Positions 1 through 64,000 of a stretch of DNA of 64,000 nucleotides are shown in pieces; position 1 is the stretch's first letter, and each line of letters begins with the position of its first letter. Below the pieces are notes generated by a model. That model saw only the letters and a program-made list of their open reading frames with translations. It ran no database searches and had not been told where the DNA came from. Source of the stretch: Akkermansia sp. (lineage in GTDB: Bacteria > Verrucomicrobiota > Verrucomicrobiia > Verrucomicrobiales > Akkermansiaceae). Location of the stretch: assembly GCA_022787425.1 (NCBI GenBank), contig JALFWB010000031.1:62001-126000 (forward strand). Direction: 5' to 3'. The translations under genes were made by a program, and so were the position numbers.

Positions 1-14
1 AACACAAGCAAACC

Positions 15-1319
15 ATGAGACGAGAAATCATGACATTGATGGCGGCGACCGTGCTGGTGGGTGCGGCGTCCGGGGCGCAGGAGAAGCCGGCAACCACGTC
101 GGCACAGCAGCCGGCAACGGCTACGACCGCAGCACCCCAACCGAAGCTCGACCGCCTGAGCTTCTGCGAGTGGGCACCCAAATGCCTGGTGCTGGTGGGC
201 CCGGAGCGCAACAACGTGCTCGACCCCTACGTGCAGGAGGTGAAGCTGAACCTGCGGGCTCAGTACCAGATCGGCGCGCTGGATCCCGCCGGCGGCGGTG
301 ACCGCGTGAAGGGCGGTGCCAACGGCAACGGCCGCCGCAGCAACGATGAGTGGCGCCGCTTCCGCCTGGGTGCCACGGCCAAGGTCTTCAACGACATCAA
401 GCTGCTGGCCAACTGGAATGTCGGCGGTCTGAACACCCGCGATGCCTACTCCGACGGCGAGTGGGACCGCACCACGAGCCGAGCCCAGCTCGATGAGCTG
501 TACGCCCAGGTGAAGATCAAGCCCGTGACGCTCACGCTCGGTAAGTTCAAGCCCGCCTTCATGGGCGAGTACCGCACGAGCAGCGCGAACATCCTGACCT
601 TCGAGCGCTCCCTGCTGGTCAACCAGCTGAAGGCCGAGAAGACTTGGGGTGTGAGCATCAAGAACGCCGACAGCAAGGCAACCTTCGGCTGGGAGGCCGG
701 TGTCTGGCTTAACGGTCTGCACGAGGGTGTGTGGATGGAGCCCGCACTCAACAGCAAGGACAACGCCACCTTCGGCGCCTCCGTCAGTTACAAGCTGAAC
801 GATGAGAACCGCCTGTACCTGGACTACATGCACAGCTTCGCCAAGGAGGACCAACTCCTCTACTACAACGGCCCGGGTGCCCGCGACGTGGTGGCCCTGA
901 CCTTGGACAGCAAGTACGGCAACCTGAGCGTGATGACGGAAGCCATCGCCGGCTTCAACACCATCGGCCTCGACAAGAAGAAAGGCGCCGGTGCGGAGAA
1001 CGTCTTCGGCTTCACCGTACTGCCCAGCTACAAGTTCACCCCGCACTGGGAGGGTGTGATGCGCTACCAGATCTCCGCCGGCAGCAATGCCGTGAAGGGT
1101 GACGGCCACTTCTACACCCAGAACAGCACCTACTCCTCCGTGAGTGACCTGACCCAGGGCATTTACGCCGGTATCAATTACTACGTGTGCCCGAAGGACC
1201 CGCACAGCATGAAGCTGATGCTCGGCGTGGAGTACCTGAACTCCGAAGGTCGCGATGCGACGGGCGGTAAGGGCTTCACGGGCTGGCAGTACTGCGCCGG
1301 CGTTCGTGTGAACTTCTGA
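15..1319 (+). CDS. Outer-membrane porin, phosphate-selective OprO/OprP-like
   Basis: The 434-aa product starts with a basic n-region (MRRE), a short hydrophobic stretch and an Ala-X-Ala-like cleavage site near residue 21, so it should be exported. A Pro/Thr/Ala-rich linker follows, then alternating polar/aromatic strands typical of a 14-18 strand barrel, ending in the outer-membrane signature NF with terminal Phe. The barrel style (LGKFKPAF, YLDYMHSF) resembles the phosphate/pyrophosphate porin O/P family. The next gene, 24 bases downstream, is pstS, so this probably supplies phosphate to the periplasm for the Pst transporter. A second ATG at 30 is possible, but it would remove the positive charges of the signal peptide. 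The upstream promoter lies outside the window. The porin class is confident; phosphate selectivity is inferred mainly from context. Confidence 0.82.
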   Translation: MRREIMTLMAATVLVGAASGAQEKPATTSAQQPATATTAAPQPKLDRLSFCEWAPKCLVLVGPERNNVLDPYVQEVKLNLRAQYQIGALDPAGGGDRVKGGANGNGRRSNDEWRRFRLGATAKVFNDIKLLANWNVGGLNTRDAYSDGEWDRTTSRAQLDELYAQVKIKPVTLTLGKFKPAFMGEYRTSSANILTFERSLLVNQLKAEKTWGVSIKNADSKATFGWEAGVWLNGLHEGVWMEPALNSKDNATFGASVSYKLNDENRLYLDYMHSFAKEDQLLYYNGPGARDVVALTLDSKYGNLSVMTEAIAGFNTIGLDKKKGAGAENVFGFTVLPSYKFTPHWEGVMRYQISAGSNAVKGDGHFYTQNSTYSSVSDLTQGIYAGINYYVCPKDPHSMKLMLGVEYLNSEGRDATGGKGFTGWQYCAGVRVNF

Positions 1320-1343
1320 TGAACAACTAACCGACAAACAACA

Positions 1344-2330
1344 ATGATCAAAAACATCCTACTGACAACATGGTGCGCGTTGGCCCCGGTCATCGCCGCA
1401 GAGAGCATCACGGGCGCCGGTGCGTCCTTCCCGGCCCCGGTGTACCAGAAATGGACCTACACCTACAGCCAAGAGAACCCCGGCACCACGGTGACCTACC
1501 AGAGCTTGGGTTCCGGCGCGGGCCTCAACCAGATCAAAGCCGGCACGGTGGACTTTGCCGGCACGGACAACCCGCTGACCGCGGAGCAGCAGAAGGAGGC
1601 CGGCCTGGTGCAGGTGCCCATGCTGACCGGCGGCGTGGTCGTGGTGGTGAACCTGCCCGGCATCAAGGACGGCCAGCTGAAGCTCAGCAAGGCCGTGCTC
1701 GCCGACATCTTCCTAGGGAAGATCAAGATGTGGAACGACAAGGCCGTGAAGGCCCTGAACCCGGGGCTCAAGCTGCCTGCCCGCAAGATCACGGTGGTGC
1801 ACCGCGCGGATTCCTCCGGTACCTCGTTCATCTTCACGAACTACCTCAGCAAGATCTCCGCTGACTGGCGCGAGAAGGTGGGTCAAGGTTCCTCCGTCAA
1901 GTGGCCCGTGGGCATCGGTGGTCAGAAGAACCCCGGCGTCTGCAACAACGTTGCGAAGATCAGCGGCTCCATCGGCTACACGGAGTACACTTACGCCACG
2001 GAGGCCAAGCTGGCTTGCGCTACGCTGGAGAACGCGGAGGGTAAGTTCGTGCGTCCCACTAAGGAGAGCTTCGCTGCCGGTGCTTCCGCCGCAGATTGGA
2101 AGAACGCACCGGGCTTCTACATGGAGCTGACGAACGTGCCGGGCGAGAAGTCCTGGCCCATCACCGGTGTCACCTACATCCTGATTCGTCAGGACACGCC
2201 GGAAGCAAAGCGCGAGGCGCTGCGCAAGTACTTTACCTGGTGCTACACGAAGGGGGCAGCCGCTGCAGATGCGCTGAACTACGTGGCCCTGCCCAAGGAC
2301 GTGGTAGACCTGGTACTGCCGACACTCTGA
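1344..2330 (+). CDS. pstS: Periplasmic phosphate-binding protein PstS
   Basis: This 328-aa protein has a signal peptide (about residues 1-19, ending IAAES) followed directly by the PstS hallmark ITGAGASFPAPVYQKW. Other family features visible are the TYQSLGSGAG phosphate-loop region, the DFAGTDNPL segment and the RADSSGTSF motif that contacts phosphate. It binds inorganic phosphate in the periplasm and delivers it to the PstCA channel. It sits between an OM porin and pstC. A strong 10-bp hairpin lies in the 78-base gap before pstC, which may let pstS transcript accumulate above the membrane components. Length is normal for the family. The cysteine at residue 14 is within the hydrophobic core and not a convincing lipobox, so a soluble periplasmic protein is favoured. 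Confidence 0.96.
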   Translation: MIKNILLTTWCALAPVIAAESITGAGASFPAPVYQKWTYTYSQENPGTTVTYQSLGSGAGLNQIKAGTVDFAGTDNPLTAEQQKEAGLVQVPMLTGGVVVVVNLPGIKDGQLKLSKAVLADIFLGKIKMWNDKAVKALNPGLKLPARKITVVHRADSSGTSFIFTNYLSKISADWREKVGQGSSVKWPVGIGGQKNPGVCNNVAKISGSIGYTEYTYATEAKLACATLENAEGKFVRPTKESFAAGASAADWKNAPGFYMELTNVPGEKSWPITGVTYILIRQDTPEAKREALRKYFTWCYTKGAAAADALNYVALPKDVVDLVLPTL

Positions 2331-2361
2331 TTTCGGGTTTAACAGAGTAACCGGACCATAA

Positions 2362-2389
2362 GCCGCCGGGCATTGCGAGGCCCGGCGGC
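2362..2389 (+). other. Intercistronic hairpin between pstS and pstC
   Basis: A perfect 10-bp GC-only inverted repeat (arms 2362-2371 and 2380-2389, 8-base loop) lies 31 bases after the pstS stop and 19 bases before pstC. No T-run follows, so it is more likely an mRNA-stabilising or partially terminating element than a full terminator. Confidence 0.7.
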
Positions 2390-2408
2390 GAATCCCCTCT
2401 GAAGAACC

Positions 2409-3317
2409 ATGCAACGAACGGACAAAATCTTTCGGCTGGTATGCCTGCTGTGCGCGCTGCCGGCAGCCCTGTTACTACCGGCCATGCTGCTGCAGCTGCT
2501 GAGCAACTCGGCGGAGGCCTGGCACACCTTCGGGCTCAGCTTTTTGTGGAGCAGCGAATGGGATCCCGCTGCAGGACAGTACGGTGCTTGGCCCGGGATA
2601 GCGGGCACGCTGCTCACGACCGTCACGGCCCTGGTGCCCGCCGTCCCCTTGGCTTTCTCCGCGGCCCTGTTGCTCACGGAGGTGCCCGGCTGGCTGGCCA
2701 AGCCGCTGAGCCACGCCGTAGACCTTCTGGCCGCCATCCCCTCTGTCATCTACGGCATGTGGGGGCTTTTTGTGCTGGCTCCGCTCATGCAGGAGCATGT
2801 GCAGCCCCTGCTCGCCCGCCTGCCCGGCAGCACTTGGTTGCTGGGGGAGGATAACAGCGGCTTCGGCTTCCTGACTGCAGGGCTTATTCTGGCGCTGATG
2901 ATCCTGCCCTACATGTGCGCCATCATGCGCGATGTCATCTCGATGACCCCGCCCATGCTGCGCGAGGCGGCCTACGGTGTGGGCTGCACCTGCCTGGAGA
3001 CGACGCGCGATATCGTCCTGCGGCACGGGCTGCGGGGCATCATCGGCGGCATCTTCATCGGCCTGGGGCGCGCCCTGGGGGAGACGATGGCGGTGCTGTT
3101 TGTGGTCGGCAACATCATGGAGCCGCCCGCAGGGCTTTGCTCCTGCGGCACAACGATAGCCGCCACGCTGGCCAACAACTTTGCCGAGGCGGACGGCCTG
3201 CAACGCAGTGCCCTGTTTGCCCTGGGGCTGGTGCTGGTGGTGATGAGCGTGGGCATTCAAGCCGGCGCGCAGTACTACCTGCGTCTCACGGGTGCCAAGC
3301 GCGGCGAAACAATCTGA
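2409..3317 (+). CDS. pstC: Phosphate ABC transporter permease PstC
   Basis: The 302-aa polytopic inner-membrane protein has about six hydrophobic segments. The first is near residues 10-32, and the permease core runs from about residue 65 with the binding-protein-dependent transport signature around YGVGCTCLETTRDIVLRHG and GLGRALGETMAVLFVVGN. These EAA-loop sequences contact PstB. The segment FLWSSEWDP and the GIAGTLLTT stretch are typical of PstC. It pairs with PstA to form the phosphate channel. It lies in the order pstS-pstC-pstA-pstB-phoU, 12 bases before pstA, so co-transcription is clear. A cysteine-rich loop (PPAGLCSCGTT) is present, where many homologues have fewer cysteines. Confidence 0.96.
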   Translation: MQRTDKIFRLVCLLCALPAALLLPAMLLQLLSNSAEAWHTFGLSFLWSSEWDPAAGQYGAWPGIAGTLLTTVTALVPAVPLAFSAALLLTEVPGWLAKPLSHAVDLLAAIPSVIYGMWGLFVLAPLMQEHVQPLLARLPGSTWLLGEDNSGFGFLTAGLILALMILPYMCAIMRDVISMTPPMLREAAYGVGCTCLETTRDIVLRHGLRGIIGGIFIGLGRALGETMAVLFVVGNIMEPPAGLCSCGTTIAATLANNFAEADGLQRSALFALGLVLVVMSVGIQAGAQYYLRLTGAKRGETI

Positions 3318-3329
3318 TCTCTTGATACC

Positions 3330-4181
3330 ATGACACGACGTCCCCCTTATTTCCGCAAAGCCTGCAACGCCCTGCTGGGCCTGCTGTCGCTCATCTCCAT
3401 TGTGCTGGCCATCGGCTGCATGGCTTGGGTGCTGTGCACGGTGTGCGCACGCGGCTTCGGCGTTCTGTCGGCGGATTTCCTCACCTCCCCCTGTAAGCCG
3501 TACGGCGAGGAGGGGGCAGGCATCGGCAATGCGCTGGTGGGCACGCTGCTCATCACGGGCGGTGCGGCTCTGCTGGCCGTTCCCCCGGCCATGGCGGCGG
3601 GTATTTATATGGCAGAGTACGGCAACGGAAGCCGTTGGGCGGCCTTCCTGCGCTCTGCGGCCAACATTATGATGGGCCTGCCTTCCATCCTCATCGGCCT
3701 GTTTGTGTATGTCATCATCGTGGTGCCTACGGGGCATTTCTCCGGTCTGGCGGGCACGGTGGCCTTGGCGGTCATCATGTTCCCCATCATCATGCGCACC
3801 ACGGAGGACATGCTCAACATGGTGCCCCCCGCCCTGCGGGAGAGTGCTCTGGCACTGGGCATGACCCGTATGCGCGCCACGCTGTGCATCCTGACTCGCG
3901 CAGCCAAGAACGGGCTGGCAACGGGGGTGCTGCTGGCGCTCGCCCGCGTGAGCGGCGAGACGGCGCCGCTGCTCTTCACGGCCATGTTTGCCTACAGCAG
4001 CCCGAGCGGTTACTTCCGGGAGCCAACGGCTAACCTGCCGGTGCTCATCAATGAATATACCATGAACTCGCCCTTCGAGAGTATGCACGAGATTGGCTGG
4101 GGCGCGGCTCTGGTCATTTCCCTCATCATCCTTACCGTTAACATTATCACCCGAATCCTGTTCCGTGAACAATCTCGTTAA
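3330..4181 (+). CDS. pstA: Phosphate ABC transporter permease PstA
   Basis: The 283-aa inner-membrane protein has an N-terminal transmembrane helix (about residues 14-36) and a permease domain from about residue 66. The conserved PstA sequences include [18 protein letters not shown] and the EAA-loop [20 protein letters not shown]. The motif [14 protein letters not shown] matches the conserved end of the PstA permease fold. It forms the phosphate channel with PstC and is energised by PstB. Its last 17 bases overlap the pstB GTG start, which suggests translational coupling between the permease and the ATPase. Length is as expected and nothing is missing. Confidence 0.96.
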
Positions 4182-4926
4182 AATATCCACGCGCGGTCTC
4201 AATTTCTACTACGGTGACAACCGCGCTCTCATCGACAACAACCTGGACATCCGTGCCAACTGCATCACGGCTGTCATCGGGCCCTCCGGGTGCGGCAAGT
4301 CGACCCACCTGCGTGTCTACAACCAGATCTACCGCCTGTACCGCGGCCAGCGCGCCGAGGGTACCGTGCTGCTGGACGGCAAAAACATCCTGGAGTCCGG
4401 GGTGGACCTGCCGGACCTGCGGCGGCGGGTGGGGATGATCTTTCAGAAGCCCACGCCCTTCCCCATGAGTATCTACGATAACATCGCTTACCCCCTGCGC
4501 CTGCACTACAAGCTCAGCCGCAGTGAGGAGGAGGGGCGCGTGGAGGACGCCCTGCGCCGCGCCTGTATTTGGGACGAGGTGAAGGATAAGCTGCAGCGCG
4601 GCGGCCCGGCGCTCTCCGGTGGTCAGCAGCAGCGTCTCTGCATCGCCCGTGCCATTGCGGCGGAGCCGGAGGTGTTGCTGATGGATGAGCCTACCAGTGC
4701 CATCGACCCCGTGGCGACGAATAAGATCGAGGAGCTTCTGCCGGAGCTGCGGCAGCGTTTCACCATCGTCATCGTTACCCATAACATGCAGCAGGCTTCC
4801 CGTATCTCGGATTACACGGCGTTCTTCTACAAGGGGCGCATCGTGGAGACGGATACCACGGCCAAAATCTTTACCAACCCGAGCGATAAGAAGACGGAGG
4901 AGTACATCACCGGTCGCTTCGGTTAA
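4165..4926 (+). CDS. pstB: Phosphate ABC transporter ATP-binding protein PstB
   Basis: The ATPase of the Pst importer, 253 aa from a GTG start at 4165 inside the end of pstA. That start is chosen because translation from there begins [17 protein letters not shown], the expected beginning of PstB, whereas the upstream in-frame ATG at 4093 reads through pstA sequence. Visible motifs are Walker [10 protein letters not shown], the PstB Q-loop segment [17 protein letters not shown], the signature LSGGQQQRL, Walker [14 protein letters not shown] and the switch histidine in [11 protein letters not shown]. One small oddity is His after GKST, where PstB usually has Phe. It works at the cytoplasmic face with PstCA. 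The next gene is phoU. Confidence 0.96.
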
Positions 4927-4950
4927 TGAACCTCAACCCCATACCTAACC

Positions 4951-5607
4951 GTGAAAGAACATTTCTGCAAAGAACTGCGTACGCTGCTCAATACGCTCTG
5001 CGCCCAGGCCGCGCAGGTGGAGCAGCTCATCCGCCGCGCCGAGGAGGCCGCCGAGTCCGGTAACAAGGCCGCTGCGGATGCCATCATCGCCGGCGATTCG
5101 GTGATCGATACCGAGGAAATCCGCATCGAGGAGGAGGGTCTCAAAATCCTTGCTCTTTACCAACCCGTCGCGACGGATCTGCGGACGGTGATCGCTTACC
5201 TCAAAATCAACACCGCGCTGGAGCGCATGGCGGATTTCGGGGTGCACATCGCAGAGCGCGCAGAGGCCCTGGCTTCCGTCACCACGGGGGAGTCCATCGA
5301 TTTCTCCCGCATGTCCGCCTTGGCCCGCCAAATGCTGCGCCAAGCCATGGAGGTGTTGCGCAACAATGATACCGTGCTGGCTCACAAGGTGCTGCGCCAA
5401 GATGACGAGGTGGATCGCCTGCACCGCGGCGTGCTCGACCTCGTACGCCGCGAGCTGAGCCTGCACCCGGATTCCGCTGCCTACTACCTCGCCTGCTCCG
5501 GTGTCTCCCGTGACCTGGAGCGCATCGCAGACCTGGCATCGGACATCTGCCTGCACATCATCTACCTCTGCACCGGAAATATCGTCCGCCACCACTCCGC
5601 CCACTGA
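4951..5607 (+). CDS. phoU: Phosphate signalling regulator PhoU
   Basis: The 218-aa, all-helical cytoplasmic protein has a GTG start and two PhoU repeats (about residues 15-100 and 115-205). The metal-binding style motifs are DTEEIRIEEEGLKIL in repeat 1 and DDEVDRLH in repeat 2, with the conserved ATDLRTVIAYLKI and SRDLERIADLASDIC segments. PhoU links the Pst transporter to the phosphate two-component system and restrains uptake when phosphate is sufficient. It is the last gene of the pst operon, 24 bases after pstB. No phoR/phoB genes are in the window. Length is slightly below the 230-240 aa of many homologues, but both repeats are complete. Confidence 0.95.
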   Translation: MKEHFCKELRTLLNTLCAQAAQVEQLIRRAEEAAESGNKAAADAIIAGDSVIDTEEIRIEEEGLKILALYQPVATDLRTVIAYLKINTALERMADFGVHIAERAEALASVTTGESIDFSRMSALARQMLRQAMEVLRNNDTVLAHKVLRQDDEVDRLHRGVLDLVRRELSLHPDSAAYYLACSGVSRDLERIADLASDICLHIIYLCTGNIVRHHSAH

Positions 5608-5737
5608 CCCCACCCGCCCCCGTCTCCCCTTCCGAGAGCCGGGGGTGAACTCTGCCCTGAGACTTCTTGTCGCTGCGGTTGTAGTGAGGGGGTGTTGGGT
5701 GGGGTGAAATAAATGGCGGTGGGAAACCAAAATAGGC

Positions 5738-5767
5738 TTGCCGAGGTGGTGTGCTGTGTGATAGAAT
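5738..5767 (+). promoter_or_regulatory. Sigma-70-type promoter of the AI-2E permease gene
   Basis: TTGCCG (5738-5743), an 18-bp spacer and TAGAAT (5762-5767) precede the ATG at 5775 by only 7 bases. This predicts a transcript beginning at the start codon, i.e. a leaderless mRNA. Confidence 0.65.
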
Positions 5768-5774
5768 AGCGGGC

Positions 5775-7052
5775 ATGGAAAAAACAGGTCAGGAGTACCC
5801 CACGCAGTATCACCGCGCTATCTGTTGGACAGCCGTGAGTCTGCTGGCATTGCTGTTCATTGCGCTCTTTGTGGTGATGGTGATTTGGGGGATGGGCGCG
5901 CTCTTCGTGTGGCTGGAGCCCGTGTTGTTACCTGTCGTGGTGGCGGCAGCGTTGGCTTACATTCTGTACCCGCTGGTGCGGCTGATGCGTAAGCGCACCG
6001 GGAACCGCCTGCTTTCCGTGCTGAGCGTCATGTTCATTTCGCTGAGCGGCTTGGTGGCCTTGGGCTGGGCCATCATTCCCCCCATCGTCAAGAGCACGGG
6101 AGAACTCTTCGCGGATCGCCACCGCATCGCATCCGGGGTTATGTCTACATGTACGGACGTTCTCAATAACAACAGCATGGTGCAGCAGGGGGTAGATATG
6201 CTCTACCGCAAGGTGCTCACCGCCGAGGAGGCAGAGAATGGTAAGACCAAGAAAACGGAAGAGACCGCCGAGCCGAGTTACCCGGAAAAAATGGCGGCTG
6301 TGTTGGATTATAACTCTGCCTACCTGGTATCCAAGGGCCTCTCATGGCTCACGGCGGGCAGCCGTGCCATCTCCGGGATGGGCTTCTTTGTGGTGGGTGT
6401 CATCATGGTGCCGGTGTTTCTCTTCTATTTTCTGCTGGAAGGTGACGCCATCAAAAAGAACTGGCACGATGTGTTACCCATACGGCGCAGTGAATTCCGC
6501 ACCGAGCTGGTCGAGACCCTGGAGGAAATCAACGGCTACATTGTCGCCTTTGTACGTGGGCAGATGCTGGTAAGCCTCATCGATGCCGTCTTGCTGGCCA
6601 TTGGGCTGAAAATCATCGGCCTGCCCTATGCGCTCTCCATTGCGGGCGCGGCGGCCCTGCTGGGCATCATCCCCTACCTGGGCATGATCTCCTGCTGCGT
6701 GCCGGCCCTGTTTGTGGCTTGGTTCACTTGGGGGGATGTGACGATGACGGTGGTGGTGGCGGGTATTTTCGTGATGGTCAGCCAGTTCGACAGCTGGATC
6801 ATCCAACCCCGCGTGGTCGGCAACCGGGTGGGCATGCACGACCTGACGGTGATGTTCTCCGTGCTGTTCTGGAGTGTGGTGCTGGGCGGCATCGTGGGAT
6901 GCTTACTGGCCGTGCCCCTCACGGCAGCCATCAAGGTGGTGTTCACGCGCTACATCTGGTCCTCCATGCGCGAGGACATGCGGCGGGAGGAAGCGGAGTC
7001 CCCGACGCCAGGGGACCCAACGACCCTTCCTACCCCGGCAGCAAAGCCCTAA
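5775..7052 (+). CDS. AI-2E family transporter / PerM-type permease
   Basis: This inner-membrane protein of 425 aa begins at ATG 5775, chosen over the GTG at 5751 because a -10 box lies between them. It carries the family pattern: three or four N-terminal helices (GALFVWLEPVLLPVVVAAALAY), a soluble segment with charged KTKKTEETAE, then a C-terminal helical bundle. That bundle contains the conserved FYFLLEGD, YIVAFVRGQ, ALLGIIPYLG and DSWIIQPRVVG motifs of the AI-2E/UPF0118 (PerM, YdiK, TqsA) family. Members export small molecules or act as ion antiporters; the substrate here cannot be told from sequence. It stands alone in its own transcription unit between phoU and leuC. Confidence 0.88.
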   Translation: MEKTGQEYPTQYHRAICWTAVSLLALLFIALFVVMVIWGMGALFVWLEPVLLPVVVAAALAYILYPLVRLMRKRTGNRLLSVLSVMFISLSGLVALGWAIIPPIVKSTGELFADRHRIASGVMSTCTDVLNNNSMVQQGVDMLYRKVLTAEEAENGKTKKTEETAEPSYPEKMAAVLDYNSAYLVSKGLSWLTAGSRAISGMGFFVVGVIMVPVFLFYFLLEGDAIKKNWHDVLPIRRSEFRTELVETLEEINGYIVAFVRGQMLVSLIDAVLLAIGLKIIGLPYALSIAGAAALLGIIPYLGMISCCVPALFVAWFTWGDVTMTVVVAGIFVMVSQFDSWIIQPRVVGNRVGMHDLTVMFSVLFWSVVLGGIVGCLLAVPLTAAIKVVFTRYIWSSMREDMRREEAESPTPGDPTTLPTPAAKP

Positions 7053-7109
7053 AGCGTGTCATGCCGGGGCACTTTGCGCTCTTTGCAGCCCGAAAATGCG
7101 TCAGCGAGC

Positions 7110-7138
7110 TTGACGAGGCGGCCTGTGTCGCTTAGAAT
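7110..7138 (+). promoter_or_regulatory. Promoter of leuCD
   Basis: TTGACG (7110-7115), a 17-bp spacer and TAGAAT (7133-7138) precede the leuC ATG (7153) by 14 bases, giving a very short 5' leader of about 8 bases. There is no room for a leucine attenuator or riboswitch. Confidence 0.75.
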
Positions 7139-7152
7139 GTCTCATTGAAGCT

Positions 7153-8568
7153 ATGGGTAAAACTCTGTACCGCAAGATATGGGATGCGCACACCGTCGGC
7201 ACCTTGCCGGACGGCCGGACGCAGTTGTTCATCGACAGTCTCTACCTCCACGAGGTCACCTCGCCGCAGGCCTTCGCCATGCTGCGGGAGCTGGGGCTAC
7301 CCGTACTGCACCCGGAGCGCTGCTACGCCACGCCGGATCACATCATCCCCACGGATGACAGAACGGAGCCCTACGCCGACAAACGTGCTGCGACCATGCT
7401 CAGCGAGCTGCGCCGCAACTGCCGGGAGCACGGCATCCGCCTGTTCGACATGCCGAGTGGGCAGCAGGGCATTGTGCACATGGTGATGCCGGAGCTGGGC
7501 ATCACCCAGCCGGGGATGACCATCGTCTGCGGCGATTCGCACACCGCCACGCACGGTGCCGTCGGATCCATTGCCATGGGCATCGGCACCACCCAGGTGC
7601 GGGATGTCCTCGCCACCCAGACCCTCGCCATGAGCCCGCTGAAGGTTCGCGCCGTGCGCGTGACGGGCACCCTGCGCCCCGGCGTGACCGCGAAGGACGT
7701 AGCCCTGCACATCATCGGCCGATTGGGGGCCAAGGGCGGGCTCGGCTATGCCTACGAGTTCTGCGGCAACACCATCGAGGCCATGGACATGGACGCCCGC
7801 CTAACCCTCTGCAACCTTGCCATCGAGGGTGCTGCGCGTTGCGGGTACATCAACCCGGATGACAAGACCTTCGCCTACCTCAAGGGCCGCCCCTACGCCC
7901 CCACCGGAGCCGATTGGGATGCCGCAGTGGAGCGCTGGAAGAGCTTTGCCAGCGATGCGGATGCCGAGTACGATGACGTGGTCGAATTCCGCGCTGAGGA
8001 CATCGAACCGACTGTCACCTGGGGTATCTCGCCGGACATGAACATCGGCATCGGGGATGTCGTCCCCGCCCCGGAGGACGCCCCGGATGCGGAGAGCCGC
8101 AAGGCACGAACTGCCGCGCTGGAGTACATGAAACTGAGCCCCGGCACCCCCATCGAGGGCCTGCCCGTCAACGTGGTCTTTATCGGCTCCTGCACCAACG
8201 GACACATCACGGACTTCCGCGCCGTGGCCCCGCTGCTGCGCGGGCGCAAGGTAGCCCCGGGCGTGCGCGCCTTGGCCGTGCCGGGCTCTCAGATGACGGA
8301 CCGGCAGTGCCGTGAGGAGGGCATCGATGCCATCTTCCGTGAGTCCGGCTTCGAGTGGCGCCTGCCCGGCTGTTCCATGTGCTTGGCCATGAATGCCGAC
8401 AAGTTGGTGGGCGATGAGATCTGCGCCAGCACCAGCAACCGCAACTTCAAGGGCCGCCAGGGAAGCCCCACGGGACGCACCCTGCTCATGAGCCCCGTGA
8501 TGGCCGCTGCCGCTGCCGTCACCGGCTGTGTGGCCGATGCCCGCAAGGTTTTTCAATTGGGTGAATAA
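7153..8568 (+). CDS. leuC: 3-isopropylmalate dehydratase large subunit LeuC
   Basis: The 471-aa large subunit isomerises 2-isopropylmalate to 3-isopropylmalate in leucine synthesis, in the cytoplasm with LeuD. The aconitase-family features are clear: GDSHTATHGAVGSIAMGIGT, a first cluster cysteine in FIGSCTNGHITDFR and the paired cluster cysteines in PGCSMCLAMNADK, which together hold a [4Fe-4S] cluster. The RNFKGRQGSP motif near the C-terminus is the usual substrate-binding end. Length is normal for the bacterial form. leuD follows after 18 bases, so the two subunits are co-expressed. leuA and leuB are not in the window. Confidence 0.97.
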   Translation: MGKTLYRKIWDAHTVGTLPDGRTQLFIDSLYLHEVTSPQAFAMLRELGLPVLHPERCYATPDHIIPTDDRTEPYADKRAATMLSELRRNCREHGIRLFDMPSGQQGIVHMVMPELGITQPGMTIVCGDSHTATHGAVGSIAMGIGTTQVRDVLATQTLAMSPLKVRAVRVTGTLRPGVTAKDVALHIIGRLGAKGGLGYAYEFCGNTIEAMDMDARLTLCNLAIEGAARCGYINPDDKTFAYLKGRPYAPTGADWDAAVERWKSFASDADAEYDDVVEFRAEDIEPTVTWGISPDMNIGIGDVVPAPEDAPDAESRKARTAALEYMKLSPGTPIEGLPVNVVFIGSCTNGHITDFRAVAPLLRGRKVAPGVRALAVPGSQMTDRQCREEGIDAIFRESGFEWRLPGCSMCLAMNADKLVGDEICASTSNRNFKGRQGSPTGRTLLMSPVMAAAAAVTGCVADARKVFQLGE

Positions 8569-8586
8569 CAGAAAGGAAACCGGATT

Positions 8587-9192
8587 ATGCCCTTAAACAA
8601 AATTACAGAAGTTATCGGAAAAGCCGTTCCCGTACCGGGCGCGGATATGGATACGGACCGCATCATCCCGGCGCGCTTCCTCAAGTGCATCACCTTCGAT
8701 GAGCTGGCCGGCACCATGTTCTACGATGAGCGTTTTAACGCTGACGGCAGCAGCAAGGGACACCCCATCGACGCCCCTCAGCACGCCGGGGCCGTCATCA
8801 TTCTGGGCGGGGAGAACTTCGGCTGCGGCTCCTCCCGCGAGCACGCGCCGCAGGCTATCAAACGCTCCGGCATTGCCGCCGTGGTGGCGGAGTCCTTCGC
8901 GGAGATCTTCTTCGGCAACTCCACGGGCATCGGTCTGCCCTGCGTCTGCGCCTCGCACGATGCGCTGGTGCAGGCCATGCGGCTCACCGAGCAGGCCCCC
9001 GACACTGCTTGGACCCTCAGCTTGGCGGACATGACCCTGCGCGGCGGCGAGCTTTGCCTGCCCGTCCGCATGCCGGAGGAAGCACGCGAGGCCCTGATGC
9101 AGGGCCGCTGGGATGCCGTGGTGGAGTTGATGAATGCCCCGGAGGCTGTGGAGGCTCTCGCCGCGCGCATGCCGAATCCCCAACCGCACTGA
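8587..9192 (+). CDS. leuD: 3-isopropylmalate dehydratase small subunit LeuD
   Basis: The 201-aa swivel-domain subunit is partner of the LeuC encoded immediately upstream. It shows the diagnostic DMDTDRIIPARFLK start, the ENFGCGSSREHAPQA active-site loop and ESFAEIFFGNS. The start codon is preceded by an AG-rich stretch (aacagaaaggaaacc), one of the better candidate ribosome-binding sites in the window. The protein ends with a short proline-containing tail. The unknown gene at 9206 begins only 13 bases after the stop. Confidence 0.97.
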   Translation: MPLNKITEVIGKAVPVPGADMDTDRIIPARFLKCITFDELAGTMFYDERFNADGSSKGHPIDAPQHAGAVIILGGENFGCGSSREHAPQAIKRSGIAAVVAESFAEIFFGNSTGIGLPCVCASHDALVQAMRLTEQAPDTAWTLSLADMTLRGGELCLPVRMPEEAREALMQGRWDAVVELMNAPEAVEALAARMPNPQPH

Positions 9193-9205
9193 TTTGCCCC
9201 CTCCC

Positions 9206-10351
9206 ATGCTTGCCAGGATTTCCCAGCTCATCTCGCGCGGCGTGATCGACAATACCGTCAAGGAATTGATCGATCTGCGCCTCTGGTGCATTGATGGGAA
9301 GGAGCCGCTGCATCTGCGGATGAGCGGCAACTGCCTGGGAGATATCGCGGGCTGCCGCGTGGAGTTCCGGAACAACGCTGCTGCATCCGTGACGGAGGCG
9401 GCCATGGAGTCTGCGGCGGAGGTCTTTCGCCTGCTGCGGGAGGCTGCCGCCACGCCCGGTGCCATCATTGCGGGGGACATTACATGCTCGGAGCGGCGGC
9501 GAGCCGAGGGGGATTCGCCGCTCCTCCTCAACCACCTCTACATCGAGTTCTTTGTAGGGACGCAGACGCGCTTCCTGGCCCAGATGCATCATTTCTACTA
9601 CTCCCTCTCCCTCCCGCAATGGGAGATTACCTGGGCGGAGATCCGGGCACAGGAGTACATGAATGCCGATGCCCTGCGGCAGCATGTCGACTACGTTGTC
9701 AAACATTTCTGCGGGCCCTCGCTGCACGAATGTGAGAGAGGTTTCCCGGTCGATGAGCTGGACCACGTGATGAATGCCGCCGAGGCTGGTATGGCTGTCT
9801 ACCCCACCGTATATGAGAAATATCGTTACCGCCGTGACGGAGGGGTGACGACCGCCTATGTGATGGGCCGCACCGATTACCTGCACCTCTTGGCTTCCCG
9901 CGAGGAGAACAACATGCCGCCGCCCGATGACCTGAACCGGAAATGGGAGGTGGTGGATTTCCTTGATGCCAAACGCAACAAAATGATCCGCAAGGCAATG
10001 AGAAACCCGCTCTTCCGCTCGCTTTCCGCCACCGCTACCAAACTCCGCTCGTCTATCGAGAAACTCCGCCGCACCAAGCCGGATAAGCTCGATGAAAAGG
10101 AGGTGGGGCACTATGTCGGCCTCTTTGCCTCCATCATCTCCAACGCGCTTACCTCCATCGTCCTCACCGAACAGCCCTCCTTCTCGTCCGAGATTGTCCT
10201 ACGCCGCTTGGCCTTCCTAGAAGAACGAACCCGGCGCATGAAGGAGCTCGCCGACAAGTTCTCCCCCGACTGCACCTACCTCTTCCGCGAGGCAAGTATC
10301 TCCGTGCTCAACGCCCTTCGCCTCTTCTCCGATCTCGTCCGCATGCGCTGA
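9206..10351 (+). CDS. Hypothetical protein, downstream of leuD
   Basis: A 381-aa protein that I do not recognise. The ATG at 9206 is chosen because the longer in-frame start at 9134 lies inside leuD. No signal peptide or membrane segment is seen. The N-terminal half mixes helix and strand (LHLRMSGNCLGDIAGCRVEFRNN). The middle contains FVGTQTRFLAQMHHFYYSLSLPQWEITWAEIR. The C-terminal 150 residues are rich in Lys/Arg/Glu and predicted helical (KLRRTKPDKLDEKEVGHYVG, RRLAFLEERTRRMKELADKF). Thirteen bases separate it from leuD, so it may be transcribed with leuCD, but nothing ties it to leucine synthesis. A cytoplasmic, possibly lineage-specific protein is the most that can be said. Confidence 0.75.
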   Translation: MLARISQLISRGVIDNTVKELIDLRLWCIDGKEPLHLRMSGNCLGDIAGCRVEFRNNAAASVTEAAMESAAEVFRLLREAAATPGAIIAGDITCSERRRAEGDSPLLLNHLYIEFFVGTQTRFLAQMHHFYYSLSLPQWEITWAEIRAQEYMNADALRQHVDYVVKHFCGPSLHECERGFPVDELDHVMNAAEAGMAVYPTVYEKYRYRRDGGVTTAYVMGRTDYLHLLASREENNMPPPDDLNRKWEVVDFLDAKRNKMIRKAMRNPLFRSLSATATKLRSSIEKLRRTKPDKLDEKEVGHYVGLFASIISNALTSIVLTEQPSFSSEIVLRRLAFLEERTRRMKELADKFSPDCTYLFREASISVLNALRLFSDLVRMR

Positions 10352-10401
10352 GCCCGCGATGGGAGTTGTCCCCCTGCGCACATCACGCAGCGGCGTGCGC
10401 C

Positions 10402-11526
10402 TTATTTATGTCGCACACCGAAAGGAATACCGCAGAAGCTGCGAACCTCGCGAATTCCAACCGGATAATTGATTCCCGGTTCGAGTTCATGCATCACCCC
10501 GATACGCTCAATTTTGTAGCGGAAGATACCAAGGAAAGGTCTGTAGGAAATACCCAAGAACGGAGTGGACGGCTTAACGGCATACCGATTCTCCTTATTC
10601 ATCATCCAATCCCATTTCTTCCGCCTCCGCGCAGGCACCTGATCGGCAACATCGGAGAAGATTTTGTTAACAGTTTCCTTCACCGCAATTACAAATTCCG
10701 GAATCACGGACTCGCTCAAGACCTCATATACAGCCAATGCATTACCTATGAAACGCATAAATGTAACCAATTTCACTCTTTCCCACAGTCCGGGTGTTTC
10801 ATTGAGTTTGTTGTAGATAAATTCATATTCATGCAGTAGAGCCCCGAATTTTTTATCAAATTGCTTAACAGAAGAACCCTGATTATCCATCCGATATAGG
10901 TAGACAATTTCATCCGTACAGCACCATTTCTCTGCCCTGAAAATGGTTTGAGTAAACCACCCCATATCTTGATAGGATGCTCCCGGACTCTCATGGTGAA
11001 GGATTCCTTTCTCTCGCAGAAAATCCAGTCGATAGAGAGCACTCCAAGTACTCGGCTGAAAGACAGAATAATCGTCACTGGGCACAAAGATCCTCCTGAC
11101 TAACTTATTCAAATTAACCCATTCATACCGCACACCATCGGGGGAGTTCTGCATGGTTAAATAGGTTCCCCGAACAATATCCGGCCTTGCATTATTTTCG
11201 ACCTCCTTCCACAGAACCTCATACGCCTTTCTTGGCAGCATGTCATCCGGTTCGAGAATGGCCATATAGAGTCCACGAGCTGCATCCATCCCCCTGTTCA
11301 TGGCCTTCCCGTAACCACCGTTCGGAAAGTCAAGAACCTTGAACCGATCATCCTTTGCAGCGTATTCACGCATTACATCCAGACTTTTGTCCGTGGAGCC
11401 ATCATTAACCAAGATAGCCTCGTATTCGGTGAAGGTCTGGCGAAGGAGGCTGTCCAAACACGGACGCAGGAATTCTCCCGCATTGTAAATGGGGATAATA
11501 ACGGAAATTAGCGGTTGTTGAGCCAT
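10402..11526 (-). CDS. Glycosyltransferase family 2, duplicated copy 1
   Basis: The 374-aa product has a GT-A fold of the family 2 type in residues 6-110. It begins PLISVIIPIYNAGEFLRPCL, then LVNDGSTDKS (nucleotide-sugar contact) and AILEPDDMLP carrying the metal-binding acidic motif. The C-terminal 200 residues are helical with basic patches and no obvious membrane helix. It probably adds a sugar to a surface glycan in the cytoplasm; donor and acceptor are unknown. The gene is a close paralogue of 11934-13058, same length, with few changes in the catalytic third and more in the C-terminal half (for example IERIGVMHELEP versus IERTSEMLELEP). A TATAAT-like box at 11587-11592 on the minus strand may start its transcript. 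Confidence 0.88.
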   Translation of the reverse strand: MAQQPLISVIIPIYNAGEFLRPCLDSLLRQTFTEYEAILVNDGSTDKSLDVMREYAAKDDRFKVLDFPNGGYGKAMNRGMDAARGLYMAILEPDDMLPRKAYEVLWKEVENNARPDIVRGTYLTMQNSPDGVRYEWVNLNKLVRRIFVPSDDYSVFQPSTWSALYRLDFLREKGILHHESPGASYQDMGWFTQTIFRAEKWCCTDEIVYLYRMDNQGSSVKQFDKKFGALLHEYEFIYNKLNETPGLWERVKLVTFMRFIGNALAVYEVLSESVIPEFVIAVKETVNKIFSDVADQVPARRRKKWDWMMNKENRYAVKPSTPFLGISYRPFLGIFRYKIERIGVMHELEPGINYPVGIREVRSFCGIPFGVRHK

Positions 11527-11755
11527 AAAGTCTTTCTGAAATCTGATTTCTCGATATCCTTATGCTATTACCTGTTTCATCATTGCATTATAAATAACGA
11601 TCAGGGTTGAAACAGCGAGCGCATAAACTTTCGCATGTGGGGATAATCTATGGTATCACGCTCCTCCTAGCTTAGCAAGCCGATAATTGCATAGACAGGA
11701 AGAAAATACAAATTCCGTAGGCACGACAAACTGACGCGCCCGGTTTATGGGATGA

Positions 11756-11789
11756 ATTACCCCCTCTCCGGCTGGGGAGAAGGGGTAAT
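11756..11789 (-). terminator. Decayed copy of the bamA terminator hairpin
   Basis: Fourteen-base arms (11756-11769 and 11776-11789) pair with one mismatch. The element corresponds to the perfect hairpin downstream of bamA at 13309-13338 and lies at the equivalent place in the duplicated block. Confidence 0.5.
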
Positions 11790-11797
11790 GAGAAAGA

Positions 11798-11850
11798 TCA
11801 GTACCTAGCATCCATGTAGAACTGGAACTGACCCGCTGTCAACGGCGTTG
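11798..11850 (-). pseudogene. Relic of the bamA 3' end
   Basis: Read on the minus strand, the last nine codons plus stop give FQFYMDARY, against FQFYVDAKY at the end of the intact bamA. Upstream of this, a net 2-base deletion breaks the frame and similarity stops near 11850. It marks how far the duplication originally extended into bamA. Confidence 0.8.
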
Positions 11851-11933
11851 AGCAGCATGGTCACAATGAAGGCCAAGCCACGGAGGGAGATAAACCTCGT
11901 CCGCCAAGCACACCTCACACAGCAGCGTGCCCC

Positions 11934-13058
11934 TTATTTACAGCGAACTCTGAAGGGGATACCGCAGAAGCTACGAACCTCGCGACTTCGAAACGGATAG
12001 CTGATTCCCGGTTCAAGTTCAAGCATCTCGCTCGTTCGCTCAATTTTATAGCGAAAAATTCCCAGGAAGCGTTTATATCTAATGCAAGGGAAAGGTACAG
12101 GCGGATGAAGGGGATACCTCCTCTCCTTATTCAGCATCCAGTTCCATTTCTCGCTTCTCCGGGCTGGTACCAGATCGGCAACATCGGAGAAGATTTTTTG
12201 CACAGTCTCCTTAACGCATGTAACGAACTCACCCAACACAGGTTCACTCAGAATCTCATATATCGCCAAATGATCACACACGAAGCGCATAAACAAGCTC
12301 GTCTTCACCTTTTCCCACAATTCGGGCGTCTCATTGAGCTTTTCGTAAACAAACTCATATTCGTGCGATAGAACAGCAAATTTTCTATCATACTGTTTGA
12401 CAGAGGATTCCGGATTATCTATACGATACAGATAAACGATTTCATCCGTACAGCACCATCTTTCTGCCCTGAAAATGGTTTGAGTAAACCACCCCATATC
12501 TTGATAGGATGCTCCAGGGCTCTCATGGTGACGGATTCCTTTCTCTCGCAGGAAATCCAGTCGATAGAGAGCACTCCAAGTACTCGGATGAAAGGATGAA
12601 TAGTCATCACTCGGAACTAAGATCTTCTTGACTAACTTATTAAAATTAACCCATTCATACCGCACACCATCGGGGGAGCTCTGCATGGTTAAGTAGGTTC
12701 CCCGAACAATATCCGGCCTTGAATTTTTTTCGACCTCCTTCCACAAGGATTCATACGCCTTTCTTGGCAGCATATCATCCGGTTCGAGAATGGCCATATA
12801 GAGTCCACGGGCTGCATCCATCCCCCTGTTCATGGCCTTCCCATAACCACCGTTCGGGAAGTCAAGAACCATGAACCGATCATCCTTCGCAGCGTATTCG
12901 CGCATTACGTCCAAACTATGGTCCGTGGAGCCATCATTAACCAGGATAGCTTCATATTCGGTGAAGGTCTGGCGAAGGAGGCTGTCCAAACAAGGACGCA
13001 GGAATTCTCCCGCATTGTAAATGGGGATAATGACAGAGATTAGCGGTTGCTGAGCCAT
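11934..13058 (-). CDS. Glycosyltransferase family 2, duplicated copy 2
   Basis: A 374-aa GT-A family 2 enzyme, paralogue of 10402-11526. The catalytic features are intact: SVIIPIYNAGEFL, LVNDGSTDHS and ILEPDDMLPRKAYE. The C-terminal half carries the substitutions expected of an independently evolving copy, and neither copy has a stop or frameshift, so both appear to be under selection. It lies downstream of bamA on the same strand but beyond a terminator, with its own candidate -10 box TATAAT at 13120-13125. A role in surface polysaccharide or glycoprotein assembly is inferred from family only. Confidence 0.88.
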   Translation of the reverse strand: MAQQPLISVIIPIYNAGEFLRPCLDSLLRQTFTEYEAILVNDGSTDHSLDVMREYAAKDDRFMVLDFPNGGYGKAMNRGMDAARGLYMAILEPDDMLPRKAYESLWKEVEKNSRPDIVRGTYLTMQSSPDGVRYEWVNFNKLVKKILVPSDDYSSFHPSTWSALYRLDFLREKGIRHHESPGASYQDMGWFTQTIFRAERWCCTDEIVYLYRIDNPESSVKQYDRKFAVLSHEYEFVYEKLNETPELWEKVKTSLFMRFVCDHLAIYEILSEPVLGEFVTCVKETVQKIFSDVADLVPARRSEKWNWMLNKERRYPLHPPVPFPCIRYKRFLGIFRYKIERTSEMLELEPGISYPFRSREVRSFCGIPFRVRCK

Positions 13059-13308
13059 AAAGTCTTTCTGAAATCTGATTGCATCGATATCCCCACACTA
13101 TTCATGATCACATCCAAAAATTATACCCCATCGGGAAATAATGAGCGGCAAACAGGATTGAGACAGAGAGAGCATGAGTTTCCGGTTGTGAGGACGGCCC
13201 ATAGTATCACGCTCTGCCTAGTTTAGCAAGCCGATAATTGCATAAACCGGAAGAAAACAAAGATTCCGAAGGCACGATAAACTGACGCGCCCGGTTTATG
13301 GGATGAAT

Positions 13309-13338
13309 TTCCCCCTCTCCGGATGGGGAGAGGGGGAA
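13309..13338 (-). terminator. bamA terminator hairpin
   Basis: A perfect 12-bp inverted repeat (13309-13320 / 13327-13338, 6-base loop) begins 11 bases after the bamA stop. The downstream T content on the minus strand is weak, so efficiency is uncertain. Confidence 0.6.
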
Positions 13339-13349
13339 TGAGGAGATGA

Positions 13350-15965
13350 TCAGTACTTGGCGTCGACGTAGAATTGGAACTGACCTCCGTTGTCGACGGC
13401 GTTGTCGGAGCGAATGGGCATGGCGTAGTCAACGGCAATGGGGCCGATGGGCAGGTTGAGTCGGAGACCGATACCCCAGTCTGCAGCGAACTTATTAGCC
13501 TTGAAATCGAAGGATTTTTCGTTCACGAAGCCAACGTCTAAGAAGGTGGCAAAGCGGATGGAGTCCACCAAGGGGAGACTGACCTCAAACTGAGCAAAGG
13601 CCGAGGTAAGACCGCCCATGGACTCACTGCCGGCAAGTGCGGGATCAATACCGCCAACATCGTGGTACTTGAAGCCACGGAGGTTGTTCGGGCCACCGAG
13701 GTAACAACGCTCGAAGAGCGGCACCGTCTTGTTTTTATCCAAGGCATCCACGGACTCCACGGCAAAGTTGAAGCTGAAGATGGAATCCCAGAACGAGTTG
13801 TAGTAATACGAACCCTCCATCGCAGCACTGTAGGTCTGAACGGTGCTGCCCGGGCCGCTCCAACCGCCGGTCACGCGGAAGTGACCGCCCTTGCGCGGGG
13901 TAATGATCGCATCTCGGGAGTCATAGGTATACCCAAGAGCAAAGTGGCTGCGAACGAACGAGCCCATGTTATCACGGAAGAAGGGCGGTGCATCAGACTC
14001 CGGGCGGAGGCGGAAGTTCTCGATGCGATACTCAAAGTTAATCGAGTGGTAATCGTTGAGGGCCTTGTTCAGTGTAACGGAATAACCGAAGTTACGCTGT
14101 GTGTAGTAATCGCTGATATAAGAGCTACTGGAGAAAAACACCTCGTTACCGAGGGCCAGACGCGTATCCAAGAACCACGGCTCGAGCAGGTGAATGCGTG
14201 CACTCTGATAATCGAAACCAAGATCACCCGTCACGGTCAGGCGCTGGCCACCACCCACGAAGGAACCGGTGAGGAAGCCCGCAATATCAAAGTTAGACTG
14301 CGTGGTGCTGACGTAAACAGAGGCATTCTGAATGCTGGAGAAACGCACACCGACCTGGAATTGCCCCGTACCCTGCTCATGCACCGTTACATCGACATCA
14401 CGGTAGCCCGGCACCGGTGACGATGCCTGGGAAATGTCGACATAATCAAAGTACTTGAGGTTATCCAGACGCTTCTTCGCCGTCTGCAGGTCCACGGCAT
14501 TGAGGTTACTGCCGGACTTGAGCGGGAGCTCACGAAGAATGACGTGGCTGCGGGTCTTGGTGTTACCGGTCAGGTTGATGCGGCCGACGCGATAGGGATT
14601 CCCCTCATTGATATTGTAGCGAATATCAATCAAGTGCACCCCCTTCTCATCCACACCCACCTCCGTAATGTCCGGATTGACCTCTGCGTCAGCATAGCCC
14701 TTGGCACCGTAGTAGGAGCGGATCATGTCAACGTCATCCGTAACCTTCTGCAGCGAATAGATATCATTATCCAGCATACTGAGCCCGGGGGAGAGCTCCT
14801 TGGGCGTGTAAACCTTCATGGGCCCGAAGGTGACATGACGCACGCGGTAGAGGGGCCCCTCATTCAGGTAAATCTTGAAACCGAGGTTCTTCCGGCTGCC
14901 GCCCGGCGCGGAAGTGGCCTCCACCTTCGACACGGCAGCGCGCAGATAACCGTAATTGCGGTAATGGCGCACGATCGCCTGAAAATCATCGTCCAACTGC
15001 TCGCGATCCAGTCGGCCGTTCTTGGTAATCCACGACAAGGGCTTGAACCAATCACGCTCCTTGGTGACCATCAGCTGCCGCAACTGCTTGCTGTCGAAAC
15101 GCTTATTGCCCACGAAGTCGATGTTGACCACATGAACACGCGCACCCTCCTTGATACTGAAGATAACATCCTTGTACTCATTGCGGGCGGTAGGTGTTGC
15201 ACGCCAAGTCACCTGAGCATCCGGGAAACCGGCCTGCTGATAAGCCTTGATGATCTCCGCACGGGCGCGGGCCAGCTCCTTATCATTGAGCGGGCGACCG
15301 CTCGCCAGTTTGGTCTTGTCGCGCAGATCCGACTGGTCAAAGAAGGTATTTCCCTCAAAGCCCACACCGCCCAGAACATCCGCCGTGCGCACCACAAAGA
15401 CCAAGTCCACTCCATTCCCGCGCGGGGTAGCCATAACACGAGCATCCGGGTGCACATACCCACGCTCAATCAGACGCTCCAAGTCCGTATTCACCCGCAT
15501 CGGGCTGTACTTGCTGCCTGCACGGGTCTGAATGACATCCATGATACGCGCGGCCGGCACTGTACGCTCGGCAGTTGTAAACTGAAGGCGAACGCTGTTG
15601 ACGGTCTTACCCACGAGCTGCTCATCCCCGCCGAACATGCCACTACCCTCGCCGAGCTCACGCTTCATCTCCTCCTCACTGACCAAGCGCGTTTCATCCG
15701 CCATGTTCACCAGACGCGTCTCACGATCTGCCTCGCGCTGGCGCTCCTGGTCATTCAGCGTGGGATCCGCTGTAACAGGGGCCGCACCATCCTGCTGAGC
15801 CTGCCGCTCAGCAGCTTGCTTACGGGCAGCTTCTGCCTTACGTTGGTCCTCCACCATGGCATCCATGAAGGGGTCCCCGGTCGATTCCTGGGCGCAGACG
15901 GTGCAGCCGACGGAAAGGGAAAGGGCGAGCAGCCGGGCCACTCGCTGCGTTGTGGGTGTGTGCAT
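13350..15965 (-). CDS. bamA: Outer membrane protein assembly factor BamA
   Basis: The 871-aa Omp85-family protein folds and inserts beta-barrels at the outer membrane. Residues 1-25 form a signal peptide (ending TVCAQES). A low-complexity Gln/Ala/Arg-rich stretch runs to about residue 95 and is longer than in proteobacterial BamA. POTRA domains follow (about 105-530, e.g. VGGVGFEGNTFFDQSDL, VVNIDFVGNKRFD, VGRINLTGNTKTRSHVI), then the C-terminal barrel. The barrel includes GGPNNLRGFKYHDVGG, carrying the conserved loop-6 (V/I)RGF/(L)RGF motif, and GLRLNLPIGPIAVDYAMP. It ends in KY rather than the usual aromatic F/W. The start ATG at 15965 is 6 bases after a TAAAAT box. The 3' end is partly duplicated at 11798-11850. 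Confidence 0.95.
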   Translation of the reverse strand: MHTPTTQRVARLLALSLSVGCTVCAQESTGDPFMDAMVEDQRKAEAARKQAAERQAQQDGAAPVTADPTLNDQERQREADRETRLVNMADETRLVSEEEMKRELGEGSGMFGGDEQLVGKTVNSVRLQFTTAERTVPAARIMDVIQTRAGSKYSPMRVNTDLERLIERGYVHPDARVMATPRGNGVDLVFVVRTADVLGGVGFEGNTFFDQSDLRDKTKLASGRPLNDKELARARAEIIKAYQQAGFPDAQVTWRATPTARNEYKDVIFSIKEGARVHVVNIDFVGNKRFDSKQLRQLMVTKERDWFKPLSWITKNGRLDREQLDDDFQAIVRHYRNYGYLRAAVSKVEATSAPGGSRKNLGFKIYLNEGPLYRVRHVTFGPMKVYTPKELSPGLSMLDNDIYSLQKVTDDVDMIRSYYGAKGYADAEVNPDITEVGVDEKGVHLIDIRYNINEGNPYRVGRINLTGNTKTRSHVILRELPLKSGSNLNAVDLQTAKKRLDNLKYFDYVDISQASSPVPGYRDVDVTVHEQGTGQFQVGVRFSSIQNASVYVSTTQSNFDIAGFLTGSFVGGGQRLTVTGDLGFDYQSARIHLLEPWFLDTRLALGNEVFFSSSSYISDYYTQRNFGYSVTLNKALNDYHSINFEYRIENFRLRPESDAPPFFRDNMGSFVRSHFALGYTYDSRDAIITPRKGGHFRVTGGWSGPGSTVQTYSAAMEGSYYYNSFWDSIFSFNFAVESVDALDKNKTVPLFERCYLGGPNNLRGFKYHDVGGIDPALAGSESMGGLTSAFAQFEVSLPLVDSIRFATFLDVGFVNEKSFDFKANKFAADWGIGLRLNLPIGPIAVDYAMPIRSDNAVDNGGQFQFYVDAKY

Positions 15966-15971
15966 GAGGTC

Positions 15972-15999
15972 ATTTTAGCGTCTACAGCCCCTATGTCAA
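15972..15999 (-). promoter_or_regulatory. bamA promoter
   Basis: On the minus strand TTGACA (15999-15994) in the context GGCTTGACA, a 16-bp spacer and TAAAAT (15977-15972) end 6 bases before the bamA ATG. A leaderless transcript is predicted. The promoter diverges from that of nuoB. Confidence 0.75.
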
Positions 16000-16054
16000 G
16001 CCTATATTCTGCGCGCCCCGCATTTTCTTTTTGCACCCCGATGCGATTTTAGGC

Positions 16055-16083
16055 TTGAAGTTCGGAGCCAAATCGGGTATGCT
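16055..16083 (+). promoter_or_regulatory. nuoB promoter
   Basis: TTGAAG (16055-16060, within AGGCTTGAAG), a 17-bp spacer and TATGCT (16078-16083) are followed after 7 bases by an in-frame GTG at 16091. This rules out the in-frame codons at 16031 and 16079, which lie in or before the promoter. Confidence 0.7.
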
Positions 16084-16090
16084 TGCTTCA

Positions 16091-16720
16091 GTGCGGCAGG
16101 TATATCCCGCGCAATTCACCGATATGAGCAGTGAAGACCGACAGATAATAGAGCAGAACTACATGTGCGACCCGGAGGCAGACGGCGGGTTTGTCTACAC
16201 CACGGTGGAGGCCGCCATCAACTGGATGCAGAAATACTCCCTTTGGCCGATGCCCATGGGCACCTCCTGCTGCGCCATCGAGTACATGGCCGCTGCGTGC
16301 TCCCGCTACGATATTTCCCGTTTCGGCGCAGAGGTGAACCGCTATGCACCCCGCCAAGCCGATTTCATGTTTATTTGCGGCACGATCACCTACAAGATGG
16401 CGATGCTGGTGCGCCGCATCTGGGACCAGATGCCGGAGCCTAAGTGGTGCATAGCCTGCGGGGCCTGTGCCTGCACCGGCGGTATGTTCCGCAGCTATTC
16501 CGTTTTGCAGGGTGTGGACAAGATCGTACCCGTAGACGTGTACATCTCCGGCTGCCCGCCGCGTCCGGAGGCTCTGCTGCAGGGTCTCATCACGCTGCAG
16601 GACAAGATTATGGCGACGAATCATCCGCTCAAGGACTTCTTCAAGGAGCACTCGCTGCGCGAGGCCCCGAACGCAAGCACCATCCGCGCAAGCATTGCGG
16701 TAGACGGCGTATCCGATTGA
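16091..16720 (+). CDS. nuoB: NADH-quinone oxidoreductase subunit B (NuoB)
   Basis: The subunit of respiratory complex I that carries iron-sulfur cluster N2 next to the quinone site, about 209 aa. The four cluster-ligand cysteines lie in [23 protein letters not shown] and [12 protein letters not shown], the standard spacing for NuoB. The GTG at 16091 is chosen because it follows the -10 box by 7 bases; ATG 16124 (MSSEDRQ) is the alternative. The C-terminus extends about 25 residues past the core ([17 protein letters not shown]). nuoC follows after 28 bases, but nuoA is not upstream and nuoD does not follow, so complex I genes are split in this genome. Confidence 0.95.
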
Positions 16721-16748
16721 TCTGGAACCCTTTTCTGTTTTGAACACC

Positions 16749-17321
16749 ATGGCCAAACTTACAGAGCTGCAGCAGGCAGCGGCGAAGAAAATTACCGAGC
16801 GCTTTCCGCAGGTGAAGGCAACGGAATTCCGCGGAGACACAACCCTGACGGTTGATCCGGCGGATTTGACGGCAGTGATGACATTTGCCAAGCACACCTG
16901 CGGTTTCGATATGCTGGTGTGCGTCTCCTCAGTGGATCACTTGGGAGAGGAGCCGCGCTACGAGACGAACTACACAATCACCCAGGCAGAGACGGGGGCG
17001 AACCTTTTGGTGCGTTGCCCCGTGGCGGGTCCGGCTCCGGCGGTGCCCTCCATGGTGCCTGTATGGCGCTCGGCCAACTGGCTGGAGCGTGAGCAGTACG
17101 ACCTGATGGGTATCGAGTTTACCGGGCATCCGGATCTGCGCCGCATCATGATGTGGGAGGGTTACCCCTACAACCCGCTGCGCAAGGACTTCCCGGTGGC
17201 AGGCAAGGAGTTTGAGCAGGCGGGGATGGCCTTTACCGAGGTTGCACCCACGGCCGGCGGTCCGTTCACAACCCGACCGGGTACCACTGCAGGCAGCCGC
17301 GAGCCGAGCCCGCGCGCGTAG
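16749..17321 (+). CDS. nuoC: NADH-quinone oxidoreductase subunit C (NuoC)
   Basis: The 30-kDa-type peripheral-arm subunit of complex I, 190 aa from ATG 16749. A family-typical N-terminal half ([32 protein letters not shown]) leads into the conserved signature [26 protein letters not shown] and the following YPLRKDFP-like segment ([10 protein letters not shown]). A 35-residue Thr/Pro-rich tail after residue 150 is extra and probably disordered. It is co-transcribed with nuoB. In many bacteria nuoD comes next; here an RNase III-like gene does, so NuoC is a separate protein rather than a NuoCD fusion. Confidence 0.93.
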
Positions 17322-17413
17322 TCCCCGTTGCAGGGTTTCTGCAACCGTCGTTGTCCTTCCCGGCACGGCGGTTGCTTTTTCCCCGGAACTTCTGCCCGCT
17401 CACCCCTCACACC

Positions 17414-17725
17414 ATGTCTACCTTACCCCCGGATTCAGATCCCGTGTGCCGCGCCCAAGCTTGGGTCGGCGATGCCGTGCTGGCTCTCTATGTGCGCAGG
17501 TGGATCCTCAGTTTTAACGGCGGTGTCATCGATGGCGACCTTTTCATCGAGTTCACCTCCAACAACTTCCTGCGCCTCACCGGTAACGCAACGGGCGTAG
17601 AGGCTTGCATCGGCCGCGTGTATGAGAGCGAAGGGACGGAGGCTGCTTTCGCTTGGATTGAGAAGAATCTGCGTCCCAAGATGGATGCGCGGCTGCATAT
17701 TCTGCGCCGCAAAAATAAGCACTAA
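17414..17725 (+). CDS. Mini-ribonuclease III-like protein
   Basis: This 103-aa protein consists of a single RNase III-type domain. The core AWVGDAVLALYVRR matches the Mini-III (MrnC) version of the RNase III signature, with the catalytic-region Gly-Asp; the second acidic helix is around ESEGTEAAFAWIEK. There is no double-stranded RNA-binding domain. Mini-III enzymes trim 23S rRNA precursor ends in Firmicutes and plastids. The protein is shorter than the usual 125-140 aa but looks complete from ATG 17414 to a basic tail (LHILRRKNKH). It lies 92 bases after nuoC and 28 before the TPM gene. Function by family only. Confidence 0.75.
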   Translation: MSTLPPDSDPVCRAQAWVGDAVLALYVRRWILSFNGGVIDGDLFIEFTSNNFLRLTGNATGVEACIGRVYESEGTEAAFAWIEKNLRPKMDARLHILRRKNKH

Positions 17726-17753
17726 GCAGCTATAGGTTGTTTATTATCCCGAA

Positions 17754-19769
17754 ATGACGGAAGCCTCCCACCACCCCTCCGGAAAAAGTGAGCGAAGCAC
17801 CCGGGCAATCTGCCCCTGCTGCTTCTCCTACATGCACGCCGGGGCAGAGGTCTGCCCGCACTGCCGGTACCAACTCTCCAGGGCGGAGGAGGTTTTCACG
17901 GCTGAGAAGGTTCGCTTCCGCCGCGTGCATGATGTCGCCGGTGTCTTCTGCAATGAGGAGTACGCCGACCTCACGCACTATCTGGAGAAACTGGAGCGGC
18001 GCCTCCCCCCGGTGGTGCTCAGCGTTTATATTACCGGCTGTGGAAACCCGGACTTCCTCTGCGTCTTGGCACACTGGCTCCTGAATCACGCAGAGGTTGA
18101 CGATATCAGCTTCGGGCTGCGACAGAAGTCCAAGCTACTCTCCGAGAAATCCGTGAGCGTAGAGGCACCCGGCGAGCCGCGCAAGGCAGCTCCTGCAGAG
18201 ACCGGCAATGCCCTGCAGCGGGCCGTGCGCCGCGTGAGCAACGCGCTTCTGGATCGGAGTCATCCGCTCCCCCCGCCGGTGGATCCGCGTTGGTTCCTCA
18301 TTCTGGTGATGGATGTCAATCAGTCCGCCGCCTGTTTTTGTTGGGGATATATGCTGGATCCCTACGTGGACACCATGCGCATCAACAGCGCCATCATGAA
18401 GGGGATGCTTCAGTTCCGCGAGCGCTCGATGTCCGCTGCCATCAAGAAGGTGATGAAGGAGGCCGTTATTCAGATAGCCAAGCGCTCCCACCTCGTCCAC
18501 AAGGCGGCGGACAGGCGTTCCCGCGCGGCGGGGCTCTCCGGGCTCCTTCTTTTCCCTGCTCTGTTGACCGCACACGCCGTAAGCCCGGCCTCGGCTGCCG
18601 TTACCACCCCGCCCGCCCGGACGGCACCGCAGGAAGAAGACCTTGTAGCCGAGGAAGTGCCGGAGGCAACAGCGGAGGAAGTGCCGGAAGCAGCGGAGGA
18701 TGACGCCGTTGCGGAGGCGGTGGAGGAAACCACAACTTCCCCCGCGCCACAGCCAGTGCCTCAGCCCGACACACAACAGCAGCCCGCCGCTGCAGGCAGT
18801 GACCGCATGCCGAGGTGGACACCCGCTGACTACAGCATGCTGATGGATGGGCGTTTGGCGGACAGCTTCGCCGCGCTCTTCCCCGCACAGCCTGCATCGA
18901 CCACCAAGCGGACGGAAGCACGCGTTAACAAAACACCCCGGCGCAATGCCGCAGCAGAACAGAGCGACCTGCTGCGCCGCTACCATGACCACTTCCGCCT
19001 TCGTGATTCGAACAGCTCCGCCCTCTGCGATCCCATCGGGCTCCTCTCTGCCCCGGAGGCAGACGATGTTGATTATGTCCTGCGCCACACCAACGCAGCC
19101 TCCTCTTTCCGCATCTACGTTGTCATGGTGCGGGGTTCGGATAGCATACCCACCGAGTTGTCTGCCCCCGCCATCACACACGCGCTCGTACCTACCTATG
19201 AACACAGTGTTGTGATACGCTACACCCCCGGTGCCCCGGATTTCATCGACCTAGGCTACTGCAACATCCCCGGTGATGAAGCACAGCGTGAGGCCCGCCG
19301 CAACGCCGTGCGCAAGGCGGCCATCGCGGCGGGGGACCGGGTGGAGGGTATCCTGGCGGCCATCCGGAGTGTTCATGCGCAGCTTCTCCCCCTGTCCGCC
19401 GGCTTCGTCACGCCTAAAGACGGCGCGAACACGAAGCCCCCGGTTATTGACATCCCGATGGCACCGAAGGAGAAGGTAAAGAAGAAGGGGTTTCGAGAAA
19501 AGCTGGAGGCTATGGTAGAGGATCCGGAGACCTGCCGACTTCTGTCTATCACGGCCGCTGTCCTGCTCATCCTCACGGTGCTGGTTCTCCGCTTCATCTA
19601 CCTCAGCCACTGCGGCAAGCTGCGGGAGAGCACGCCGGACGTGCGGCTCGGCTCGCCTCACGGCGCGGGCGTTTGCCGCTCCATGCGCTACCTGACCGGC
19701 TACGTTATCAAGACAACCCCCATCTTCCCCTCCTCTCCCTCGGCGGGCGGAGGCAACCGGGGCGACTGA
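17754..19769 (+). CDS. TPM-domain (Psb32/MOLO-1-like) membrane protein with N-terminal zinc ribbon
   Basis: A 671-aa protein starting with a zinc ribbon (ICPCCFSYMHAGAEVCPHC, residues about 18-38). A TPM-like alpha/beta domain follows (about 55-235; PPVVLSVYITGCGNPDFLCVLAHWLLN, WFLILVMDVNQSAACFCWGYML). Next are a hydrophobic helix (about 262-280, LSGLLLFPALLTAHAVSPA), a Glu/Val/Ala-rich low-complexity linker (about 295-370) and a second TPM-like domain (about 405-560). A C-terminal transmembrane helix (ITAAVLLILTVLVLRFIYL) precedes a basic tail. TPM proteins act in photosystem repair, receptor assembly or as phosphatases in different organisms; here the role is unknown. The two-domain layout suggests one TPM domain on each side of the inner membrane. 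Confidence 0.72.
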   Translation: MTEASHHPSGKSERSTRAICPCCFSYMHAGAEVCPHCRYQLSRAEEVFTAEKVRFRRVHDVAGVFCNEEYADLTHYLEKLERRLPPVVLSVYITGCGNPDFLCVLAHWLLNHAEVDDISFGLRQKSKLLSEKSVSVEAPGEPRKAAPAETGNALQRAVRRVSNALLDRSHPLPPPVDPRWFLILVMDVNQSAACFCWGYMLDPYVDTMRINSAIMKGMLQFRERSMSAAIKKVMKEAVIQIAKRSHLVHKAADRRSRAAGLSGLLLFPALLTAHAVSPASAAVTTPPARTAPQEEDLVAEEVPEATAEEVPEAAEDDAVAEAVEETTTSPAPQPVPQPDTQQQPAAAGSDRMPRWTPADYSMLMDGRLADSFAALFPAQPASTTKRTEARVNKTPRRNAAAEQSDLLRRYHDHFRLRDSNSSALCDPIGLLSAPEADDVDYVLRHTNAASSFRIYVVMVRGSDSIPTELSAPAITHALVPTYEHSVVIRYTPGAPDFIDLGYCNIPGDEAQREARRNAVRKAAIAAGDRVEGILAAIRSVHAQLLPLSAGFVTPKDGANTKPPVIDIPMAPKEKVKKKGFREKLEAMVEDPETCRLLSITAAVLLILTVLVLRFIYLSHCGKLRESTPDVRLGSPHGAGVCRSMRYLTGYVIKTTPIFPSSPSAGGGNRGD

Positions 19770-19784
19770 GCACCTAGGCAAGAC

Positions 19785-19818
19785 AAAAGCCTACCGCCTC
19801 CCCGGGGAGACGATAGGC
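19785..19818 (-). terminator. Rho-independent terminator of trxB-sel1
   Basis: A 15-bp stem with two G-T wobbles (19789-19803 / 19804-19818) is followed on the minus strand by TTTT. It sits 75 bases beyond the sel1 stop. Confidence 0.8.
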
Positions 19819-19892
19819 CGTGTTCTCAAAGCAAGCACATCCACTGTTTCCTTCCTCCGCCTAAACCTTGGTAGGCTGTGGAAACAGGCGGA

Positions 19893-20549
19893 CTACCAGT
19901 TAAAATTGCGCATGTGGTTAATGGCGGACTTATTGCCCTTGGCCGCAGCGCGGGAGATCCATTCGCGGGCCATGTCCTCGTTTTGCTCCACACCGGCACC
20001 ATGCAGATAGCAAAGACCCAAGTTACACATACCGGCGGCGTTGCCTTGCTCGGCTGCGCGGCGGAAGAAGTCGGCAGCCCGGGCTTCATCCTGCGGAACC
20101 CCCTCACCGCGTCGGTAACAGGTGCCAAGGTTATTCAAGGCAGCACCGTCACCTTTGGCGGCAGCCGTTTCGTAAAGAGAAAGAGCCTTGCGAATGTCGC
20201 GGGAGACTCCCAAACCATCGGCATACATATTACCGAGCAGGTTCATGGCCGCAGCGTTACCGGCTCCGGCAGCCTTGCTGTAGCATCCGGCGGCCTCGTA
20301 CTCATTTTTCTCTACCCCCAGCCCCTGCTCCAAGCATTTGCCGAGCTTGACCAGCGCATCCGCATTCCCTTGATAGGCGGCCATGCGCAGCCCCGGAAGG
20401 GCCGCTGCATAGTTACCGGCATCATACTGAGCCACGGCTTGGCGGTAGGTTTGGGTCTGCACCCCGGCCGAGGGGCCCTGAATGTTGTCGCAGGAGGCCA
20501 GAATCACCCCCGCGAGGATAGCACAAATAGCATAGCGACACATAATCAT
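19893..20549 (-). CDS. Sel1-repeat lipoprotein
   Basis: The 218-aa protein begins with a lipoprotein signal peptide ending in the lipobox LASC (Cys20), so it is probably anchored in a membrane facing the periplasm. From residue 35 on it is built of about five 36-residue Sel1/TPR-like helical repeats with the typical A.A.. LG..Y..G.GV pattern (AAAMNLLGNMYADGLGVSRD, AALNNLGTCYRRGEGVPQDE, AAGMCNLGLCYLHGAGVEQN). Such repeats bind other proteins. It lies 15 bases after trxB on the same strand and shares its terminator, so it forms a two-gene operon. A functional link to thioredoxin is not evident from sequence. Confidence 0.9.
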   Translation of the reverse strand: MIMCRYAICAILAGVILASCDNIQGPSAGVQTQTYRQAVAQYDAGNYAAALPGLRMAAYQGNADALVKLGKCLEQGLGVEKNEYEAAGCYSKAAGAGNAAAMNLLGNMYADGLGVSRDIRKALSLYETAAAKGDGAALNNLGTCYRRGEGVPQDEARAADFFRRAAEQGNAAGMCNLGLCYLHGAGVEQNEDMAREWISRAAAKGNKSAINHMRNFNW

Positions 20550-20564
20550 CCGTGTGGTGAAAAA

Positions 20565-21497
20565 TCAGGCTTGTTCAATCAGATAACGCTCGGCATCCAA
20601 AGCCGCACGGCAGCCCATGCCGGCAGCCGAGATGGCTTGGCGATAAACGGGATCGGCCACATCACCGGCAGCAAACAAACCGGGGGTCTTGGTGTGAGAA
20701 CTACCGCCCTGCGTCACGATGAACCCGGCGGAATCGCGCTCTACCAAGTCACCCAGGAAAGCACTGTTCGGGGAATGCCCGATCGCCATGAAGACACACT
20801 TAACCTCCAGCGGACGCTGCTCACCGGTGCGTGTATCCGCCAGAGTCACCGACTCCAGCTCGCCGCTGCCATCCGTTTTGTAGGCAACGGGGGTACTGAA
20901 CCACAGGGGCTCGATTTTCGGGTCATCGAGCACACGCTTCTGCATGGATTTGGAGGCCCGCAGCTCCCCGCGACGGTGCACGAGGTAAACTTTACTCGCA
21001 AAACGGGTCAGGAAACTAGCCTCCTCGCAGGCGCTGTCGCCACCGCCCACCACACATACGGGCATCCCGCGGTAGAAGGCACCGTCACAAGTGGCACACG
21101 CCGTCAACCCGTGGCCGATGAGCTCCTTCTCCCCCGGCAGGCCGAGGTAACGAGCCGTGGCACCGGTCGCAACGATCACGGCCTTCGCCTTGTAGGCCCC
21201 GCCGTTGCTCGTCACCACGAATAACCCGCTGCAAGCCTCCTGCGTCACGCTCAGCACGTCCTCATATGCGTATCGCGCACCGAATTTCTCCGCCTGCATG
21301 CTCATGTTGACCATCAAATCCGGCCCCATGATCCCCTCCGGAAAACCCGGGAAGTTCTCAATCTCCGTTGTCGTGGTCAACTGCCCGCCGATCTGGCTGC
21401 CCGTAAACACAAGAGGTGCCAAATTAGCACGCGCTGCATAAATAGCTGCCGTATACCCGGCCGGTCCGGTTCCGATGATGATAAGCTGTTCTTCCAT
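20565..21497 (-). CDS. trxB: Thioredoxin-disulfide reductase TrxB
   Basis: A 310-aa flavoprotein that reduces thioredoxin with NADPH in the cytoplasm. It shows the FAD-binding LIIIGTGPAGYTAAIYAARA, the redox-active CATCDGAFYRG (Cys-Ala-Thr-Cys), the NADPH-binding VVGGGDSACEEASFL and the C-terminal GLFAAGDVADPVYRQA. ATG 21497 is chosen because a complete promoter (-10 at 21505-21510) overlaps the upstream in-frame ATG 21506 and lies 7 bases before 21497. Length matches the low-molecular-weight bacterial type. It is the first gene of trxB-sel1. Confidence 0.97.
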   Translation of the reverse strand: MEEQLIIIGTGPAGYTAAIYAARANLAPLVFTGSQIGGQLTTTTEIENFPGFPEGIMGPDLMVNMSMQAEKFGARYAYEDVLSVTQEACSGLFVVTSNGGAYKAKAVIVATGATARYLGLPGEKELIGHGLTACATCDGAFYRGMPVCVVGGGDSACEEASFLTRFASKVYLVHRRGELRASKSMQKRVLDDPKIEPLWFSTPVAYKTDGSGELESVTLADTRTGEQRPLEVKCVFMAIGHSPNSAFLGDLVERDSAGFIVTQGGSSHTKTPGLFAAGDVADPVYRQAISAAGMGCRAALDAERYLIEQA

Positions 21498-21504
21498 TGC
21501 CCCC

Positions 21505-21533
21505 ATTCTAGCACCCCCTTCCCTGCTCTGCAA
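21505..21533 (-). promoter_or_regulatory. trxB promoter
   Basis: On the minus strand TTGCAG (21533-21528), a 17-bp spacer and TAGAAT (21510-21505) end 7 bases before the chosen ATG. A leaderless transcript is predicted. Confidence 0.7.
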
Positions 21534-21590
21534 GCTCATTCTTCAGGGCTGACGTATTTTCACGCCGGCCCTGCACGTTAGGTGAGAACA

Positions 21591-23603
21591 TCAATGCTCG
21601 AGCGGTACGACATTCACCTCCCAGCTCTGGCATTCGCCAATGTAGGGCTGTTCCACGATGATGGTGTTATCCCCCTTCTTGAGGGGGAAGGTCACGGGGT
21701 TGTGGCACCACCAGATTTCCTCGTCATCGAAGGGATTTTCGTTAGCCGCGTGGAACCAGGTGTCGCGGTTGAAGCGGTTCTGCCCGGCGAGCTTGAAGGT
21801 GTGGGGATTCTTCACTTCTTGGCCGTTCACCCAAATACGGGTGCCGCAGTTGCTCCAGCAGCCGACGGGGGCTACGCCGGAGAAGCGGCGGGAGGAGCGA
21901 GCAGGGGCATCGAAGCCCACCATGAAGGGGGCGTCGCCCGCCTTGTCAGCTTTCAACGTGGTGATGGCCCAGGTGGTCACCCCCGGTTTCTGCTTGGGGA
22001 AGAGGCCGATGTAGCCCGTGGAGGGACGCGTGCGCAGATAGAGGCAGGCACCGTGGGCCGTGATGGGTTGCAGCTCGGCCCATTGGCCGGACAGCACCTT
22101 CTCGCGCACCGGGTCAGCCTCGGCGGTCGGCACGGGGGGAACCACCTGCCAAGTCACGGAGCTCTGCGGCCAGTAGGGGAAGGCCTGCCCCTTGAACACA
22201 GTGCGAGCCAGCACCTCCATGCGTTTCTCAAGGCGAGCGAAGGCATCGCCCGCCGGGGTGCCGAGCGCAGGCATGGCGCAGGGGTAGGCATCTCCGTCGC
22301 CGTCCCCGCCGCGCCATGTTTTATCAGCCATCGCGCACATGGTGGGCCACACGCCGTTGTGGCGGATAATCTTGGCTTTATCATCCACCCGAGCATCCGG
22401 CCAGGTGCAGATAATGCCGCCCATCTTCTGCTCGTCTCCCCGGGCCACGCCGCAGGGTTTCATAAAGAAGTAACGGCGCACCAGCAAGGCCGGTTCAAAC
22501 AGGTTGGTGTAGCCGATGGCAGAATCTACCGTGTGGCAGCGGATGGTCTCCGGCTTGAGCGACTTCTCGACCATCTCCCCGCCCTCGCCCCAGCGTTGGG
22601 CGATGGAATCCTCGCCCACGGGCAGGTCGCGAGGCCCGCCCCACTGCATGGGTTTGCGGCCCATGGAGATGAGCTTGTCGCTCATGCGTTTCACAAAAGC
22701 CTTCGCATTGGGCACACGCACCTCGTCCGCACCGATGTGCACATAAGGGCAGATATCCGCCGGAACCTCGCGGCAGAACTCCTCCAGAAGCGCCTCGAGA
22801 ATGGGCATTCCCTGTTCGCTGTGCATATCGAAACCGAAGCAGCGTTTGAAATAGCTGCTGTGCCCGGGCATATCGAGCTCCGGGATGATGGAGATGTGCC
22901 GCTCCCGCGCATAGGCGAAGAGCTCGCGCACGTCATCGAAGCTGTAGGTATCCTCCTTATCGCGCGTGCGGTGCTGCGGGTCATTCAGCACGGGGTAGGC
23001 CTTGCTTTCCACATGCCAAGCGGGGTGGTCGGTCAGGTGCCAGTGGAAGGTGTTCAGCTTTAAGCGGGCGGCATAATCGAGCTGCTGCTTCAGCGCGGCG
23101 ATGGTCTGGAAATTGCGCCCGCAGTCGTGCATGAACCCGCGCAGACGGAAGGCAGGGTAGTCCATGATGCGACACTGCGGCAGCTTCTTCTGCTCCGCGA
23201 CCAACTGACGCAACGTCTGTAATCCGTAGAACAAGCCTGCCTCCGTCGCGGCAGAGATGCGCACCTTTGCCCCCTTGGCCTCCAGCTGATACCCCTCCGC
23301 TCGGTCCGCCTCCTGCAGAGCATCCGGCTTCAGCACCAACTGCACCTCCGCAGCCACCCCCGGTTTGTCGGCCAATAGCCCCTTCCACGCCACCTGCACG
23401 GACGGCGCATTCACGGCATCGCCGGAGAGCTTCCAACTCTTCGCCCCCTTGGCCATACCCAGCCACTCCACCTTCTGCGGGAAGGGCAACAACGCCACCG
23501 GAGCAGCCTCCTCAGCCTTCTGTGACACAGGATCTTCCCACCCGGCCTGCACCGCAAGCGGCGCCGCCAAGCAACTCAGTGCTATCATCATCGCGCGTAC
23601 CAT
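21591..23603 (-). CDS. Beta-N-acetylhexosaminidase, glycoside hydrolase family 20
   Basis: The 670-aa exported enzyme removes terminal N-acetylglucosamine or N-acetylgalactosamine by substrate-assisted catalysis. The signal peptide is residues 1-17 (MVRAMMIALSCLAAPLAVQA). An N-terminal GH20b-like domain (about 30-150) precedes the catalytic TIM barrel. The barrel carries KLNTFHWHLTDHPAWHVES, IIPELDMPGHSSYF and the catalytic pair in VHIGADEVRVP (His-Gly-Asp-Glu). The last 170 residues (GYIGLFPKQKPGVTTWAITTLKAD onward) look like a beta-sandwich module. Mucin or chitin oligosaccharide breakdown fits a gut Verrucomicrobium but is inference. ATG 23603 is favoured because the -10 box ends 6 bases upstream. 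It is a single-gene unit. Confidence 0.93.
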   Translation of the reverse strand: MVRAMMIALSCLAAPLAVQAGWEDPVSQKAEEAAPVALLPFPQKVEWLGMAKGAKSWKLSGDAVNAPSVQVAWKGLLADKPGVAAEVQLVLKPDALQEADRAEGYQLEAKGAKVRISAATEAGLFYGLQTLRQLVAEQKKLPQCRIMDYPAFRLRGFMHDCGRNFQTIAALKQQLDYAARLKLNTFHWHLTDHPAWHVESKAYPVLNDPQHRTRDKEDTYSFDDVRELFAYARERHISIIPELDMPGHSSYFKRCFGFDMHSEQGMPILEALLEEFCREVPADICPYVHIGADEVRVPNAKAFVKRMSDKLISMGRKPMQWGGPRDLPVGEDSIAQRWGEGGEMVEKSLKPETIRCHTVDSAIGYTNLFEPALLVRRYFFMKPCGVARGDEQKMGGIICTWPDARVDDKAKIIRHNGVWPTMCAMADKTWRGGDGDGDAYPCAMPALGTPAGDAFARLEKRMEVLARTVFKGQAFPYWPQSSVTWQVVPPVPTAEADPVREKVLSGQWAELQPITAHGACLYLRTRPSTGYIGLFPKQKPGVTTWAITTLKADKAGDAPFMVGFDAPARSSRRFSGVAPVGCWSNCGTRIWVNGQEVKNPHTFKLAGQNRFNRDTWFHAANENPFDDEEIWWCHNPVTFPLKKGDNTIIVEQPYIGECQSWEVNVVPLEH

Positions 23604-23609
23604 ACCTCC

Positions 23610-23638
23610 ACTATACAGCCCCCACCCCCGCGCGTCAA
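23610..23638 (-). promoter_or_regulatory. GH20 promoter
   Basis: On the minus strand TTGACG (23638-23633), a 17-bp spacer and TATAGT (23615-23610) end 6 bases before ATG 23603, predicting leaderless mRNA. Confidence 0.7.
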
Positions 23639-23673
23639 GCAGAAAATACCCCCTACCCCGCCCCAACTTACCT

Positions 23674-23692
23674 TATGCATTTCTAATGCATA
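23674..23692. promoter_or_regulatory. Upstream palindrome related to the defence-operon operator
   Basis: TATGCATT-TCT-AATGCATA is an 8+3+8 inverted repeat. Its central 13 bases are the exact reverse complement of the core of the palindrome at 23831-23849. It is nested inside a second inverted repeat (CAACTTA 23664-23670 and TAAGTTG 23699-23705). A distal operator for the same regulator is a reasonable guess. Confidence 0.5.
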
Positions 23693-23760
23693 GGGTGCCT
23701 AAGTTGTTGATAATCAATGACTTATTGCAAATATGGGTGTAAAATAGGCGTATGAGGCAT

Positions 23761-23770
23761 CGGTATACCG
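23761..23770. repeat. 10-bp palindrome CGGTATACCG upstream of the defence operon
   Basis: A perfect palindrome in the 350-base non-coding stretch 23604-23959, bracketed by GGCATC/GATGCC (23756-23761 and 23790-23795). Function unknown. Confidence 0.4.
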
Positions 23771-23825
23771 AGGGAGAGAAAGGGCAAAAGATGCCGAAAA
23801 ATAAGCGGCTTCCCAACTTTTAGGC

Positions 23826-23854
23826 TTGACACAGCATTAGAAATGCTGTATACT
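23826..23854 (+). promoter_or_regulatory. Defence-operon promoter with palindromic spacer
   Basis: TTGACA (23826-23831), a 17-bp spacer and TATACT (23849-23854) form a near-consensus promoter. The palindrome ACAGCATT-AGA-AATGCTGT (23831-23849) fills the spacer exactly, sharing its first base with the -35 box and its last with the -10 box. A dimeric repressor bound here would block RNA polymerase completely. Confidence 0.82.
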
Positions 23855-23862
23855 AAGGGGCA

Positions 23863-23952
23863 ATGAGGGGTGCTGTCTCGATCGAATCAGCCTGGCGGGT
23901 TATATACCCCGGCTTTTCCATCACCTCCAATAGACGACAAACACACAACTGA
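23863..23952 (+). CDS. Possible 29-aa leader peptide ahead of the SNF2 gene
   Basis: ATG 23863 is 8 bases after the -10 box, the same spacing as the leaderless genes in this window. Its reading frame of 29 codons (starting MRGAVSIESAW) ends at TGA 23950-23952, 7 bases before the proposed SNF2 ATG. It could be a leaderless leader ORF that delivers ribosomes to the SNF2 start, since that start has no clear Shine-Dalgarno sequence. There is no homology or compositional evidence. The alternative is that the SNF2 protein itself begins at GTG 23870. Confidence 0.35.
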   Translation: MRGAVSIESAWRVIYPGFSITSNRRQTHN

Positions 23953-23959
23953 CAACTTA

Positions 23960-26836
23960 ATGGAATTAGTAACCAACTATCAGGCAAAATATTTTGCTCA
24001 CCTGCTTACAAGAGAAGGTGGCCAAGGCGTAGAGCGTTTGACTCAGTCTCTGCTCAATGCTTCCGTTGATTTGAATCCGCATCAGGTAGAGGCAGCCTTA
24101 TTCGCCCTACGTTCCCCCATCTCAAAAGGCGTACTACTGGCCGACGAAGTGGGATTGGGTAAAACCATTGAAGCAGGGCTGGTTCTTTGTCAGCTCTGGG
24201 CAGAGAAGCAACGAAATCTGCTCATTATTTGTCCCGCTTCTCTGCGGAAACAGTGGCAATGTGAACTTGAGAGCAAGTTCAACTTACCTGTTCAGATCGT
24301 GGATGCTAAATCCGCTCGTGAGTTGGCTAAACAGGGCTTGGCGAACCCGTTTGAGGGCAAGTTCATCAGCATATCGTCGTTCCAGTATGCGGCGCGTATG
24401 AGTGAGCAACTGCGGGTTGTTAGCTGGAATTGTGTCGTTATCGATGAGGCACACAAGCTGCGCAATGCTTACCGTGAAGCGAACCGGGTCGGTCAGGCCT
24501 TGCGTTGGGCTTTATCGGATAGGCGCAAGCTATTGCTGACGGCAACGCCTCTACAGAATTCTCTGAATGAGTTGTACGGCATATCCACCTTGCTGGATGA
24601 TACACTCTTCGGAGACCTTCCCAGTTTCCGCACTCGTTATGCAAACACCGGCGGAGACCGCGAGGGATTGCGTCAAAGACTCAGGGATTTCTGTTGGCGT
24701 ACGCTGCGTAGGGATGTCCGCGCATTTGTTCGCTATACGGACCGAATTCCCATCACGCAGACTTTCGAATCCTCGGACAGGGAACATCAACTTTATGAAG
24801 ATGTTTCCGCTTACTTGCAAGATCAAACCTCCTATGCATTCCCTCCGCGGCAACGCACCATGCTTACACTGGTTGTTCGCAAGGTCATGGCCTCATCAAC
24901 AACGGCTTTAATCGGTACATTGCAAAGCATTTTGTCCCGTTTGCTTTCGCTAAAGAGCGGACTTGATAGAAATAATCAACAGTTGTTGGAGCGCATCTTC
25001 GAGGACGATCCTGATATCTTGGAGGAATTGGCAGCTGCAGAGGAAGAAGATGATGTCAGCGAAGTGGTAACCGACACCGATGCCGAAGAACGCCCGATTG
25101 ATCTGTCAAAACTACAGGAGGAAATACAGCTTGTGCAAAGCTTCATTCGCAGGGGGCAAGCAATCGGAGCAGATACCAAAACAACGCAACTTCTCGTTGC
25201 GTTGAAAGTCGGCTGGGATAAGTTGCAGGAGTTGGGAGCAGAACAAAAAGCTGTTATCTTCACGGAATCCCGCCGGTCCATGCTTTTCCTGAGGGATTTC
25301 TTGGAGGGCAACGGTTATGCCGGGCAGGTTGTGTGTTTCTCCGGTGGCGGCAAGCAGGATCCCACGTCAGAGGCCATCTATCAGGATTATAAGGCAGATC
25401 ACCCGGATGATCCCTCTTCCAAGCCTATCATGATGCGTCACGCTTTGATTGAAGCCTTCAGGAACAAGTCCAAAATCCTCATTGCTACAGAAGCCGGGGC
25501 TGAGGGTATTAACCTCCAATTCTGTTCCATGGTCGTAAACTACGATCTACCGTGGAATCCCCAGCGTGTCGAGCAACGCATTGGACGCTGCCATCGTTAT
25601 GGTCAGCAACATGATGTCGTTGTCATCAATTTCTGCAATACACGCAATGCGGCAGACGTGCGCGTATTCGAGCTTCTGCGTGACAAGTTCAACCTGTTTG
25701 AGGGTATTTTCGGAGCCTCCAATGATGTGCTTGGGTGCATCGACCAATCCGGGCAATCTTTTGAACGCCGCATTCATGAAATCCTCCGCCTCTGCCGCAC
25801 TCCGCAGGAAATTCAAGCAGCATTCGATAAGTTGCAGGAGGAATTACAGGAACAAATCGCAGCGCAACGCGCAGCAACCTGCAAGGCAATTATCGAAAAT
25901 CTTGATGAAGATGTGCGAGAACACCTCAGGATTGACCCGGAATATGCGGGGCAATATCTCTCAAAGGGAGAAAAGCAGTTTATTGAACTTACCGAAAAAG
26001 TGCTGGCAAACCGTGCCACGTTTTATCCGGAAACCAAGACCTTCGTACTGTCGGATCCGCCCTTGCCGGATATTCGAGCCGGTCGATATTCCTATGATAG
26101 AAAGGAAAACAGCGGCGAGCTGCTTCCCTATCGCCCCAATTCTCCTTTGGGTGAATGGGTGCTTGACGAAGCAAAAAAATTGGATACACCTTACGCACAG
26201 GTCACTTTCGATATTTCATCCTACCAAGGAAGGATTTCTGTTGTTGAACAGCTGAAGGGTAAAAGTGGGTATCTGCGCCTGGACCGGCTGGTGCTGAAAA
26301 GTATCGATGCGCAGGAATTCCTGCTGTTTTCTGCACTGACAGATGATGGCTCAGTCGTTGAGGCAGAAACCATCGCCAAGCTGTTCGATATTTCCGCCAC
26401 AGATTGCGATTTCTCGTTGTCTATACCCGATGCCCTGTCCTCTCGCTTGGCCGCCAACGCAAGTCAATACGCTAAGGCCACCGCAAACAGAGTGGGTGAA
26501 GCCAATAATGCACATTATATTCAGGCTACGGAAAGGCTGAACCGCTGGAGTGACGACCAAATTGCTGCCGCTACACATAAGGTCGAGGTATTGAAAGCCA
26601 AGAAGCTGGAAATTGAACGGGGTATTCGCCATGCACAAACGCTGGACGAACAAGAACCCCTGCAAAGGGAACTCGATAAGATGCGCCGGGAGATTCGTAA
26701 AGCTCGCCACGAAATCGATGATGTCGAGGACGAAACCGATGCAAAACGCAACCAACTGTTGGATTCTTTGCAGCGCAAGCTTGTTCCGGAGATCTCCCGG
26801 GAAACTCTTTTTACCATCCATTGGAGCATTATTTAA
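23960..26836 (+). CDS. SNF2-family helicase/translocase of a restriction-like defence operon
   Basis: A 958-aa SF2 ATPase from ATG 23960. It starts NYQAKYFAHLLTREGG and soon reaches the nucleotide-binding LADEVGLGKTIEAGLVL (Asp62 onward), then PASLRKQW (motif Ia region), DEAH box at 162-165, and LTATPLQNS (motif III). The helicase C domain has LIATEAGAEGINLQFC and the motif VI region QRVEQRIGRCHRYGQ near residue 535. The last 110 residues are a charged coiled coil (about 850-945). Family members resemble the DISARM DrmD helicase and stand-alone SNF2 proteins beside methylases. It is the first gene of an operon with mod and res (11- and 4-base gaps). The role, probably DNA translocation or recognition of invading DNA, is inferred. 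Confidence 0.85.
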   Translation: MELVTNYQAKYFAHLLTREGGQGVERLTQSLLNASVDLNPHQVEAALFALRSPISKGVLLADEVGLGKTIEAGLVLCQLWAEKQRNLLIICPASLRKQWQCELESKFNLPVQIVDAKSARELAKQGLANPFEGKFISISSFQYAARMSEQLRVVSWNCVVIDEAHKLRNAYREANRVGQALRWALSDRRKLLLTATPLQNSLNELYGISTLLDDTLFGDLPSFRTRYANTGGDREGLRQRLRDFCWRTLRRDVRAFVRYTDRIPITQTFESSDREHQLYEDVSAYLQDQTSYAFPPRQRTMLTLVVRKVMASSTTALIGTLQSILSRLLSLKSGLDRNNQQLLERIFEDDPDILEELAAAEEEDDVSEVVTDTDAEERPIDLSKLQEEIQLVQSFIRRGQAIGADTKTTQLLVALKVGWDKLQELGAEQKAVIFTESRRSMLFLRDFLEGNGYAGQVVCFSGGGKQDPTSEAIYQDYKADHPDDPSSKPIMMRHALIEAFRNKSKILIATEAGAEGINLQFCSMVVNYDLPWNPQRVEQRIGRCHRYGQQHDVVVINFCNTRNAADVRVFELLRDKFNLFEGIFGASNDVLGCIDQSGQSFERRIHEILRLCRTPQEIQAAFDKLQEELQEQIAAQRAATCKAIIENLDEDVREHLRIDPEYAGQYLSKGEKQFIELTEKVLANRATFYPETKTFVLSDPPLPDIRAGRYSYDRKENSGELLPYRPNSPLGEWVLDEAKKLDTPYAQVTFDISSYQGRISVVEQLKGKSGYLRLDRLVLKSIDAQEFLLFSALTDDGSVVEAETIAKLFDISATDCDFSLSIPDALSSRLAANASQYAKATANRVGEANNAHYIQATERLNRWSDDQIAAATHKVEVLKAKKLEIERGIRHAQTLDEQEPLQRELDKMRREIRKARHEIDDVEDETDAKRNQLLDSLQRKLVPEISRETLFTIHWSII

Positions 26837-26847
26837 AACCACACACC

Positions 26848-29766
26848 ATGTCACCTCAGTTTACCTCTCTCGTTGAAAAGCTCAAGGAAATCTTCCAGAT
26901 GGATAAGCCGGAACTCGATTTCGGCATCTATCGGATTCTGAATTCCCGCCGTAAGCAAATCCGGAATTTCTTGGATGAGCAGCTTGCTGATAAAGTTCAG
27001 ACTGCACTTTCAGGCAACGCCGCCGCAGAGAACGAAGTATACTCGCATCTGCTGACCTTCTTCAGCCGCTACTACGACAAGGGGGACTTCATCTCCCTGC
27101 GCCGCTACAAGGGCGATACCTATGCTATCCCCTACAATGGAGAAGAGGTAAAGCTGCATTGGGCAAATGCTGATCAGTATTATGTCAAGTCCGGAGAAAA
27201 TTTCACTCATTATGATTTTTCCCTCCCGAATGGTGCAAAAGTCCATTTCCGTCTGGTCTCTGCAGATCTGACAAAGGACAACATCAAAGATAATGATGCA
27301 GTCCGCTGCTTTGTCCTATGGGATCCGGCTGAGGCGGAAGGTGAAGAACCGGGAACATATCCGGCAACATTTCTTGAGGAAAAGGGGGGGGAGTTGTACG
27401 TCTACTTCCAGTACCGTCGTTTCAAAAAAAAGGGAAAAAAGGTGGAACAAGCAGAGGCGTCGGTTCAAGCAGAGGTGTCGCGTCAAGCAAAGAAGTCGCT
27501 TCAAGCAGAGAAGTCGGATGCTGCAGCAACAGCATTCCTTGCGGAGCTTAAGGCGGATGTGAAATTGCTTGACCGCTTTTCTCAATTGGATTCCCCTGCG
27601 CCTACCAAGGCGGACCCAAAAAGAAATCTGTTCCGTAAGTATCTGGATGCCTATACCGCGAAGAATACCAGCGATTATTTCATCCACAAGGATCTCAAGG
27701 GCTTTCTCACACGCGAGCTTGATTTCTATATTAAGAACGAAATGATGCATCTGGATGACATCCAAAATGCCTCCTCGTTTTCACAGATAGAAAAGAATCT
27801 GCGCACGATTCAGGCAGTTCGTGCTATAGCTTCGGAATTGATTGATTTCATGGCACAAATCGAAAACTTCCAAAAGAAGCTTTGGCTCAAGAAGAAGTTT
27901 GTGGTGCAGTGTGATTATTGCCTCACGATGGATTTGGTGCCCAAGGAGCTCCATGCTGAGGTATTGGATAATCCGAAGCAACAGGAAGAATGGATCAAAC
28001 TCAATACCACAGAAGGCTCATTGATTACCGATGCTCGCATGATCGACACCAAATTCTTCGATGAATCTTTCAAGGCCCGTCTCCTAGCATCCATCGATCA
28101 TCTGGATGAATGTTGTGATGGGTTGTTAATTCATTCAGAAAACTATGGTGCCTTGCGTCTCATCAAAACCAAATACGAACGCAAGGTCGATGCTATCTAT
28201 CTTGATCCTCCATACAATACAGGAAACGATAATAATTTCTTATATAAAGACAATTATCAGCACTCGTCATGGTTATCATGCATGAGCGACCGAGTACAAG
28301 TCGCATATCATATAATGAGTGATGCTGCCGGCATATGGGTAAGTACAGATGACGGGGAATATTCCGTTCTTAAGGACCTTCTTTCAGATATTTATGGATT
28401 GCAGAATTTTGTCGCGGATGTTATCTGGAATTGTAGAAAGTCTGTATCCAATGATGCCCTTATTTCAACATCTGTCAATCATACAACTTTCTTCACCAAG
28501 AATAAAAAGCACTTGGATGCAAACAAAACGACATTTCGCCTAAAAGAAGATAAGAAGGGGTTTGCAAATCCTGATAAGGATATAAGAGGGCCTTGGAAAT
28601 TAGATCCACTTGACGCTCCCAACGAAAGGAAAAATTTAAGTTACCCAATAATCAATCCAGAGAATGGGAAAACCTTTTATCCCCCAGCAGGAAGATGTTG
28701 GCGATTTGAAGAGCAAGAGACGTTGCGATACTTGTCTGAGGGGCGTATATTATTTGGAAAAACAGGAAAAGGAAAACCAGGATTCAAACGATTCTTATCC
28801 GAAGCCATTTCTAAAGGGAAAGTTGCCACAACACTGTGGGATGATGTAAAAACAACAACATCGGCGACCAAAATGTTGCTTGATATGTTTAGTGACAGTA
28901 TTCCCAAAACATCTATCGATTCCATAAAACCCAAGCCCACAGAGCTTGTTGAGAAAATTGTGACCTTGTGCAGTAACAGTTGTGGGCTCACAGTAGATTT
29001 CTTCGCAGGTTCCGGCACTACAGGTCACGCTGTTATCAATATGAATCGAGAAGATGGAGGGGATCGCAAATATATATTGGTTGAAATGGGAGACCATTTT
29101 GACACTGTTCTCATGCCCAGGATCAAAAAGGTAGTATATTCTCCTGAGTGGAAAAACGGCAAGCCAGTAACATGCGACAAAGGCATCTCCCATTGCTTCA
29201 AATACATGTCACTGGAGAGCTACGAAGATACCCTAAACAATATCGAGCTGCAGGAAGCCGGTGGAGGAGACATGTTTGATGCCCTCATGCAGGAGGAGTA
29301 TCTGCTCAAATACATGCTGGACATAGAAAGCAGGGGCTCCATTATCAGCACAGATTCATTCCACAAGCCTTTCGATTATAAGCTGAAAATTGCAGCGGAT
29401 TCCAGCGGGGCAAGCGAAATGCGCAAGGTGGACTTGGTGGAAACCTTTAATTACCTGCTTGGACTTCACGTTGAAACGCAGGAACGCCATGTGGATAAAG
29501 GGTACATTATGGTCGAGGGGCGACTCAAGAATGATGACCGCATACTCATTGTATGGCGAGACTGCGACACAATAGATTCGGCAGAGCTGAACGACTTACT
29601 GAATAAGAAAGATATACACCCCGGTGACAGAGAGTTTGATTACATTTACGTCAATGGAGACCACAGCATCGCCAACAAGAAGTTGGGGAACGATGACAAT
29701 GGGCCTGAATTGAAGGTACGCTCCATTGAGGAAGAATTCTTGACACGCATGTTCGAGGAAGAATAA
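26848..29766 (+). CDS. Type III-like adenine-specific DNA methyltransferase (Mod)
   Basis: A 972-aa beta-class amino-methyltransferase that should modify host DNA within this operon. Motif IV is IYLDPPYNTGNDNNF (Asp453) and motif I is VDFFAGSGTTGHAV (Phe719). DPPY before FxGxG is the order of type III Mod proteins, and the roughly 265 residues between them are the target-recognition region. The N-terminal 400 residues are an extended helical module. It includes four 18-base in-frame repeats (27448-27519) coding QAE(A/V/K)S-type units, preceded by a G8 tract (27384-27391) and an A8 tract (27424-27431). Codon use turns AT-rich between motifs IV and I. At 972 aa it is larger than classical Mod (about 650). 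Confidence 0.88.
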   Translation: MSPQFTSLVEKLKEIFQMDKPELDFGIYRILNSRRKQIRNFLDEQLADKVQTALSGNAAAENEVYSHLLTFFSRYYDKGDFISLRRYKGDTYAIPYNGEEVKLHWANADQYYVKSGENFTHYDFSLPNGAKVHFRLVSADLTKDNIKDNDAVRCFVLWDPAEAEGEEPGTYPATFLEEKGGELYVYFQYRRFKKKGKKVEQAEASVQAEVSRQAKKSLQAEKSDAAATAFLAELKADVKLLDRFSQLDSPAPTKADPKRNLFRKYLDAYTAKNTSDYFIHKDLKGFLTRELDFYIKNEMMHLDDIQNASSFSQIEKNLRTIQAVRAIASELIDFMAQIENFQKKLWLKKKFVVQCDYCLTMDLVPKELHAEVLDNPKQQEEWIKLNTTEGSLITDARMIDTKFFDESFKARLLASIDHLDECCDGLLIHSENYGALRLIKTKYERKVDAIYLDPPYNTGNDNNFLYKDNYQHSSWLSCMSDRVQVAYHIMSDAAGIWVSTDDGEYSVLKDLLSDIYGLQNFVADVIWNCRKSVSNDALISTSVNHTTFFTKNKKHLDANKTTFRLKEDKKGFANPDKDIRGPWKLDPLDAPNERKNLSYPIINPENGKTFYPPAGRCWRFEEQETLRYLSEGRILFGKTGKGKPGFKRFLSEAISKGKVATTLWDDVKTTTSATKMLLDMFSDSIPKTSIDSIKPKPTELVEKIVTLCSNSCGLTVDFFAGSGTTGHAVINMNREDGGDRKYILVEMGDHFDTVLMPRIKKVVYSPEWKNGKPVTCDKGISHCFKYMSLESYEDTLNNIELQEAGGGDMFDALMQEEYLLKYMLDIESRGSIISTDSFHKPFDYKLKIAADSSGASEMRKVDLVETFNYLLGLHVETQERHVDKGYIMVEGRLKNDDRILIVWRDCDTIDSAELNDLLNKKDIHPGDREFDYIYVNGDHSIANKKLGNDDNGPELKVRSIEEEFLTRMFEEE
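27384..27391 (+). repeat. G8 homopolymer inside mod
   Basis: Eight consecutive G within codons LEEKGGELY of the methylase. A 1-base slip would shift the frame and truncate Mod at about residue 180. An A8 run 32 bases on (27424-27431) is a second slip-prone site. Confidence 0.7.
27448..27519 (+). repeat. Four 18-bp tandem repeats inside mod
   Basis: Units start at 27448, 27466, 27484 and 27502. They share CAAGCA(G/A)AG followed by GTCG, each coding six residues beginning QA. Copy-number changes would add or remove six residues without shifting frame. Confidence 0.8.
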
Positions 29767-29770
29767 AGCC

Positions 29771-32700
29771 ATGGCAAGGACAGCGTCAACAAGCAAGCCC
29801 AAACGCAAGGAAGAAAAAGCCGGGAAGATAGGCATGCAGCAGTTCCACGGCATGCTGATACTGGCACAATGGGCGCGGAGTTTCTTCCGGGATAGCGATT
29901 TCCGCATCCTACAACGTGCATTGAACCGGAAAGAACTGGAGGGAATCAACCCCAAAACTGGTCAAACACGCTTTTTCCATGAGCTGATGGATAGCACCTT
30001 GTTCAACATGAACAGGATAGATCAGGATGCCTTTAGCTGCTACGACAAGAACATTGTACGCCATTGGAACAGAATAACGGAGCGGCGCAATCAGGAAGAA
30101 GGGAAGATATTGGGAATGAAATACTTCCAATATCTCAGTCTGCTGGTGACGGAGCTTTATCTGGATTGGCTCTTCAACCACCCGACGGAATTGCTGTCCG
30201 AATTAAACAATCTAGTAAAAGAGTACAATAAGGCTAACCCGAGGAATCGGATCAGGGCGTACAAGGGCGCCCCTGCAGATACTCCAATATTTACGGAAGA
30301 AACGCTACGCAAGATATCCTATTGGGAAGCTACAGGCGCAGGGAAGACCCTAGTGATGCATGTAAACCTGTTGCAGTATTTAGAGTATGCAGGCAAAGCC
30401 GAAAAACAGCCGGACAGAATCATTCTCCTGACACCCAATGAGGGCTTGTCGCAACAGCATGTAGAAGAATTCGCCTTATCCAGCATTTCTGCGGAATTGA
30501 TGAGTGAGATGGGCTTGTTCCGCCCCCAAGGCATCGAGACCGCTTATGTTGTAGACTCCGGAAAGCTGATATCCGACACTTCTAGCAAAAAGAAGGGAGA
30601 AAAGAGCTTTTATGCCCAAAGTTTTGAAGGCAACAATCTTGTGCTGGTGGACGAGGGGCACCACGGCAGCTCCAAAGAAGACGGCGAACACCGAAGATCC
30701 CGTGAACTATTGTGCAGAAATGGCTTCTCATTTGAATACTCAGCCACTTTGGGACAAGCCGTTGCGAGGGAACAGACCAAAGAGCTGAAAAACGAATACG
30801 CTAAAAGCATCCTGTTTGATTATTCGTACCGCTTTTTCTATGAAGATGGTTACGGAAAGGAGTCTTTTATACTCAATTTGAAAGACGATAACAATGAGGA
30901 GCACTTATTCCGCTATCTGTGCGCTAATTTGCTGAGCTATTATCAGCAGCACTATTTATTTGCGAAGAATGAGGCTGTTATGCAACGTTTTCGCATAGCC
31001 AAACCCCTGTGCATCTTTGTGGGTAATACCGTCAACACTGAGGCCTCCGATGTACAACGAGTAGTTGAATTCTATGCAAAGGTGTTGAATGAGAGAAAGC
31101 ATGTAGAGGAGATTTTCCAAGACTTGGTGCGCAATGAGGATATACTCAGAATGGGGACCAGCAATCCCATACAGGGACGCTATAAGCCGCTTATGGGGCG
31201 CAGCGAAGCGGAGATATACGAGGACATGTTGCACAGAGTGTTCAATGCCGACCACACTGCCCCGCTTAAGGTTTGCTTGTCGAAAGGAAGCGGTGAGATA
31301 ACTTTGTCCGTAGGAGAAAGCGAACCATTCGGATTGGTTACAGTCGGTGATGCCTCAAAGCTTGTCGATGCCTTGGAACAAAATGCAGCCGAGCGTGAGC
31401 TGCACTATGTGGTTCAGAGACACGACTTCAGCGAAGAATACTTCATGAACATCAACAAGGAAAACAGTACGATTTCCTTGCTGATCGGATCAAGAAAATT
31501 TAATGAAGGATGGTCAAGCTGGCGTGTATCTGCCATGGGCTTATTGAACGTGGGGGTTAGGGAAGGCCCGCAGATTATTCAGCTATTCGGCCGTGGAATA
31601 CGATTGCGCGGCCACGATTTCTCATTGAAGCGTTCTACCCTCACAGAGCGACAGGTTCACGCAAAGGACGCATTTTTGGAGTATTTGGAGACGCTGCAGA
31701 TATTCGGTGTACGTGCCGATTACATGGCCAATTTCAAGACTTATCTGGAAAATGAGGGAGTGCATACACTCGACCAAGTACTGACTCTGCAATTTCCGAT
31801 TCGCAAAAACAGCTTCCCAGCCGACGGCTTGATGGTACCGCAAATCAAGGATGGTTACCGACTCAATCAGGCCAAAGGCTTCAAGAGTCAGAAAGCCACT
31901 TTGTTTGAATTACCTCACGGGTACGAAGATAAAATCAAACGCATCGAAGTGACGTATGATGATTTTGCCTATGTGCAGATGATGCGTACAGATAATGAAC
32001 CCTCGGAAACCAGCACAGCCATTGATTTGGGTGTTAAGCTGGATGCACGAGCATTACCCTATTTTGATTGGGATGGTATCTATCGAGAACTTCAGAAAGA
32101 GAAAGCGCTATGCGGATATTGGAATCTCGCCATCAGCAAACAGAAGCTGATAGAATTCGCATACACCGAGAACGGCTGGTACAGATTGCGAACCAGAAAG
32201 GAGGATGTCACCTTTGACTCATTCGGTAAATTGTCCAACATAGAACGCCTATTCCGTGTCCTCATACTTTCCTATATGGAGCAATTCTACAAAAGATTGC
32301 AAACCGCGTATGAAGATGAACACCGGGAAATGCGGCCTTTGAATGGAGACTGGATACCGGATGAATATGTGTTTGAAATCGAAAACACTGATGAGGGACG
32401 CTTGTGGAATGAGAATCTGCAAAAGCTCCAGGAAATTATCAAAAAAGAGGAGGTGCCTTTCAGGGAAGTGAATCAGTGGATGCAAGAGGTTCCCGGTTTT
32501 ATGGTTATAGCGTTCAAGCAGCACCTGTATTCCCCTTTGTTCTATGTTTCGAACAGGGGCTCCCTGCCCTTTACCTACAAACCGATCTCCCTCGGCGCCG
32601 CAAGCGAAGAGCAGTTTGTCCGGGATCTGCAAACGTTTTACAACTCACCTGCCGGAAAAGAGTATTTTGAAAATATCGATTTGTACCTGATGCGAAATGC

Positions 32701-33064
32701 TGCCAACAAGTTGAAAGGCATAGGATTTGCACAAGCCGGAAACTTCTATCCCGACTTCATGATGTGGATTATTGACAAAACCACCAAGCAACAATACCTT
32801 ACATTCATTGATCCTAAGGGCTTGCGCAATGTTCCCTTCACCAGCCCCAAATTAAACTTTGCCGAAGAAATTAAGGCATTGCAGAAGGTCGTGAATCAGA
32901 ATTGTGACAATCCGATTATCCTCAATTCCGTTATCTTGTCCTCGACACCATATTCGGATGAAATCCTTAAACAACACACCCATGAAGAATATGATTCCAA
33001 GCATATCCTCTTCTTAGACGAGGACTATTTGCCCAAGCTGTTCAAATTCGCTCGCAAGGAATAG
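29771..33064 (+). CDS. Type III restriction-like helicase-nuclease (Res)
   Basis: A 1097-aa SF2 helicase joined to a nuclease. A basic N-terminal tail leads to the helicase core: Walker A EATGAGKTLVMHVN (187-193), Walker B VLVDEGHHGSS (Asp294), SATLGQAVA (motif III) and motif VI IIQLFGRGIRLRG (about 601-613). The C-terminal domain holds a PD-(D/E)xK nuclease pattern: FYPDFMMW with Asp995, then FIDPKGL with Asp1014 and Lys1016. No stop or frameshift interrupts it. It begins 4 bases after mod, so the two are translationally linked. Together they look like a type III-type restriction-modification pair with an added SNF2 partner. ATP-dependent cleavage of unmodified DNA is the expected activity. 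Confidence 0.88.
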   Translation: MARTASTSKPKRKEEKAGKIGMQQFHGMLILAQWARSFFRDSDFRILQRALNRKELEGINPKTGQTRFFHELMDSTLFNMNRIDQDAFSCYDKNIVRHWNRITERRNQEEGKILGMKYFQYLSLLVTELYLDWLFNHPTELLSELNNLVKEYNKANPRNRIRAYKGAPADTPIFTEETLRKISYWEATGAGKTLVMHVNLLQYLEYAGKAEKQPDRIILLTPNEGLSQQHVEEFALSSISAELMSEMGLFRPQGIETAYVVDSGKLISDTSSKKKGEKSFYAQSFEGNNLVLVDEGHHGSSKEDGEHRRSRELLCRNGFSFEYSATLGQAVAREQTKELKNEYAKSILFDYSYRFFYEDGYGKESFILNLKDDNNEEHLFRYLCANLLSYYQQHYLFAKNEAVMQRFRIAKPLCIFVGNTVNTEASDVQRVVEFYAKVLNERKHVEEIFQDLVRNEDILRMGTSNPIQGRYKPLMGRSEAEIYEDMLHRVFNADHTAPLKVCLSKGSGEITLSVGESEPFGLVTVGDASKLVDALEQNAAERELHYVVQRHDFSEEYFMNINKENSTISLLIGSRKFNEGWSSWRVSAMGLLNVGVREGPQIIQLFGRGIRLRGHDFSLKRSTLTERQVHAKDAFLEYLETLQIFGVRADYMANFKTYLENEGVHTLDQVLTLQFPIRKNSFPADGLMVPQIKDGYRLNQAKGFKSQKATLFELPHGYEDKIKRIEVTYDDFAYVQMMRTDNEPSETSTAIDLGVKLDARALPYFDWDGIYRELQKEKALCGYWNLAISKQKLIEFAYTENGWYRLRTRKEDVTFDSFGKLSNIERLFRVLILSYMEQFYKRLQTAYEDEHREMRPLNGDWIPDEYVFEIENTDEGRLWNENLQKLQEIIKKEEVPFREVNQWMQEVPGFMVIAFKQHLYSPLFYVSNRGSLPFTYKPISLGAASEEQFVRDLQTFYNSPAGKEYFENIDLYLMRNAANKLKGIGFAQAGNFYPDFMMWIIDKTTKQQYLTFIDPKGLRNVPFTSPKLNFAEEIKALQKVVNQNCDNPIILNSVILSSTPYSDEILKQHTHEEYDSKHILFLDEDYLPKLFKFARKE

Positions 33065-33261
33065 GGAGCCATATGGTGGCACCCATTTTCCGGGACATCC
33101 CGAACAAGATACCTTGATTGAGCGCGGACAGGAACGAAGCCGAGGCATCCTTAGCCCGTTCCAATCTGCTACGTGTTTGCTAAAATCATCCTCGTTAATC
33201 CTCCAAGAAAGGCTCGAAAAGAGGCTACCACCTTACATTGCAGGGGCGGGGAAGCGGGGAA

Positions 33262-33294
33262 AGCAAATCCCCCGCAGTGTGGGACCACGGGGGA
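33262..33294 (-). terminator. Possible terminator of tRNA-Lys
   Basis: Seven-base-pair arms (33268-33274 / 33288-33294) are followed on the minus strand by ATTTGCTTT. It lies 8 bases beyond the tRNA 3' end. Stem and T-run are both modest. Confidence 0.4.
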
Positions 33295-33301
33295 AAGATG
33301 C

Positions 33302-33374
33302 TACGCGAACCGGGACTCGAACCCGGGACCAATAGATTAAAAGTCTACTGCTCTACCGACTGAGCTATTCGCGC
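33302..33374 (-). tRNA. tRNA-Lys (anticodon TTT)
   Basis: The 73-base minus-strand gene folds into a complete cloverleaf. It has a 7-bp acceptor stem closed by a G-T pair at 1-72, D-stem GCTC/GAGC, and an anticodon stem of 5 bp (one G-T) around loop CTTTTAA. The TTCGAGT T-loop sits on a perfect CCGGG/CCCGG stem, with discriminator A. CCA is not encoded. A promoter lies 26 bases upstream. The gene sits at the edge of the lower-GC defence block with its 3' end facing res, but no attachment-site repeat was seen. Confidence 0.97.
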
Positions 33375-33400
33375 ACATGGCCGCGAAGCGGCGTGGGTGC

Positions 33401-33429
33401 ATTCTACAACAGATGGGGGAAGATGTCAA
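33401..33429 (-). promoter_or_regulatory. tRNA-Lys promoter
   Basis: On the minus strand TTGACA (33429-33424), a 17-bp spacer and TAGAAT (33406-33401) lie upstream of the tRNA. A small GC hairpin (around 33380-33392) occupies the leader. Confidence 0.8.
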
Positions 33430-33509
33430 GGCAAAATATGACGCAGGCAAAAAAATCAGAAGGCAACTCAGGAGGCATAGCCGGAGAAGCCCGGGGACTA
33501 AATCTGTAA

Positions 33510-34274
33510 AAGGCGGCATATCCTCTGACTGAGCTTGACAAGAAGGATGCCGAAGCGTATGATGAGATAGCCGTTGACATGCTGACCGCAGAAGGACCAC
33601 ACATGAAGGAATGGGTTCTGCAGGGTGATAGCGTCCTCTATACCGCCGCCGGTATTATTCGTGAAACGCCGGATTACGATTTCTGAGTAGAGAAAGAATT
33701 CAGCTACCGGACTCTGAGCATCCCCAAGGCAATCAACCGCTTGGCGAAATTTATATCCGCTCTTTGGCAAATTCACCCTTTCGGAGAGGGCAACACCCGC
33801 ACAACAGCCGTATTCACGATCAAATACCTACGATCATTCGGTTTTGACATCAGGAACGAGACTTTCGCACGACATTCTTGGTATTTCCGGAATGCCTTGG
33901 TACGCGCCAATTACAAAAACCTGAGCAAGGGTATTTATGCTACTACGGAATATATCGAGGCATTTCTCAGGAATCTAATTCTCTCCGAGAATCATGAGCT
34001 CAAGAATCGTGCTCTGTTAGTGAAGGAAGCATCACCGTCTGATATGGCACCATCGTCTGCCCCAAAGTGCAAAAATTGCACTTTGGATTGCACTTTGGAG
34101 GGATTAGTCATACTCAACTTCTTACGAAATACCCCGACAGCAACGCAAAAGGCCCTCGCTGCGCATCTTGGCAAATCGGAGAGAACAATCAAAACCATAA
34201 CCGTCCGCTTGGTGAAGAAAGGCATCCCAGAGCGGAGAAACGGCAAAAGGAATGGTTTTTGGGTGATTAGGTGA
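33510..34274 (+). pseudogene. Broken Fic-family AMPylator gene with C-terminal winged helix
   Basis: The frame runs from just after TAA 33507-33509 to 34274 with an internal TGA at 33684-33686. After the stop, the protein reads EKEFSYRTLSIPKAINRLAKF and the intact Fic active-site motif HPFGEGNTRT, then a winged-helix-like end (TQKALAAHLGKSERTIKTIT). Before the stop, 58 codons (ending TPDYDF) may be an eroded N-terminal half; I cannot assign them. Fic enzymes transfer AMP to target proteins and often act as toxins beside restriction systems. Without its N-terminus, where the inhibitory helix usually lies, this copy is probably dead. A shortened product from TTG 33741 (177 aa) cannot be excluded. 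Confidence 0.75.
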
Positions 34275-34330
34275 GGCGTGATCTGAGCTGACAGTCGAGG
34301 GCTTCCACTGCGTCGTGAGTAAAGCCGGGA

Positions 34331-34382
34331 AAAAATATCCCCCATGCCTCCGGGCAAGGTGGAGGAATGGGGGAAACTTTTT
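34331..34382. terminator. Bidirectional terminator between the Fic remnant and the acyl-CoA synthetase
   Basis: Fourteen-base arms (34338-34351 / 34361-34374, one mismatch) are flanked by CTTTTTC on the plus side and ATATTTTTTCC on the minus side. It would end transcription from both converging units. Confidence 0.8.
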
Positions 34383-34395
34383 CGGGAAGGTGGGA

Positions 34396-36564
34396 TCAGT
34401 TGTGGAGGGCCTCCTCGGCCAGGAGCTTGCAGGCGCGGAGGTCCAGCTTGCCGGTGGGCAGCACGGGAATGCTTTCCACCGGAACGATGTACTTGGGCGC
34501 GTAGAGGTTCGGGATGTTCGCCGCGATGAGAGCCTCCCGGATTTGAGAGAGGGACTCCTTCTCCATGGAACTGCGACGGTGCTGCGGGAGGGCAGAGAGG
34601 AGGACTAGGGCCTCACCCTTCTGCTTGTCGCTCACGCCCGTGACGGCAATCTGGAGGCCATCATCTGCGGGATGAAGCTCCAAGGCCTTGCAGATGGCCT
34701 GCTCCACGCCCTCGTGCGGCACCATCTCGCCGCCCACCTTCGAGAAGCGAGAGAGACGCCCACCGAGGTAAATGAAGCCGTTGAGATCCATGTGGCCGAG
34801 GTCGCCGGTCTTGAACCAGCCCTTGGAGAAAATCTCGCTGTTCATGTCCTCCTTGCCGACATAACCGGTAAAGATATTCGAGCCCTTGAACCAGATCATC
34901 CCGCGCTCGGAGATAGGCAACTCGCGGGAATCATCATCCGGGTCGGTAATACGCACGGCGAGGCCCGGGAAGACGGCACCGATACTGCCGCGCACGATGG
35001 AGGGGATGTAGAACGAGAGCCCCGGCTCGCGCTCCGGCATGGGGAGGTTCACGCAGCACACGGGGGACGCCTCGGTGAGGCCGTAGCCCTCGAGAAGCTG
35101 CACGCCGCAACGCTTCTTGAACTCGTCCTCCACATCCGGCGGGAGCTTCTCGGCACCCACGATGAAGTAATGCACGGAACGGAAGGTGTTCTCATCCGCA
35201 CGGCGCAGCATGGAGCGCGCGAAGGTGGGGGTGGAGCACACGAGGGTGAGCGAGTACTTCTTGATCAGCTCGCAGAGCGTACGGGCATCCGTGGGGTTGG
35301 GGTAGGAGCAGATCGGGAAACCGCAGAGCAGCGGCAGCAGCATGGTCACGGTCAACCCGAAGCTGTGGAAAATCGGCAGGCTGCCCAGGAAGCGCTCCTC
35401 GTCCGCCAGCACCAAGCGGTTGATGCACTGCGCAACATTGCAGAGCAACATGCGGTGAGAGAGAGCCACGCCCTTAGGCTCACCGGAGGAACCGGAGGTG
35501 AAGAGCATGATGGCCTCGTCATTGTTTTTGTGAGCATCCGTATTGAAGAGCTTGCAGATCACGGCGGCAGGCATCATCTTGGCCATCAGTGCATGCTTCA
35601 CCAGAGTAGCCTTGCTCAGCCCGGACAGCACATCCTCCACGAGGATGAGCTTCTCCTTGTCCGGCCAAGCAAAAGTCGGCAGCTTCTGCATGAACTTGCG
35701 AGCCGTGATAAAGCGGGTGAGCCCCGCCTGGCGCACCGTGCTCTCGAAAGCCTGCCCGGAAGAGGCATAGTTGATAATCACCGGTGTAACGCCCGCCAGC
35801 AAACAGGACAGCGTGGCAATGATACCGCCGGGCCCCGGAGGCAGGATGACACCGATGCGCCGCTGCCCGAGCTCCTTCAACTTCTTCGCAACGGCCATGG
35901 ATACGCCCAGTACCTTGAAGTAGGGGAGCTCTTGGCCCGTCATGCCGTCCGTTACCTTCACATTGGGATTAGCGGCCATGGACTTGACCAGAGCCGTGGT
36001 CAGCGAGCCACAAAGCATGGGATGCGCGGAATAGAGCTCCGCCCCCTTCTGCATCCATGCGGACAGCATGCGCTCACCGATCTGCGGGCCGGGGGAAAGC
36101 TGCTGCATGATGCAGAGCTCCTGCCGGCAGTTGTCGTCCTCCTCGCAAAACAGGGTGAGCAGCGTATCGCCGTAGTGCCCCAGGAATACAGGCACGGGGG
36201 AGATATGCAGGCTGCCCAGCTCGCGCAGGAAGGGCGCCGGCACATCGGAGAGACAGCCCTTCGATTTCGTGAGTGCCCCGGGGACGAATACAACGTTGTT
36301 GCCGCGCTCCAGCTGATCCAGAATCTGCTCACGAACCGCACGCGAGGTCGTGTGGCGGAAGTCAAAGTACTCGATGTGAACCCCCTTGCTTTCTGCGTAG
36401 TGGAGGATGTTTTTCGCCGGCTTGAAGGAAGGATCCACCAAGTAGCATACCTTGTTATCGAGGAGCTTGTGCAGCGCCTTGCCCGCCGCGATGCTGAGGC
36501 GGTTCGGGATGTACAGCGCAGGCTGCACGATGTTCTCGCGGCCGGTGATGTTGAGCGTGGTCAT
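34396..36564 (-). CDS. AMP-dependent acyl-CoA/acyl-ACP synthetase, Aas-like
   Basis: The 722-aa protein has a clear adenylate-forming domain in residues 215-722. Motifs are IMLFTSGSSGEPKGVALSHR (ATP loop), EGYGLTEASPVCCVN, WFKTGDLGHMDLNGFIYLGG and a C-terminal VLPTGKLDLR lysine motif. The first 200 residues resemble the weakly conserved acyltransferase half of Aas-type proteins (FVPGALTKSKGCLSDVPAPF), but the histidine-containing NHxSxxD motif of active acyltransferases is not seen. Unlike E. coli Aas no membrane transporter is fused. It probably activates fatty acids for membrane phospholipid remodelling at the inner face. The gene lies downstream of an OM barrel gene, separated by a strong terminator at 36597-36627. 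Confidence 0.85.
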   Translation of the reverse strand: MTTLNITGRENIVQPALYIPNRLSIAAGKALHKLLDNKVCYLVDPSFKPAKNILHYAESKGVHIEYFDFRHTTSRAVREQILDQLERGNNVVFVPGALTKSKGCLSDVPAPFLRELGSLHISPVPVFLGHYGDTLLTLFCEEDDNCRQELCIMQQLSPGPQIGERMLSAWMQKGAELYSAHPMLCGSLTTALVKSMAANPNVKVTDGMTGQELPYFKVLGVSMAVAKKLKELGQRRIGVILPPGPGGIIATLSCLLAGVTPVIINYASSGQAFESTVRQAGLTRFITARKFMQKLPTFAWPDKEKLILVEDVLSGLSKATLVKHALMAKMMPAAVICKLFNTDAHKNNDEAIMLFTSGSSGEPKGVALSHRMLLCNVAQCINRLVLADEERFLGSLPIFHSFGLTVTMLLPLLCGFPICSYPNPTDARTLCELIKKYSLTLVCSTPTFARSMLRRADENTFRSVHYFIVGAEKLPPDVEDEFKKRCGVQLLEGYGLTEASPVCCVNLPMPEREPGLSFYIPSIVRGSIGAVFPGLAVRITDPDDDSRELPISERGMIWFKGSNIFTGYVGKEDMNSEIFSKGWFKTGDLGHMDLNGFIYLGGRLSRFSKVGGEMVPHEGVEQAICKALELHPADDGLQIAVTGVSDKQKGEALVLLSALPQHRRSSMEKESLSQIREALIAANIPNLYAPKYIVPVESIPVLPTGKLDLRACKLLAEEALHN

Positions 36565-36596
36565 GTTGCAGATGTGGTGTATGAGGAGAGAATGGG

Positions 36597-36627
36597 AAAA
36601 AGCCGCCCTCCAACCGGGGAGGGCGGC
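36597..36627 (-). terminator. Rho-independent terminator after the OM barrel gene
   Basis: A perfect 10-bp stem (36602-36611 / 36618-36627, 6-base loop) is followed on the minus strand by TTTTT. It lies 84 bases beyond the barrel stop and 33 bases before the synthetase start, so it may also act as an attenuator for the synthetase. Confidence 0.88.
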
Positions 36628-36710
36628 CCGTTCAGGCGTTTTTCTGCTGTAAGTGTATCACAAATCGCTTGACGATGCCAGCAAAAAAGCGCTCTGATGT
36701 ACCCGAATCA

Positions 36711-37679
36711 TCAGAAAGTGTAGGTGAGGTGCACCCCGGCGACCACGGCGAAGTTCTTGAAGGGAACGTTCAGGTCGTTATCGGAGAGCTCACGAATCTG
36801 GGAGCGGTTGTTGGACTTCATAGCACCCTTGCCTGCCCAGTAGCAACCAATAGAGGGAGTGAGGATGAGGTTGTCCTGAATGAACCACGGAGTGGAGAAA
36901 CGGAACCACCAAGTCTGGCCGCCGTTGGAGCAGGCCATATCCTCGGCAGAGAAGTAATCCGCCGTGAAGCTGGCACCCAGGTCGAGCTTGGCAGCCAGTT
37001 TCACATTCTCCGGCGTGCCGATGAGGGGGGCCTTGAAGGTCACCTGCGGCTCGAACCACCAGCCGTAGATACCCTGGATGCTGTAGCGGGTCGTGCAGTT
37101 CACGCTCACCCAGGGGGCGGGGGTCCACTCCGGGCGGATGAAGACCTCGTTCACGTTGGAGGCTCCCTGCTTGTGGAAGTGCTTGGCCATCACACCCAGC
37201 ATACCGCCGTGGACCATGTCATAGCCGAGGGAGACGTTCCACAGCTCCTTCTTGTAGGTGACGGAGGTGGAGACGACAAACTCGTTCTCCACGTTCATCT
37301 CCTTGATGGGACCGGTATACCTCTGATTGTAGGGATAACCGTAGTGCGGGTTGCCGTACAGCGTGTGACCGGAGGGGATGGCATTGTAGGCCACGGCGGC
37401 GTTCCAGCTCCAAGTGCCCTCTTCATCGAGGTTGTACTTGGTCTGCAGAACCGAGTTGATGCAGCCCTCGCCCTCCACAATGGTGTTGGTGGGCACATAG
37501 CCGCGGCCGACGTAGTTGCTTGAGTAACCGACCGTCAGGGAGCCGCTCAGACGTTTGGAGACGGGGGCAATGGCCTGTGCCGTCTCAGCGGTGACGTTCG
37601 GCTGCGGGGCCGTGGGGGCGGCTGCCAGGGCGCTCGTGCAACCCAAGGCGGAAAGAAGCAATGCTGTGCGCAGTTTCAT
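36711..37679 (-). CDS. Outer-membrane beta-barrel protein of unknown function
   Basis: A 322-aa exported protein from ATG 37679 (MKLRTALLLSALGCTSALAAAP, a standard signal peptide). The upstream ATG at 37727 would bury the signal peptide and is not used. After a short Pro/Ala/Thr linker, the sequence shows amphipathic strands separated by turns (SGSLTVGYSSNYVGRGYV, WSWNAAVAYNAIPSG, LWNVSLGYDMVHGG). It ends in HLTYTF with a C-terminal Phe, as in barrels inserted by BamA. The opening SNYVGRGY is like that of the TorF/porin-like barrels of unknown substrate. It has its own promoter and terminator. No neighbour points to a substrate. Confidence 0.82.
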   Translation of the reverse strand: MKLRTALLLSALGCTSALAAAPTAPQPNVTAETAQAIAPVSKRLSGSLTVGYSSNYVGRGYVPTNTIVEGEGCINSVLQTKYNLDEEGTWSWNAAVAYNAIPSGHTLYGNPHYGYPYNQRYTGPIKEMNVENEFVVSTSVTYKKELWNVSLGYDMVHGGMLGVMAKHFHKQGASNVNEVFIRPEWTPAPWVSVNCTTRYSIQGIYGWWFEPQVTFKAPLIGTPENVKLAAKLDLGASFTADYFSAEDMACSNGGQTWWFRFSTPWFIQDNLILTPSIGCYWAGKGAMKSNNRSQIRELSDNDLNVPFKNFAVVAGVHLTYTF

Positions 37680-37744
37680 ATCGCTTGAAGTGTAATGCTG
37701 TTTCAGTTGATGGGAGAGGTGATGCACCTCGTGGCTTCAGCTTA

Positions 37745-37790
37745 CAGGAAAGCTAGAGTTAAGTCAAGTTTTTCCTTGAGTTTACTCTAG
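37745..37790 (-). promoter_or_regulatory. Promoter of the OM barrel gene, inside an inverted repeat
   Basis: On the minus strand TTGACT, a 17-bp spacer and TAAGCT give a plausible promoter. The -35 end lies within the repeat CTAGAGT (37753-37759) / ACTCTAG (37784-37790), with inner arms TCAAG/CTTGA. The repeat could serve as tilS terminator, as operator, or both. Confidence 0.5.
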
Positions 37791-37830
37791 GTTTTTGGGC
37801 AAAAAAGCCACAAAAGCGCTGAAAACGGGG

Positions 37831-38799
37831 CTAATTTGCCCCCGGAGGGAGGATGATGAGGCGTTTTTGCCGCCTAAGGGCAAGGAAACCGCCGGGCAGG
37901 AGGCAGCGCGAGGTCGGGGCATTCGGTGGCAGGATGTCCGCCACGCGTTCTACCGTAGCCAGCGAAGGATCGGGCACACCGCAGGAGAGAAGGTAGTGAC
38001 GCAGGACCGCCAGCACAAAAGCCCGGCTTCGGGATTCCAAGCCGGGGAGGAAGAGTCGCCCCTGCGGATCCGTGAGCGGCAACAAAGAGAGGGCTTCCTC
38101 CAGGGCCTCAGCAGTAGCTTGTTGCACAGCGGCACTGCGGGCGATGATGGGAGCCGTGCGGCGACCGAGTGCTTTATCAAGCGCGGGGAGCACCTCATGG
38201 CGAATGATATTGCGCGAGACATCCGGGATGGCGTTGGTAGCATCCTCACACCACGAGCACCCTCGCTGTTGCAGCATACGGGTGATTTGCGCGCGACTGC
38301 AATCCAGCAAGGGACGCAGCCAAATGAGCCCCTCCGCCTGATGCACCGGGGCCATGGCGCGCGGGCCTGCTGCCCCCCGTGCCAGATTGAAGAGAGCCGT
38401 CTCGGCACGGTCGTCCTCGTGATGCGCTAGGGCAACCAGCTTTGTTCCCACCGAGCACGCGGCCTCAGCGAAGGCGCGACGCCGGGCCAAACGCGCAGCC
38501 GTCTCCAAAGAGAGGTGCTGCTGTCGGGCCAGAGCAGGCGCGTCAATGTACACACAACGCAGCGGAATCCCCAAGCGTCGACAGAGCTGCTCGCAGAAGT
38601 CCGCATCGGCATCCGCCTGAGCCCCGCGAATCCTGTGGTGCACATGGCAAGCCTGCAGAGACACCCCCGCCTCGTGCAGCAGCAGCAGCAGTGCCACGGA
38701 ATCGCGCCCGCCGCTCAGCCCCACCACCACGCGATGCCCCGCCATGCAACCCAAGCACTCGGGATGCAACTGCGGCTCACCCGAACGCGAGCAGCTCAT
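37831..38799 (-). CDS. tilS: tRNA(Ile)-lysidine synthetase TilS
   Basis: This 322-aa cytoplasmic enzyme attaches lysine to C34 of the CAU-anticodon tRNA-Ile so that it reads AUA. The N-type ATP pyrophosphatase P-loop VVGLSGGRDSVALLLLLHEAG (about 25-45) is preceded by a cysteine-containing leader. HHEDDRAETALFNLARGAGP-like sequence follows (HHEDDRAETALFNLARGAAG), together with ARNIIRHEVLP-type (SRNIIRHEVLPAL). The C-terminal region is shorter than the E. coli TilS (432 aa), as is usual outside Proteobacteria. Its ATG overlaps the stop of the upstream pseudopilin gene as ATGA, so the two are translationally coupled. Confidence 0.93.
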   Translation of the reverse strand: MSCSRSGEPQLHPECLGCMAGHRVVVGLSGGRDSVALLLLLHEAGVSLQACHVHHRIRGAQADADADFCEQLCRRLGIPLRCVYIDAPALARQQHLSLETAARLARRRAFAEAACSVGTKLVALAHHEDDRAETALFNLARGAAGPRAMAPVHQAEGLIWLRPLLDCSRAQITRMLQQRGCSWCEDATNAIPDVSRNIIRHEVLPALDKALGRRTAPIIARSAAVQQATAEALEEALSLLPLTDPQGRLFLPGLESRSRAFVLAVLRHYLLSCGVPDPSLATVERVADILPPNAPTSRCLLPGGFLALRRQKRLIILPPGAN

Positions 38800-39539
38800 T
38801 TTTTCTTACGCTTCTTGCCCTTGGGCGTTGCCTTGTCAGCCAATGCAGGGGCAATACGCTTAAAGAGCTTCTCCGCATTCTCATCCTCGTCCACCTTAAA
38901 GGCCTTCACCGTGCTGCAATTCGCATAGCCCACAATCAGCGTATCATTATGGCGCTCCCAAGCCGAAGACGGCACCAGCTTGCGGAAACTCTCAACATCT
39001 CGCACACTCAGCCCCTCCTGTGGCACGCCGTCAGACAGCCAGGGGAGGTCACCCAAATGCTTCACCTTATCCACCTTAATGCAGGAGTTCGGCGTCTCGG
39101 GGTCATCGCTGTCATCGGTCCAAGACACATAGGACACCGTCTTGGGGCTACCATCGAATGTCGAGCCCTCACCCACATTGCCACGGTTATCGCAGGGGCA
39201 GTGGTAATGCAACGGCACCCGCACTGCCACCCCCTTCTGCTCCGGCGCATCGGCATTTCCGGAGAGAGAAACCCACCAACCCTCGCTCTCATCGGCATAC
39301 TCCGTTGCCTCGTCATCCGGCATCCCGCTCACCGGCAGCGTCCGGCGGTTGGCCATGTCCTTCTCGTACTCTATGCCATCCTTCATCAGCGCGACCATGT
39401 TACTGCGGCAACGCTCCAGCTCGCCGGAGCCCAGGAAGGACATCAGCTTGGGTGCCGCAATACCGATCAACAGCCCCAAAATGGCAATGACGACAATAAG
39501 CTCAATCAGGGTAAAGCCCCGCTTTCCATGCATTTTCAT
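38796..39539 (-). CDS. Type II pseudopilin-like protein with prepilin signal
   Basis: A 247-aa protein with a classical class III prepilin signal: basic leader ending KRG followed by FTLIELIVVIAILGLLIGIA. Cleavage after Gly and N-methylation of Phe are expected, with Glu5 of the mature protein present. The rest is a soluble periplasmic domain rich in Asp/Ser with several cysteines (HYHCPCDNRG, PNSCIKVDK) and a Lys/Arg tail (GKKRKKK). Such G-type pseudopilins are numerous in Verrucomicrobia and Planctomycetes, usually without a complete secretion system nearby, as here. Promoter TTGAGG-18 bp-TAGAGT (39579-39550) lies upstream. tilS follows with a 4-base overlap. Confidence 0.85.
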   Translation of the reverse strand: MKMHGKRGFTLIELIVVIAILGLLIGIAAPKLMSFLGSGELERCRSNMVALMKDGIEYEKDMANRRTLPVSGMPDDEATEYADESEGWWVSLSGNADAPEQKGVAVRVPLHYHCPCDNRGNVGEGSTFDGSPKTVSYVSWTDDSDDPETPNSCIKVDKVKHLGDLPWLSDGVPQEGLSVRDVESFRKLVPSSAWERHNDTLIVGYANCSTVKAFKVDEDENAEKLFKRIAPALADKATPKGKKRKKK

Positions 39540-39549
39540 CTTACCGCCT

Positions 39550-39579
39550 ACTCTACCACATTTTCCCCCACCCCCTCAA
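39550..39579 (-). promoter_or_regulatory. Promoter of the pseudopilin-tilS unit
   Basis: On the minus strand TTGAGG (39579-39574), an 18-bp spacer and TAGAGT (39555-39550) end 10 bases before the ATG at 39539. Confidence 0.6.
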
Positions 39580-39649
39580 GCACAAAATGCCCCCATTCAC
39601 GAAAAAAGAACTGAATTTCATAGTTAAGAAAAATGAATTAAAATTATGC

Positions 39650-39678
39650 TTGAACATATCAGCGGGCTGATGTAATAT
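39650..39678 (+). promoter_or_regulatory. Promoter of the RND efflux operon with palindrome in the spacer
   Basis: TTGAAC (39650-39655), a 17-bp spacer and TAATAT (39673-39678) enclose ATCAGC-GG-GCTGAT (39658-39671). The position between the boxes suits a repressor, and a MarR-type regulator is encoded at the end of this operon. The promoter also shows that translation starts at 39710, not 39677. Confidence 0.72.
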
Positions 39679-39709
39679 GAAGAAGAGCCGGGGAAACGGC
39701 GGAAAAGAC

Positions 39710-41830
39710 ATGAAGACCGTAGCACTCATCATCGCACCGGCCCTGATCGGGGCAGCGTTGGCGCAAATGCCGGCGGCGACGGTGCAAGTAGAACGCGCGA
39801 CACAGGGGCGAGACCTGCTGATGCGGCGCAGCATCGGACACGCAGAGGCCATCAAGACCGTGAAGGTACGGACGGCCGTGGAGGGCTTTCTGCACGAGAT
39901 TGTAGCCAAGGAAGGCAGCATGGTGGAAAAAGGAGATGTGCTGTACCGCATCTACCCCCTGCAGTACGAGGCAGCCGTGAAACAATGCGAGGCAACGCTG
40001 GCCGAGCTTGATGCGCAGTTGAAGTACAGCATCGCCCGACACAGCCGCTTGCAGGCACTGGAGCAGCGCCAAGCGACATCCCGCGAGGATGTGGAAACCG
40101 CCGCCGCCAAGGTGGAGGAGCTGAAGGCCCGGCGCGCCGGTGCCGAAGCCGAGCTGGTACGCGCCCGCAAAGACTTGGACGACTGCACCATCCGCGCCGA
40201 GATCTCCGGCAAGCTGGGGCGCCAAGTCTTCTCCCGCGGCAACTACGTGACCGCCGGGGAGCAGCTCAACAGCATCGTACAGACCGACCCCATCTACATG
40301 CGCTTCCCCCTGAGCCAGCGCGACGTGATGGGGATTTTCCGCGGCCCCAAAGAGATAGCCGATGCGGTGGATGTGGGCATGCGTGTGGCCTCCGGTGTAC
40401 GCTACGACAAACGCGGCAAGATCGACATTGTTGACAACCTGCTGGCCGGCACCACGGACACCTATACCCTGTGGGCCAAGTTCGACAACCCGAACCGCAT
40501 CCTCACCCCCGGCGGCGTGGGCGCCATGTTCGTGAGCCTGACAGACACCGCCACCGTGACCATGGTGCCGATGACAGCCGTGCACTATGACAGCGAAGGC
40601 TCCTTCGTATATACAGTGGGCGAGGACAACAGCGTGGCCCTGCGTCGCGTGGTCTCCGGCACGGTGCACGGAAGACTGCAGACGATCTACACCGGACTGG
40701 AGCCCGGGGAGGTCGTCATCACGGACGGCTCGCACAAAACGCGGGTAGGTGCAACGGTTCGCCCCGTTTTCGTGCAACAGCAGAAAGAAAAAGACAAGCC
40801 CGCCGGCTCGAAGGAAGCCCCCGCCGTGGTCGTGCAAACCGCCGAGGTGACCATGGCCGATGACCCCACCGAGCTCGTCTGCCAAGGTGCCCGAGTGGAG
40901 CCGATCAACCAAGTGGAACTGCGACCGTTGGTGCAGGGCACGCTCGAGGACTTTACCGCCAAGGAAGGCGACCTGGTGCAGGCAGATACCGAGCTCTTTC
41001 GCATCGACACCACACGCTACCGGGCCACCGTCAACGTACAGAAGGCAAAGCTGGCCCAACTGCAAGTGAGTATAGAAGACGCCCGCCGCAAGTATGAACG
41101 CCAGCAGTACTTGGTGAGCCGCAACGCGGGCTCCAAGGACGAGGAGGAAAATGCCGAATCCCAGCTGAACCAACTCACCGCACAAAAAGCCGGTGCCGAG
41201 GCCGAGCTGGTGGTGGCAGAGGACAACCTCTCCCGCTGCACTGTGCGCGCCGGCATGCGAGCGCGAATCGGCCGCGTCAACATCTCCGTGGGTAACTACA
41301 TCACCGACATTAAAACCCCACTGGCCACCCTGGTACAGATAAGCCCCATCTACGTACGCTTCTCCATGAGTGAGAAAGACATCCTAACCGTCTTCGGCAA
41401 CGATGAGAAAATGCTCAATGACGCCACACTGACCCTGGTGACCGCCACGGGAGAAACCATCGAGGAGCAAGGATGCATCGCCTTCGCGGATAACGAAATC
41501 CGCAGCGATACGGACACCCAGAACGTGTGGGCCGTCTTTGAGAACAAGGACTACAAGCTGCAACCGGGCGGCGTGGTCACCGTTAAGGTTCACCGCAAAG
41601 CCGGGCAGCAGATGCCCTCCGTGCCGTCCGAAGCCGTGCAGATGGATACGGAAAGCAACTATGTGTACGTGTTCGACAACGGGCGTGCCGTGCTCACCCG
41701 CATCCTGACCGGCGGCATCACCGAGGACGGCCGCGTAATCATATGCGCCGGATTGCAGGCCGGCCAACGCGTCATCACCTCCAACCTGGCGGAGCTGAGC
41801 GACGGCACCGCCGTGACCCCGAAATCCTAA
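39710..41830 (+). CDS. RND efflux periplasmic adaptor, tandem fusion of two adaptor units
   Basis: This 706-aa protein has a signal peptide ([19 protein letters not shown]) and then two complete membrane-fusion-protein units, about residues 25-345 and 365-706. Each has a biotinyl-lipoyl half-motif, a coiled-coil hairpin and a beta-barrel end. Equivalent segments are [20 protein letters not shown] and [40 protein letters not shown] and [20 protein letters not shown]; and [18 protein letters not shown] and [19 protein letters not shown]. Ordinary adaptors contain one unit (350-400 aa) and work as six copies around the pump; three copies of this fusion would suffice. It lies 19 bases before the pump gene. 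The start is supported by promoter position and a GGCGGAAAAG sequence. Confidence 0.88.
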
Positions 41831-41849
41831 CCCCCCTCCCCGAACAACC

Positions 41850-44800
41850 ATGTTCTCCCAATTCTTCATTCATCGGCCCAAGTTCGCCTTCGTCATCTCC
41901 ATCCTGATGATGCTGGCCGGCTTCATCTGCCTGAACAAGATGCCCATCTCCGAATACCCGGAGGTGTCCCCGCCCACCATCAGCGTGAGCATGACGTATT
42001 CCGGTGCCTCGGCGGAAGAAGTTGCCCAAGTAGTAGCCGCCCCCGTGGAAGAGCAGCTCATCGGCATGGATGATTTGCAGTACTTTTCCTCCACCTGCGG
42101 CAGCGACGGCTCCTACAGCCTCTCCCTGGTGTTTGCCGCCGGCACGGATGACGACACGGCGCAGATCAACGTCTCCAACGCCATCAAGGCCGTGGAGTCC
42201 AAGTTGCCGGACCAGATCAAGCAGCTGGGTTACAACGTCCGCAAACGCAGCGGCGACCTGCTCTGCTTTGTGAGCTTCACCTGCGATGAAAACAAGATGA
42301 GCGTGCAGGAACTCTCCAACTGGCTGCGCATGAACATCCGCGATAAGGTAGGCCAAGTGGAGGGCGTCTCCAGCACCAACATCATCCCGAACCGCGACTA
42401 CGCCATGCGCGTGTGGATGAACGTCGTGCGCATGAGCGCCTTGGGCATCAGCCCCTCAGATGTGAACAGCGCCATCAGCGGACAAAATATCCAAGCCGCT
42501 GCCGGTGCGGTGGGCTCCGAAGACGAGGAATCCTACGCCACCTTCAAGGTAACAGCAACGGGCCGCCTGAAGACAGCGGAGCAGTTCGGCGACATCATCG
42601 TCAAACGCGGTGAGGACGGCCACGTGACCAAACTGCGCGATATCGCCACCATCGAGCTCGGTGCGGAAAACAACTCCGGCTACAGCCGCCTGAACGGCCG
42701 CAACGCCGTGGGCATGATGATACAGCGCAACAACAAAGCCAACGCCCTCTCCACCGTCACCAAAGTGCGCGAGTGCATCGAATCGATGGAACCGCTCTTC
42801 CCGGAAGGGGTACAGTGGCGCATGGGCTATGACCCCACCAAGGCCATCGAAGCCACGATGGAAGAGATTGTGGAAACCTTGGTGCTGGCCCTGCTGCTGG
42901 TGATTCTGGTGACCTACGTCTTCCTTCAGGATTGGCGCGCCACCCTGATACCCGCCATCGCCATTCCGGTGTCCCTGCTGGGTGCTTTCGTGCTGCTGTA
43001 TGCGCTGGGATATACCATCAACGTGCTGACCATGTTCGGCCTGATTCTCGTGATCGGCTCACTGGTGGACGACGCCATTGTGGTGGTGGAAAACGTGATG
43101 CGCATCATCCACGAGCAAAAGCTCAGCCCCAAGGAGGCGACCATCGAGAGCATGAAGCAGATCAGCGGTGCCATCATCGCCACCACGCTGGTGACCCTGG
43201 CCGTGTATGTGCCCATTGCCTTCTACGGCGGCATGGTGGGCATCATCTACACTCAGTTTTCAGTGACCATGTGCATTTCCCTGTGCATCTCCACCTTCAA
43301 CGCGCTGACACTCTCACCCGCCCTTTGTGCCCTGATTCTGCGCCCTGCGGATGCCAAGCCGAACAGGGTTGCGCAGGTGATCTTCGCGCCTTTCAACGCC
43401 TGTTTGGGCTTTGCCCGCCGCGTGTACCTGCGCGGCGCGGGGGTGCTCGTGCGCCACGCCTGGCTGACGGTGATTATCCTGTTGGCTGTGCTGGGTGCTA
43501 ACTACGTCTATATGAACGGTGCCCCCGATGTCTGGAACAACATCTTCCGCAGCGAGGCGGCAGGGCCCAAGACACCCGGCAAACGTGCGGCGGCACAGAA
43601 CACGGGACTCACGCCCCTTAACCTGCTCGCCCCCAAGCAGCTCAACAGCTCCTTCATCCCCACGGAGGATAAAGGCAACATCTTCGTGATGGTCAATCTG
43701 GAAGGAACGGCCACCGCCAAGCAACGCACGGATAAGGTGATGCGCCAGATTGAAGACCGCGTGCGCAACATCCCCGGGATCGACATGGTGACGGCCCAGG
43801 TGGGTCACAGCTTCACCAGCGGCTCCGGCGAGGCAAACGGCATGGTGATGATCATGCTGAAGCCTTGGGCCGAACGCACCACACCCGACCTGAGCGTGCA
43901 GGCGATCCAGTCGAAAATCAACGCCGCCTGTGCGGATATTCCGCAGGCGAATATCATGGCCATCACCCCGCCCGCCATCCACGGACTCGGTATGACCGGC
44001 GGTATCTCCATGGTGCTGCAGGCCACCGGCGATGCCACGCCGCAGGACCTCGGTAACAAGGTGAAGGAAGTGCAGGCTCGCCTGATGAAGCACCCGGATT
44101 TGGTCGCCATGACGCGCTCGGAGTACAACGCCGACAACCCGCAGATTCACCTGGAGCTGAACCGCGAGAAAGCGCAGGCCCTGGGTGTGCCGGTCAACAC
44201 GGTGTTCTCCTCCCTGCAGAGTGTGCTCGCCTCGTCCTATGTGAACGACTTTACACTCAACGGCTTCAACTTCAAGGTGAAGATTCAGGGCCGCACTCAG
44301 GACCGCCGCACGGCAGAGGACATCCTGAACCAGATGGTGCGCAACGAGCGCGGTGAGATGGTTCCCATGTCCGCCTTCTGTACCCTCAGCTACCGCATGG
44401 GCCCGGCCTCCTACGGGCGTTTCAACCAGCTGATGAGCGCCGATATCACCGTCAATCCGGCGGCTGGTGTGGGCTCCGGCAGCGTCATGAAGCTCATCGA
44501 GGAGACAATCGCGGAGATCAACAAGGAAGAAGCCGCTGCGAAGTCTGACCGCCGCTGGCAGGTGAGCTGGAAGGACCTCGCCTTCCAAGAGCGACAGAAC
44601 GAGGGCAAACTGGGCAGCCTGATTGCCATGGCGCTCATCTTCGCCTATCTATTCCTGGTGGCGCAGTACGAAAGCTGGACCACGCCCGTACCGGTGATGC
44701 TCTCCGTGTGTGTGGCAACGCTGGGCGCCCTGATGGGGGCACAGCTCTGCGGGCTTACGCTGTCCATCTACGTGCAGTTGGGTCTGCTGATGCTCATTGC

Positions 44801-45131
44801 CCTGGCGGCCAAGAACGCCATTCTGATGGTGGAGTTCAGCAAGGAGGACCACGAGAGCGGCACACCCATCCGCCGTGCTGCCCTGAACGGTGCCGGTATG
44901 CGCTTCCGCGCCGTGCTGATGACGGCCATCTCCTTCCTCTTCGGCGTGTTCCCGATGGTGGTCGCCACCGGCTCCGGTGCGGCCAGTCGGCAGGAGATCG
45001 GCATCACCACCTTCTCCGGCATGTTGGCAGCCACGGCCTTCGGCATCTTCCTGGTGCCGGGGCTGTATGCGGTCTTTGCACGCATGCGGGATTGGACTGC
45101 AGAACGCTTTACCAAGCGGAACCATGCCTGA
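41850..45131 (+). CDS. RND multidrug efflux pump, AcrB/HAE1 family
   Basis: The 1093-aa inner-membrane proton-driven transporter expels hydrophobic compounds together with the adaptor upstream. It starts [19 protein letters not shown], the canonical RND opening, and has 12 membrane helices in two blocks. The proton-relay aspartates are in TM4 ([14 protein letters not shown], Asp407 and Asp408) and the relay lysine in TM10 ([13 protein letters not shown], Lys988). A roughly 45-residue insertion around 560-600 ([17 protein letters not shown]) precedes the second porter domain and makes the protein slightly longer than AcrB. No TolC-like outer-membrane partner is encoded nearby. The last 8 bases overlap the marR start. 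Confidence 0.95.
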
Positions 45132-45618
45132 GCGCGAAGAGCTGCTGCTGCTCTACCATAAGATACACCGCTTGATAGAGTTGGGCAAGAAGTTCATGCT
45201 TGTCTGCTACGTTGAGCCGCTCATTGAGCGGTTCAACGTTCGGCCGCATGAGTTCGACATCCTGATGCGGGTGTATAACTATTCCCTCGCTCACCCGGAG
45301 GGCATCACCCTCAAACTACTCACCGCCATGCTTAATATCTCCCAGCCGGCGGTCTCCATGACGGTGTCGCGGTTGGTGGAAAAGGGCTACTTGGTGCGCA
45401 ATCCGGGTGTGCGAGACCGCCGCTGCTGCCACCTGACCATAGCCTCCGGAGAGAAGGATTTTATGGACCGCATGGCGCTGGCTCAGGCAGCGGCGGCGGC
45501 AGAAATCCTCAGGGAGATGCCGCAGGAGAAACAGGAGCACCTCTTCTCCTTCATCGAGGAAATGAATTCGTACTTCGAGAACCTGCCGTCGAAACCGATG
45601 AACGGCGAAGCTCAATAG
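45124..45618 (+). CDS. MarR-family transcriptional regulator
   Basis: The 164-aa winged-helix protein is the probable local repressor of the efflux operon. Its centre has the MarR DNA-binding fold: [20 protein letters not shown] (helix-turn-helix), [21 protein letters not shown] with the Asp-Arg-Arg wing motif. Helices at both ends ([20 protein letters not shown] and [15 protein letters not shown]) should dimerise it. The start ATG 45124 overlaps the RND stop by 8 bases, so it is made with the pump. A palindrome lies inside the operon promoter at 39658-39671, which would give autoregulation relieved by a ligand. Its 3' end overlaps the converging gene 45612-46139 by 7 bases. Confidence 0.88.
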
Positions 45619-46139
45619 GCGGGCTGCTGCTCCGGTGTCGCCGCACGAATATACTCCTCCAGCTCGCGCAGAGCACGTTGCTGGGTGGGGCAGGTGCGGC
45701 GGCGCTGCCCGAGCACCAAGCTGCACTGCCGCTGCCCGCTGAATCGGTAGCGATTCATGCCTAGGCTGCGCATCTCCTCCAGTCGGCGGCCCAACTCGGT
45801 GTAGAAGAAGAGGGGCAGCGGGGTCTCGCGCGCCAGCTCGTCCAACGGCAGGCGCACGGGCGGCACTTGGCGGCGCAGGCAGCGGGCGATGGCGGGCAGG
45901 CCTGCGGCCTCCAGCATATCGCGCAGGCGCTCGAAAAAGAAGCTGAGGGGCACAACGCGCAGCGGGCACAGGTCCTCCATGTAGGTCATCACCCCCCGGG
46001 CAATCTCTTTCCGCATGGGCAGCGCAGCACCGGCGGCATCGGCGGCTTCCTGCAGTACCTGCTCAATCCACTCCGCATCGTAGTCCCCGAAGAGACAGGC
46101 CCCGAACTGCAGAAGCGGTTTCTGTTTCAACATCTGCAT
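45612..46139 (-). CDS. Hypothetical protein downstream of nrdR
   Basis: A 175-aa, largely helical protein that I do not recognise. It is rich in Leu/Arg/Glu with no signal peptide or membrane segment. Sequence landmarks are FGACLFGDYDAEWIEQVLQE, FFFERLRDMLEAAGLPAIAR, a cysteine/Arg-rich stretch (SLVLGQRRRTCPTQQRALRE) and a disordered tail. Only 2 bases separate it from nrdR on the same strand, so the two are surely co-transcribed, but that does not reveal a function. Its 3' end overlaps the 3' end of marR on the other strand by 7 bases. Confidence 0.7.
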   Translation of the reverse strand: MQMLKQKPLLQFGACLFGDYDAEWIEQVLQEAADAAGAALPMRKEIARGVMTYMEDLCPLRVVPLSFFFERLRDMLEAAGLPAIARCLRRQVPPVRLPLDELARETPLPLFFYTELGRRLEEMRSLGMNRYRFSGQRQCSLVLGQRRRTCPTQQRALRELEEYIRAATPEQQPAY

Positions 46140-46141
46140 GG

Positions 46142-46639
46142 TCAGTTCAGGGAGAGAGTGCGTTGCAGCGGGTCGTTGAAGATGCGGCTCGTGCGCTCCA
46201 TGCGGCGGATCAGGTCGATGAATTCGTCCACGTTCTGGAACTGGCGGTAGACGGAGACGTAGCGAATGTACGCCACGGGGTCGATGGTCTGCAGCTTTTC
46301 AATGACCTTCATGCCGATGATGGAGGAAGGAACCTCCCGCTGGTGGTCGCGGTGCAGCTCGGCGATGATGTCGTCCGCCGCCGTGTCCAGTTGCTCCATG
46401 CTCACGGGGCGTTTCTCGCAGGCCTTGACCATACCTCGCAGGATTTTCTCGCGGTTCAGCGCCTCATGCAGGTTGTCGCGCTTCACCACCCGCAGCTCCG
46501 TGCGCTCAATCTGCTCATAGGTTGTGTAGCGGTAGCCGCAGCGCAGGCACTCCCGCCGCCGCCGGATGCAATTCCCTTCCTTCGACATCCGGGTGTCGAT
46601 GACCTTGTCCTCCAAATAGCCGCATTGCACGCATCTCAT
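46142..46639 (-). CDS. nrdR: Transcriptional repressor NrdR
   Basis: This 165-aa regulator represses ribonucleotide reductase genes when dATP is plentiful. The N-terminal zinc ribbon is visible as MRCVQCGYLEDKVIDTR and RRECLRCGYRYTTYE (two Cys-X2-Cys pairs). The ATP-cone follows (VVKRDNLHEALNREKILRGM, AYIRYVSVYRQFQNVDEF). ATG 46639 is chosen over the longer start at 46651 because the -10 box overlaps the latter and NrdR proteins begin exactly with MxCxxC. The C-terminus is about 15 residues longer than typical. It forms an operon with the unknown gene downstream; no nrd structural gene is in the window. Confidence 0.95.
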   Translation of the reverse strand: MRCVQCGYLEDKVIDTRMSKEGNCIRRRRECLRCGYRYTTYEQIERTELRVVKRDNLHEALNREKILRGMVKACEKRPVSMEQLDTAADDIIAELHRDHQREVPSSIIGMKVIEKLQTIDPVAYIRYVSVYRQFQNVDEFIDLIRRMERTSRIFNDPLQRTLSLN

Positions 46640-46646
46640 GCCCCAA

Positions 46647-46652
46647 AGCATA
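46647..46652 (-). promoter_or_regulatory. -10 box of nrdR
   Basis: TATGCT on the minus strand ends 7 bases before the ATG, again predicting a leaderless transcript. A recognisable -35 box is weak (CTTTTA at 18 bp). Confidence 0.5.
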
Positions 46653-46802
46653 CCACAAGAAGTGGCAGCATAAAAGCTTTTTTACCTCCATATCTTGATT
46701 TCATCGGCTCCGCAGGCCCTCCCCCACCTTTAAGATGCGCTAATTGTTTTACAGGAAAAAGCATCCTCCACACCCCAGCTGCATTCCTGCCTAAAACACC
46801 TG

Positions 46803-46840
46803 AAAAGCGGGCCTGTCGTAATAAGATACGACAGGCCCGC
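46803..46840 (-). terminator. Rho-independent terminator of the Cys-rich protein gene
   Basis: A perfect 14-bp stem (46807-46820 / 46827-46840, 6-base loop) is followed on the minus strand by TTTT. The rest of the 46652-46935 gap shows no gene. Confidence 0.88.
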
Positions 46841-46935
46841 AAATGATGATCGTACACAGACGGCCCACAAACGCACGACAAGGCAGAAGAATAAATATCC
46901 TGCCGAGACCGTCTAATTATTGAGAGATATAGAAC

Positions 46936-47364
46936 CTATTTCGATATCCAATAAAATCGCCCCCCCTGCCCACGACACATGTTGCATTGCACTTCATAAT
47001 ATCCATCGGATATTATACCACATCCACCGCAGTTGACACAATCTATCCATACACAACGCACGCCCCCCGCCTTCTGGCACGAAGGGACATTCGAGTTCGG
47101 ATTACACTCGCCTGCGACCCTCGGAATGGAAGTATTGACCTCCCGTTTCACCGGTGGAAGAATCTTCGATGAACTTCCTCCACCCATCGGCACATCCGAA
47201 ATAAAATCCAACGCGCCCTTTTTTCCGGGAGAAGTTTTGACTGCCGTCGCCGCAGATTTTGCAACCTTTGCGACAGCCTTGCCAACCGCCGCACCAATTC
47301 CCCCATGTGAAGGAGGGGTCAGCATCAAGAGTGCTGCCAAACAAGAAAAAATGGAAATTTTCAT
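46936..47364 (-). CDS. Small exported Cys-rich protein with DnaJ-like zinc-finger motif
   Basis: A 142-aa protein with a signal peptide (MKISIFSCLAALLMLTPPSHGG). A Lys/Ala-rich segment (GKAVAKVAKSAATAV) and a Ser/Pro linker follow, then a C-terminal cysteine cluster: CNPNSNVPSC, then CVNCGGCGII and CNMCRGQGG. The last two resemble one half of the CxxCxGxG zinc finger of DnaJ. Whether the cysteines bind zinc or form disulfides in the periplasm is unclear. Composition is less GC-rich than neighbours and I know no homologue. The gene has a clean start, signal peptide and strong terminator, which supports its being real. Confidence 0.68.
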   Translation of the reverse strand: MKISIFSCLAALLMLTPPSHGGIGAAVGKAVAKVAKSAATAVKTSPGKKGALDFISDVPMGGGSSSKILPPVKREVNTSIPRVAGECNPNSNVPSCQKAGGVRCVWIDCVNCGGCGIISDGYYEVQCNMCRGQGGRFYWISK

Positions 47365-47681
47365 AACATGTACGAATGAAACCGATTTTCAGAACGAGGT
47401 GCTCGTACGATAGGACAATACCGATGCAGGGCTATACCCTGCCCCTCCTGAATGGAGACTCAGATAAACTGTCCGCCGTCTTCGCGACTCCGAGATTACC
47501 TTCTTCTAATGGAGAAGTCAAGCACAAAGCTATTTTTTATAAAAAAATAATCTGACCTCTTAGAAATGCCGATTTCTATTCTCCCATTAAAATTCCGGAC
47601 ATAAAACGTCCGTAGATTATGCTCACAGGTACCCCATGACCTAACTCTCCAACTTTTATCTGGATGAGTTCTAATTTCTGC

Positions 47682-47711
47682 TTGACATGACACATCTTGA
47701 AGTGCTACAAT
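47682..47711 (+). promoter_or_regulatory. Rubrerythrin promoter
   Basis: TTGACA (47682-47687), an 18-bp spacer and TACAAT (47706-47711). The leader of about 45 bases contains the hairpin GGCCC-cgaga-GGGCC. The rest of the 47365-47763 gap is AT-rich non-coding sequence with nothing else recognised. Confidence 0.78.
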
Positions 47712-47763
47712 GTGGGCGGCCCCGAGAGGGCCAACGTTCATTAACCATACACACAATACAGCC

Positions 47764-48309
47764 ATGAAATACCGTTGCACCGTTTGCGGTGAGATCATCG
47801 AGAGTGACACCATGCCGGAAGTTTGCCCGGTCTGCAAGGCCAAGACCTTTGAGCCGGTCGAGGAGGGCGAGAAGAAGTACGCCTGCGAGCACGAGGTGGG
47901 CATTGCCCGCAAGACCACCGACGACAAGGAGGTTCTGGAGGGCCTTGAGGCACACTTCACCGGCGAATGCTGCGAGGTGGGCATGTACCTGGCCATGAGC
48001 CGCGTCGCCGAGCGCGAGGGCTACCCCGAGATTGCCGATGCCTTCAAGCGTTACGCCTTCGAGGAGGCCGAGCACGCCGCCAAGTTCGCCGAGCTTCTCG
48101 GTGATGTCGTCACCCCCTGCACCAAGAAGAACCTGGAGCTGCGCGCTGCCGCTGAGTTCGGTGCCTGCGCCGGCAAGCTCGCCATCGCCACCCGCGCCAA
48201 GAAGCTCAACCTGGACGCCATCCACGACACCGTTCACGAGATGGCCAAGGACGAGGCTCGCCACGGTAAGGGCTTCGACGGCCTGCTGAAGCGCTACTTC
48301 GGCAAGTAA
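47764..48309 (+). CDS. Reverse rubrerythrin (N-terminal rubredoxin domain)
   Basis: The 181-aa cytoplasmic peroxide-scavenging protein has its domains in the reverse order. The rubredoxin-like iron site is at the N-terminus ([19 protein letters not shown]: two Cys-X2-Cys pairs within 25 residues). The di-iron four-helix bundle follows, with ligand motifs [28 protein letters not shown] and [13 protein letters not shown]. Classical rubrerythrin has rubredoxin at the C-terminus. Reverse rubrerythrins reduce hydrogen peroxide and oxygen with NADH in anaerobes. The promoter is near-consensus and very high expression is suggested by the uniform optimal-looking codons (mostly GCC, AAG, GAG). Confidence 0.92.
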
Positions 48310-48336
48310 GCTCTGCGCTTTCCGCAAGAATTCTCC

Positions 48337-48365
48337 CGGGCGGCACCCCGAAACGGTGCCGCCCG
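48337..48365 (+). terminator. Hairpin after the rubrerythrin gene
   Basis: A perfect 11-bp stem (48337-48347 / 48355-48365) is followed by ATTTGT. It lies 27 bases after the stop and 16 bases before the DpnI-like start, so transcripts reaching the next gene must read through. Confidence 0.75.
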
Positions 48366-48381
48366 ATTTGTGATGGACGCC

Positions 48382-49155
48382 ATGACAGAAGGGGTAGCAC
48401 TGCGCCTAAATGAAGATTTGGCCGAGGGATACACCTCTGCCCCACAGAGGGTTCGTGTGATGACAGAACACTGGGTGGGGCAGCATGTACTCTGCCCTGC
48501 CTGCGGAGGAGGGCTGCACCACTACCCGAATAATCGGAAGGTGGCTGATTTTCGCTGCCCGGCCTGCGGGTTGGACTTTGAACTGAAGAGCGGCAAGGGG
48601 CCGATGCAGCCGCGCGTGCCGGATGGGGCTTACAACAGCATGGTAGAGCGCATCCGCTCCTCAACTGCCCCGGCTTTCCTTTTTCTGCAATACGATGCCT
48701 CACTGTCCGTCCGGAACCTGTTTGTCACCCCTCCTCATTTTCTGACGGAGCAGATTATCGAACGTCGAGAGCCGCTGCGCGATACGGCCCGACGTGCCGG
48801 CTGGATGGGCTGCAATATCCTGACAGGCCATATCCCCTCCGGCGGACGCATCTTTTATGTACGTAACGGCGAGGCCCGCCCCATGGAGGAGGTGCGCGCG
48901 ATGTACGGCTCAACTGCTTTCCTGGCCGGGCAGAGTGTGCGCAGTCGAGGCTGGCTGGTCAGCGTCATGGCCTGCATTGAGGAGCTGCCCGACCGCCGTT
49001 TCGCGTTGGCAGACCTCTACCGCTTTGTGCCGCGCCTGCGGGCGCAGTTCCCGCGCAACCTGCACATCGAGGAGAAAATACGCCAGCAGCTGCAGGTACT
49101 GCGCGACAGCGGTTACTTGGTATTCGAGGGGCGGGGGATCTATCGGCGTGCCTAG
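48382..49155 (+). CDS. DpnI-like methyl-directed restriction endonuclease
   Basis: The 257-aa protein matches DpnI (254 aa) along its whole length from memory of the family. A zinc site CPAC (38-41) pairs with CPAC (59-62). The PD-(D/E)xK residues are Asp56 in KVADFRC, Glu67 and Lys69 in FELKSGKG. The shared stretches TARRAGWMGCNI, SRGW and EKIRQQLQVLRD are diagnostic, and a C-terminal winged helix ends GRGIYRRA. DpnI cuts GATC only when adenine is methylated, so it restricts DNA from Dam-positive sources. No methylase accompanies it, as expected for this type. ATG 48382 gives the length closest to DpnI; GTG 48370 and ATG 48373 are alternatives. Confidence 0.92.
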   Translation: MTEGVALRLNEDLAEGYTSAPQRVRVMTEHWVGQHVLCPACGGGLHHYPNNRKVADFRCPACGLDFELKSGKGPMQPRVPDGAYNSMVERIRSSTAPAFLFLQYDASLSVRNLFVTPPHFLTEQIIERREPLRDTARRAGWMGCNILTGHIPSGGRIFYVRNGEARPMEEVRAMYGSTAFLAGQSVRSRGWLVSVMACIEELPDRRFALADLYRFVPRLRAQFPRNLHIEEKIRQQLQVLRDSGYLVFEGRGIYRRA

Positions 49156-50222
49156 GACTTGCCCGGCTTATCCCCCGTGAGGGCGATGACGCGCATGAAG
49201 TTCGGGAATAGACGGCGCAGAAGGACGAAGAGGCCCAGGGAGATGAGGAGAATGGCAAAGGGAACCCAGAGGGCCTCCGTGCGCGTGATGACGCCGCGAT
49301 AGTTGCCGGTAAGGGCAACCATGAAGAACTTGAGGAGGATGTAGTGCGTGACGTAGACGAAGAAGGCGGCAGGCCCCCAAGCCGCCACAAAGCGGCAAAA
49401 GCGCGGCAGGTAGCGTTGGCAGAGGCAACCGATGCTCATGATGGTAGCCGCGCCCAGCAGGACGAGGGCACTGCTCATGATGGGCGGGCTGAAGTGGGTG
49501 TGGTAGACGATCGGTAGCAACACCAACGACCCGACCACCGGCACCCAGGCATATTCGGAAAGCCACTCTGTGAGCCGCGCGGGATCCGCATGACGGCGCA
49601 GCAGCAGTCCGAGACAGTAGAACCCGGCGGCAAGCACGCTCTCGTACAGCCGATAGGGCAGCCACTCAACTCCATCCGTGCGATATTGCTTCTCAGCGCA
49701 CTCGGCATCGGCGTGGCACAAAACATCGGAAGCGGCAAAAACAATGAGGATGAACGGGACCATCACGCGGGAGGGGATGCGCTGCAACAGCCCGCTGAAG
49801 AGGGTAATGATGAGCAGCGTGCGCAAGAACCAAAGCGGCACGTTGCTGAAGGAGTAGTACACCCAGCGCTTGAGACCGCATTCGTCTTGCAGAACACTCC
49901 AGCTGATGAAGCTGAAATCCCCCGCAGCCAGTGCCTCCCGATTCAGCAAGGGTACCAGCAGAAGCGTGGCCACCACAGCCCAGAATAGGAAGGGCCACAG
50001 CAGATGCCCGATACGGCGAAGGTCGATCCACTGTCCCTCGCGCATGCGGTGGGTGAAGTAGCCCGCCATCAGGAAGAAAAAGAAGATAAGGCTGCGGTAG
50101 TTGAAGAGATCCGCAAAAAAGTTAATGCTACCACCGTAGCGCTCCGTGTGGCGCACAATGACGAAAAACGCAGCATACACGCGGCAGAAGTCAATCCAGA
50201 GGATGCGGGGTTGTGCGGGCAT
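49152..50222 (-). CDS. Membrane acyltransferase, acyltransferase-3 family
   Basis: A 356-aa polytopic inner-membrane protein with about ten helices. The N-terminal segment RILWIDFCRVYAAFFVIVRHTERYGG contains the arginine-histidine pattern (R-x-H) of acyltransferase-3/OafA-type O-acyltransferases. Next come FFFFLMAGYF (the conserved F.SGYF-like loop) and paired helices to the C-terminus. Such enzymes add acetyl or other acyl groups to surface polysaccharides or lipids. It lies 26 bases after pssA in the alaS-pssA unit. The 3' end overlaps the converging DpnI gene by 4 bases. Substrate unknown. Confidence 0.82.
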   Translation of the reverse strand: MPAQPRILWIDFCRVYAAFFVIVRHTERYGGSINFFADLFNYRSLIFFFFLMAGYFTHRMREGQWIDLRRIGHLLWPFLFWAVVATLLLVPLLNREALAAGDFSFISWSVLQDECGLKRWVYYSFSNVPLWFLRTLLIITLFSGLLQRIPSRVMVPFILIVFAASDVLCHADAECAEKQYRTDGVEWLPYRLYESVLAAGFYCLGLLLRRHADPARLTEWLSEYAWVPVVGSLVLLPIVYHTHFSPPIMSSALVLLGAATIMSIGCLCQRYLPRFCRFVAAWGPAAFFVYVTHYILLKFFMVALTGNYRGVITRTEALWVPFAILLISLGLFVLLRRLFPNFMRVIALTGDKPGKS

Positions 50223-50248
50223 GCTGCGTTGTTTCGTGGTGAGGTGTT

Positions 50249-51097
50249 TCAGGACTGGGGAGGAGCCTGCTGGTCATCCTCGGCTGCCTCAATGGCACGG
50301 CGCATGCGGCGCGTCAGGAAGGGTCGAACAATGAGGCCGTACAGGAGATAGAACAAGAAGATGACGGCGGGAGCAATCCACGGGAAGACGATCAAGGCCA
50401 CCACGGAGAGAATGGCCATGAGCATCGCCATAATCGTGCCGCGCTTCTCGAAGTTGACGTGCTTGAAACTCGGGTAGATCACGCGGCTCATCATCAGCAG
50501 GGAGACCACGGTCATACAGACGGCCATGACGACCTGCCAGATGAACGCAATCTCCAAGTTGCGGTTGCAGGTGAGGTCGATGACGAGGTACATGGTGCTC
50601 ACCACAGCACCGGCTGCCATGGGAACCGGCAGACCGACAAAGTCCATGCTCTGGTTCTCTTTCTTGGGTGCGGCGGCCATGCAATTGAAGCGAGCCAAGC
50701 GCAGGGCTGCGCAGAGTAGGTAGAGCACGGCAATCGCATCTCCGAGATAGGGAACGGGCAATTTGAAGAGCACCGCACGCGCCAACAACATGGCGGGGGC
50801 AATGCCAAAGGAGACAACGTCCGCAATGGAGTCGAACTCGCGGCCGAAGGGCCCGTCGCTCTTGCACATGCGCGCCACGCGACCGTCCAAGAGGTCGAAG
50901 ATGCAGGCAGCGAAGATGAAGTAGGTGGCCTGCTGGTAGCAGTCGAAGGCCTCCGGGGTTCCATCGCCGAGCTTCATCCCCTTGAAGATGGTGAGGATGG
51001 CGAAAAAGCCACACAGGAGGTTGCCTGCCGTAAGCATGTTCGGCAGGATGGGGATTTTAGGTTCGTCCGGGTAAACCGGCATTTGGTTATTTGCCAT
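50249..51097 (-). CDS. pssA: CDP-diacylglycerol-serine O-phosphatidyltransferase PssA
   Basis: This 282-aa inner-membrane enzyme joins CDP-diacylglycerol and L-serine to make phosphatidylserine, the precursor of phosphatidylethanolamine. The CDP-alcohol phosphotransferase motif is complete: FDLLDGRVARMCKSDGPFG followed by REFDSIAD, fitting DGx2ARx8Gx3Dx3D. About eight hydrophobic helices follow or flank it, starting LPNMLTAGNLLCGFFAILTI. The type is the integral-membrane (Gram-positive-like, type II) PssA, not the soluble E. coli kind. It lies 15 bases after alaS and 26 before the acyltransferase, in one operon. Confidence 0.93.
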   Translation of the reverse strand: MANNQMPVYPDEPKIPILPNMLTAGNLLCGFFAILTIFKGMKLGDGTPEAFDCYQQATYFIFAACIFDLLDGRVARMCKSDGPFGREFDSIADVVSFGIAPAMLLARAVLFKLPVPYLGDAIAVLYLLCAALRLARFNCMAAAPKKENQSMDFVGLPVPMAAGAVVSTMYLVIDLTCNRNLEIAFIWQVVMAVCMTVVSLLMMSRVIYPSFKHVNFEKRGTIMAMLMAILSVVALIVFPWIAPAVIFLFYLLYGLIVRPFLTRRMRRAIEAAEDDQQAPPQS

Positions 51098-51112
51098 GGT
51101 AATGATGGTGGT

Positions 51113-53926
<2,814 letters not shown>

Positions 53927-53967
53927 ATCTGGGACGAAATTCACGCGAATGCGTGTTTGCTTGCCCC

Positions 53968-53996
53968 ATTATACCCCACCCCGCCCCCCGTGTAAA
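53968..53996 (-). promoter_or_regulatory. alaS operon promoter
   Basis: On the minus strand TTTACA (53996-53991, within AGGCTTTACA), a 17-bp spacer and a perfect TATAAT (53973-53968). The predicted leader before ATG 53926 is about 35 bases and contains the small inverted repeat ACGC-gaat-GCGT. Confidence 0.85.
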
Positions 53997-54138
53997 GCCT
54001 AATCCGCAGGCACGCACTGGCGATTTTCATGTAGACCGCCACGAAAAGATAGCCCCACAGCCCAAACCCGGGGAGGAGTCGGGCATAAACACAGTCTACC
54101 TGTTTTCTGCAATACAAATAGCCTTCTGCATTGCATAA

Positions 54139-55346
54139 TTAAGTGCACCGCCCCCAGGGCATAGGTTATTATTGCTTTCTGTAACCAAATGCGGTAATAT
54201 CCCGGCAACCACCTCAATCAAATCCATCCTCAATGCCAAATAACATCACAGAAAAGCCTCCCTCTCCGCGACGGCGGCGGGCATTCCGGCACCTCACCGA
54301 CTCGGATCGACAACTCATCGAGACCTGGTATAAAAAACGAGTTTCCATACGTGAAATAGCGCGGCGCCTCAACGTATCCCACAGCACCGGCTCCCGTGAA
54401 ATCAAGAGGGGCATGGTCACTCACATCGACTCCGAGCGCAGGGAGTTCAAGACCTACTCAGCCGACTATGCTTCCGAACGGCACGCGGAGAACATGACGG
54501 CTAAGGGCCCGAATCTTAAGATCGGCTGCGACCATGCACTGGTTGCAAAGTTCAAGGAGCTCATCATCGACCGCAAATACTCCATCGCCGCCGCACGTCA
54601 ACGCCTCATTCAAGATGCCGTTGACGTGCGATTCAGTCAGAGAACACTCTACAACTACGTCTACCGTTATCATTTCCCTGTATTGCCGGATCAGATGGTG
54701 CAGGGGCCTCACAAACCCCGCAGGGAGAGTGTCCGCAAACGCATGGCACACAACAATCTCCGTGGGGTGAGCATTGAGCAGAGACCTGACGTTATTAACA
54801 AGCGAGAAGAGTTCGGACATCATGAAATGGACACGGTCGTCGGCCCCCGTGGCACAAAGGGCGTACTGCTCGTTCTCACGGAGCATCAAACCCGTGCTGA
54901 ACATATCCTTGTGATGAAGGACAAGACGGCTGCTAGTGTCTGTGCCAGGCTTGATCTCTTGGAGCAATTCTACGGCGAGCGTTTCAAGGAGCTTTTCAAG
55001 TCGATCACCTGCGATAATGGATGCGAGTTCTTGGATGCTGAGGGTATTGTCAAGTCGTGTTTGGGCGAGGGCCCAAGGACCTCCCTCTACTATGCGCACC
55101 CCTACTGTGCTTCCGAGCGAGGAAGCAACGAAAACGCGAACCGCCTGATCCGTCGTTTCCTGCCGAAGGGAACTCCTTTATCTGACCTCAAGCAGGAAGA
55201 TGTCGACGTCCTTGCCATGTGGATAAATTGTTATCCGCGCGCAATATTCGGAGGTCAATCATCCCGCAGTAAAACAAAAGCCTTTGGATTCCATTTTCGC
55301 AAAAAAGAAGGAGGCATGTCAATAATCACGTCATATGGTGCATTTA
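54139..55346 (+). mobile_element. IS30-family insertion sequence
   Basis: The element is defined by its transposase and candidate terminal repeats TTAAGTGCACC (54139-54149) and GGTGCATTTA (55337-55346), which pair over 10 positions with one mismatch. The 1.2-kb span is normal for IS30. Boundaries are tentative because the repeats are short and the transposase frame continues beyond the right one. Target duplications could not be identified. Confidence 0.55.
54172..54200 (+). promoter_or_regulatory. Transposase promoter
   Basis: TTGCTT (54172-54177), a 17-bp spacer and TAATAT (54195-54200), 32 bases before the transposase ATG and inside the proposed left end of the element. Confidence 0.55.
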
Positions 55347-55456
55347 GGCTTGCAAAGAACAGTTTCCCTAAAATCCTACTTTGGACTTGCTACAGCATTC
55401 AAAATGCTGTATACTCACCGAGCTGTTACAGAACTTCTCCTCTCGTGGTGATGTGA
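54233..55456 (+). CDS. IS30-family transposase
   Basis: A 407-aa transposase. The N-terminal helix-turn-helix has the IS30 signature (RQLIETWYKKRVSIREIARRLNVSHSTGSREIKRG) that binds the element ends. The catalytic core carries the DDE triad Asp200 (HHEMDTVVG), Asp261 (TCDNGCEF) and Glu295 (CASERGSNENANRLIRRF), with the family's 33-residue D-to-E spacing. Up to YPRAIFGG (about residue 343) it is canonical. The last 60 residues are atypical and appear to be translated from the right end and flanking DNA, including the promoter at 55387. The catalytic core looks intact, so activity is possible. Confidence 0.92.
   Translation: MPNNITEKPPSPRRRRAFRHLTDSDRQLIETWYKKRVSIREIARRLNVSHSTGSREIKRGMVTHIDSERREFKTYSADYASERHAENMTAKGPNLKIGCDHALVAKFKELIIDRKYSIAAARQRLIQDAVDVRFSQRTLYNYVYRYHFPVLPDQMVQGPHKPRRESVRKRMAHNNLRGVSIEQRPDVINKREEFGHHEMDTVVGPRGTKGVLLVLTEHQTRAEHILVMKDKTAASVCARLDLLEQFYGERFKELFKSITCDNGCEFLDAEGIVKSCLGEGPRTSLYYAHPYCASERGSNENANRLIRRFLPKGTPLSDLKQEDVDVLAMWINCYPRAIFGGQSSRSKTKAFGFHFRKKEGGMSIITSYGAFRLAKNSFPKILLWTCYSIQNAVYSPSCYRTSPLVVM
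55387..55415 (+). promoter_or_regulatory. Second promoter with palindromic spacer, upstream of the membrane-protein gene
   Basis: TTGCTA (55387-55392), a 17-bp spacer and TATACT (55410-55415). The spacer is ACAGCATT-CAA-AATGCTGT (55392-55410). Both arms and the exact overlap with -35 and -10 boxes are the same as at 23826-23854; only the central triplet and two -35 bases differ. Confidence 0.75.
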
Positions 55457-55526
55457 GGGCTATAGCGTATTAGCTCTCCTATGGGAGAATAGAATATGCT
55501 GCGGCCGCATTACATTTTATCGAACT

Positions 55527-57128
55527 ATGGAACTTCATACATCATCTCTCCGCATTCGAAAAAGCTGGGTGATATTCCTGTCGCTCCTCTACCTAGCCCT
55601 TCCAAACATTATCATGATGATGGCGTGGGTAAAGCCCGTTCCGGCGTGTCTGATTGTTGCCGGCATCATTATGTCCCTCATATATTATGCTGTCGCCGAG
55701 CTGAAGAGCGAACCAGGCAGATATATTCCCCTTAACTGCAGAAACTCCCGTCTACTGCTGTATGTCGCGTTTCTACTTGCTATGCCCTTTGTGCATGATG
55801 GACTGATAGGACTTTTCGAGACGGGATGGGATTATCGCATATCAAGACAAGCGTATTTTTCCAATCTCGTTGACGCCCCATTCCCGGTTATTTATCCAGA
55901 TGGCAGCACTATGACGTACTACAACGGTACGTATATGGTGCCTGTTGTGGTGTCGCGGTTGCTTGGGCTTCATCCCTCGGACGGAGATATGATACCTCAA
56001 TATATATTATTGGGGTGGTTGATGTTGGGGATGATGCTGGCGTTTCTCCTTGTGTTTGTGCATAGAAGAAGGGTATCCCTTCTGTGTGTGTTCCTTGCTC
56101 TGTTCTTGGCGGATCCCCTAATGGTATGGTGGGGAACGGAGTGTGGAAAGATGGTTGTCGGGGATTTCACAAATTATATATCAAACATTCTAGACGTTGA
56201 TTGCTGGGCATTAAACAGTCATGTTTCTCGATACTCTCTTTTTTCCTTAACAAATGTTGCGGGGTGCTATACATCGAATGTTCCTGCTATCTTGGCCATC
56301 GCCCTTATTACAAATGTTCGAAGGGGTCAAAATTTTGTTGTACCTTTTACCCTAGCCATGCTCTTCTTCTCCTCGCCTCTGGGCGCCTTAGGATGTATTC
56401 CGTTTGCTCTGTTTGCGTACGATTTTCGTAGTATTTTGAATATACGAGATGTCTTATTTTCATCCTTGTTCGTCTTGCTTCCGATACTGATGCTCATCGT
56501 AGCTGCTGTATACTATTCACGCGCTGACGTATTCTACTCGTCCGATAACGGGACAGTCTCGTTATCGACAGTGTATTCCATGCATGGTTTCAAGGGTATG
56601 TTATTTGTATTTCTCGGTGTTCTGGTACCTTCCATGTTACTGTATTATCCGTTGAGGAAACACTTATGCAGATCGCGCAATATCAAACTTTCATTAATTT
56701 CACTCATAATTTTTTCTCAGATATGGTTTGGAGGTGCTATCTTTCAATTAAATGAATTATGGCTCAAGACATGTCTAATATACACATTTGTTTTAGCTGT
56801 GTATACAGCATATCTATGGCCTAAATTGGGGCGGGACAAATACATTCCCATGGTTGTTTCGATTGGAATCATGATCGCATACATATTTTCTTTTGTTTCT
56901 CGATATACGGGACAAGACTATGTAGAGGATGACTGCAATGGGCATTTGTATCATGAGCGAAACGGCAGCCTTGAGCCGCGCCGGGATTTGATCGGAGATT
57001 TACTGTATACAGAACCCGGAGAATCAGAGAAGCATTTCCCTTCCTCTATTCTGCCTAAGGGACGCGGTTGCGATTACTCAAGGCCCCTACTGAAACCGGT
57101 AAAACCCAATCATGGACAACAGAAGTGA
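55527..57128 (+). CDS. Polytopic membrane protein of unknown function
   Basis: A 533-aa integral membrane protein with roughly 11-12 hydrophobic helices (e.g. VIFLSLLYLALPNIIMMMAW, VFLALFLADPLMVWW, FSSLFVLLPILMLIVAAVYY). An extracytoplasmic-looking loop after the third helix is rich in aromatic residues and Asp (FETGWDYRISRQAYFSNLVD). The C-terminal 70 residues are hydrophilic. The arrangement resembles glycan polymerases or GT-C glycosyltransferases, but no decisive motif is seen. Base composition is clearly more AT-rich than flanking genes and codon use differs. It lies just beyond an IS30 element, so recent transfer is likely. The predicted leader of about 100 bases follows the palindromic promoter at 55387. 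Confidence 0.75.
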   Translation: MELHTSSLRIRKSWVIFLSLLYLALPNIIMMMAWVKPVPACLIVAGIIMSLIYYAVAELKSEPGRYIPLNCRNSRLLLYVAFLLAMPFVHDGLIGLFETGWDYRISRQAYFSNLVDAPFPVIYPDGSTMTYYNGTYMVPVVVSRLLGLHPSDGDMIPQYILLGWLMLGMMLAFLLVFVHRRRVSLLCVFLALFLADPLMVWWGTECGKMVVGDFTNYISNILDVDCWALNSHVSRYSLFSLTNVAGCYTSNVPAILAIALITNVRRGQNFVVPFTLAMLFFSSPLGALGCIPFALFAYDFRSILNIRDVLFSSLFVLLPILMLIVAAVYYSRADVFYSSDNGTVSLSTVYSMHGFKGMLFVFLGVLVPSMLLYYPLRKHLCRSRNIKLSLISLIIFSQIWFGGAIFQLNELWLKTCLIYTFVLAVYTAYLWPKLGRDKYIPMVVSIGIMIAYIFSFVSRYTGQDYVEDDCNGHLYHERNGSLEPRRDLIGDLLYTEPGESEKHFPSSILPKGRGCDYSRPLLKPVKPNHGQQK

Positions 57129-57302
57129 TTTTATCTCGACGATTCGAAATTATCATAATATCGCGAATAGTGACACCTGATTAAATCTGGAATCTGCCGA
57201 GCGGCGCACGCCATAGCCGAGGTGCTTATAATATAGGGAATTTGAATTGGAGCTCCTCACCTCGATATCCTTCATTCACTGACTGTCGATAATTGACGAC
57301 AC

Positions 57303-57340
57303 AAAAGCGCCCGCTGTAGCGTGGGGGCGACAGCGGGCGC
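57303..57340 (-). terminator. Rho-independent terminator of the alpha-2-macroglobulin gene
   Basis: A perfect 11-bp stem (57307-57317 / 57330-57340) is followed on the minus strand by TTTT, 23 bases after the stop. The remainder of the 57129-57362 gap shows no gene. Confidence 0.85.
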
Positions 57341-57362
57341 GGTGTGGGTAGGAGGTGGGGTA

Positions 57363-60300
57363 TCAGTGGGACTCGATGCGCGTGTTGGGCGAGAGGCCGT
57401 AAGTCTGGGGCTCGTACATGAGCTGGGCCTCGGCCGGGGGGGCCATGGAGGTGCCGGCGCGTTTGACGCGGGCGTAGTAGCGCATGTTCAGGAGGTCGCG
57501 GCCGCACCACTTGGTGCAGAAGCCGCGGACGCGGTCCGGGAGGAACTCGCGGTGGTCGAACCAGAAGCTCCAGGGCGACCACTCGAGACCGGCGGCCTGG
57601 GAGGGCACGTTCGGGTTGATAGCCTCCATGCAGGAGGGCAGGTAGTCCTCCAGCACGAAATAGCGCAGCTCATCCGCCACCTTGGCGCAGGTGAGCGTGA
57701 TGCGCACCACATCGCCGACCTGATAGGAAGTCGCGGGACGCCAGACGCCGTCCGCATCCTTCTTCTCATACAGGCGCGTGATCTGCAGCCCCTTCTCCGT
57801 CACGCCGGGGTAGTCCGACTTCTCCGGTGTGGCCTTCACCTTAACGGTAGCGTAAGCCGTACCCGAAGCGACTTTGTAAGCAGCCTTCACCTCGCGAAGC
57901 GTACCGGAGAAACGGAAGGACGTCGCACCGTTATTCAGCGTCACCACCGACCCATCCGGCAGGGCGATCGAGGCAGAACCGGCATCCTTCGGCATACTCT
58001 GCACATACTCATAGAGCGCAATCATCGCCCAACCGCTCTGCCAGGTTGTGTTGTGGCGGTAGTCATGCCCGTGGCTGCGCATCCACATCAGGAAAGCCTC
58101 GTGCCGCTTTGCAGGCTCCGTGAGCAGGGCGCGGAGGAGCCGCAGCTCCGGCAACACCGAGCGGCAGAACCAGTCCGCCTCATCCCCCTTCTGTGACAGC
58201 GCGCGCAGCATGATGTTCCTGTCCCCCAGCGCGCGCCCGAGGGCATAGAGCGTCGATGTACTCCACAGGTACTTCTCCTTCTTCTCGAGTTCGAGCAACC
58301 GCTCGTACTCCTTCTTCAGGTAGCTGCGGATACCCGGCATCAGCCCCTCCGGCAGCGTGTAGCCCTGCTCCTTCGCCATCGTCAGCACCATGGCTGCATG
58401 AGCCGTGGCCCAGAAGCAAGACTCCCGACCATCGCCCCAGTAACTGAGACCGCCATCCGGACGCTGACGCTCCGCCAGCCGCTTGATGGCATCGTTCACC
58501 ACCTCGACCACCTTCTGCTGCGGCGTCTCCGCCAGCTTGGGGCAGAAGGGAGCCAAGCGATCATAGAGCAACCAAGGCAGCAGCCCGGTAGCCGTCTGCT
58601 CCGTGCAACCGTAAGGATAGCCCAGCGCGTAATCCGCACAGCCGGCCAGGTGCAGCAGAGGGTTCGCCGAGAAAACCACCTCCATCTCCGCCCGCGGGGT
58701 ACCCACGAGCTCCGGCGCGATGAGCGACACCGCATCCAGCGTCTTACCGTCCTCCAGCACCAAACGGTGAGCCTCCTTGAGCAGCGGCGCGGGGAAGCGC
58801 ACATTGAAGCTGCCCTGCACGGCATCCTGCCCCGGCTTGCCCTCGGCCACCCAGTTGAGCTTCGTCTCGCCCTCCGCAGCGGCGGTGTAGTCAAAGTACA
58901 CCGTACCGGCCACACCGGGAGCCAGGCGGATTTCCTGCGGCGCGTCACAGCCCTCCAGCGTCACACGCCAGGTGGCTTCCTCCTCGGTGTTATTAGCAAT
59001 GGTCACGGGCAGTCGCAGGGTGTCGCCCACACTCATGAAGAGCGGGGTACCCGGCGTGAGCATCACGGGACGATTGACGAGCAACTCCCCGGTCTGCGAA
59101 CCGAAGCACGCACCGCTGATATCCGCCGCACAGGCAAACACGCTGTAGGTCGTCAGCGTATCCGGCACCTTGAAGTCCACGGCAAAATGCCCGTCGGCAT
59201 CCGTCTTCACCCATGCCTTCCACACCGCGACCGGCTCGAAGTTCGTGCGCAGACGCGGCTTGGGCGCGTCTGTCCCCTCCTCGATAGCCTCGCCTTCATC
59301 ATCCTCAGAGGCGTCGCATTCGTACGCTACACCCTCATCATCCGCCTCTGCTACTCTTGAAGCTTTCGCACATGCCGGGGCGATGCAGTTTGCCACCGGC
59401 GCGGGCGCACACTCCATCATCGCCATGTCGCAATCATCGGACTCCTGCATGCCATAGCAATTCTGACTCGCCCCGAGCAGTCTTGCACTCCTCCGATACA
59501 CTCCACCGGTAACGAGCCTGCCGCCGGAACCGGGGCGATTCGGAGACAGCATATAGGTGATATCCGGGTTGGACACCAACTGTCCCATCCACACATTCGG
59601 CATTACCGCAGGAGCCGAGAGTGTACCCTCGGTCGCACGCACCGCCATGTAGGGCTGAGGACGGTAATAAGGTATGTCGAAAGAGGGCCTGTAGGGGTTG
59701 GGATAGAAGTGCCTGACCAGATCAGGAGCCTTCGTGCTGCTCCCGCTCACGCTCAGCATCCCTTTGTCCACGGCATACAGCATCACCTCCGCCGAGACAG
59801 GCGAGCCATTCGGCGCGCAGACAAGGCCCTCCACATGCACATCCGCCCCCGGCAGCACCGAGGTACCCGGCAGGGAAAGCTGCAAGCCCAGGGTCTTGCT
59901 CAGGCGGGGCACGTTTACAGAGGCTCTGCCCGACTCAAAGCCGGTGTAGAATCCGGAAGCATCCTTGAGGGGCTGCACCACCATGAGGGACACATCCCCC
60001 TCATCGGCGAGCTCCAGCGGCATGTCCACCGTGGTCTCACCCTCGGCAAACTCTCGGGGCTCCACCTTCATTCCGCTCCCACCGTTGCGCACCAGGAAGG
60101 CCGGGCCGGCTGCGCGCATCAGCAGCTTCGCACGAAGCCCGCGCTCCACGGCAGCCACATCCCGAGGCGTCCCGGGACGCGCGGCAGAGGTCTCACCCGT
60201 GTAGGTCAGCTCGGTAATTTCCGGCTCGGGGAGCTTCTCCTCCGGCTCGCGATAGAAGCGCCACATGGGGTGCAGACTCTGCTCCAGACGCATGGCACGC

Positions 60301-63300
60301 CCGGCGGCATCCGTACCGGTAAGCTCCACACGCAGGTCGCTGAAGTTCGGCTTGTCCGGCAGATCAATCACCGTCGGCTCGGCATCCCTGTCCATGGTGC
60401 CGAATACCGTCGCCGTCACGTCCTGCTCCAACAGAACGGCGTCCTTGCCGGTGGTGAAACTGAAGCCGTTGGGCAGATATTCCGTCGTGGTCTCCGTACC
60501 CGTCACCTTCACATGGACCTTCTGCTCGCGGCGGGTAGCCTGTTCCTCCACGGAGCGCAGGCTGAGGCGCAGCGCGGACTTCTGCTGTGCGTCGAGGTTC
60601 AGCGGACGCACACCGCCGGGGTTCCGCATGCTCACCTCTGCCCGGAAGTCAGCGGAGTAGAAGTGCTCACTCCTGGACTGCAGGCGCAGCACCTCCTCGC
60701 GGTCATTCCGCAGCTCGGCACCGAAGCTGACGGTGTGGCCGTTGTGCGGCTGCTCCGCCAGCGGAGTGAACTTCAGATCCAGTTCCCCGGCTTGATTCAG
60801 CGGGGCCGTCAGGGTGTAGCTGTACTGATTCTCATTTCGCTGCGGCAGGCGGATGTACACCATGCCGTCCTCGGGGCTGTTCCCCTCCTGTCCCGTGACA
60901 TCCTTGGCACCGGGGATGTTCAGTTTAACATCGGAGTTGATGGTGAGGAAGGCACGGGCATTGCCGATAGCCACACCGCTGAGGTCCTTGGCACGGATGG
61001 TGTAGGTGCTCTCCCCGGGGGCGATCCGCTGTACGGTCAGGCCCGTCTCTGCCTCCATGGAGTCACGGCGGAACACCTCGGCGGATACCTCCTCGCAGAT
61101 CGTCGAGTCGCCGGCCGAGAATGTCACATCGTAATCACCCGTCACATCCTCCTCGCCCTTGGGCAACTCGAATTCAAAGGAGAAGGTACCGAATTCATCC
61201 ACGGGCACATCGCGCTGCAACAGCTGCTCACCGTTCGGGCGCTCCACCTCCAGCTTGGCGATAGACCCATCGGCAGCGATGTGTAACACCCCATCCTCCG
61301 TTCTGCGTACCAAGCCGTAGAAGTGCACCGTGTCACCGGGACGGTACAGGTCACGATCGGATTGCATGTAAATCGCATTTTCTATCTCTTCGGCGTTGCG
61401 GCGGTGGTAATAAGTCTCCTCCCTGTCCGCCGCCAATGCGGCATCCTCACCACACTGCAGCAGCGTGTAGATTCTGCCGCGTTTCTTTTGGGGTATTGCC
61501 GGCAGCTCGGCCAAGCCGTCTTTAACAGCGGAGCTATCCAGCAACTCCGGCGTCGCGTAGCCGTAGCGACCGGAGTATTCCTCGGCGATATACCGTGTAA
61601 CGGCGCCCTCTGCCAGCGGTTTGCCGGTGGTGGCAGAGCACACCAGGGCGACCCCGGCGCGTTGTCCGCAGACGCCTATCAAGTCACTCACGTTGACAAG
61701 CGCATAGAAGGGCTCCGGCTGCTGCGGCAGGCCCAGCTCACCCAGCAATTGCACGGCGGGTTGAGAGAGGGTGGGCTGCAGCTTGAGGATATAGAAACCG
61801 GGCTTCAGGTTACCCCCCGCGGCGGCATCCAAATCCACCTGCAGATCGCGGGAGATGCGGCACAGGCCGTCCTGCGGGTTCTCCGCCACGGGCACAGCCA
61901 CGGGGGCATAGGCCTGCGCCCTCTTCAGCACCTTCTCAAAGGTGCGGCGCAGCTTGGCGTACTCGGTGTCTTTCTCCACGCGCATGTAGTTCTTGCGCAT
62001 CTCCGGGGAGATCTGCATTTCGGCGGCCTCGCGTTTCTTGAGCAGGGCACGAGTGTAGGCAGCGTTATACACCTCCATATCGTTGTTCCGCCGAACATAG
62101 TTGAGAATGGTTTCACGCGAGGTTACAAAGTCGTCGGCATCCACCCGATACGCCGTTGCCTCCAACCCGGCTACATTGATCGAATCCTTCAAGCGCAGTT
62201 TGTGCGGCCCGCCCGGGTACAGGCGCACCATGTCGCTGTTCACAAGCGAGATCTCCGGCATGGCGGGGCTGAGAATCACCCGGTGCACATGGTTGCTCGC
62301 CGTGGCAAAGCCCAACACCGAGGCCGTACCGGCCTTCACCGTCACATCCACCTGCTTGTTATCCGCCTTGCCTGTCACCTTCACGGTCAGGTGGTTTGTT
62401 TGATGCGGCGGCTCATAGGCAACACCCTCTCGGTTATTCTGTTGCGGCTTTTCCTCCTCCTTAGGCTCAACAAGGGAGAAAGTAATGTTGCCGTCGTTCG
62501 TGTTCAGCGTCTTGCTCACCCCGTCCTCAGAGCTCTGCGCCGTGGCTCCGGCGCATGTAAACTCGATGCTGCCGAACAACTCCCTGAGTTTCCGGCTGTC
62601 CATGGGTTCGGAGAAAGCGATGTGCAGGAACATCTCCGGCGTACCCTCCTTCGTTATTCCGAAGCTCTGGAACAGCTCCGTGCTCAGCTCGGCGGGGTAC
62701 ATGTGATCCTGCTCGGCCGTGCGCCAGCGGTGCTCACCCGACTTCCCCTTAGCGCAGATGCGGTATGTTACCCCTTTCTCCAGGGCCTTGGCAGGTGTTA
62801 GCAACACGGCGCCGGGCAACTCACTCTCCGCGTTCAGGGCAGCAAAATCTACCTTCTGCTCCTGCATCAGCTCCAGGCGGGTATCATTCACCCCGTGCTT
62901 CAGCCGCGCGGGCTCCACCTTCGCGGGAATCGGCGTACCCTTCACCTCGCGGCGCATCACCCGCGTCACCGGTACAAAGCTGTACTCCAGCCCGCTCGCG
63001 GTGGAAAAGCTGCGGCTCTGCGCACTGCGGAAGTCCACCGGGCTCACCAGCACGGAGGGCACGGCAGCGTTCAGCGGACGCAGCTGCAAGCGCGACGGAC
63101 CCTGGCGGAAGCGTATGTCCTGCTGCTTGATGGGAGCCCCGCCCAGGTAAGTCGTCCCCGGCTTAAAGCGCAGGGTGTACTCCGTCTCGCTGTCCGTCCC
63201 CTCCGGGAAGCTGATACTCAGGCGGTTCTGGTCAATCCAGCGCACAATGGGGCAGTGCTCGGGATCTCCCGTCACGGTGAACAGATCCAGACCGAGGTCG

Positions 63301-63491
63301 GCATCGCTCAGCGGCCCCTTGTCATCGCTGCTCCGGTATCGGCGGTCCGCAATGGCCTTGCTGACCACGGGCTCCGGGAACCTCACCACCACCGCCGACC
63401 CCGAAGGGTGGACGCTGAATTCTCCCGCCCCGCTCGGCAGGGAACCTATCCCCGCCGCAGCCAAAGCTGTCATCAATAGTTTTTTGTTCAT
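57363..63491 (-). CDS. Bacterial alpha-2-macroglobulin with thioester motif
   Basis: This 2042-aa exported protein is predicted to trap proteases in the periplasm. It has a signal peptide (MNKKLLMTALAAAGIGSLPSGAG) and many beta-sandwich macroglobulin domains. MG-like segments include YMQSDRDLYRPGDTVHFYGL, the classical MG2 opening. An acidic, Cys-containing bait-like insertion lies around residues 1355-1405 (AEADDEGVAYECDASEDDEG). The C-terminal alpha-helical toroid holds the thioester GCTEQT at Cys1629-Gln1632. It is longer than E. coli YfhM (about 1650 aa) and lacks a lipobox, so it should be soluble or otherwise anchored. No penicillin-binding protein 1C gene lies beside it. Single-gene unit with terminator. 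Confidence 0.92.
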   Translation of the reverse strand: MNKKLLMTALAAAGIGSLPSGAGEFSVHPSGSAVVVRFPEPVVSKAIADRRYRSSDDKGPLSDADLGLDLFTVTGDPEHCPIVRWIDQNRLSISFPEGTDSETEYTLRFKPGTTYLGGAPIKQQDIRFRQGPSRLQLRPLNAAVPSVLVSPVDFRSAQSRSFSTASGLEYSFVPVTRVMRREVKGTPIPAKVEPARLKHGVNDTRLELMQEQKVDFAALNAESELPGAVLLTPAKALEKGVTYRICAKGKSGEHRWRTAEQDHMYPAELSTELFQSFGITKEGTPEMFLHIAFSEPMDSRKLRELFGSIEFTCAGATAQSSEDGVSKTLNTNDGNITFSLVEPKEEEKPQQNNREGVAYEPPHQTNHLTVKVTGKADNKQVDVTVKAGTASVLGFATASNHVHRVILSPAMPEISLVNSDMVRLYPGGPHKLRLKDSINVAGLEATAYRVDADDFVTSRETILNYVRRNNDMEVYNAAYTRALLKKREAAEMQISPEMRKNYMRVEKDTEYAKLRRTFEKVLKRAQAYAPVAVPVAENPQDGLCRISRDLQVDLDAAAGGNLKPGFYILKLQPTLSQPAVQLLGELGLPQQPEPFYALVNVSDLIGVCGQRAGVALVCSATTGKPLAEGAVTRYIAEEYSGRYGYATPELLDSSAVKDGLAELPAIPQKKRGRIYTLLQCGEDAALAADREETYYHRRNAEEIENAIYMQSDRDLYRPGDTVHFYGLVRRTEDGVLHIAADGSIAKLEVERPNGEQLLQRDVPVDEFGTFSFEFELPKGEEDVTGDYDVTFSAGDSTICEEVSAEVFRRDSMEAETGLTVQRIAPGESTYTIRAKDLSGVAIGNARAFLTINSDVKLNIPGAKDVTGQEGNSPEDGMVYIRLPQRNENQYSYTLTAPLNQAGELDLKFTPLAEQPHNGHTVSFGAELRNDREEVLRLQSRSEHFYSADFRAEVSMRNPGGVRPLNLDAQQKSALRLSLRSVEEQATRREQKVHVKVTGTETTTEYLPNGFSFTTGKDAVLLEQDVTATVFGTMDRDAEPTVIDLPDKPNFSDLRVELTGTDAAGRAMRLEQSLHPMWRFYREPEEKLPEPEITELTYTGETSAARPGTPRDVAAVERGLRAKLLMRAAGPAFLVRNGGSGMKVEPREFAEGETTVDMPLELADEGDVSLMVVQPLKDASGFYTGFESGRASVNVPRLSKTLGLQLSLPGTSVLPGADVHVEGLVCAPNGSPVSAEVMLYAVDKGMLSVSGSSTKAPDLVRHFYPNPYRPSFDIPYYRPQPYMAVRATEGTLSAPAVMPNVWMGQLVSNPDITYMLSPNRPGSGGRLVTGGVYRRSARLLGASQNCYGMQESDDCDMAMMECAPAPVANCIAPACAKASRVAEADDEGVAYECDASEDDEGEAIEEGTDAPKPRLRTNFEPVAVWKAWVKTDADGHFAVDFKVPDTLTTYSVFACAADISGACFGSQTGELLVNRPVMLTPGTPLFMSVGDTLRLPVTIANNTEEEATWRVTLEGCDAPQEIRLAPGVAGTVYFDYTAAAEGETKLNWVAEGKPGQDAVQGSFNVRFPAPLLKEAHRLVLEDGKTLDAVSLIAPELVGTPRAEMEVVFSANPLLHLAGCADYALGYPYGCTEQTATGLLPWLLYDRLAPFCPKLAETPQQKVVEVVNDAIKRLAERQRPDGGLSYWGDGRESCFWATAHAAMVLTMAKEQGYTLPEGLMPGIRSYLKKEYERLLELEKKEKYLWSTSTLYALGRALGDRNIMLRALSQKGDEADWFCRSVLPELRLLRALLTEPAKRHEAFLMWMRSHGHDYRHNTTWQSGWAMIALYEYVQSMPKDAGSASIALPDGSVVTLNNGATSFRFSGTLREVKAAYKVASGTAYATVKVKATPEKSDYPGVTEKGLQITRLYEKKDADGVWRPATSYQVGDVVRITLTCAKVADELRYFVLEDYLPSCMEAINPNVPSQAAGLEWSPWSFWFDHREFLPDRVRGFCTKWCGRDLLNMRYYARVKRAGTSMAPPAEAQLMYEPQTYGLSPNTRIESH

Positions 63492-63729
63492 GGTACTCTA
63501 TTTGTAAAAGTTCAGGGCAGTGTGCAGCCACACACCCTCTTCCGCAGATGAAAAGGCCCACACCCACAACAATCCGCGACTTTTTCTGCAAAAAAAATGG
63601 CGTATGACACAAGCAAGCACTCCGCCCGCCGCACTTTCCTTATACCACACTCCCACTCACATGTCCAACGAAAATTATGCCCTACCCCCGAAAGAATGCG
63701 TCGCACAGCGGGGTGGTTCAAGTCCGAGC

Positions 63730-63758
63730 TTGACAAATAGAAAAAGACAGGGTATGCT
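63730..63758 (+). promoter_or_regulatory. Promoter of the small membrane protein gene
   Basis: TTGACA (63730-63735), a 17-bp spacer and TATGCT (63753-63758), 9 bases before ATG 63768. The preceding gap 63492-63729 shows no gene. Confidence 0.75.
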
Positions 63759-63767
63759 GGGCACAAG

Positions 63768-63965
63768 ATGTGGCAAGCAAACAAAGTAAGCATCATAACG
63801 ATGGCGATATTGGCCTTGATCGTGGTCGGAGTGTATCTGTATTTGGCACCGCAGGATCAAAAAAAAGCCAATGATGCGGTGGTGATTGGAGTATGCGTGA
63901 CTTTGGCCGTGGGATCCACGATTTCCTATCTGCAAGCGCGACGCGATATGAACCGCCGCGACTGA
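63768..63965 (+). CDS. Small two-helix membrane protein
   Basis: A 65-aa protein with two hydrophobic helices (SIITMAILALIVVGVYLYLA and DAVVIGVCVTLAVGSTISYL). A charged turn (PQDQKKAN) separates them and a basic-acidic tail (QARRDMNRRD) ends the protein. Both ends should lie in the cytoplasm. A near-perfect promoter ends 9 bases before the ATG, which is good evidence that it is expressed. I do not know its family and the neighbour (alpha-2-macroglobulin, divergent) gives no clue. Confidence 0.68.
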   Translation: MWQANKVSIITMAILALIVVGVYLYLAPQDQKKANDAVVIGVCVTLAVGSTISYLQARRDMNRRD

Positions 63966-64000
63966 GATAAAGTAAGAAAAACACGCGCAGGTTGCATTCC

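Follow-up and report, generated by a model that had tools for sequence, protein, structure and literature searches.

Type III restriction enzymes are two-protein machines in which ATP acts as a switch and passive sliding follows. In EcoP15I, ATP is used as a switch only, the enzyme then slides passively and cutting needs a meeting with a second enzyme (PMC4490356). A mobile two-gene type III system with a Mod of 616 aa and a Res of 986 aa is recorded for ICEKp258.2 (PMC10763509). ARMADA combines a BrxHII/RapA-like helicase with a PglX-like DNA methyltransferase and a YprA helicase (PMC12458937), and in BREX-related systems a RapA-like Swi2/Snf2 helicase adjoins an N6-methyltransferase (PMC12839542). 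RapA itself strips stalled RNA polymerase off DNA and acts as a recycling factor (PMC9303389).

The locus analysed here lies in a stretch of 64 000 nucleotides of an Akkermansia sp. contig (JALFWB010000031.1), called the window below. Its features are listed in Table 1. Three large genes separated by gaps of 11 and 4 bases had been described in the first-pass annotation, and the window sequence agrees: the SNF2, Mod and Res ORFs are all intact. A second in-frame start candidate for SNF2 (GTG 23870) is located upstream of the part shared with homologues. The block around the operon is low in GC. In the near relative G051 nothing comparable adjoins the corresponding flanking genes; the two flanks lie on different contigs there, an arrangement that does not reveal a simple empty site. 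The single promoter proposed ahead of the operon was found as a sigma-70-like site, but this site lies within the right end of a repeat of the genome and is therefore not operon-specific. A 13-mer of this MITE-like repeat occurs five times in 2.5 Mb (control, 0). The inverted repeat at the sigma-70-like site (ACAGCATT-AGA-AATGCTGT) was considered as the operator of a dedicated regulator and rejected as a specific element, the sequence belonging to the genome-wide repeat.

Table 1. Features of the SNF2–Mod–Res locus (nucleotide positions in the window; aa, positions in the protein)
Feature	Position	Strand	Description
Variable block around the operon	23654..34394	.	GC 0.40–0.51 vs ~0.60; without match beside the G051 flanking genes
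MITE-like repeat	23677..23850	+	~175 bp; terminal GCATTTCTAATGC motifs in opposite orientation; ~27 genome matches
Sigma-70-like site TTGACA-17-TATACT	23826..23854	+	11/12 matches; inverted repeat over and around the spacer
SNF2 gene, putative SNF2/RapA-class dsDNA translocase	23960..26836	+	958 aa; ATG 23960
SNF2 domains (predicted)	1–~590; ~680–816; 824–941 (aa)		Motor; alpha+beta domain; coiled-coil hairpin
Mod gene, beta-class DNA methyltransferase	26848..29766	+	972 aa; ATG 26848
Mod features	453–456; 719–723; 1–~420 (aa)		DPPY; FxGxG; long N-terminal region
Res gene, SF2 motor and PD-(D/E)xK-like end	29771..33064	+	1097 aa; ATG 29771
Res motifs	189–193; 294–297; 994–996; 1014–1017 (aa)		GAGKT; DEGH; PDF; DPKG

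The Mod protein matches Pfam N6_N4_Mtase (5.4e-27) and PADLOC MTase_III (PDLC03646, 856 bits), and a profile search returned type III Mod matches with E values of 1e-54 to 1e-57. The beta-class order, DPPY ahead of FxGxG, that had been read from Asp453 and Phe719 is borne out: D453, P454 and P455 and F719, G721 and G723 are invariant across 24 homologues. Fold comparison gave Z scores of 27.1 for 6k0w, 26.3 for 4zcf (EcoP15I Mod) and 25.7 for 7dsu (Mbo45V Mod), other methyltransferases scoring at most 19.4. The Mod chain of EcoP15I has 644 aa, whereas the present protein is longer and has an extended N-terminal region. A tandem repeat is present within mod. Phase variation by this repeat was rejected, because its unit is 18 bp and changes in copy number stay in frame.

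The Res protein has the SF2 motor and PD-(D/E)xK-like end of type III Res, and mod and res are adjacent in that order, as in type III systems. Res matches PADLOC REase_III (PDLC03654, 838 bits) and Pfam ResIII (5.7e-08). Of the nuclease residues proposed earlier with the helicase motifs, D995 is invariant in 23 homologues and position 1014 is D or E, but Lys1016 is not universal in the family, since this position is K in 13 homologues and H in 10. Res is too diverged to reach EcoP15I Res: no match to the latter was obtained with Res as a single sequence or as a profile. Res was linked by profile to EcoP15I-like Res over the first RecA domain (RecA1) only (probability 95.8, E 7.6e-09), an indirect link, and a profile of short Res proteins matches EcoP15I Res. 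The PADLOC families, the Mod fold and the motifs uphold the earlier reading of a type III-style pair that differs from EcoP15I and other two-gene systems by an SNF2 gene at the head of the operon. DUF4391, a type III neighbour and hence a possible fourth gene, was sought in the genome of origin; no match was obtained and the controls were equally silent.

The SNF2 protein matches Pfam SNF2-rel_dom (1.5e-33) and Helicase_C. Motifs GLGKT (65–69), DEAH (162–165) and QR..R (539–546) are invariant in 12 homologues. A structure model of modest confidence (pTM 0.42) predicts a C-terminal coiled coil made of helices 824–891 and 895–941, in agreement with the translocase and coiled coil first annotated for this gene, and the top Foldseek match of the predicted model is RapA. 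In PADLOC the protein scored 594 bits against DrmD (PDLC02619), BrxH-type helicases being the next closest. Against NCBIfam DrmD_b it scored 597 bits with an equivalog cut-off of 950, so it was considered as a relative of DrmD and no more. It is a predicted RapA-like translocase whose nearest neighbour in the model libraries is DISARM DrmD.

Class 1 DISARM shares with the operon an SNF2 helicase of the DrmD neighbourhood and a methyltransferase. The operon differs by the absence of DrmA, DrmB and DrmC, by a type III Mod in place of DrmMI (adenine) or DrmMII (cytosine), by the presence of the Res nuclease and by an SNF2 protein below the DrmD cut-off. No MZB domain (DUF1998/MZB, for DrmB) was found in a genome search with positive controls, and DrmA and DrmB were not found in the operon. 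With no DrmB domain in the genome the operon is not DISARM, as had been concluded from the three missing genes. The proposal of a compact hybrid restriction system holds for a type III pair with SNF2; a DISARM hybrid is too strong a term, given the DrmD_b score and the lack of any DISARM core gene. A more fitting description of the operon is that of a type III variant that carries a RapA-class motor as an accessory, and it was filed as such because SNF2 is a recurrent third component, so that mod and res do not stand alone.

With ARMADA the operon has in common a BrxHII/RapA-like helicase and a DNA methyltransferase in one operon, but the PglX-like methyltransferase and the YprA helicase are both missing here and ARMADA is described without a type III Res (PMC12458937). 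A RapA-like Swi2/Snf2 helicase beside an N6-methyltransferase is shared with BREX and BREX-related systems (PMC12839542), but PglZ, BrxC and DUF499-type partners are missing from the operon; PglZ and BrxC families were not found in the three genes or in the nearest neighbours scanned. Two neighbourhoods with a BREX-related appearance (L072 and L127) contain DUF1156 methyltransferases and distant SNF2 proteins. The helicase–methyltransferase pairing of ARMADA and BREX-related systems (PMC12458937, PMC12839542) and the PADLOC ranking of SNF2 would fit a DISARM- or BREX-like system in which Mod marks self DNA and SNF2 and Res block unmethylated DNA, largely without cutting. This is very improbable: Mod is a beta-class type III enzyme and is not PglX-like, Res retains its nuclease motif, and neither a DrmB domain in the genome nor a PglZ, BrxC or YprA homologue in the operon was found. 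No named system with SNF2, Mod and Res was found in the literature searched (most subscription journals lie outside it), and a name may exist elsewhere.

The three genes recur together. Virus-classified loci were counted when at least 2.5 kb of sequence was available beyond SNF2 (33 loci); Mod and Res are both present in 30 and the order SNF2–Mod–Res is found in 29. Mod and Res genes adjoin SNF2 in 16/17 plasmid regions examined, some of them decayed, on plasmids of E. coli, Klebsiella, Salmonella, Blastomonas and others, with intact copies on conjugative plasmids of Enterobacteriaceae. SNF2 is kept with type III systems in at least eight phyla. Chance is ruled out, because distant phyla share the three genes in an identical order, and the SNF2 motor is probably a genuine functional component of the system, since the set recurs in many phyla, on plasmids and on virus-classified contigs. 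The spread of the operon is patchy and horizontal. Mobility of Mod–Res is shared with ICEKp258.2, which has no SNF2 in the part of the island gene table covered and offers a natural motor-free comparator (PMC10763509).

These SNF2 proteins form a discrete family: 45 plasmid records align over 80% of the query or more, with 539 bits as the lowest score among the matches listed, and SNF2 proteins outside the family reach at most ~220 bits. In a tree with RapA and four other SNF2 proteins as outgroups, without true DISARM DrmD rows and with long outgroup branches that make the joins unsafe, the family is one clade (support 98). This clade is paired with three Mod–Res lineages (long, short A and short B), and two changes of the long/short label suffice on the SNF2 tree. 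The association, which was questioned as possibly invariable, holds in one direction. The SNF2 family almost always adjoins a type III Mod–Res pair, genes without a recognised pair being rare (L102, L164, L170 and the fragmentary L171), but Mod–Res relatives often have no SNF2 (in nine loci the sequence extends over both flanks), which means that some type III systems do without it. In two Mod–Res operons a UvrD + PD-(D/E)xK helicase occupies the SNF2 position. On Thioclava plasmid p5, SNF2 and the Res nuclease end are in one protein of 1233 aa. Its two parts show 98.7% and 93% identity to the SNF2 and Res proteins that Ketogulonicigenium encodes as separate genes, so that a deletion joined them, and the protein was rejected as evidence of a functional fusion.

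In other operons, HEC-01-type AAA+DUF4276, GmrSD, Fic, Abi, AIPR or RhuM genes are inserted among the three genes, so neighbours in such operons can be independent modules. SNF2 could itself be an independent anti-phage module that shares a promoter with a two-gene type III system, travelling with it and acting separately. The frequent embedding of unrelated defence genes in these operons and the common occurrence of Mod–Res pairs without SNF2 agree with this, and promoter sharing could also produce a near-exclusive partnership. However, the embedded genes differ from one operon to another whereas SNF2 is constant and first (29/30), and it stays with Mod–Res through at least two lineage exchanges and is hardly ever alone. 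Separate action was therefore judged unlikely.

Divergence of SNF2 tracks that of Res (Spearman 0.45, p 0.001; a moderate correlation, 16 loci). With Mod, it is weak for the N- and C-terminal parts and 0.01 for the target-recognition part. As divergence follows Res and not the recognition part of Mod, the sequences hint at a role of SNF2 in restriction rather than in recognition. The missing correlation with the recognition part may reflect mere recombination in that region. The correlation with Res, the position of SNF2 ahead of Mod and Res, and the Foldseek match to RapA, which recycles RNA polymerase (PMC9303389), would also suit a protective rather than offensive factor. Such a factor would strip Mod–Res off the host's DNA, either at replication forks or once cleavage has occurred, and would thereby prevent self-cutting or free trapped enzyme. 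Many Mod–Res pairs manage without SNF2, however, and in one genome (G020) SNF2 is intact despite a Res split by a frameshift, possibly a recent decay. A safety or recycling role appears quite unlikely.

The reading that we favour, and hold to be probable, is that of a complete three-component type III variant with SNF2 as a partner of Res that may clear proteins from DNA. Its observed basis is the intact genes, the conserved catalytic motifs, the Mod fold and the recurrent SNF2–Mod–Res operon. The division of labour considered most likely is modelled on EcoP15I. Mod would recognise and methylate host sites and would form the restriction complex with Res, whose SF2 motor would fire at unmethylated sites and whose C-terminal nuclease would cut. 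The third protein would be an SNF2 translocase of the RapA/DrmD class that works specifically for type III systems. Bound proteins should stop a passive slider. An SNF2/RapA-type motor, related to the RapA that takes stalled RNA polymerase off DNA (PMC9303389), could remove such obstacles or drive the sliding complex forward, and restriction would then work on crowded phage or plasmid DNA. Obstacle clearing is the least certain of these steps and is put forward tentatively. An anti-phage or anti-plasmid function, translocation and contact of SNF2 with Mod–Res are what we infer from the same material.

The persistence of SNF2 with type III systems in at least eight phyla, through changes of Mod–Res partner, suggests that a whole type III subtype has been overlooked so far. 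In the records examined its parts appear as three unconnected genes, under the names ‘SNF2-related protein’, ‘DNA methyltransferase’ and ‘helicase’. The finding bears on defence annotation, since libraries score the parts separately (DrmD, MTase_III, REase_III), and on plasmid biology, since intact copies are carried by conjugative plasmids. A dedicated SNF2 translocase may turn type III restriction into an active, obstacle-clearing process and define a separate, widespread and mobile subtype with at least three Mod–Res lineages. The operon makes testable the question of how a passively sliding restriction complex copes with protein-covered cellular DNA.

The SNF2-Mod-Res operon of the window is a genuine, conserved variant of type III restriction-modification with three components, a putative defence activity and a putative role for SNF2. 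The first-pass annotation had placed three genes with gaps of 11 bases (SNF2/Mod) and 4 bases (Mod/Res); three intact ORFs were found at these places (Table), and the residues that it named were correct. Catalytic motifs were kept among homologues of all three proteins. Unexpectedly, of 23 family members compared, 13 have K and 10 have H as the last residue of the PD-(D/E)xK motif of Res, irrespective of whether SNF2 is present. A DISARM/BREX-like block was considered as a rival explanation. SNF2 scored 597 bits against NCBIfam DrmD_b, far under the model cut-off of 950; the operon differs from DISARM, BREX and ARMADA by the features tested, and the earlier view that it is not DISARM was retained. 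Res matched no NCBIfam model. A named system with the same three proteins, which would have spoken against the earlier proposal of a hybrid, was not found in PADLOC, NCBIfam or the literature searched (literature coverage is incomplete).

Table. Coordinates of features in the window and in other loci
Feature	Position	Size	Remarks
Operon block	23654-34394		GC 0.40-0.51 (outside about 0.60); third-codon-position GC 0.49-0.56 (outside 0.70-0.83)
MITE-like repeat	23677-23850	about 175 bp	about 27 full or partial matches in own genome
Promoter-like site	23826-23854		TTGACA-17-TATACT; 11/12 sigma-70 consensus positions
SNF2	23960-26836	958 aa	Pfam SNF2-rel_dom + Helicase_C; PADLOC DrmD 594 bits
Mod	26848-29766	972 aa	Pfam N6_N4_Mtase; PADLOC MTase_III 856 bits
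Repeat in mod	27448-27516	18-bp unit, 3.8 copies	in frame; Q-A-E/K-rich linker near residues 200-223
Res	29771-33064	1097 aa	Pfam ResIII; PADLOC REase_III 838 bits
Res residue 1016	32816-32818		last residue of PD-(D/E)xK
tRNA-Lys (TTT)	33300-33375		minus strand; just 3' of Res
Fic-type stretch	33498-34274		stop codons upstream of the 177-aa ORF
ORF in Fic-type stretch	33741-34274	177 aa	PADLOC PDC-S72 174 bits
Mod-like match and ResIII frame, own genome	contig C43, about 17263-18608		outside window; ResIII frame (942 aa) adjoins the match
UvrD helicase, Priestia plasmid	L061, 6016-8961		PD-(D/E)xK end
UvrD helicase, Athalassotoga plasmid	L074, 6174-8960		PD-(D/E)xK end
SNF2-Res protein, Thioclava plasmid p5	L129, 7986-11687	1233 aa	Mod and N-terminal part of Res lost

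The predicted fold of Mod (pTM 0.72) was matched best by type III Mods: 6k0w (Z 27.1, rmsd 3.0 over 357), EcoP15I 4zcf (Z 26.3, rmsd 13.0 over 439) and Mbo45V 7dsu (Z 25.7, rmsd 3.8 over 327). Other amino-methyltransferases gave Z of at most 19.4. The 18-bp repeat of mod was absent from the corresponding place in the relatives compared. The SNF2 model was weaker (pTM 0.42). RapA came top across the full length in Foldseek (E 6e-24), and SNF2 motor domains of chromatin remodellers came top in VIA-align (Z about 19-23, residues 22-584). In the modelled tail, an alpha+beta domain is accompanied by a long coiled-coil hairpin.

Recurrence of the trio was examined in GTDB contigs, plasmids, the window's phylum and virus-classified contigs. 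The last sample was seeded with SNF2 itself and is thus free of Mod bias; 33 of its loci extended 2.5 kb or more past SNF2. Mod and Res were both present in 30 of these, arranged SNF2-Mod-Res in 29 and Mod-Res-SNF2 in the remaining one. In the 29, SNF2 adjoined Mod in 20 and Mod adjoined Res in 24. The GTDB sample was seeded with Mod (33 loci). SNF2 lay directly or nearly directly upstream in 11, from Kiritimatiellota, Planctomycetota, Verrucomicrobiota, Elusimicrobiota, Pseudomonadota, Thermodesulfobacteriota and others. The first-pass annotation had asked whether SNF2 and Mod-Res always go together; from the SNF2 side the answer was almost always, but the converse failed: 12 of the 33 GTDB loci carried Mod-Res without SNF2 (nine with both flanks covered, three ending in or soon after Res). 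In 45 plasmid records the match covered 80% or more of the SNF2 protein (weakest listed 539 bits; unrelated SNF2 reaching about 220). Mod and Res, some decayed, adjoined it in 16 of 17 regions read, the sole exception being a deletion derivative. The SNF2-Res protein of Thioclava p5 arose by a deletion and was rejected as evidence of a functional fusion. Intact operons were found on plasmids of E. coli (conjugative) and Klebsiella, and there a small HTH gene extends into the start of SNF2; two complete copies were present among 5,426 E. coli genomes. In the phylum, 10 of 145 genomes carried the SNF2 family (at least 593 bits; next match 141 bits). Mod adjoined in eight, one stopped at a contig end and one locus (L102) lacked a recognised Mod or Res. 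Two loci, L076 (genome G020) and L080 (genome G108), are decayed copies; in both, Res is broken into two ORFs near residues 470-500, and in G108 SNF2 is split too.

The partners of SNF2 fell into three lineages: long, to which the window operon belongs (PDLC03646/03654; 10 virus-classified loci), short A (PDLC03634/03647; 5) and short B (PDLC03636/03648; 15). A profile from ten short Res (A and B) matched EcoP15I Res (4e-53), and kinship of the window's Res to it would be indirect. The long/short label required only two changes on the SNF2 tree; the Mod-Res pair was therefore swapped at least twice while SNF2 was retained. On the long-Res tree the presence of SNF2 was clustered (4 changes versus 12.5 in shuffles), so the association of Mod-Res with SNF2 is lineage-specific; several deep long branches lacked SNF2 entirely. 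In two operons UvrD helicases occupy the SNF2 position, which suggests that the place before Mod-Res is a slot for a helicase.

Unrelated defence-type genes were interspersed among the three in other copies: AAA+DUF4276 (PADLOC HEC-01; loci L004 and L056, and L069 by annotation), GmrSD/DUF262 (L006, L062, L064), SLFN_AlbA (L005), Fic (L018), RhuM (L015), Abi_2 (L058) and AIPR (L063), with AbiJ_NTD4 (L025) and DUF1016 (L012) in loci without SNF2. The window operon contained none. Downstream of it, beyond the tRNA, lies what looks like a Fic-domain gene remnant. The second Mod-like match of the same genome and the ResIII frame next to it, on C43, are probably a further restriction-modification locus.

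Judged by its gene content, the host would be an Akkermansia-like bacterium of the Verrucomicrobiota. Two flanking genes of the near relative G051 were 96-97% identical in protein to those of the window. Similarity ended at 23653 and restarted at 34395, the two flanks being on different contigs in G051 and so giving no clean empty site, and no SNF2 of this family was present there. The family was found in four of 76 genomes of the genus; in two of its genomes, G020 and G025, the operon lies at another site beside a tyrosine recombinase. Since the block is unmatched in G051, SNF2 is rare in the genus and the operon is placed elsewhere in these two, the distribution of the operon is patchy and most likely horizontal.

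The promoter-like site, a consensus match and not evidence of transcription, sits inside the right end of the MITE-like repeat. GCATTTCTAATGC was found at both ends of the repeat (5 occurrences in 2.5 Mb, 0 for the reversed control). Most copies retained TTGAC and lost TATACT. Judging from sequence, the element may supply the operon promoter, and the repeat might serve as a mobile promoter that points outward, because its right end holds TTGAC and, in some few copies, TATACT as well.

EcoP15I requires two sites in inverted orientation, spends about 30 ATP on a switch and then slides diffusively until a second enzyme is met (PMC4490356). Bound proteins should stop such passive sliding. RapA, the nearest well-studied relative of SNF2 (Foldseek, phmmer), strips stalled RNA polymerase off DNA (PMC9303389). 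On these two grounds, SNF2 would assist Mod-Res on occupied DNA; in the rival readings, SNF2 may instead be a safety or recycling factor, or an independent module. Distances between SNF2 proteins tracked those between Res proteins (Spearman 0.45, p 0.001), weakly those of the N- and C-terminal parts of Mod (0.25 and 0.28) and not those of its recognition part (0.01). This tracking gives modest sequence support to the reading that SNF2 may help Mod-Res on occupied DNA.
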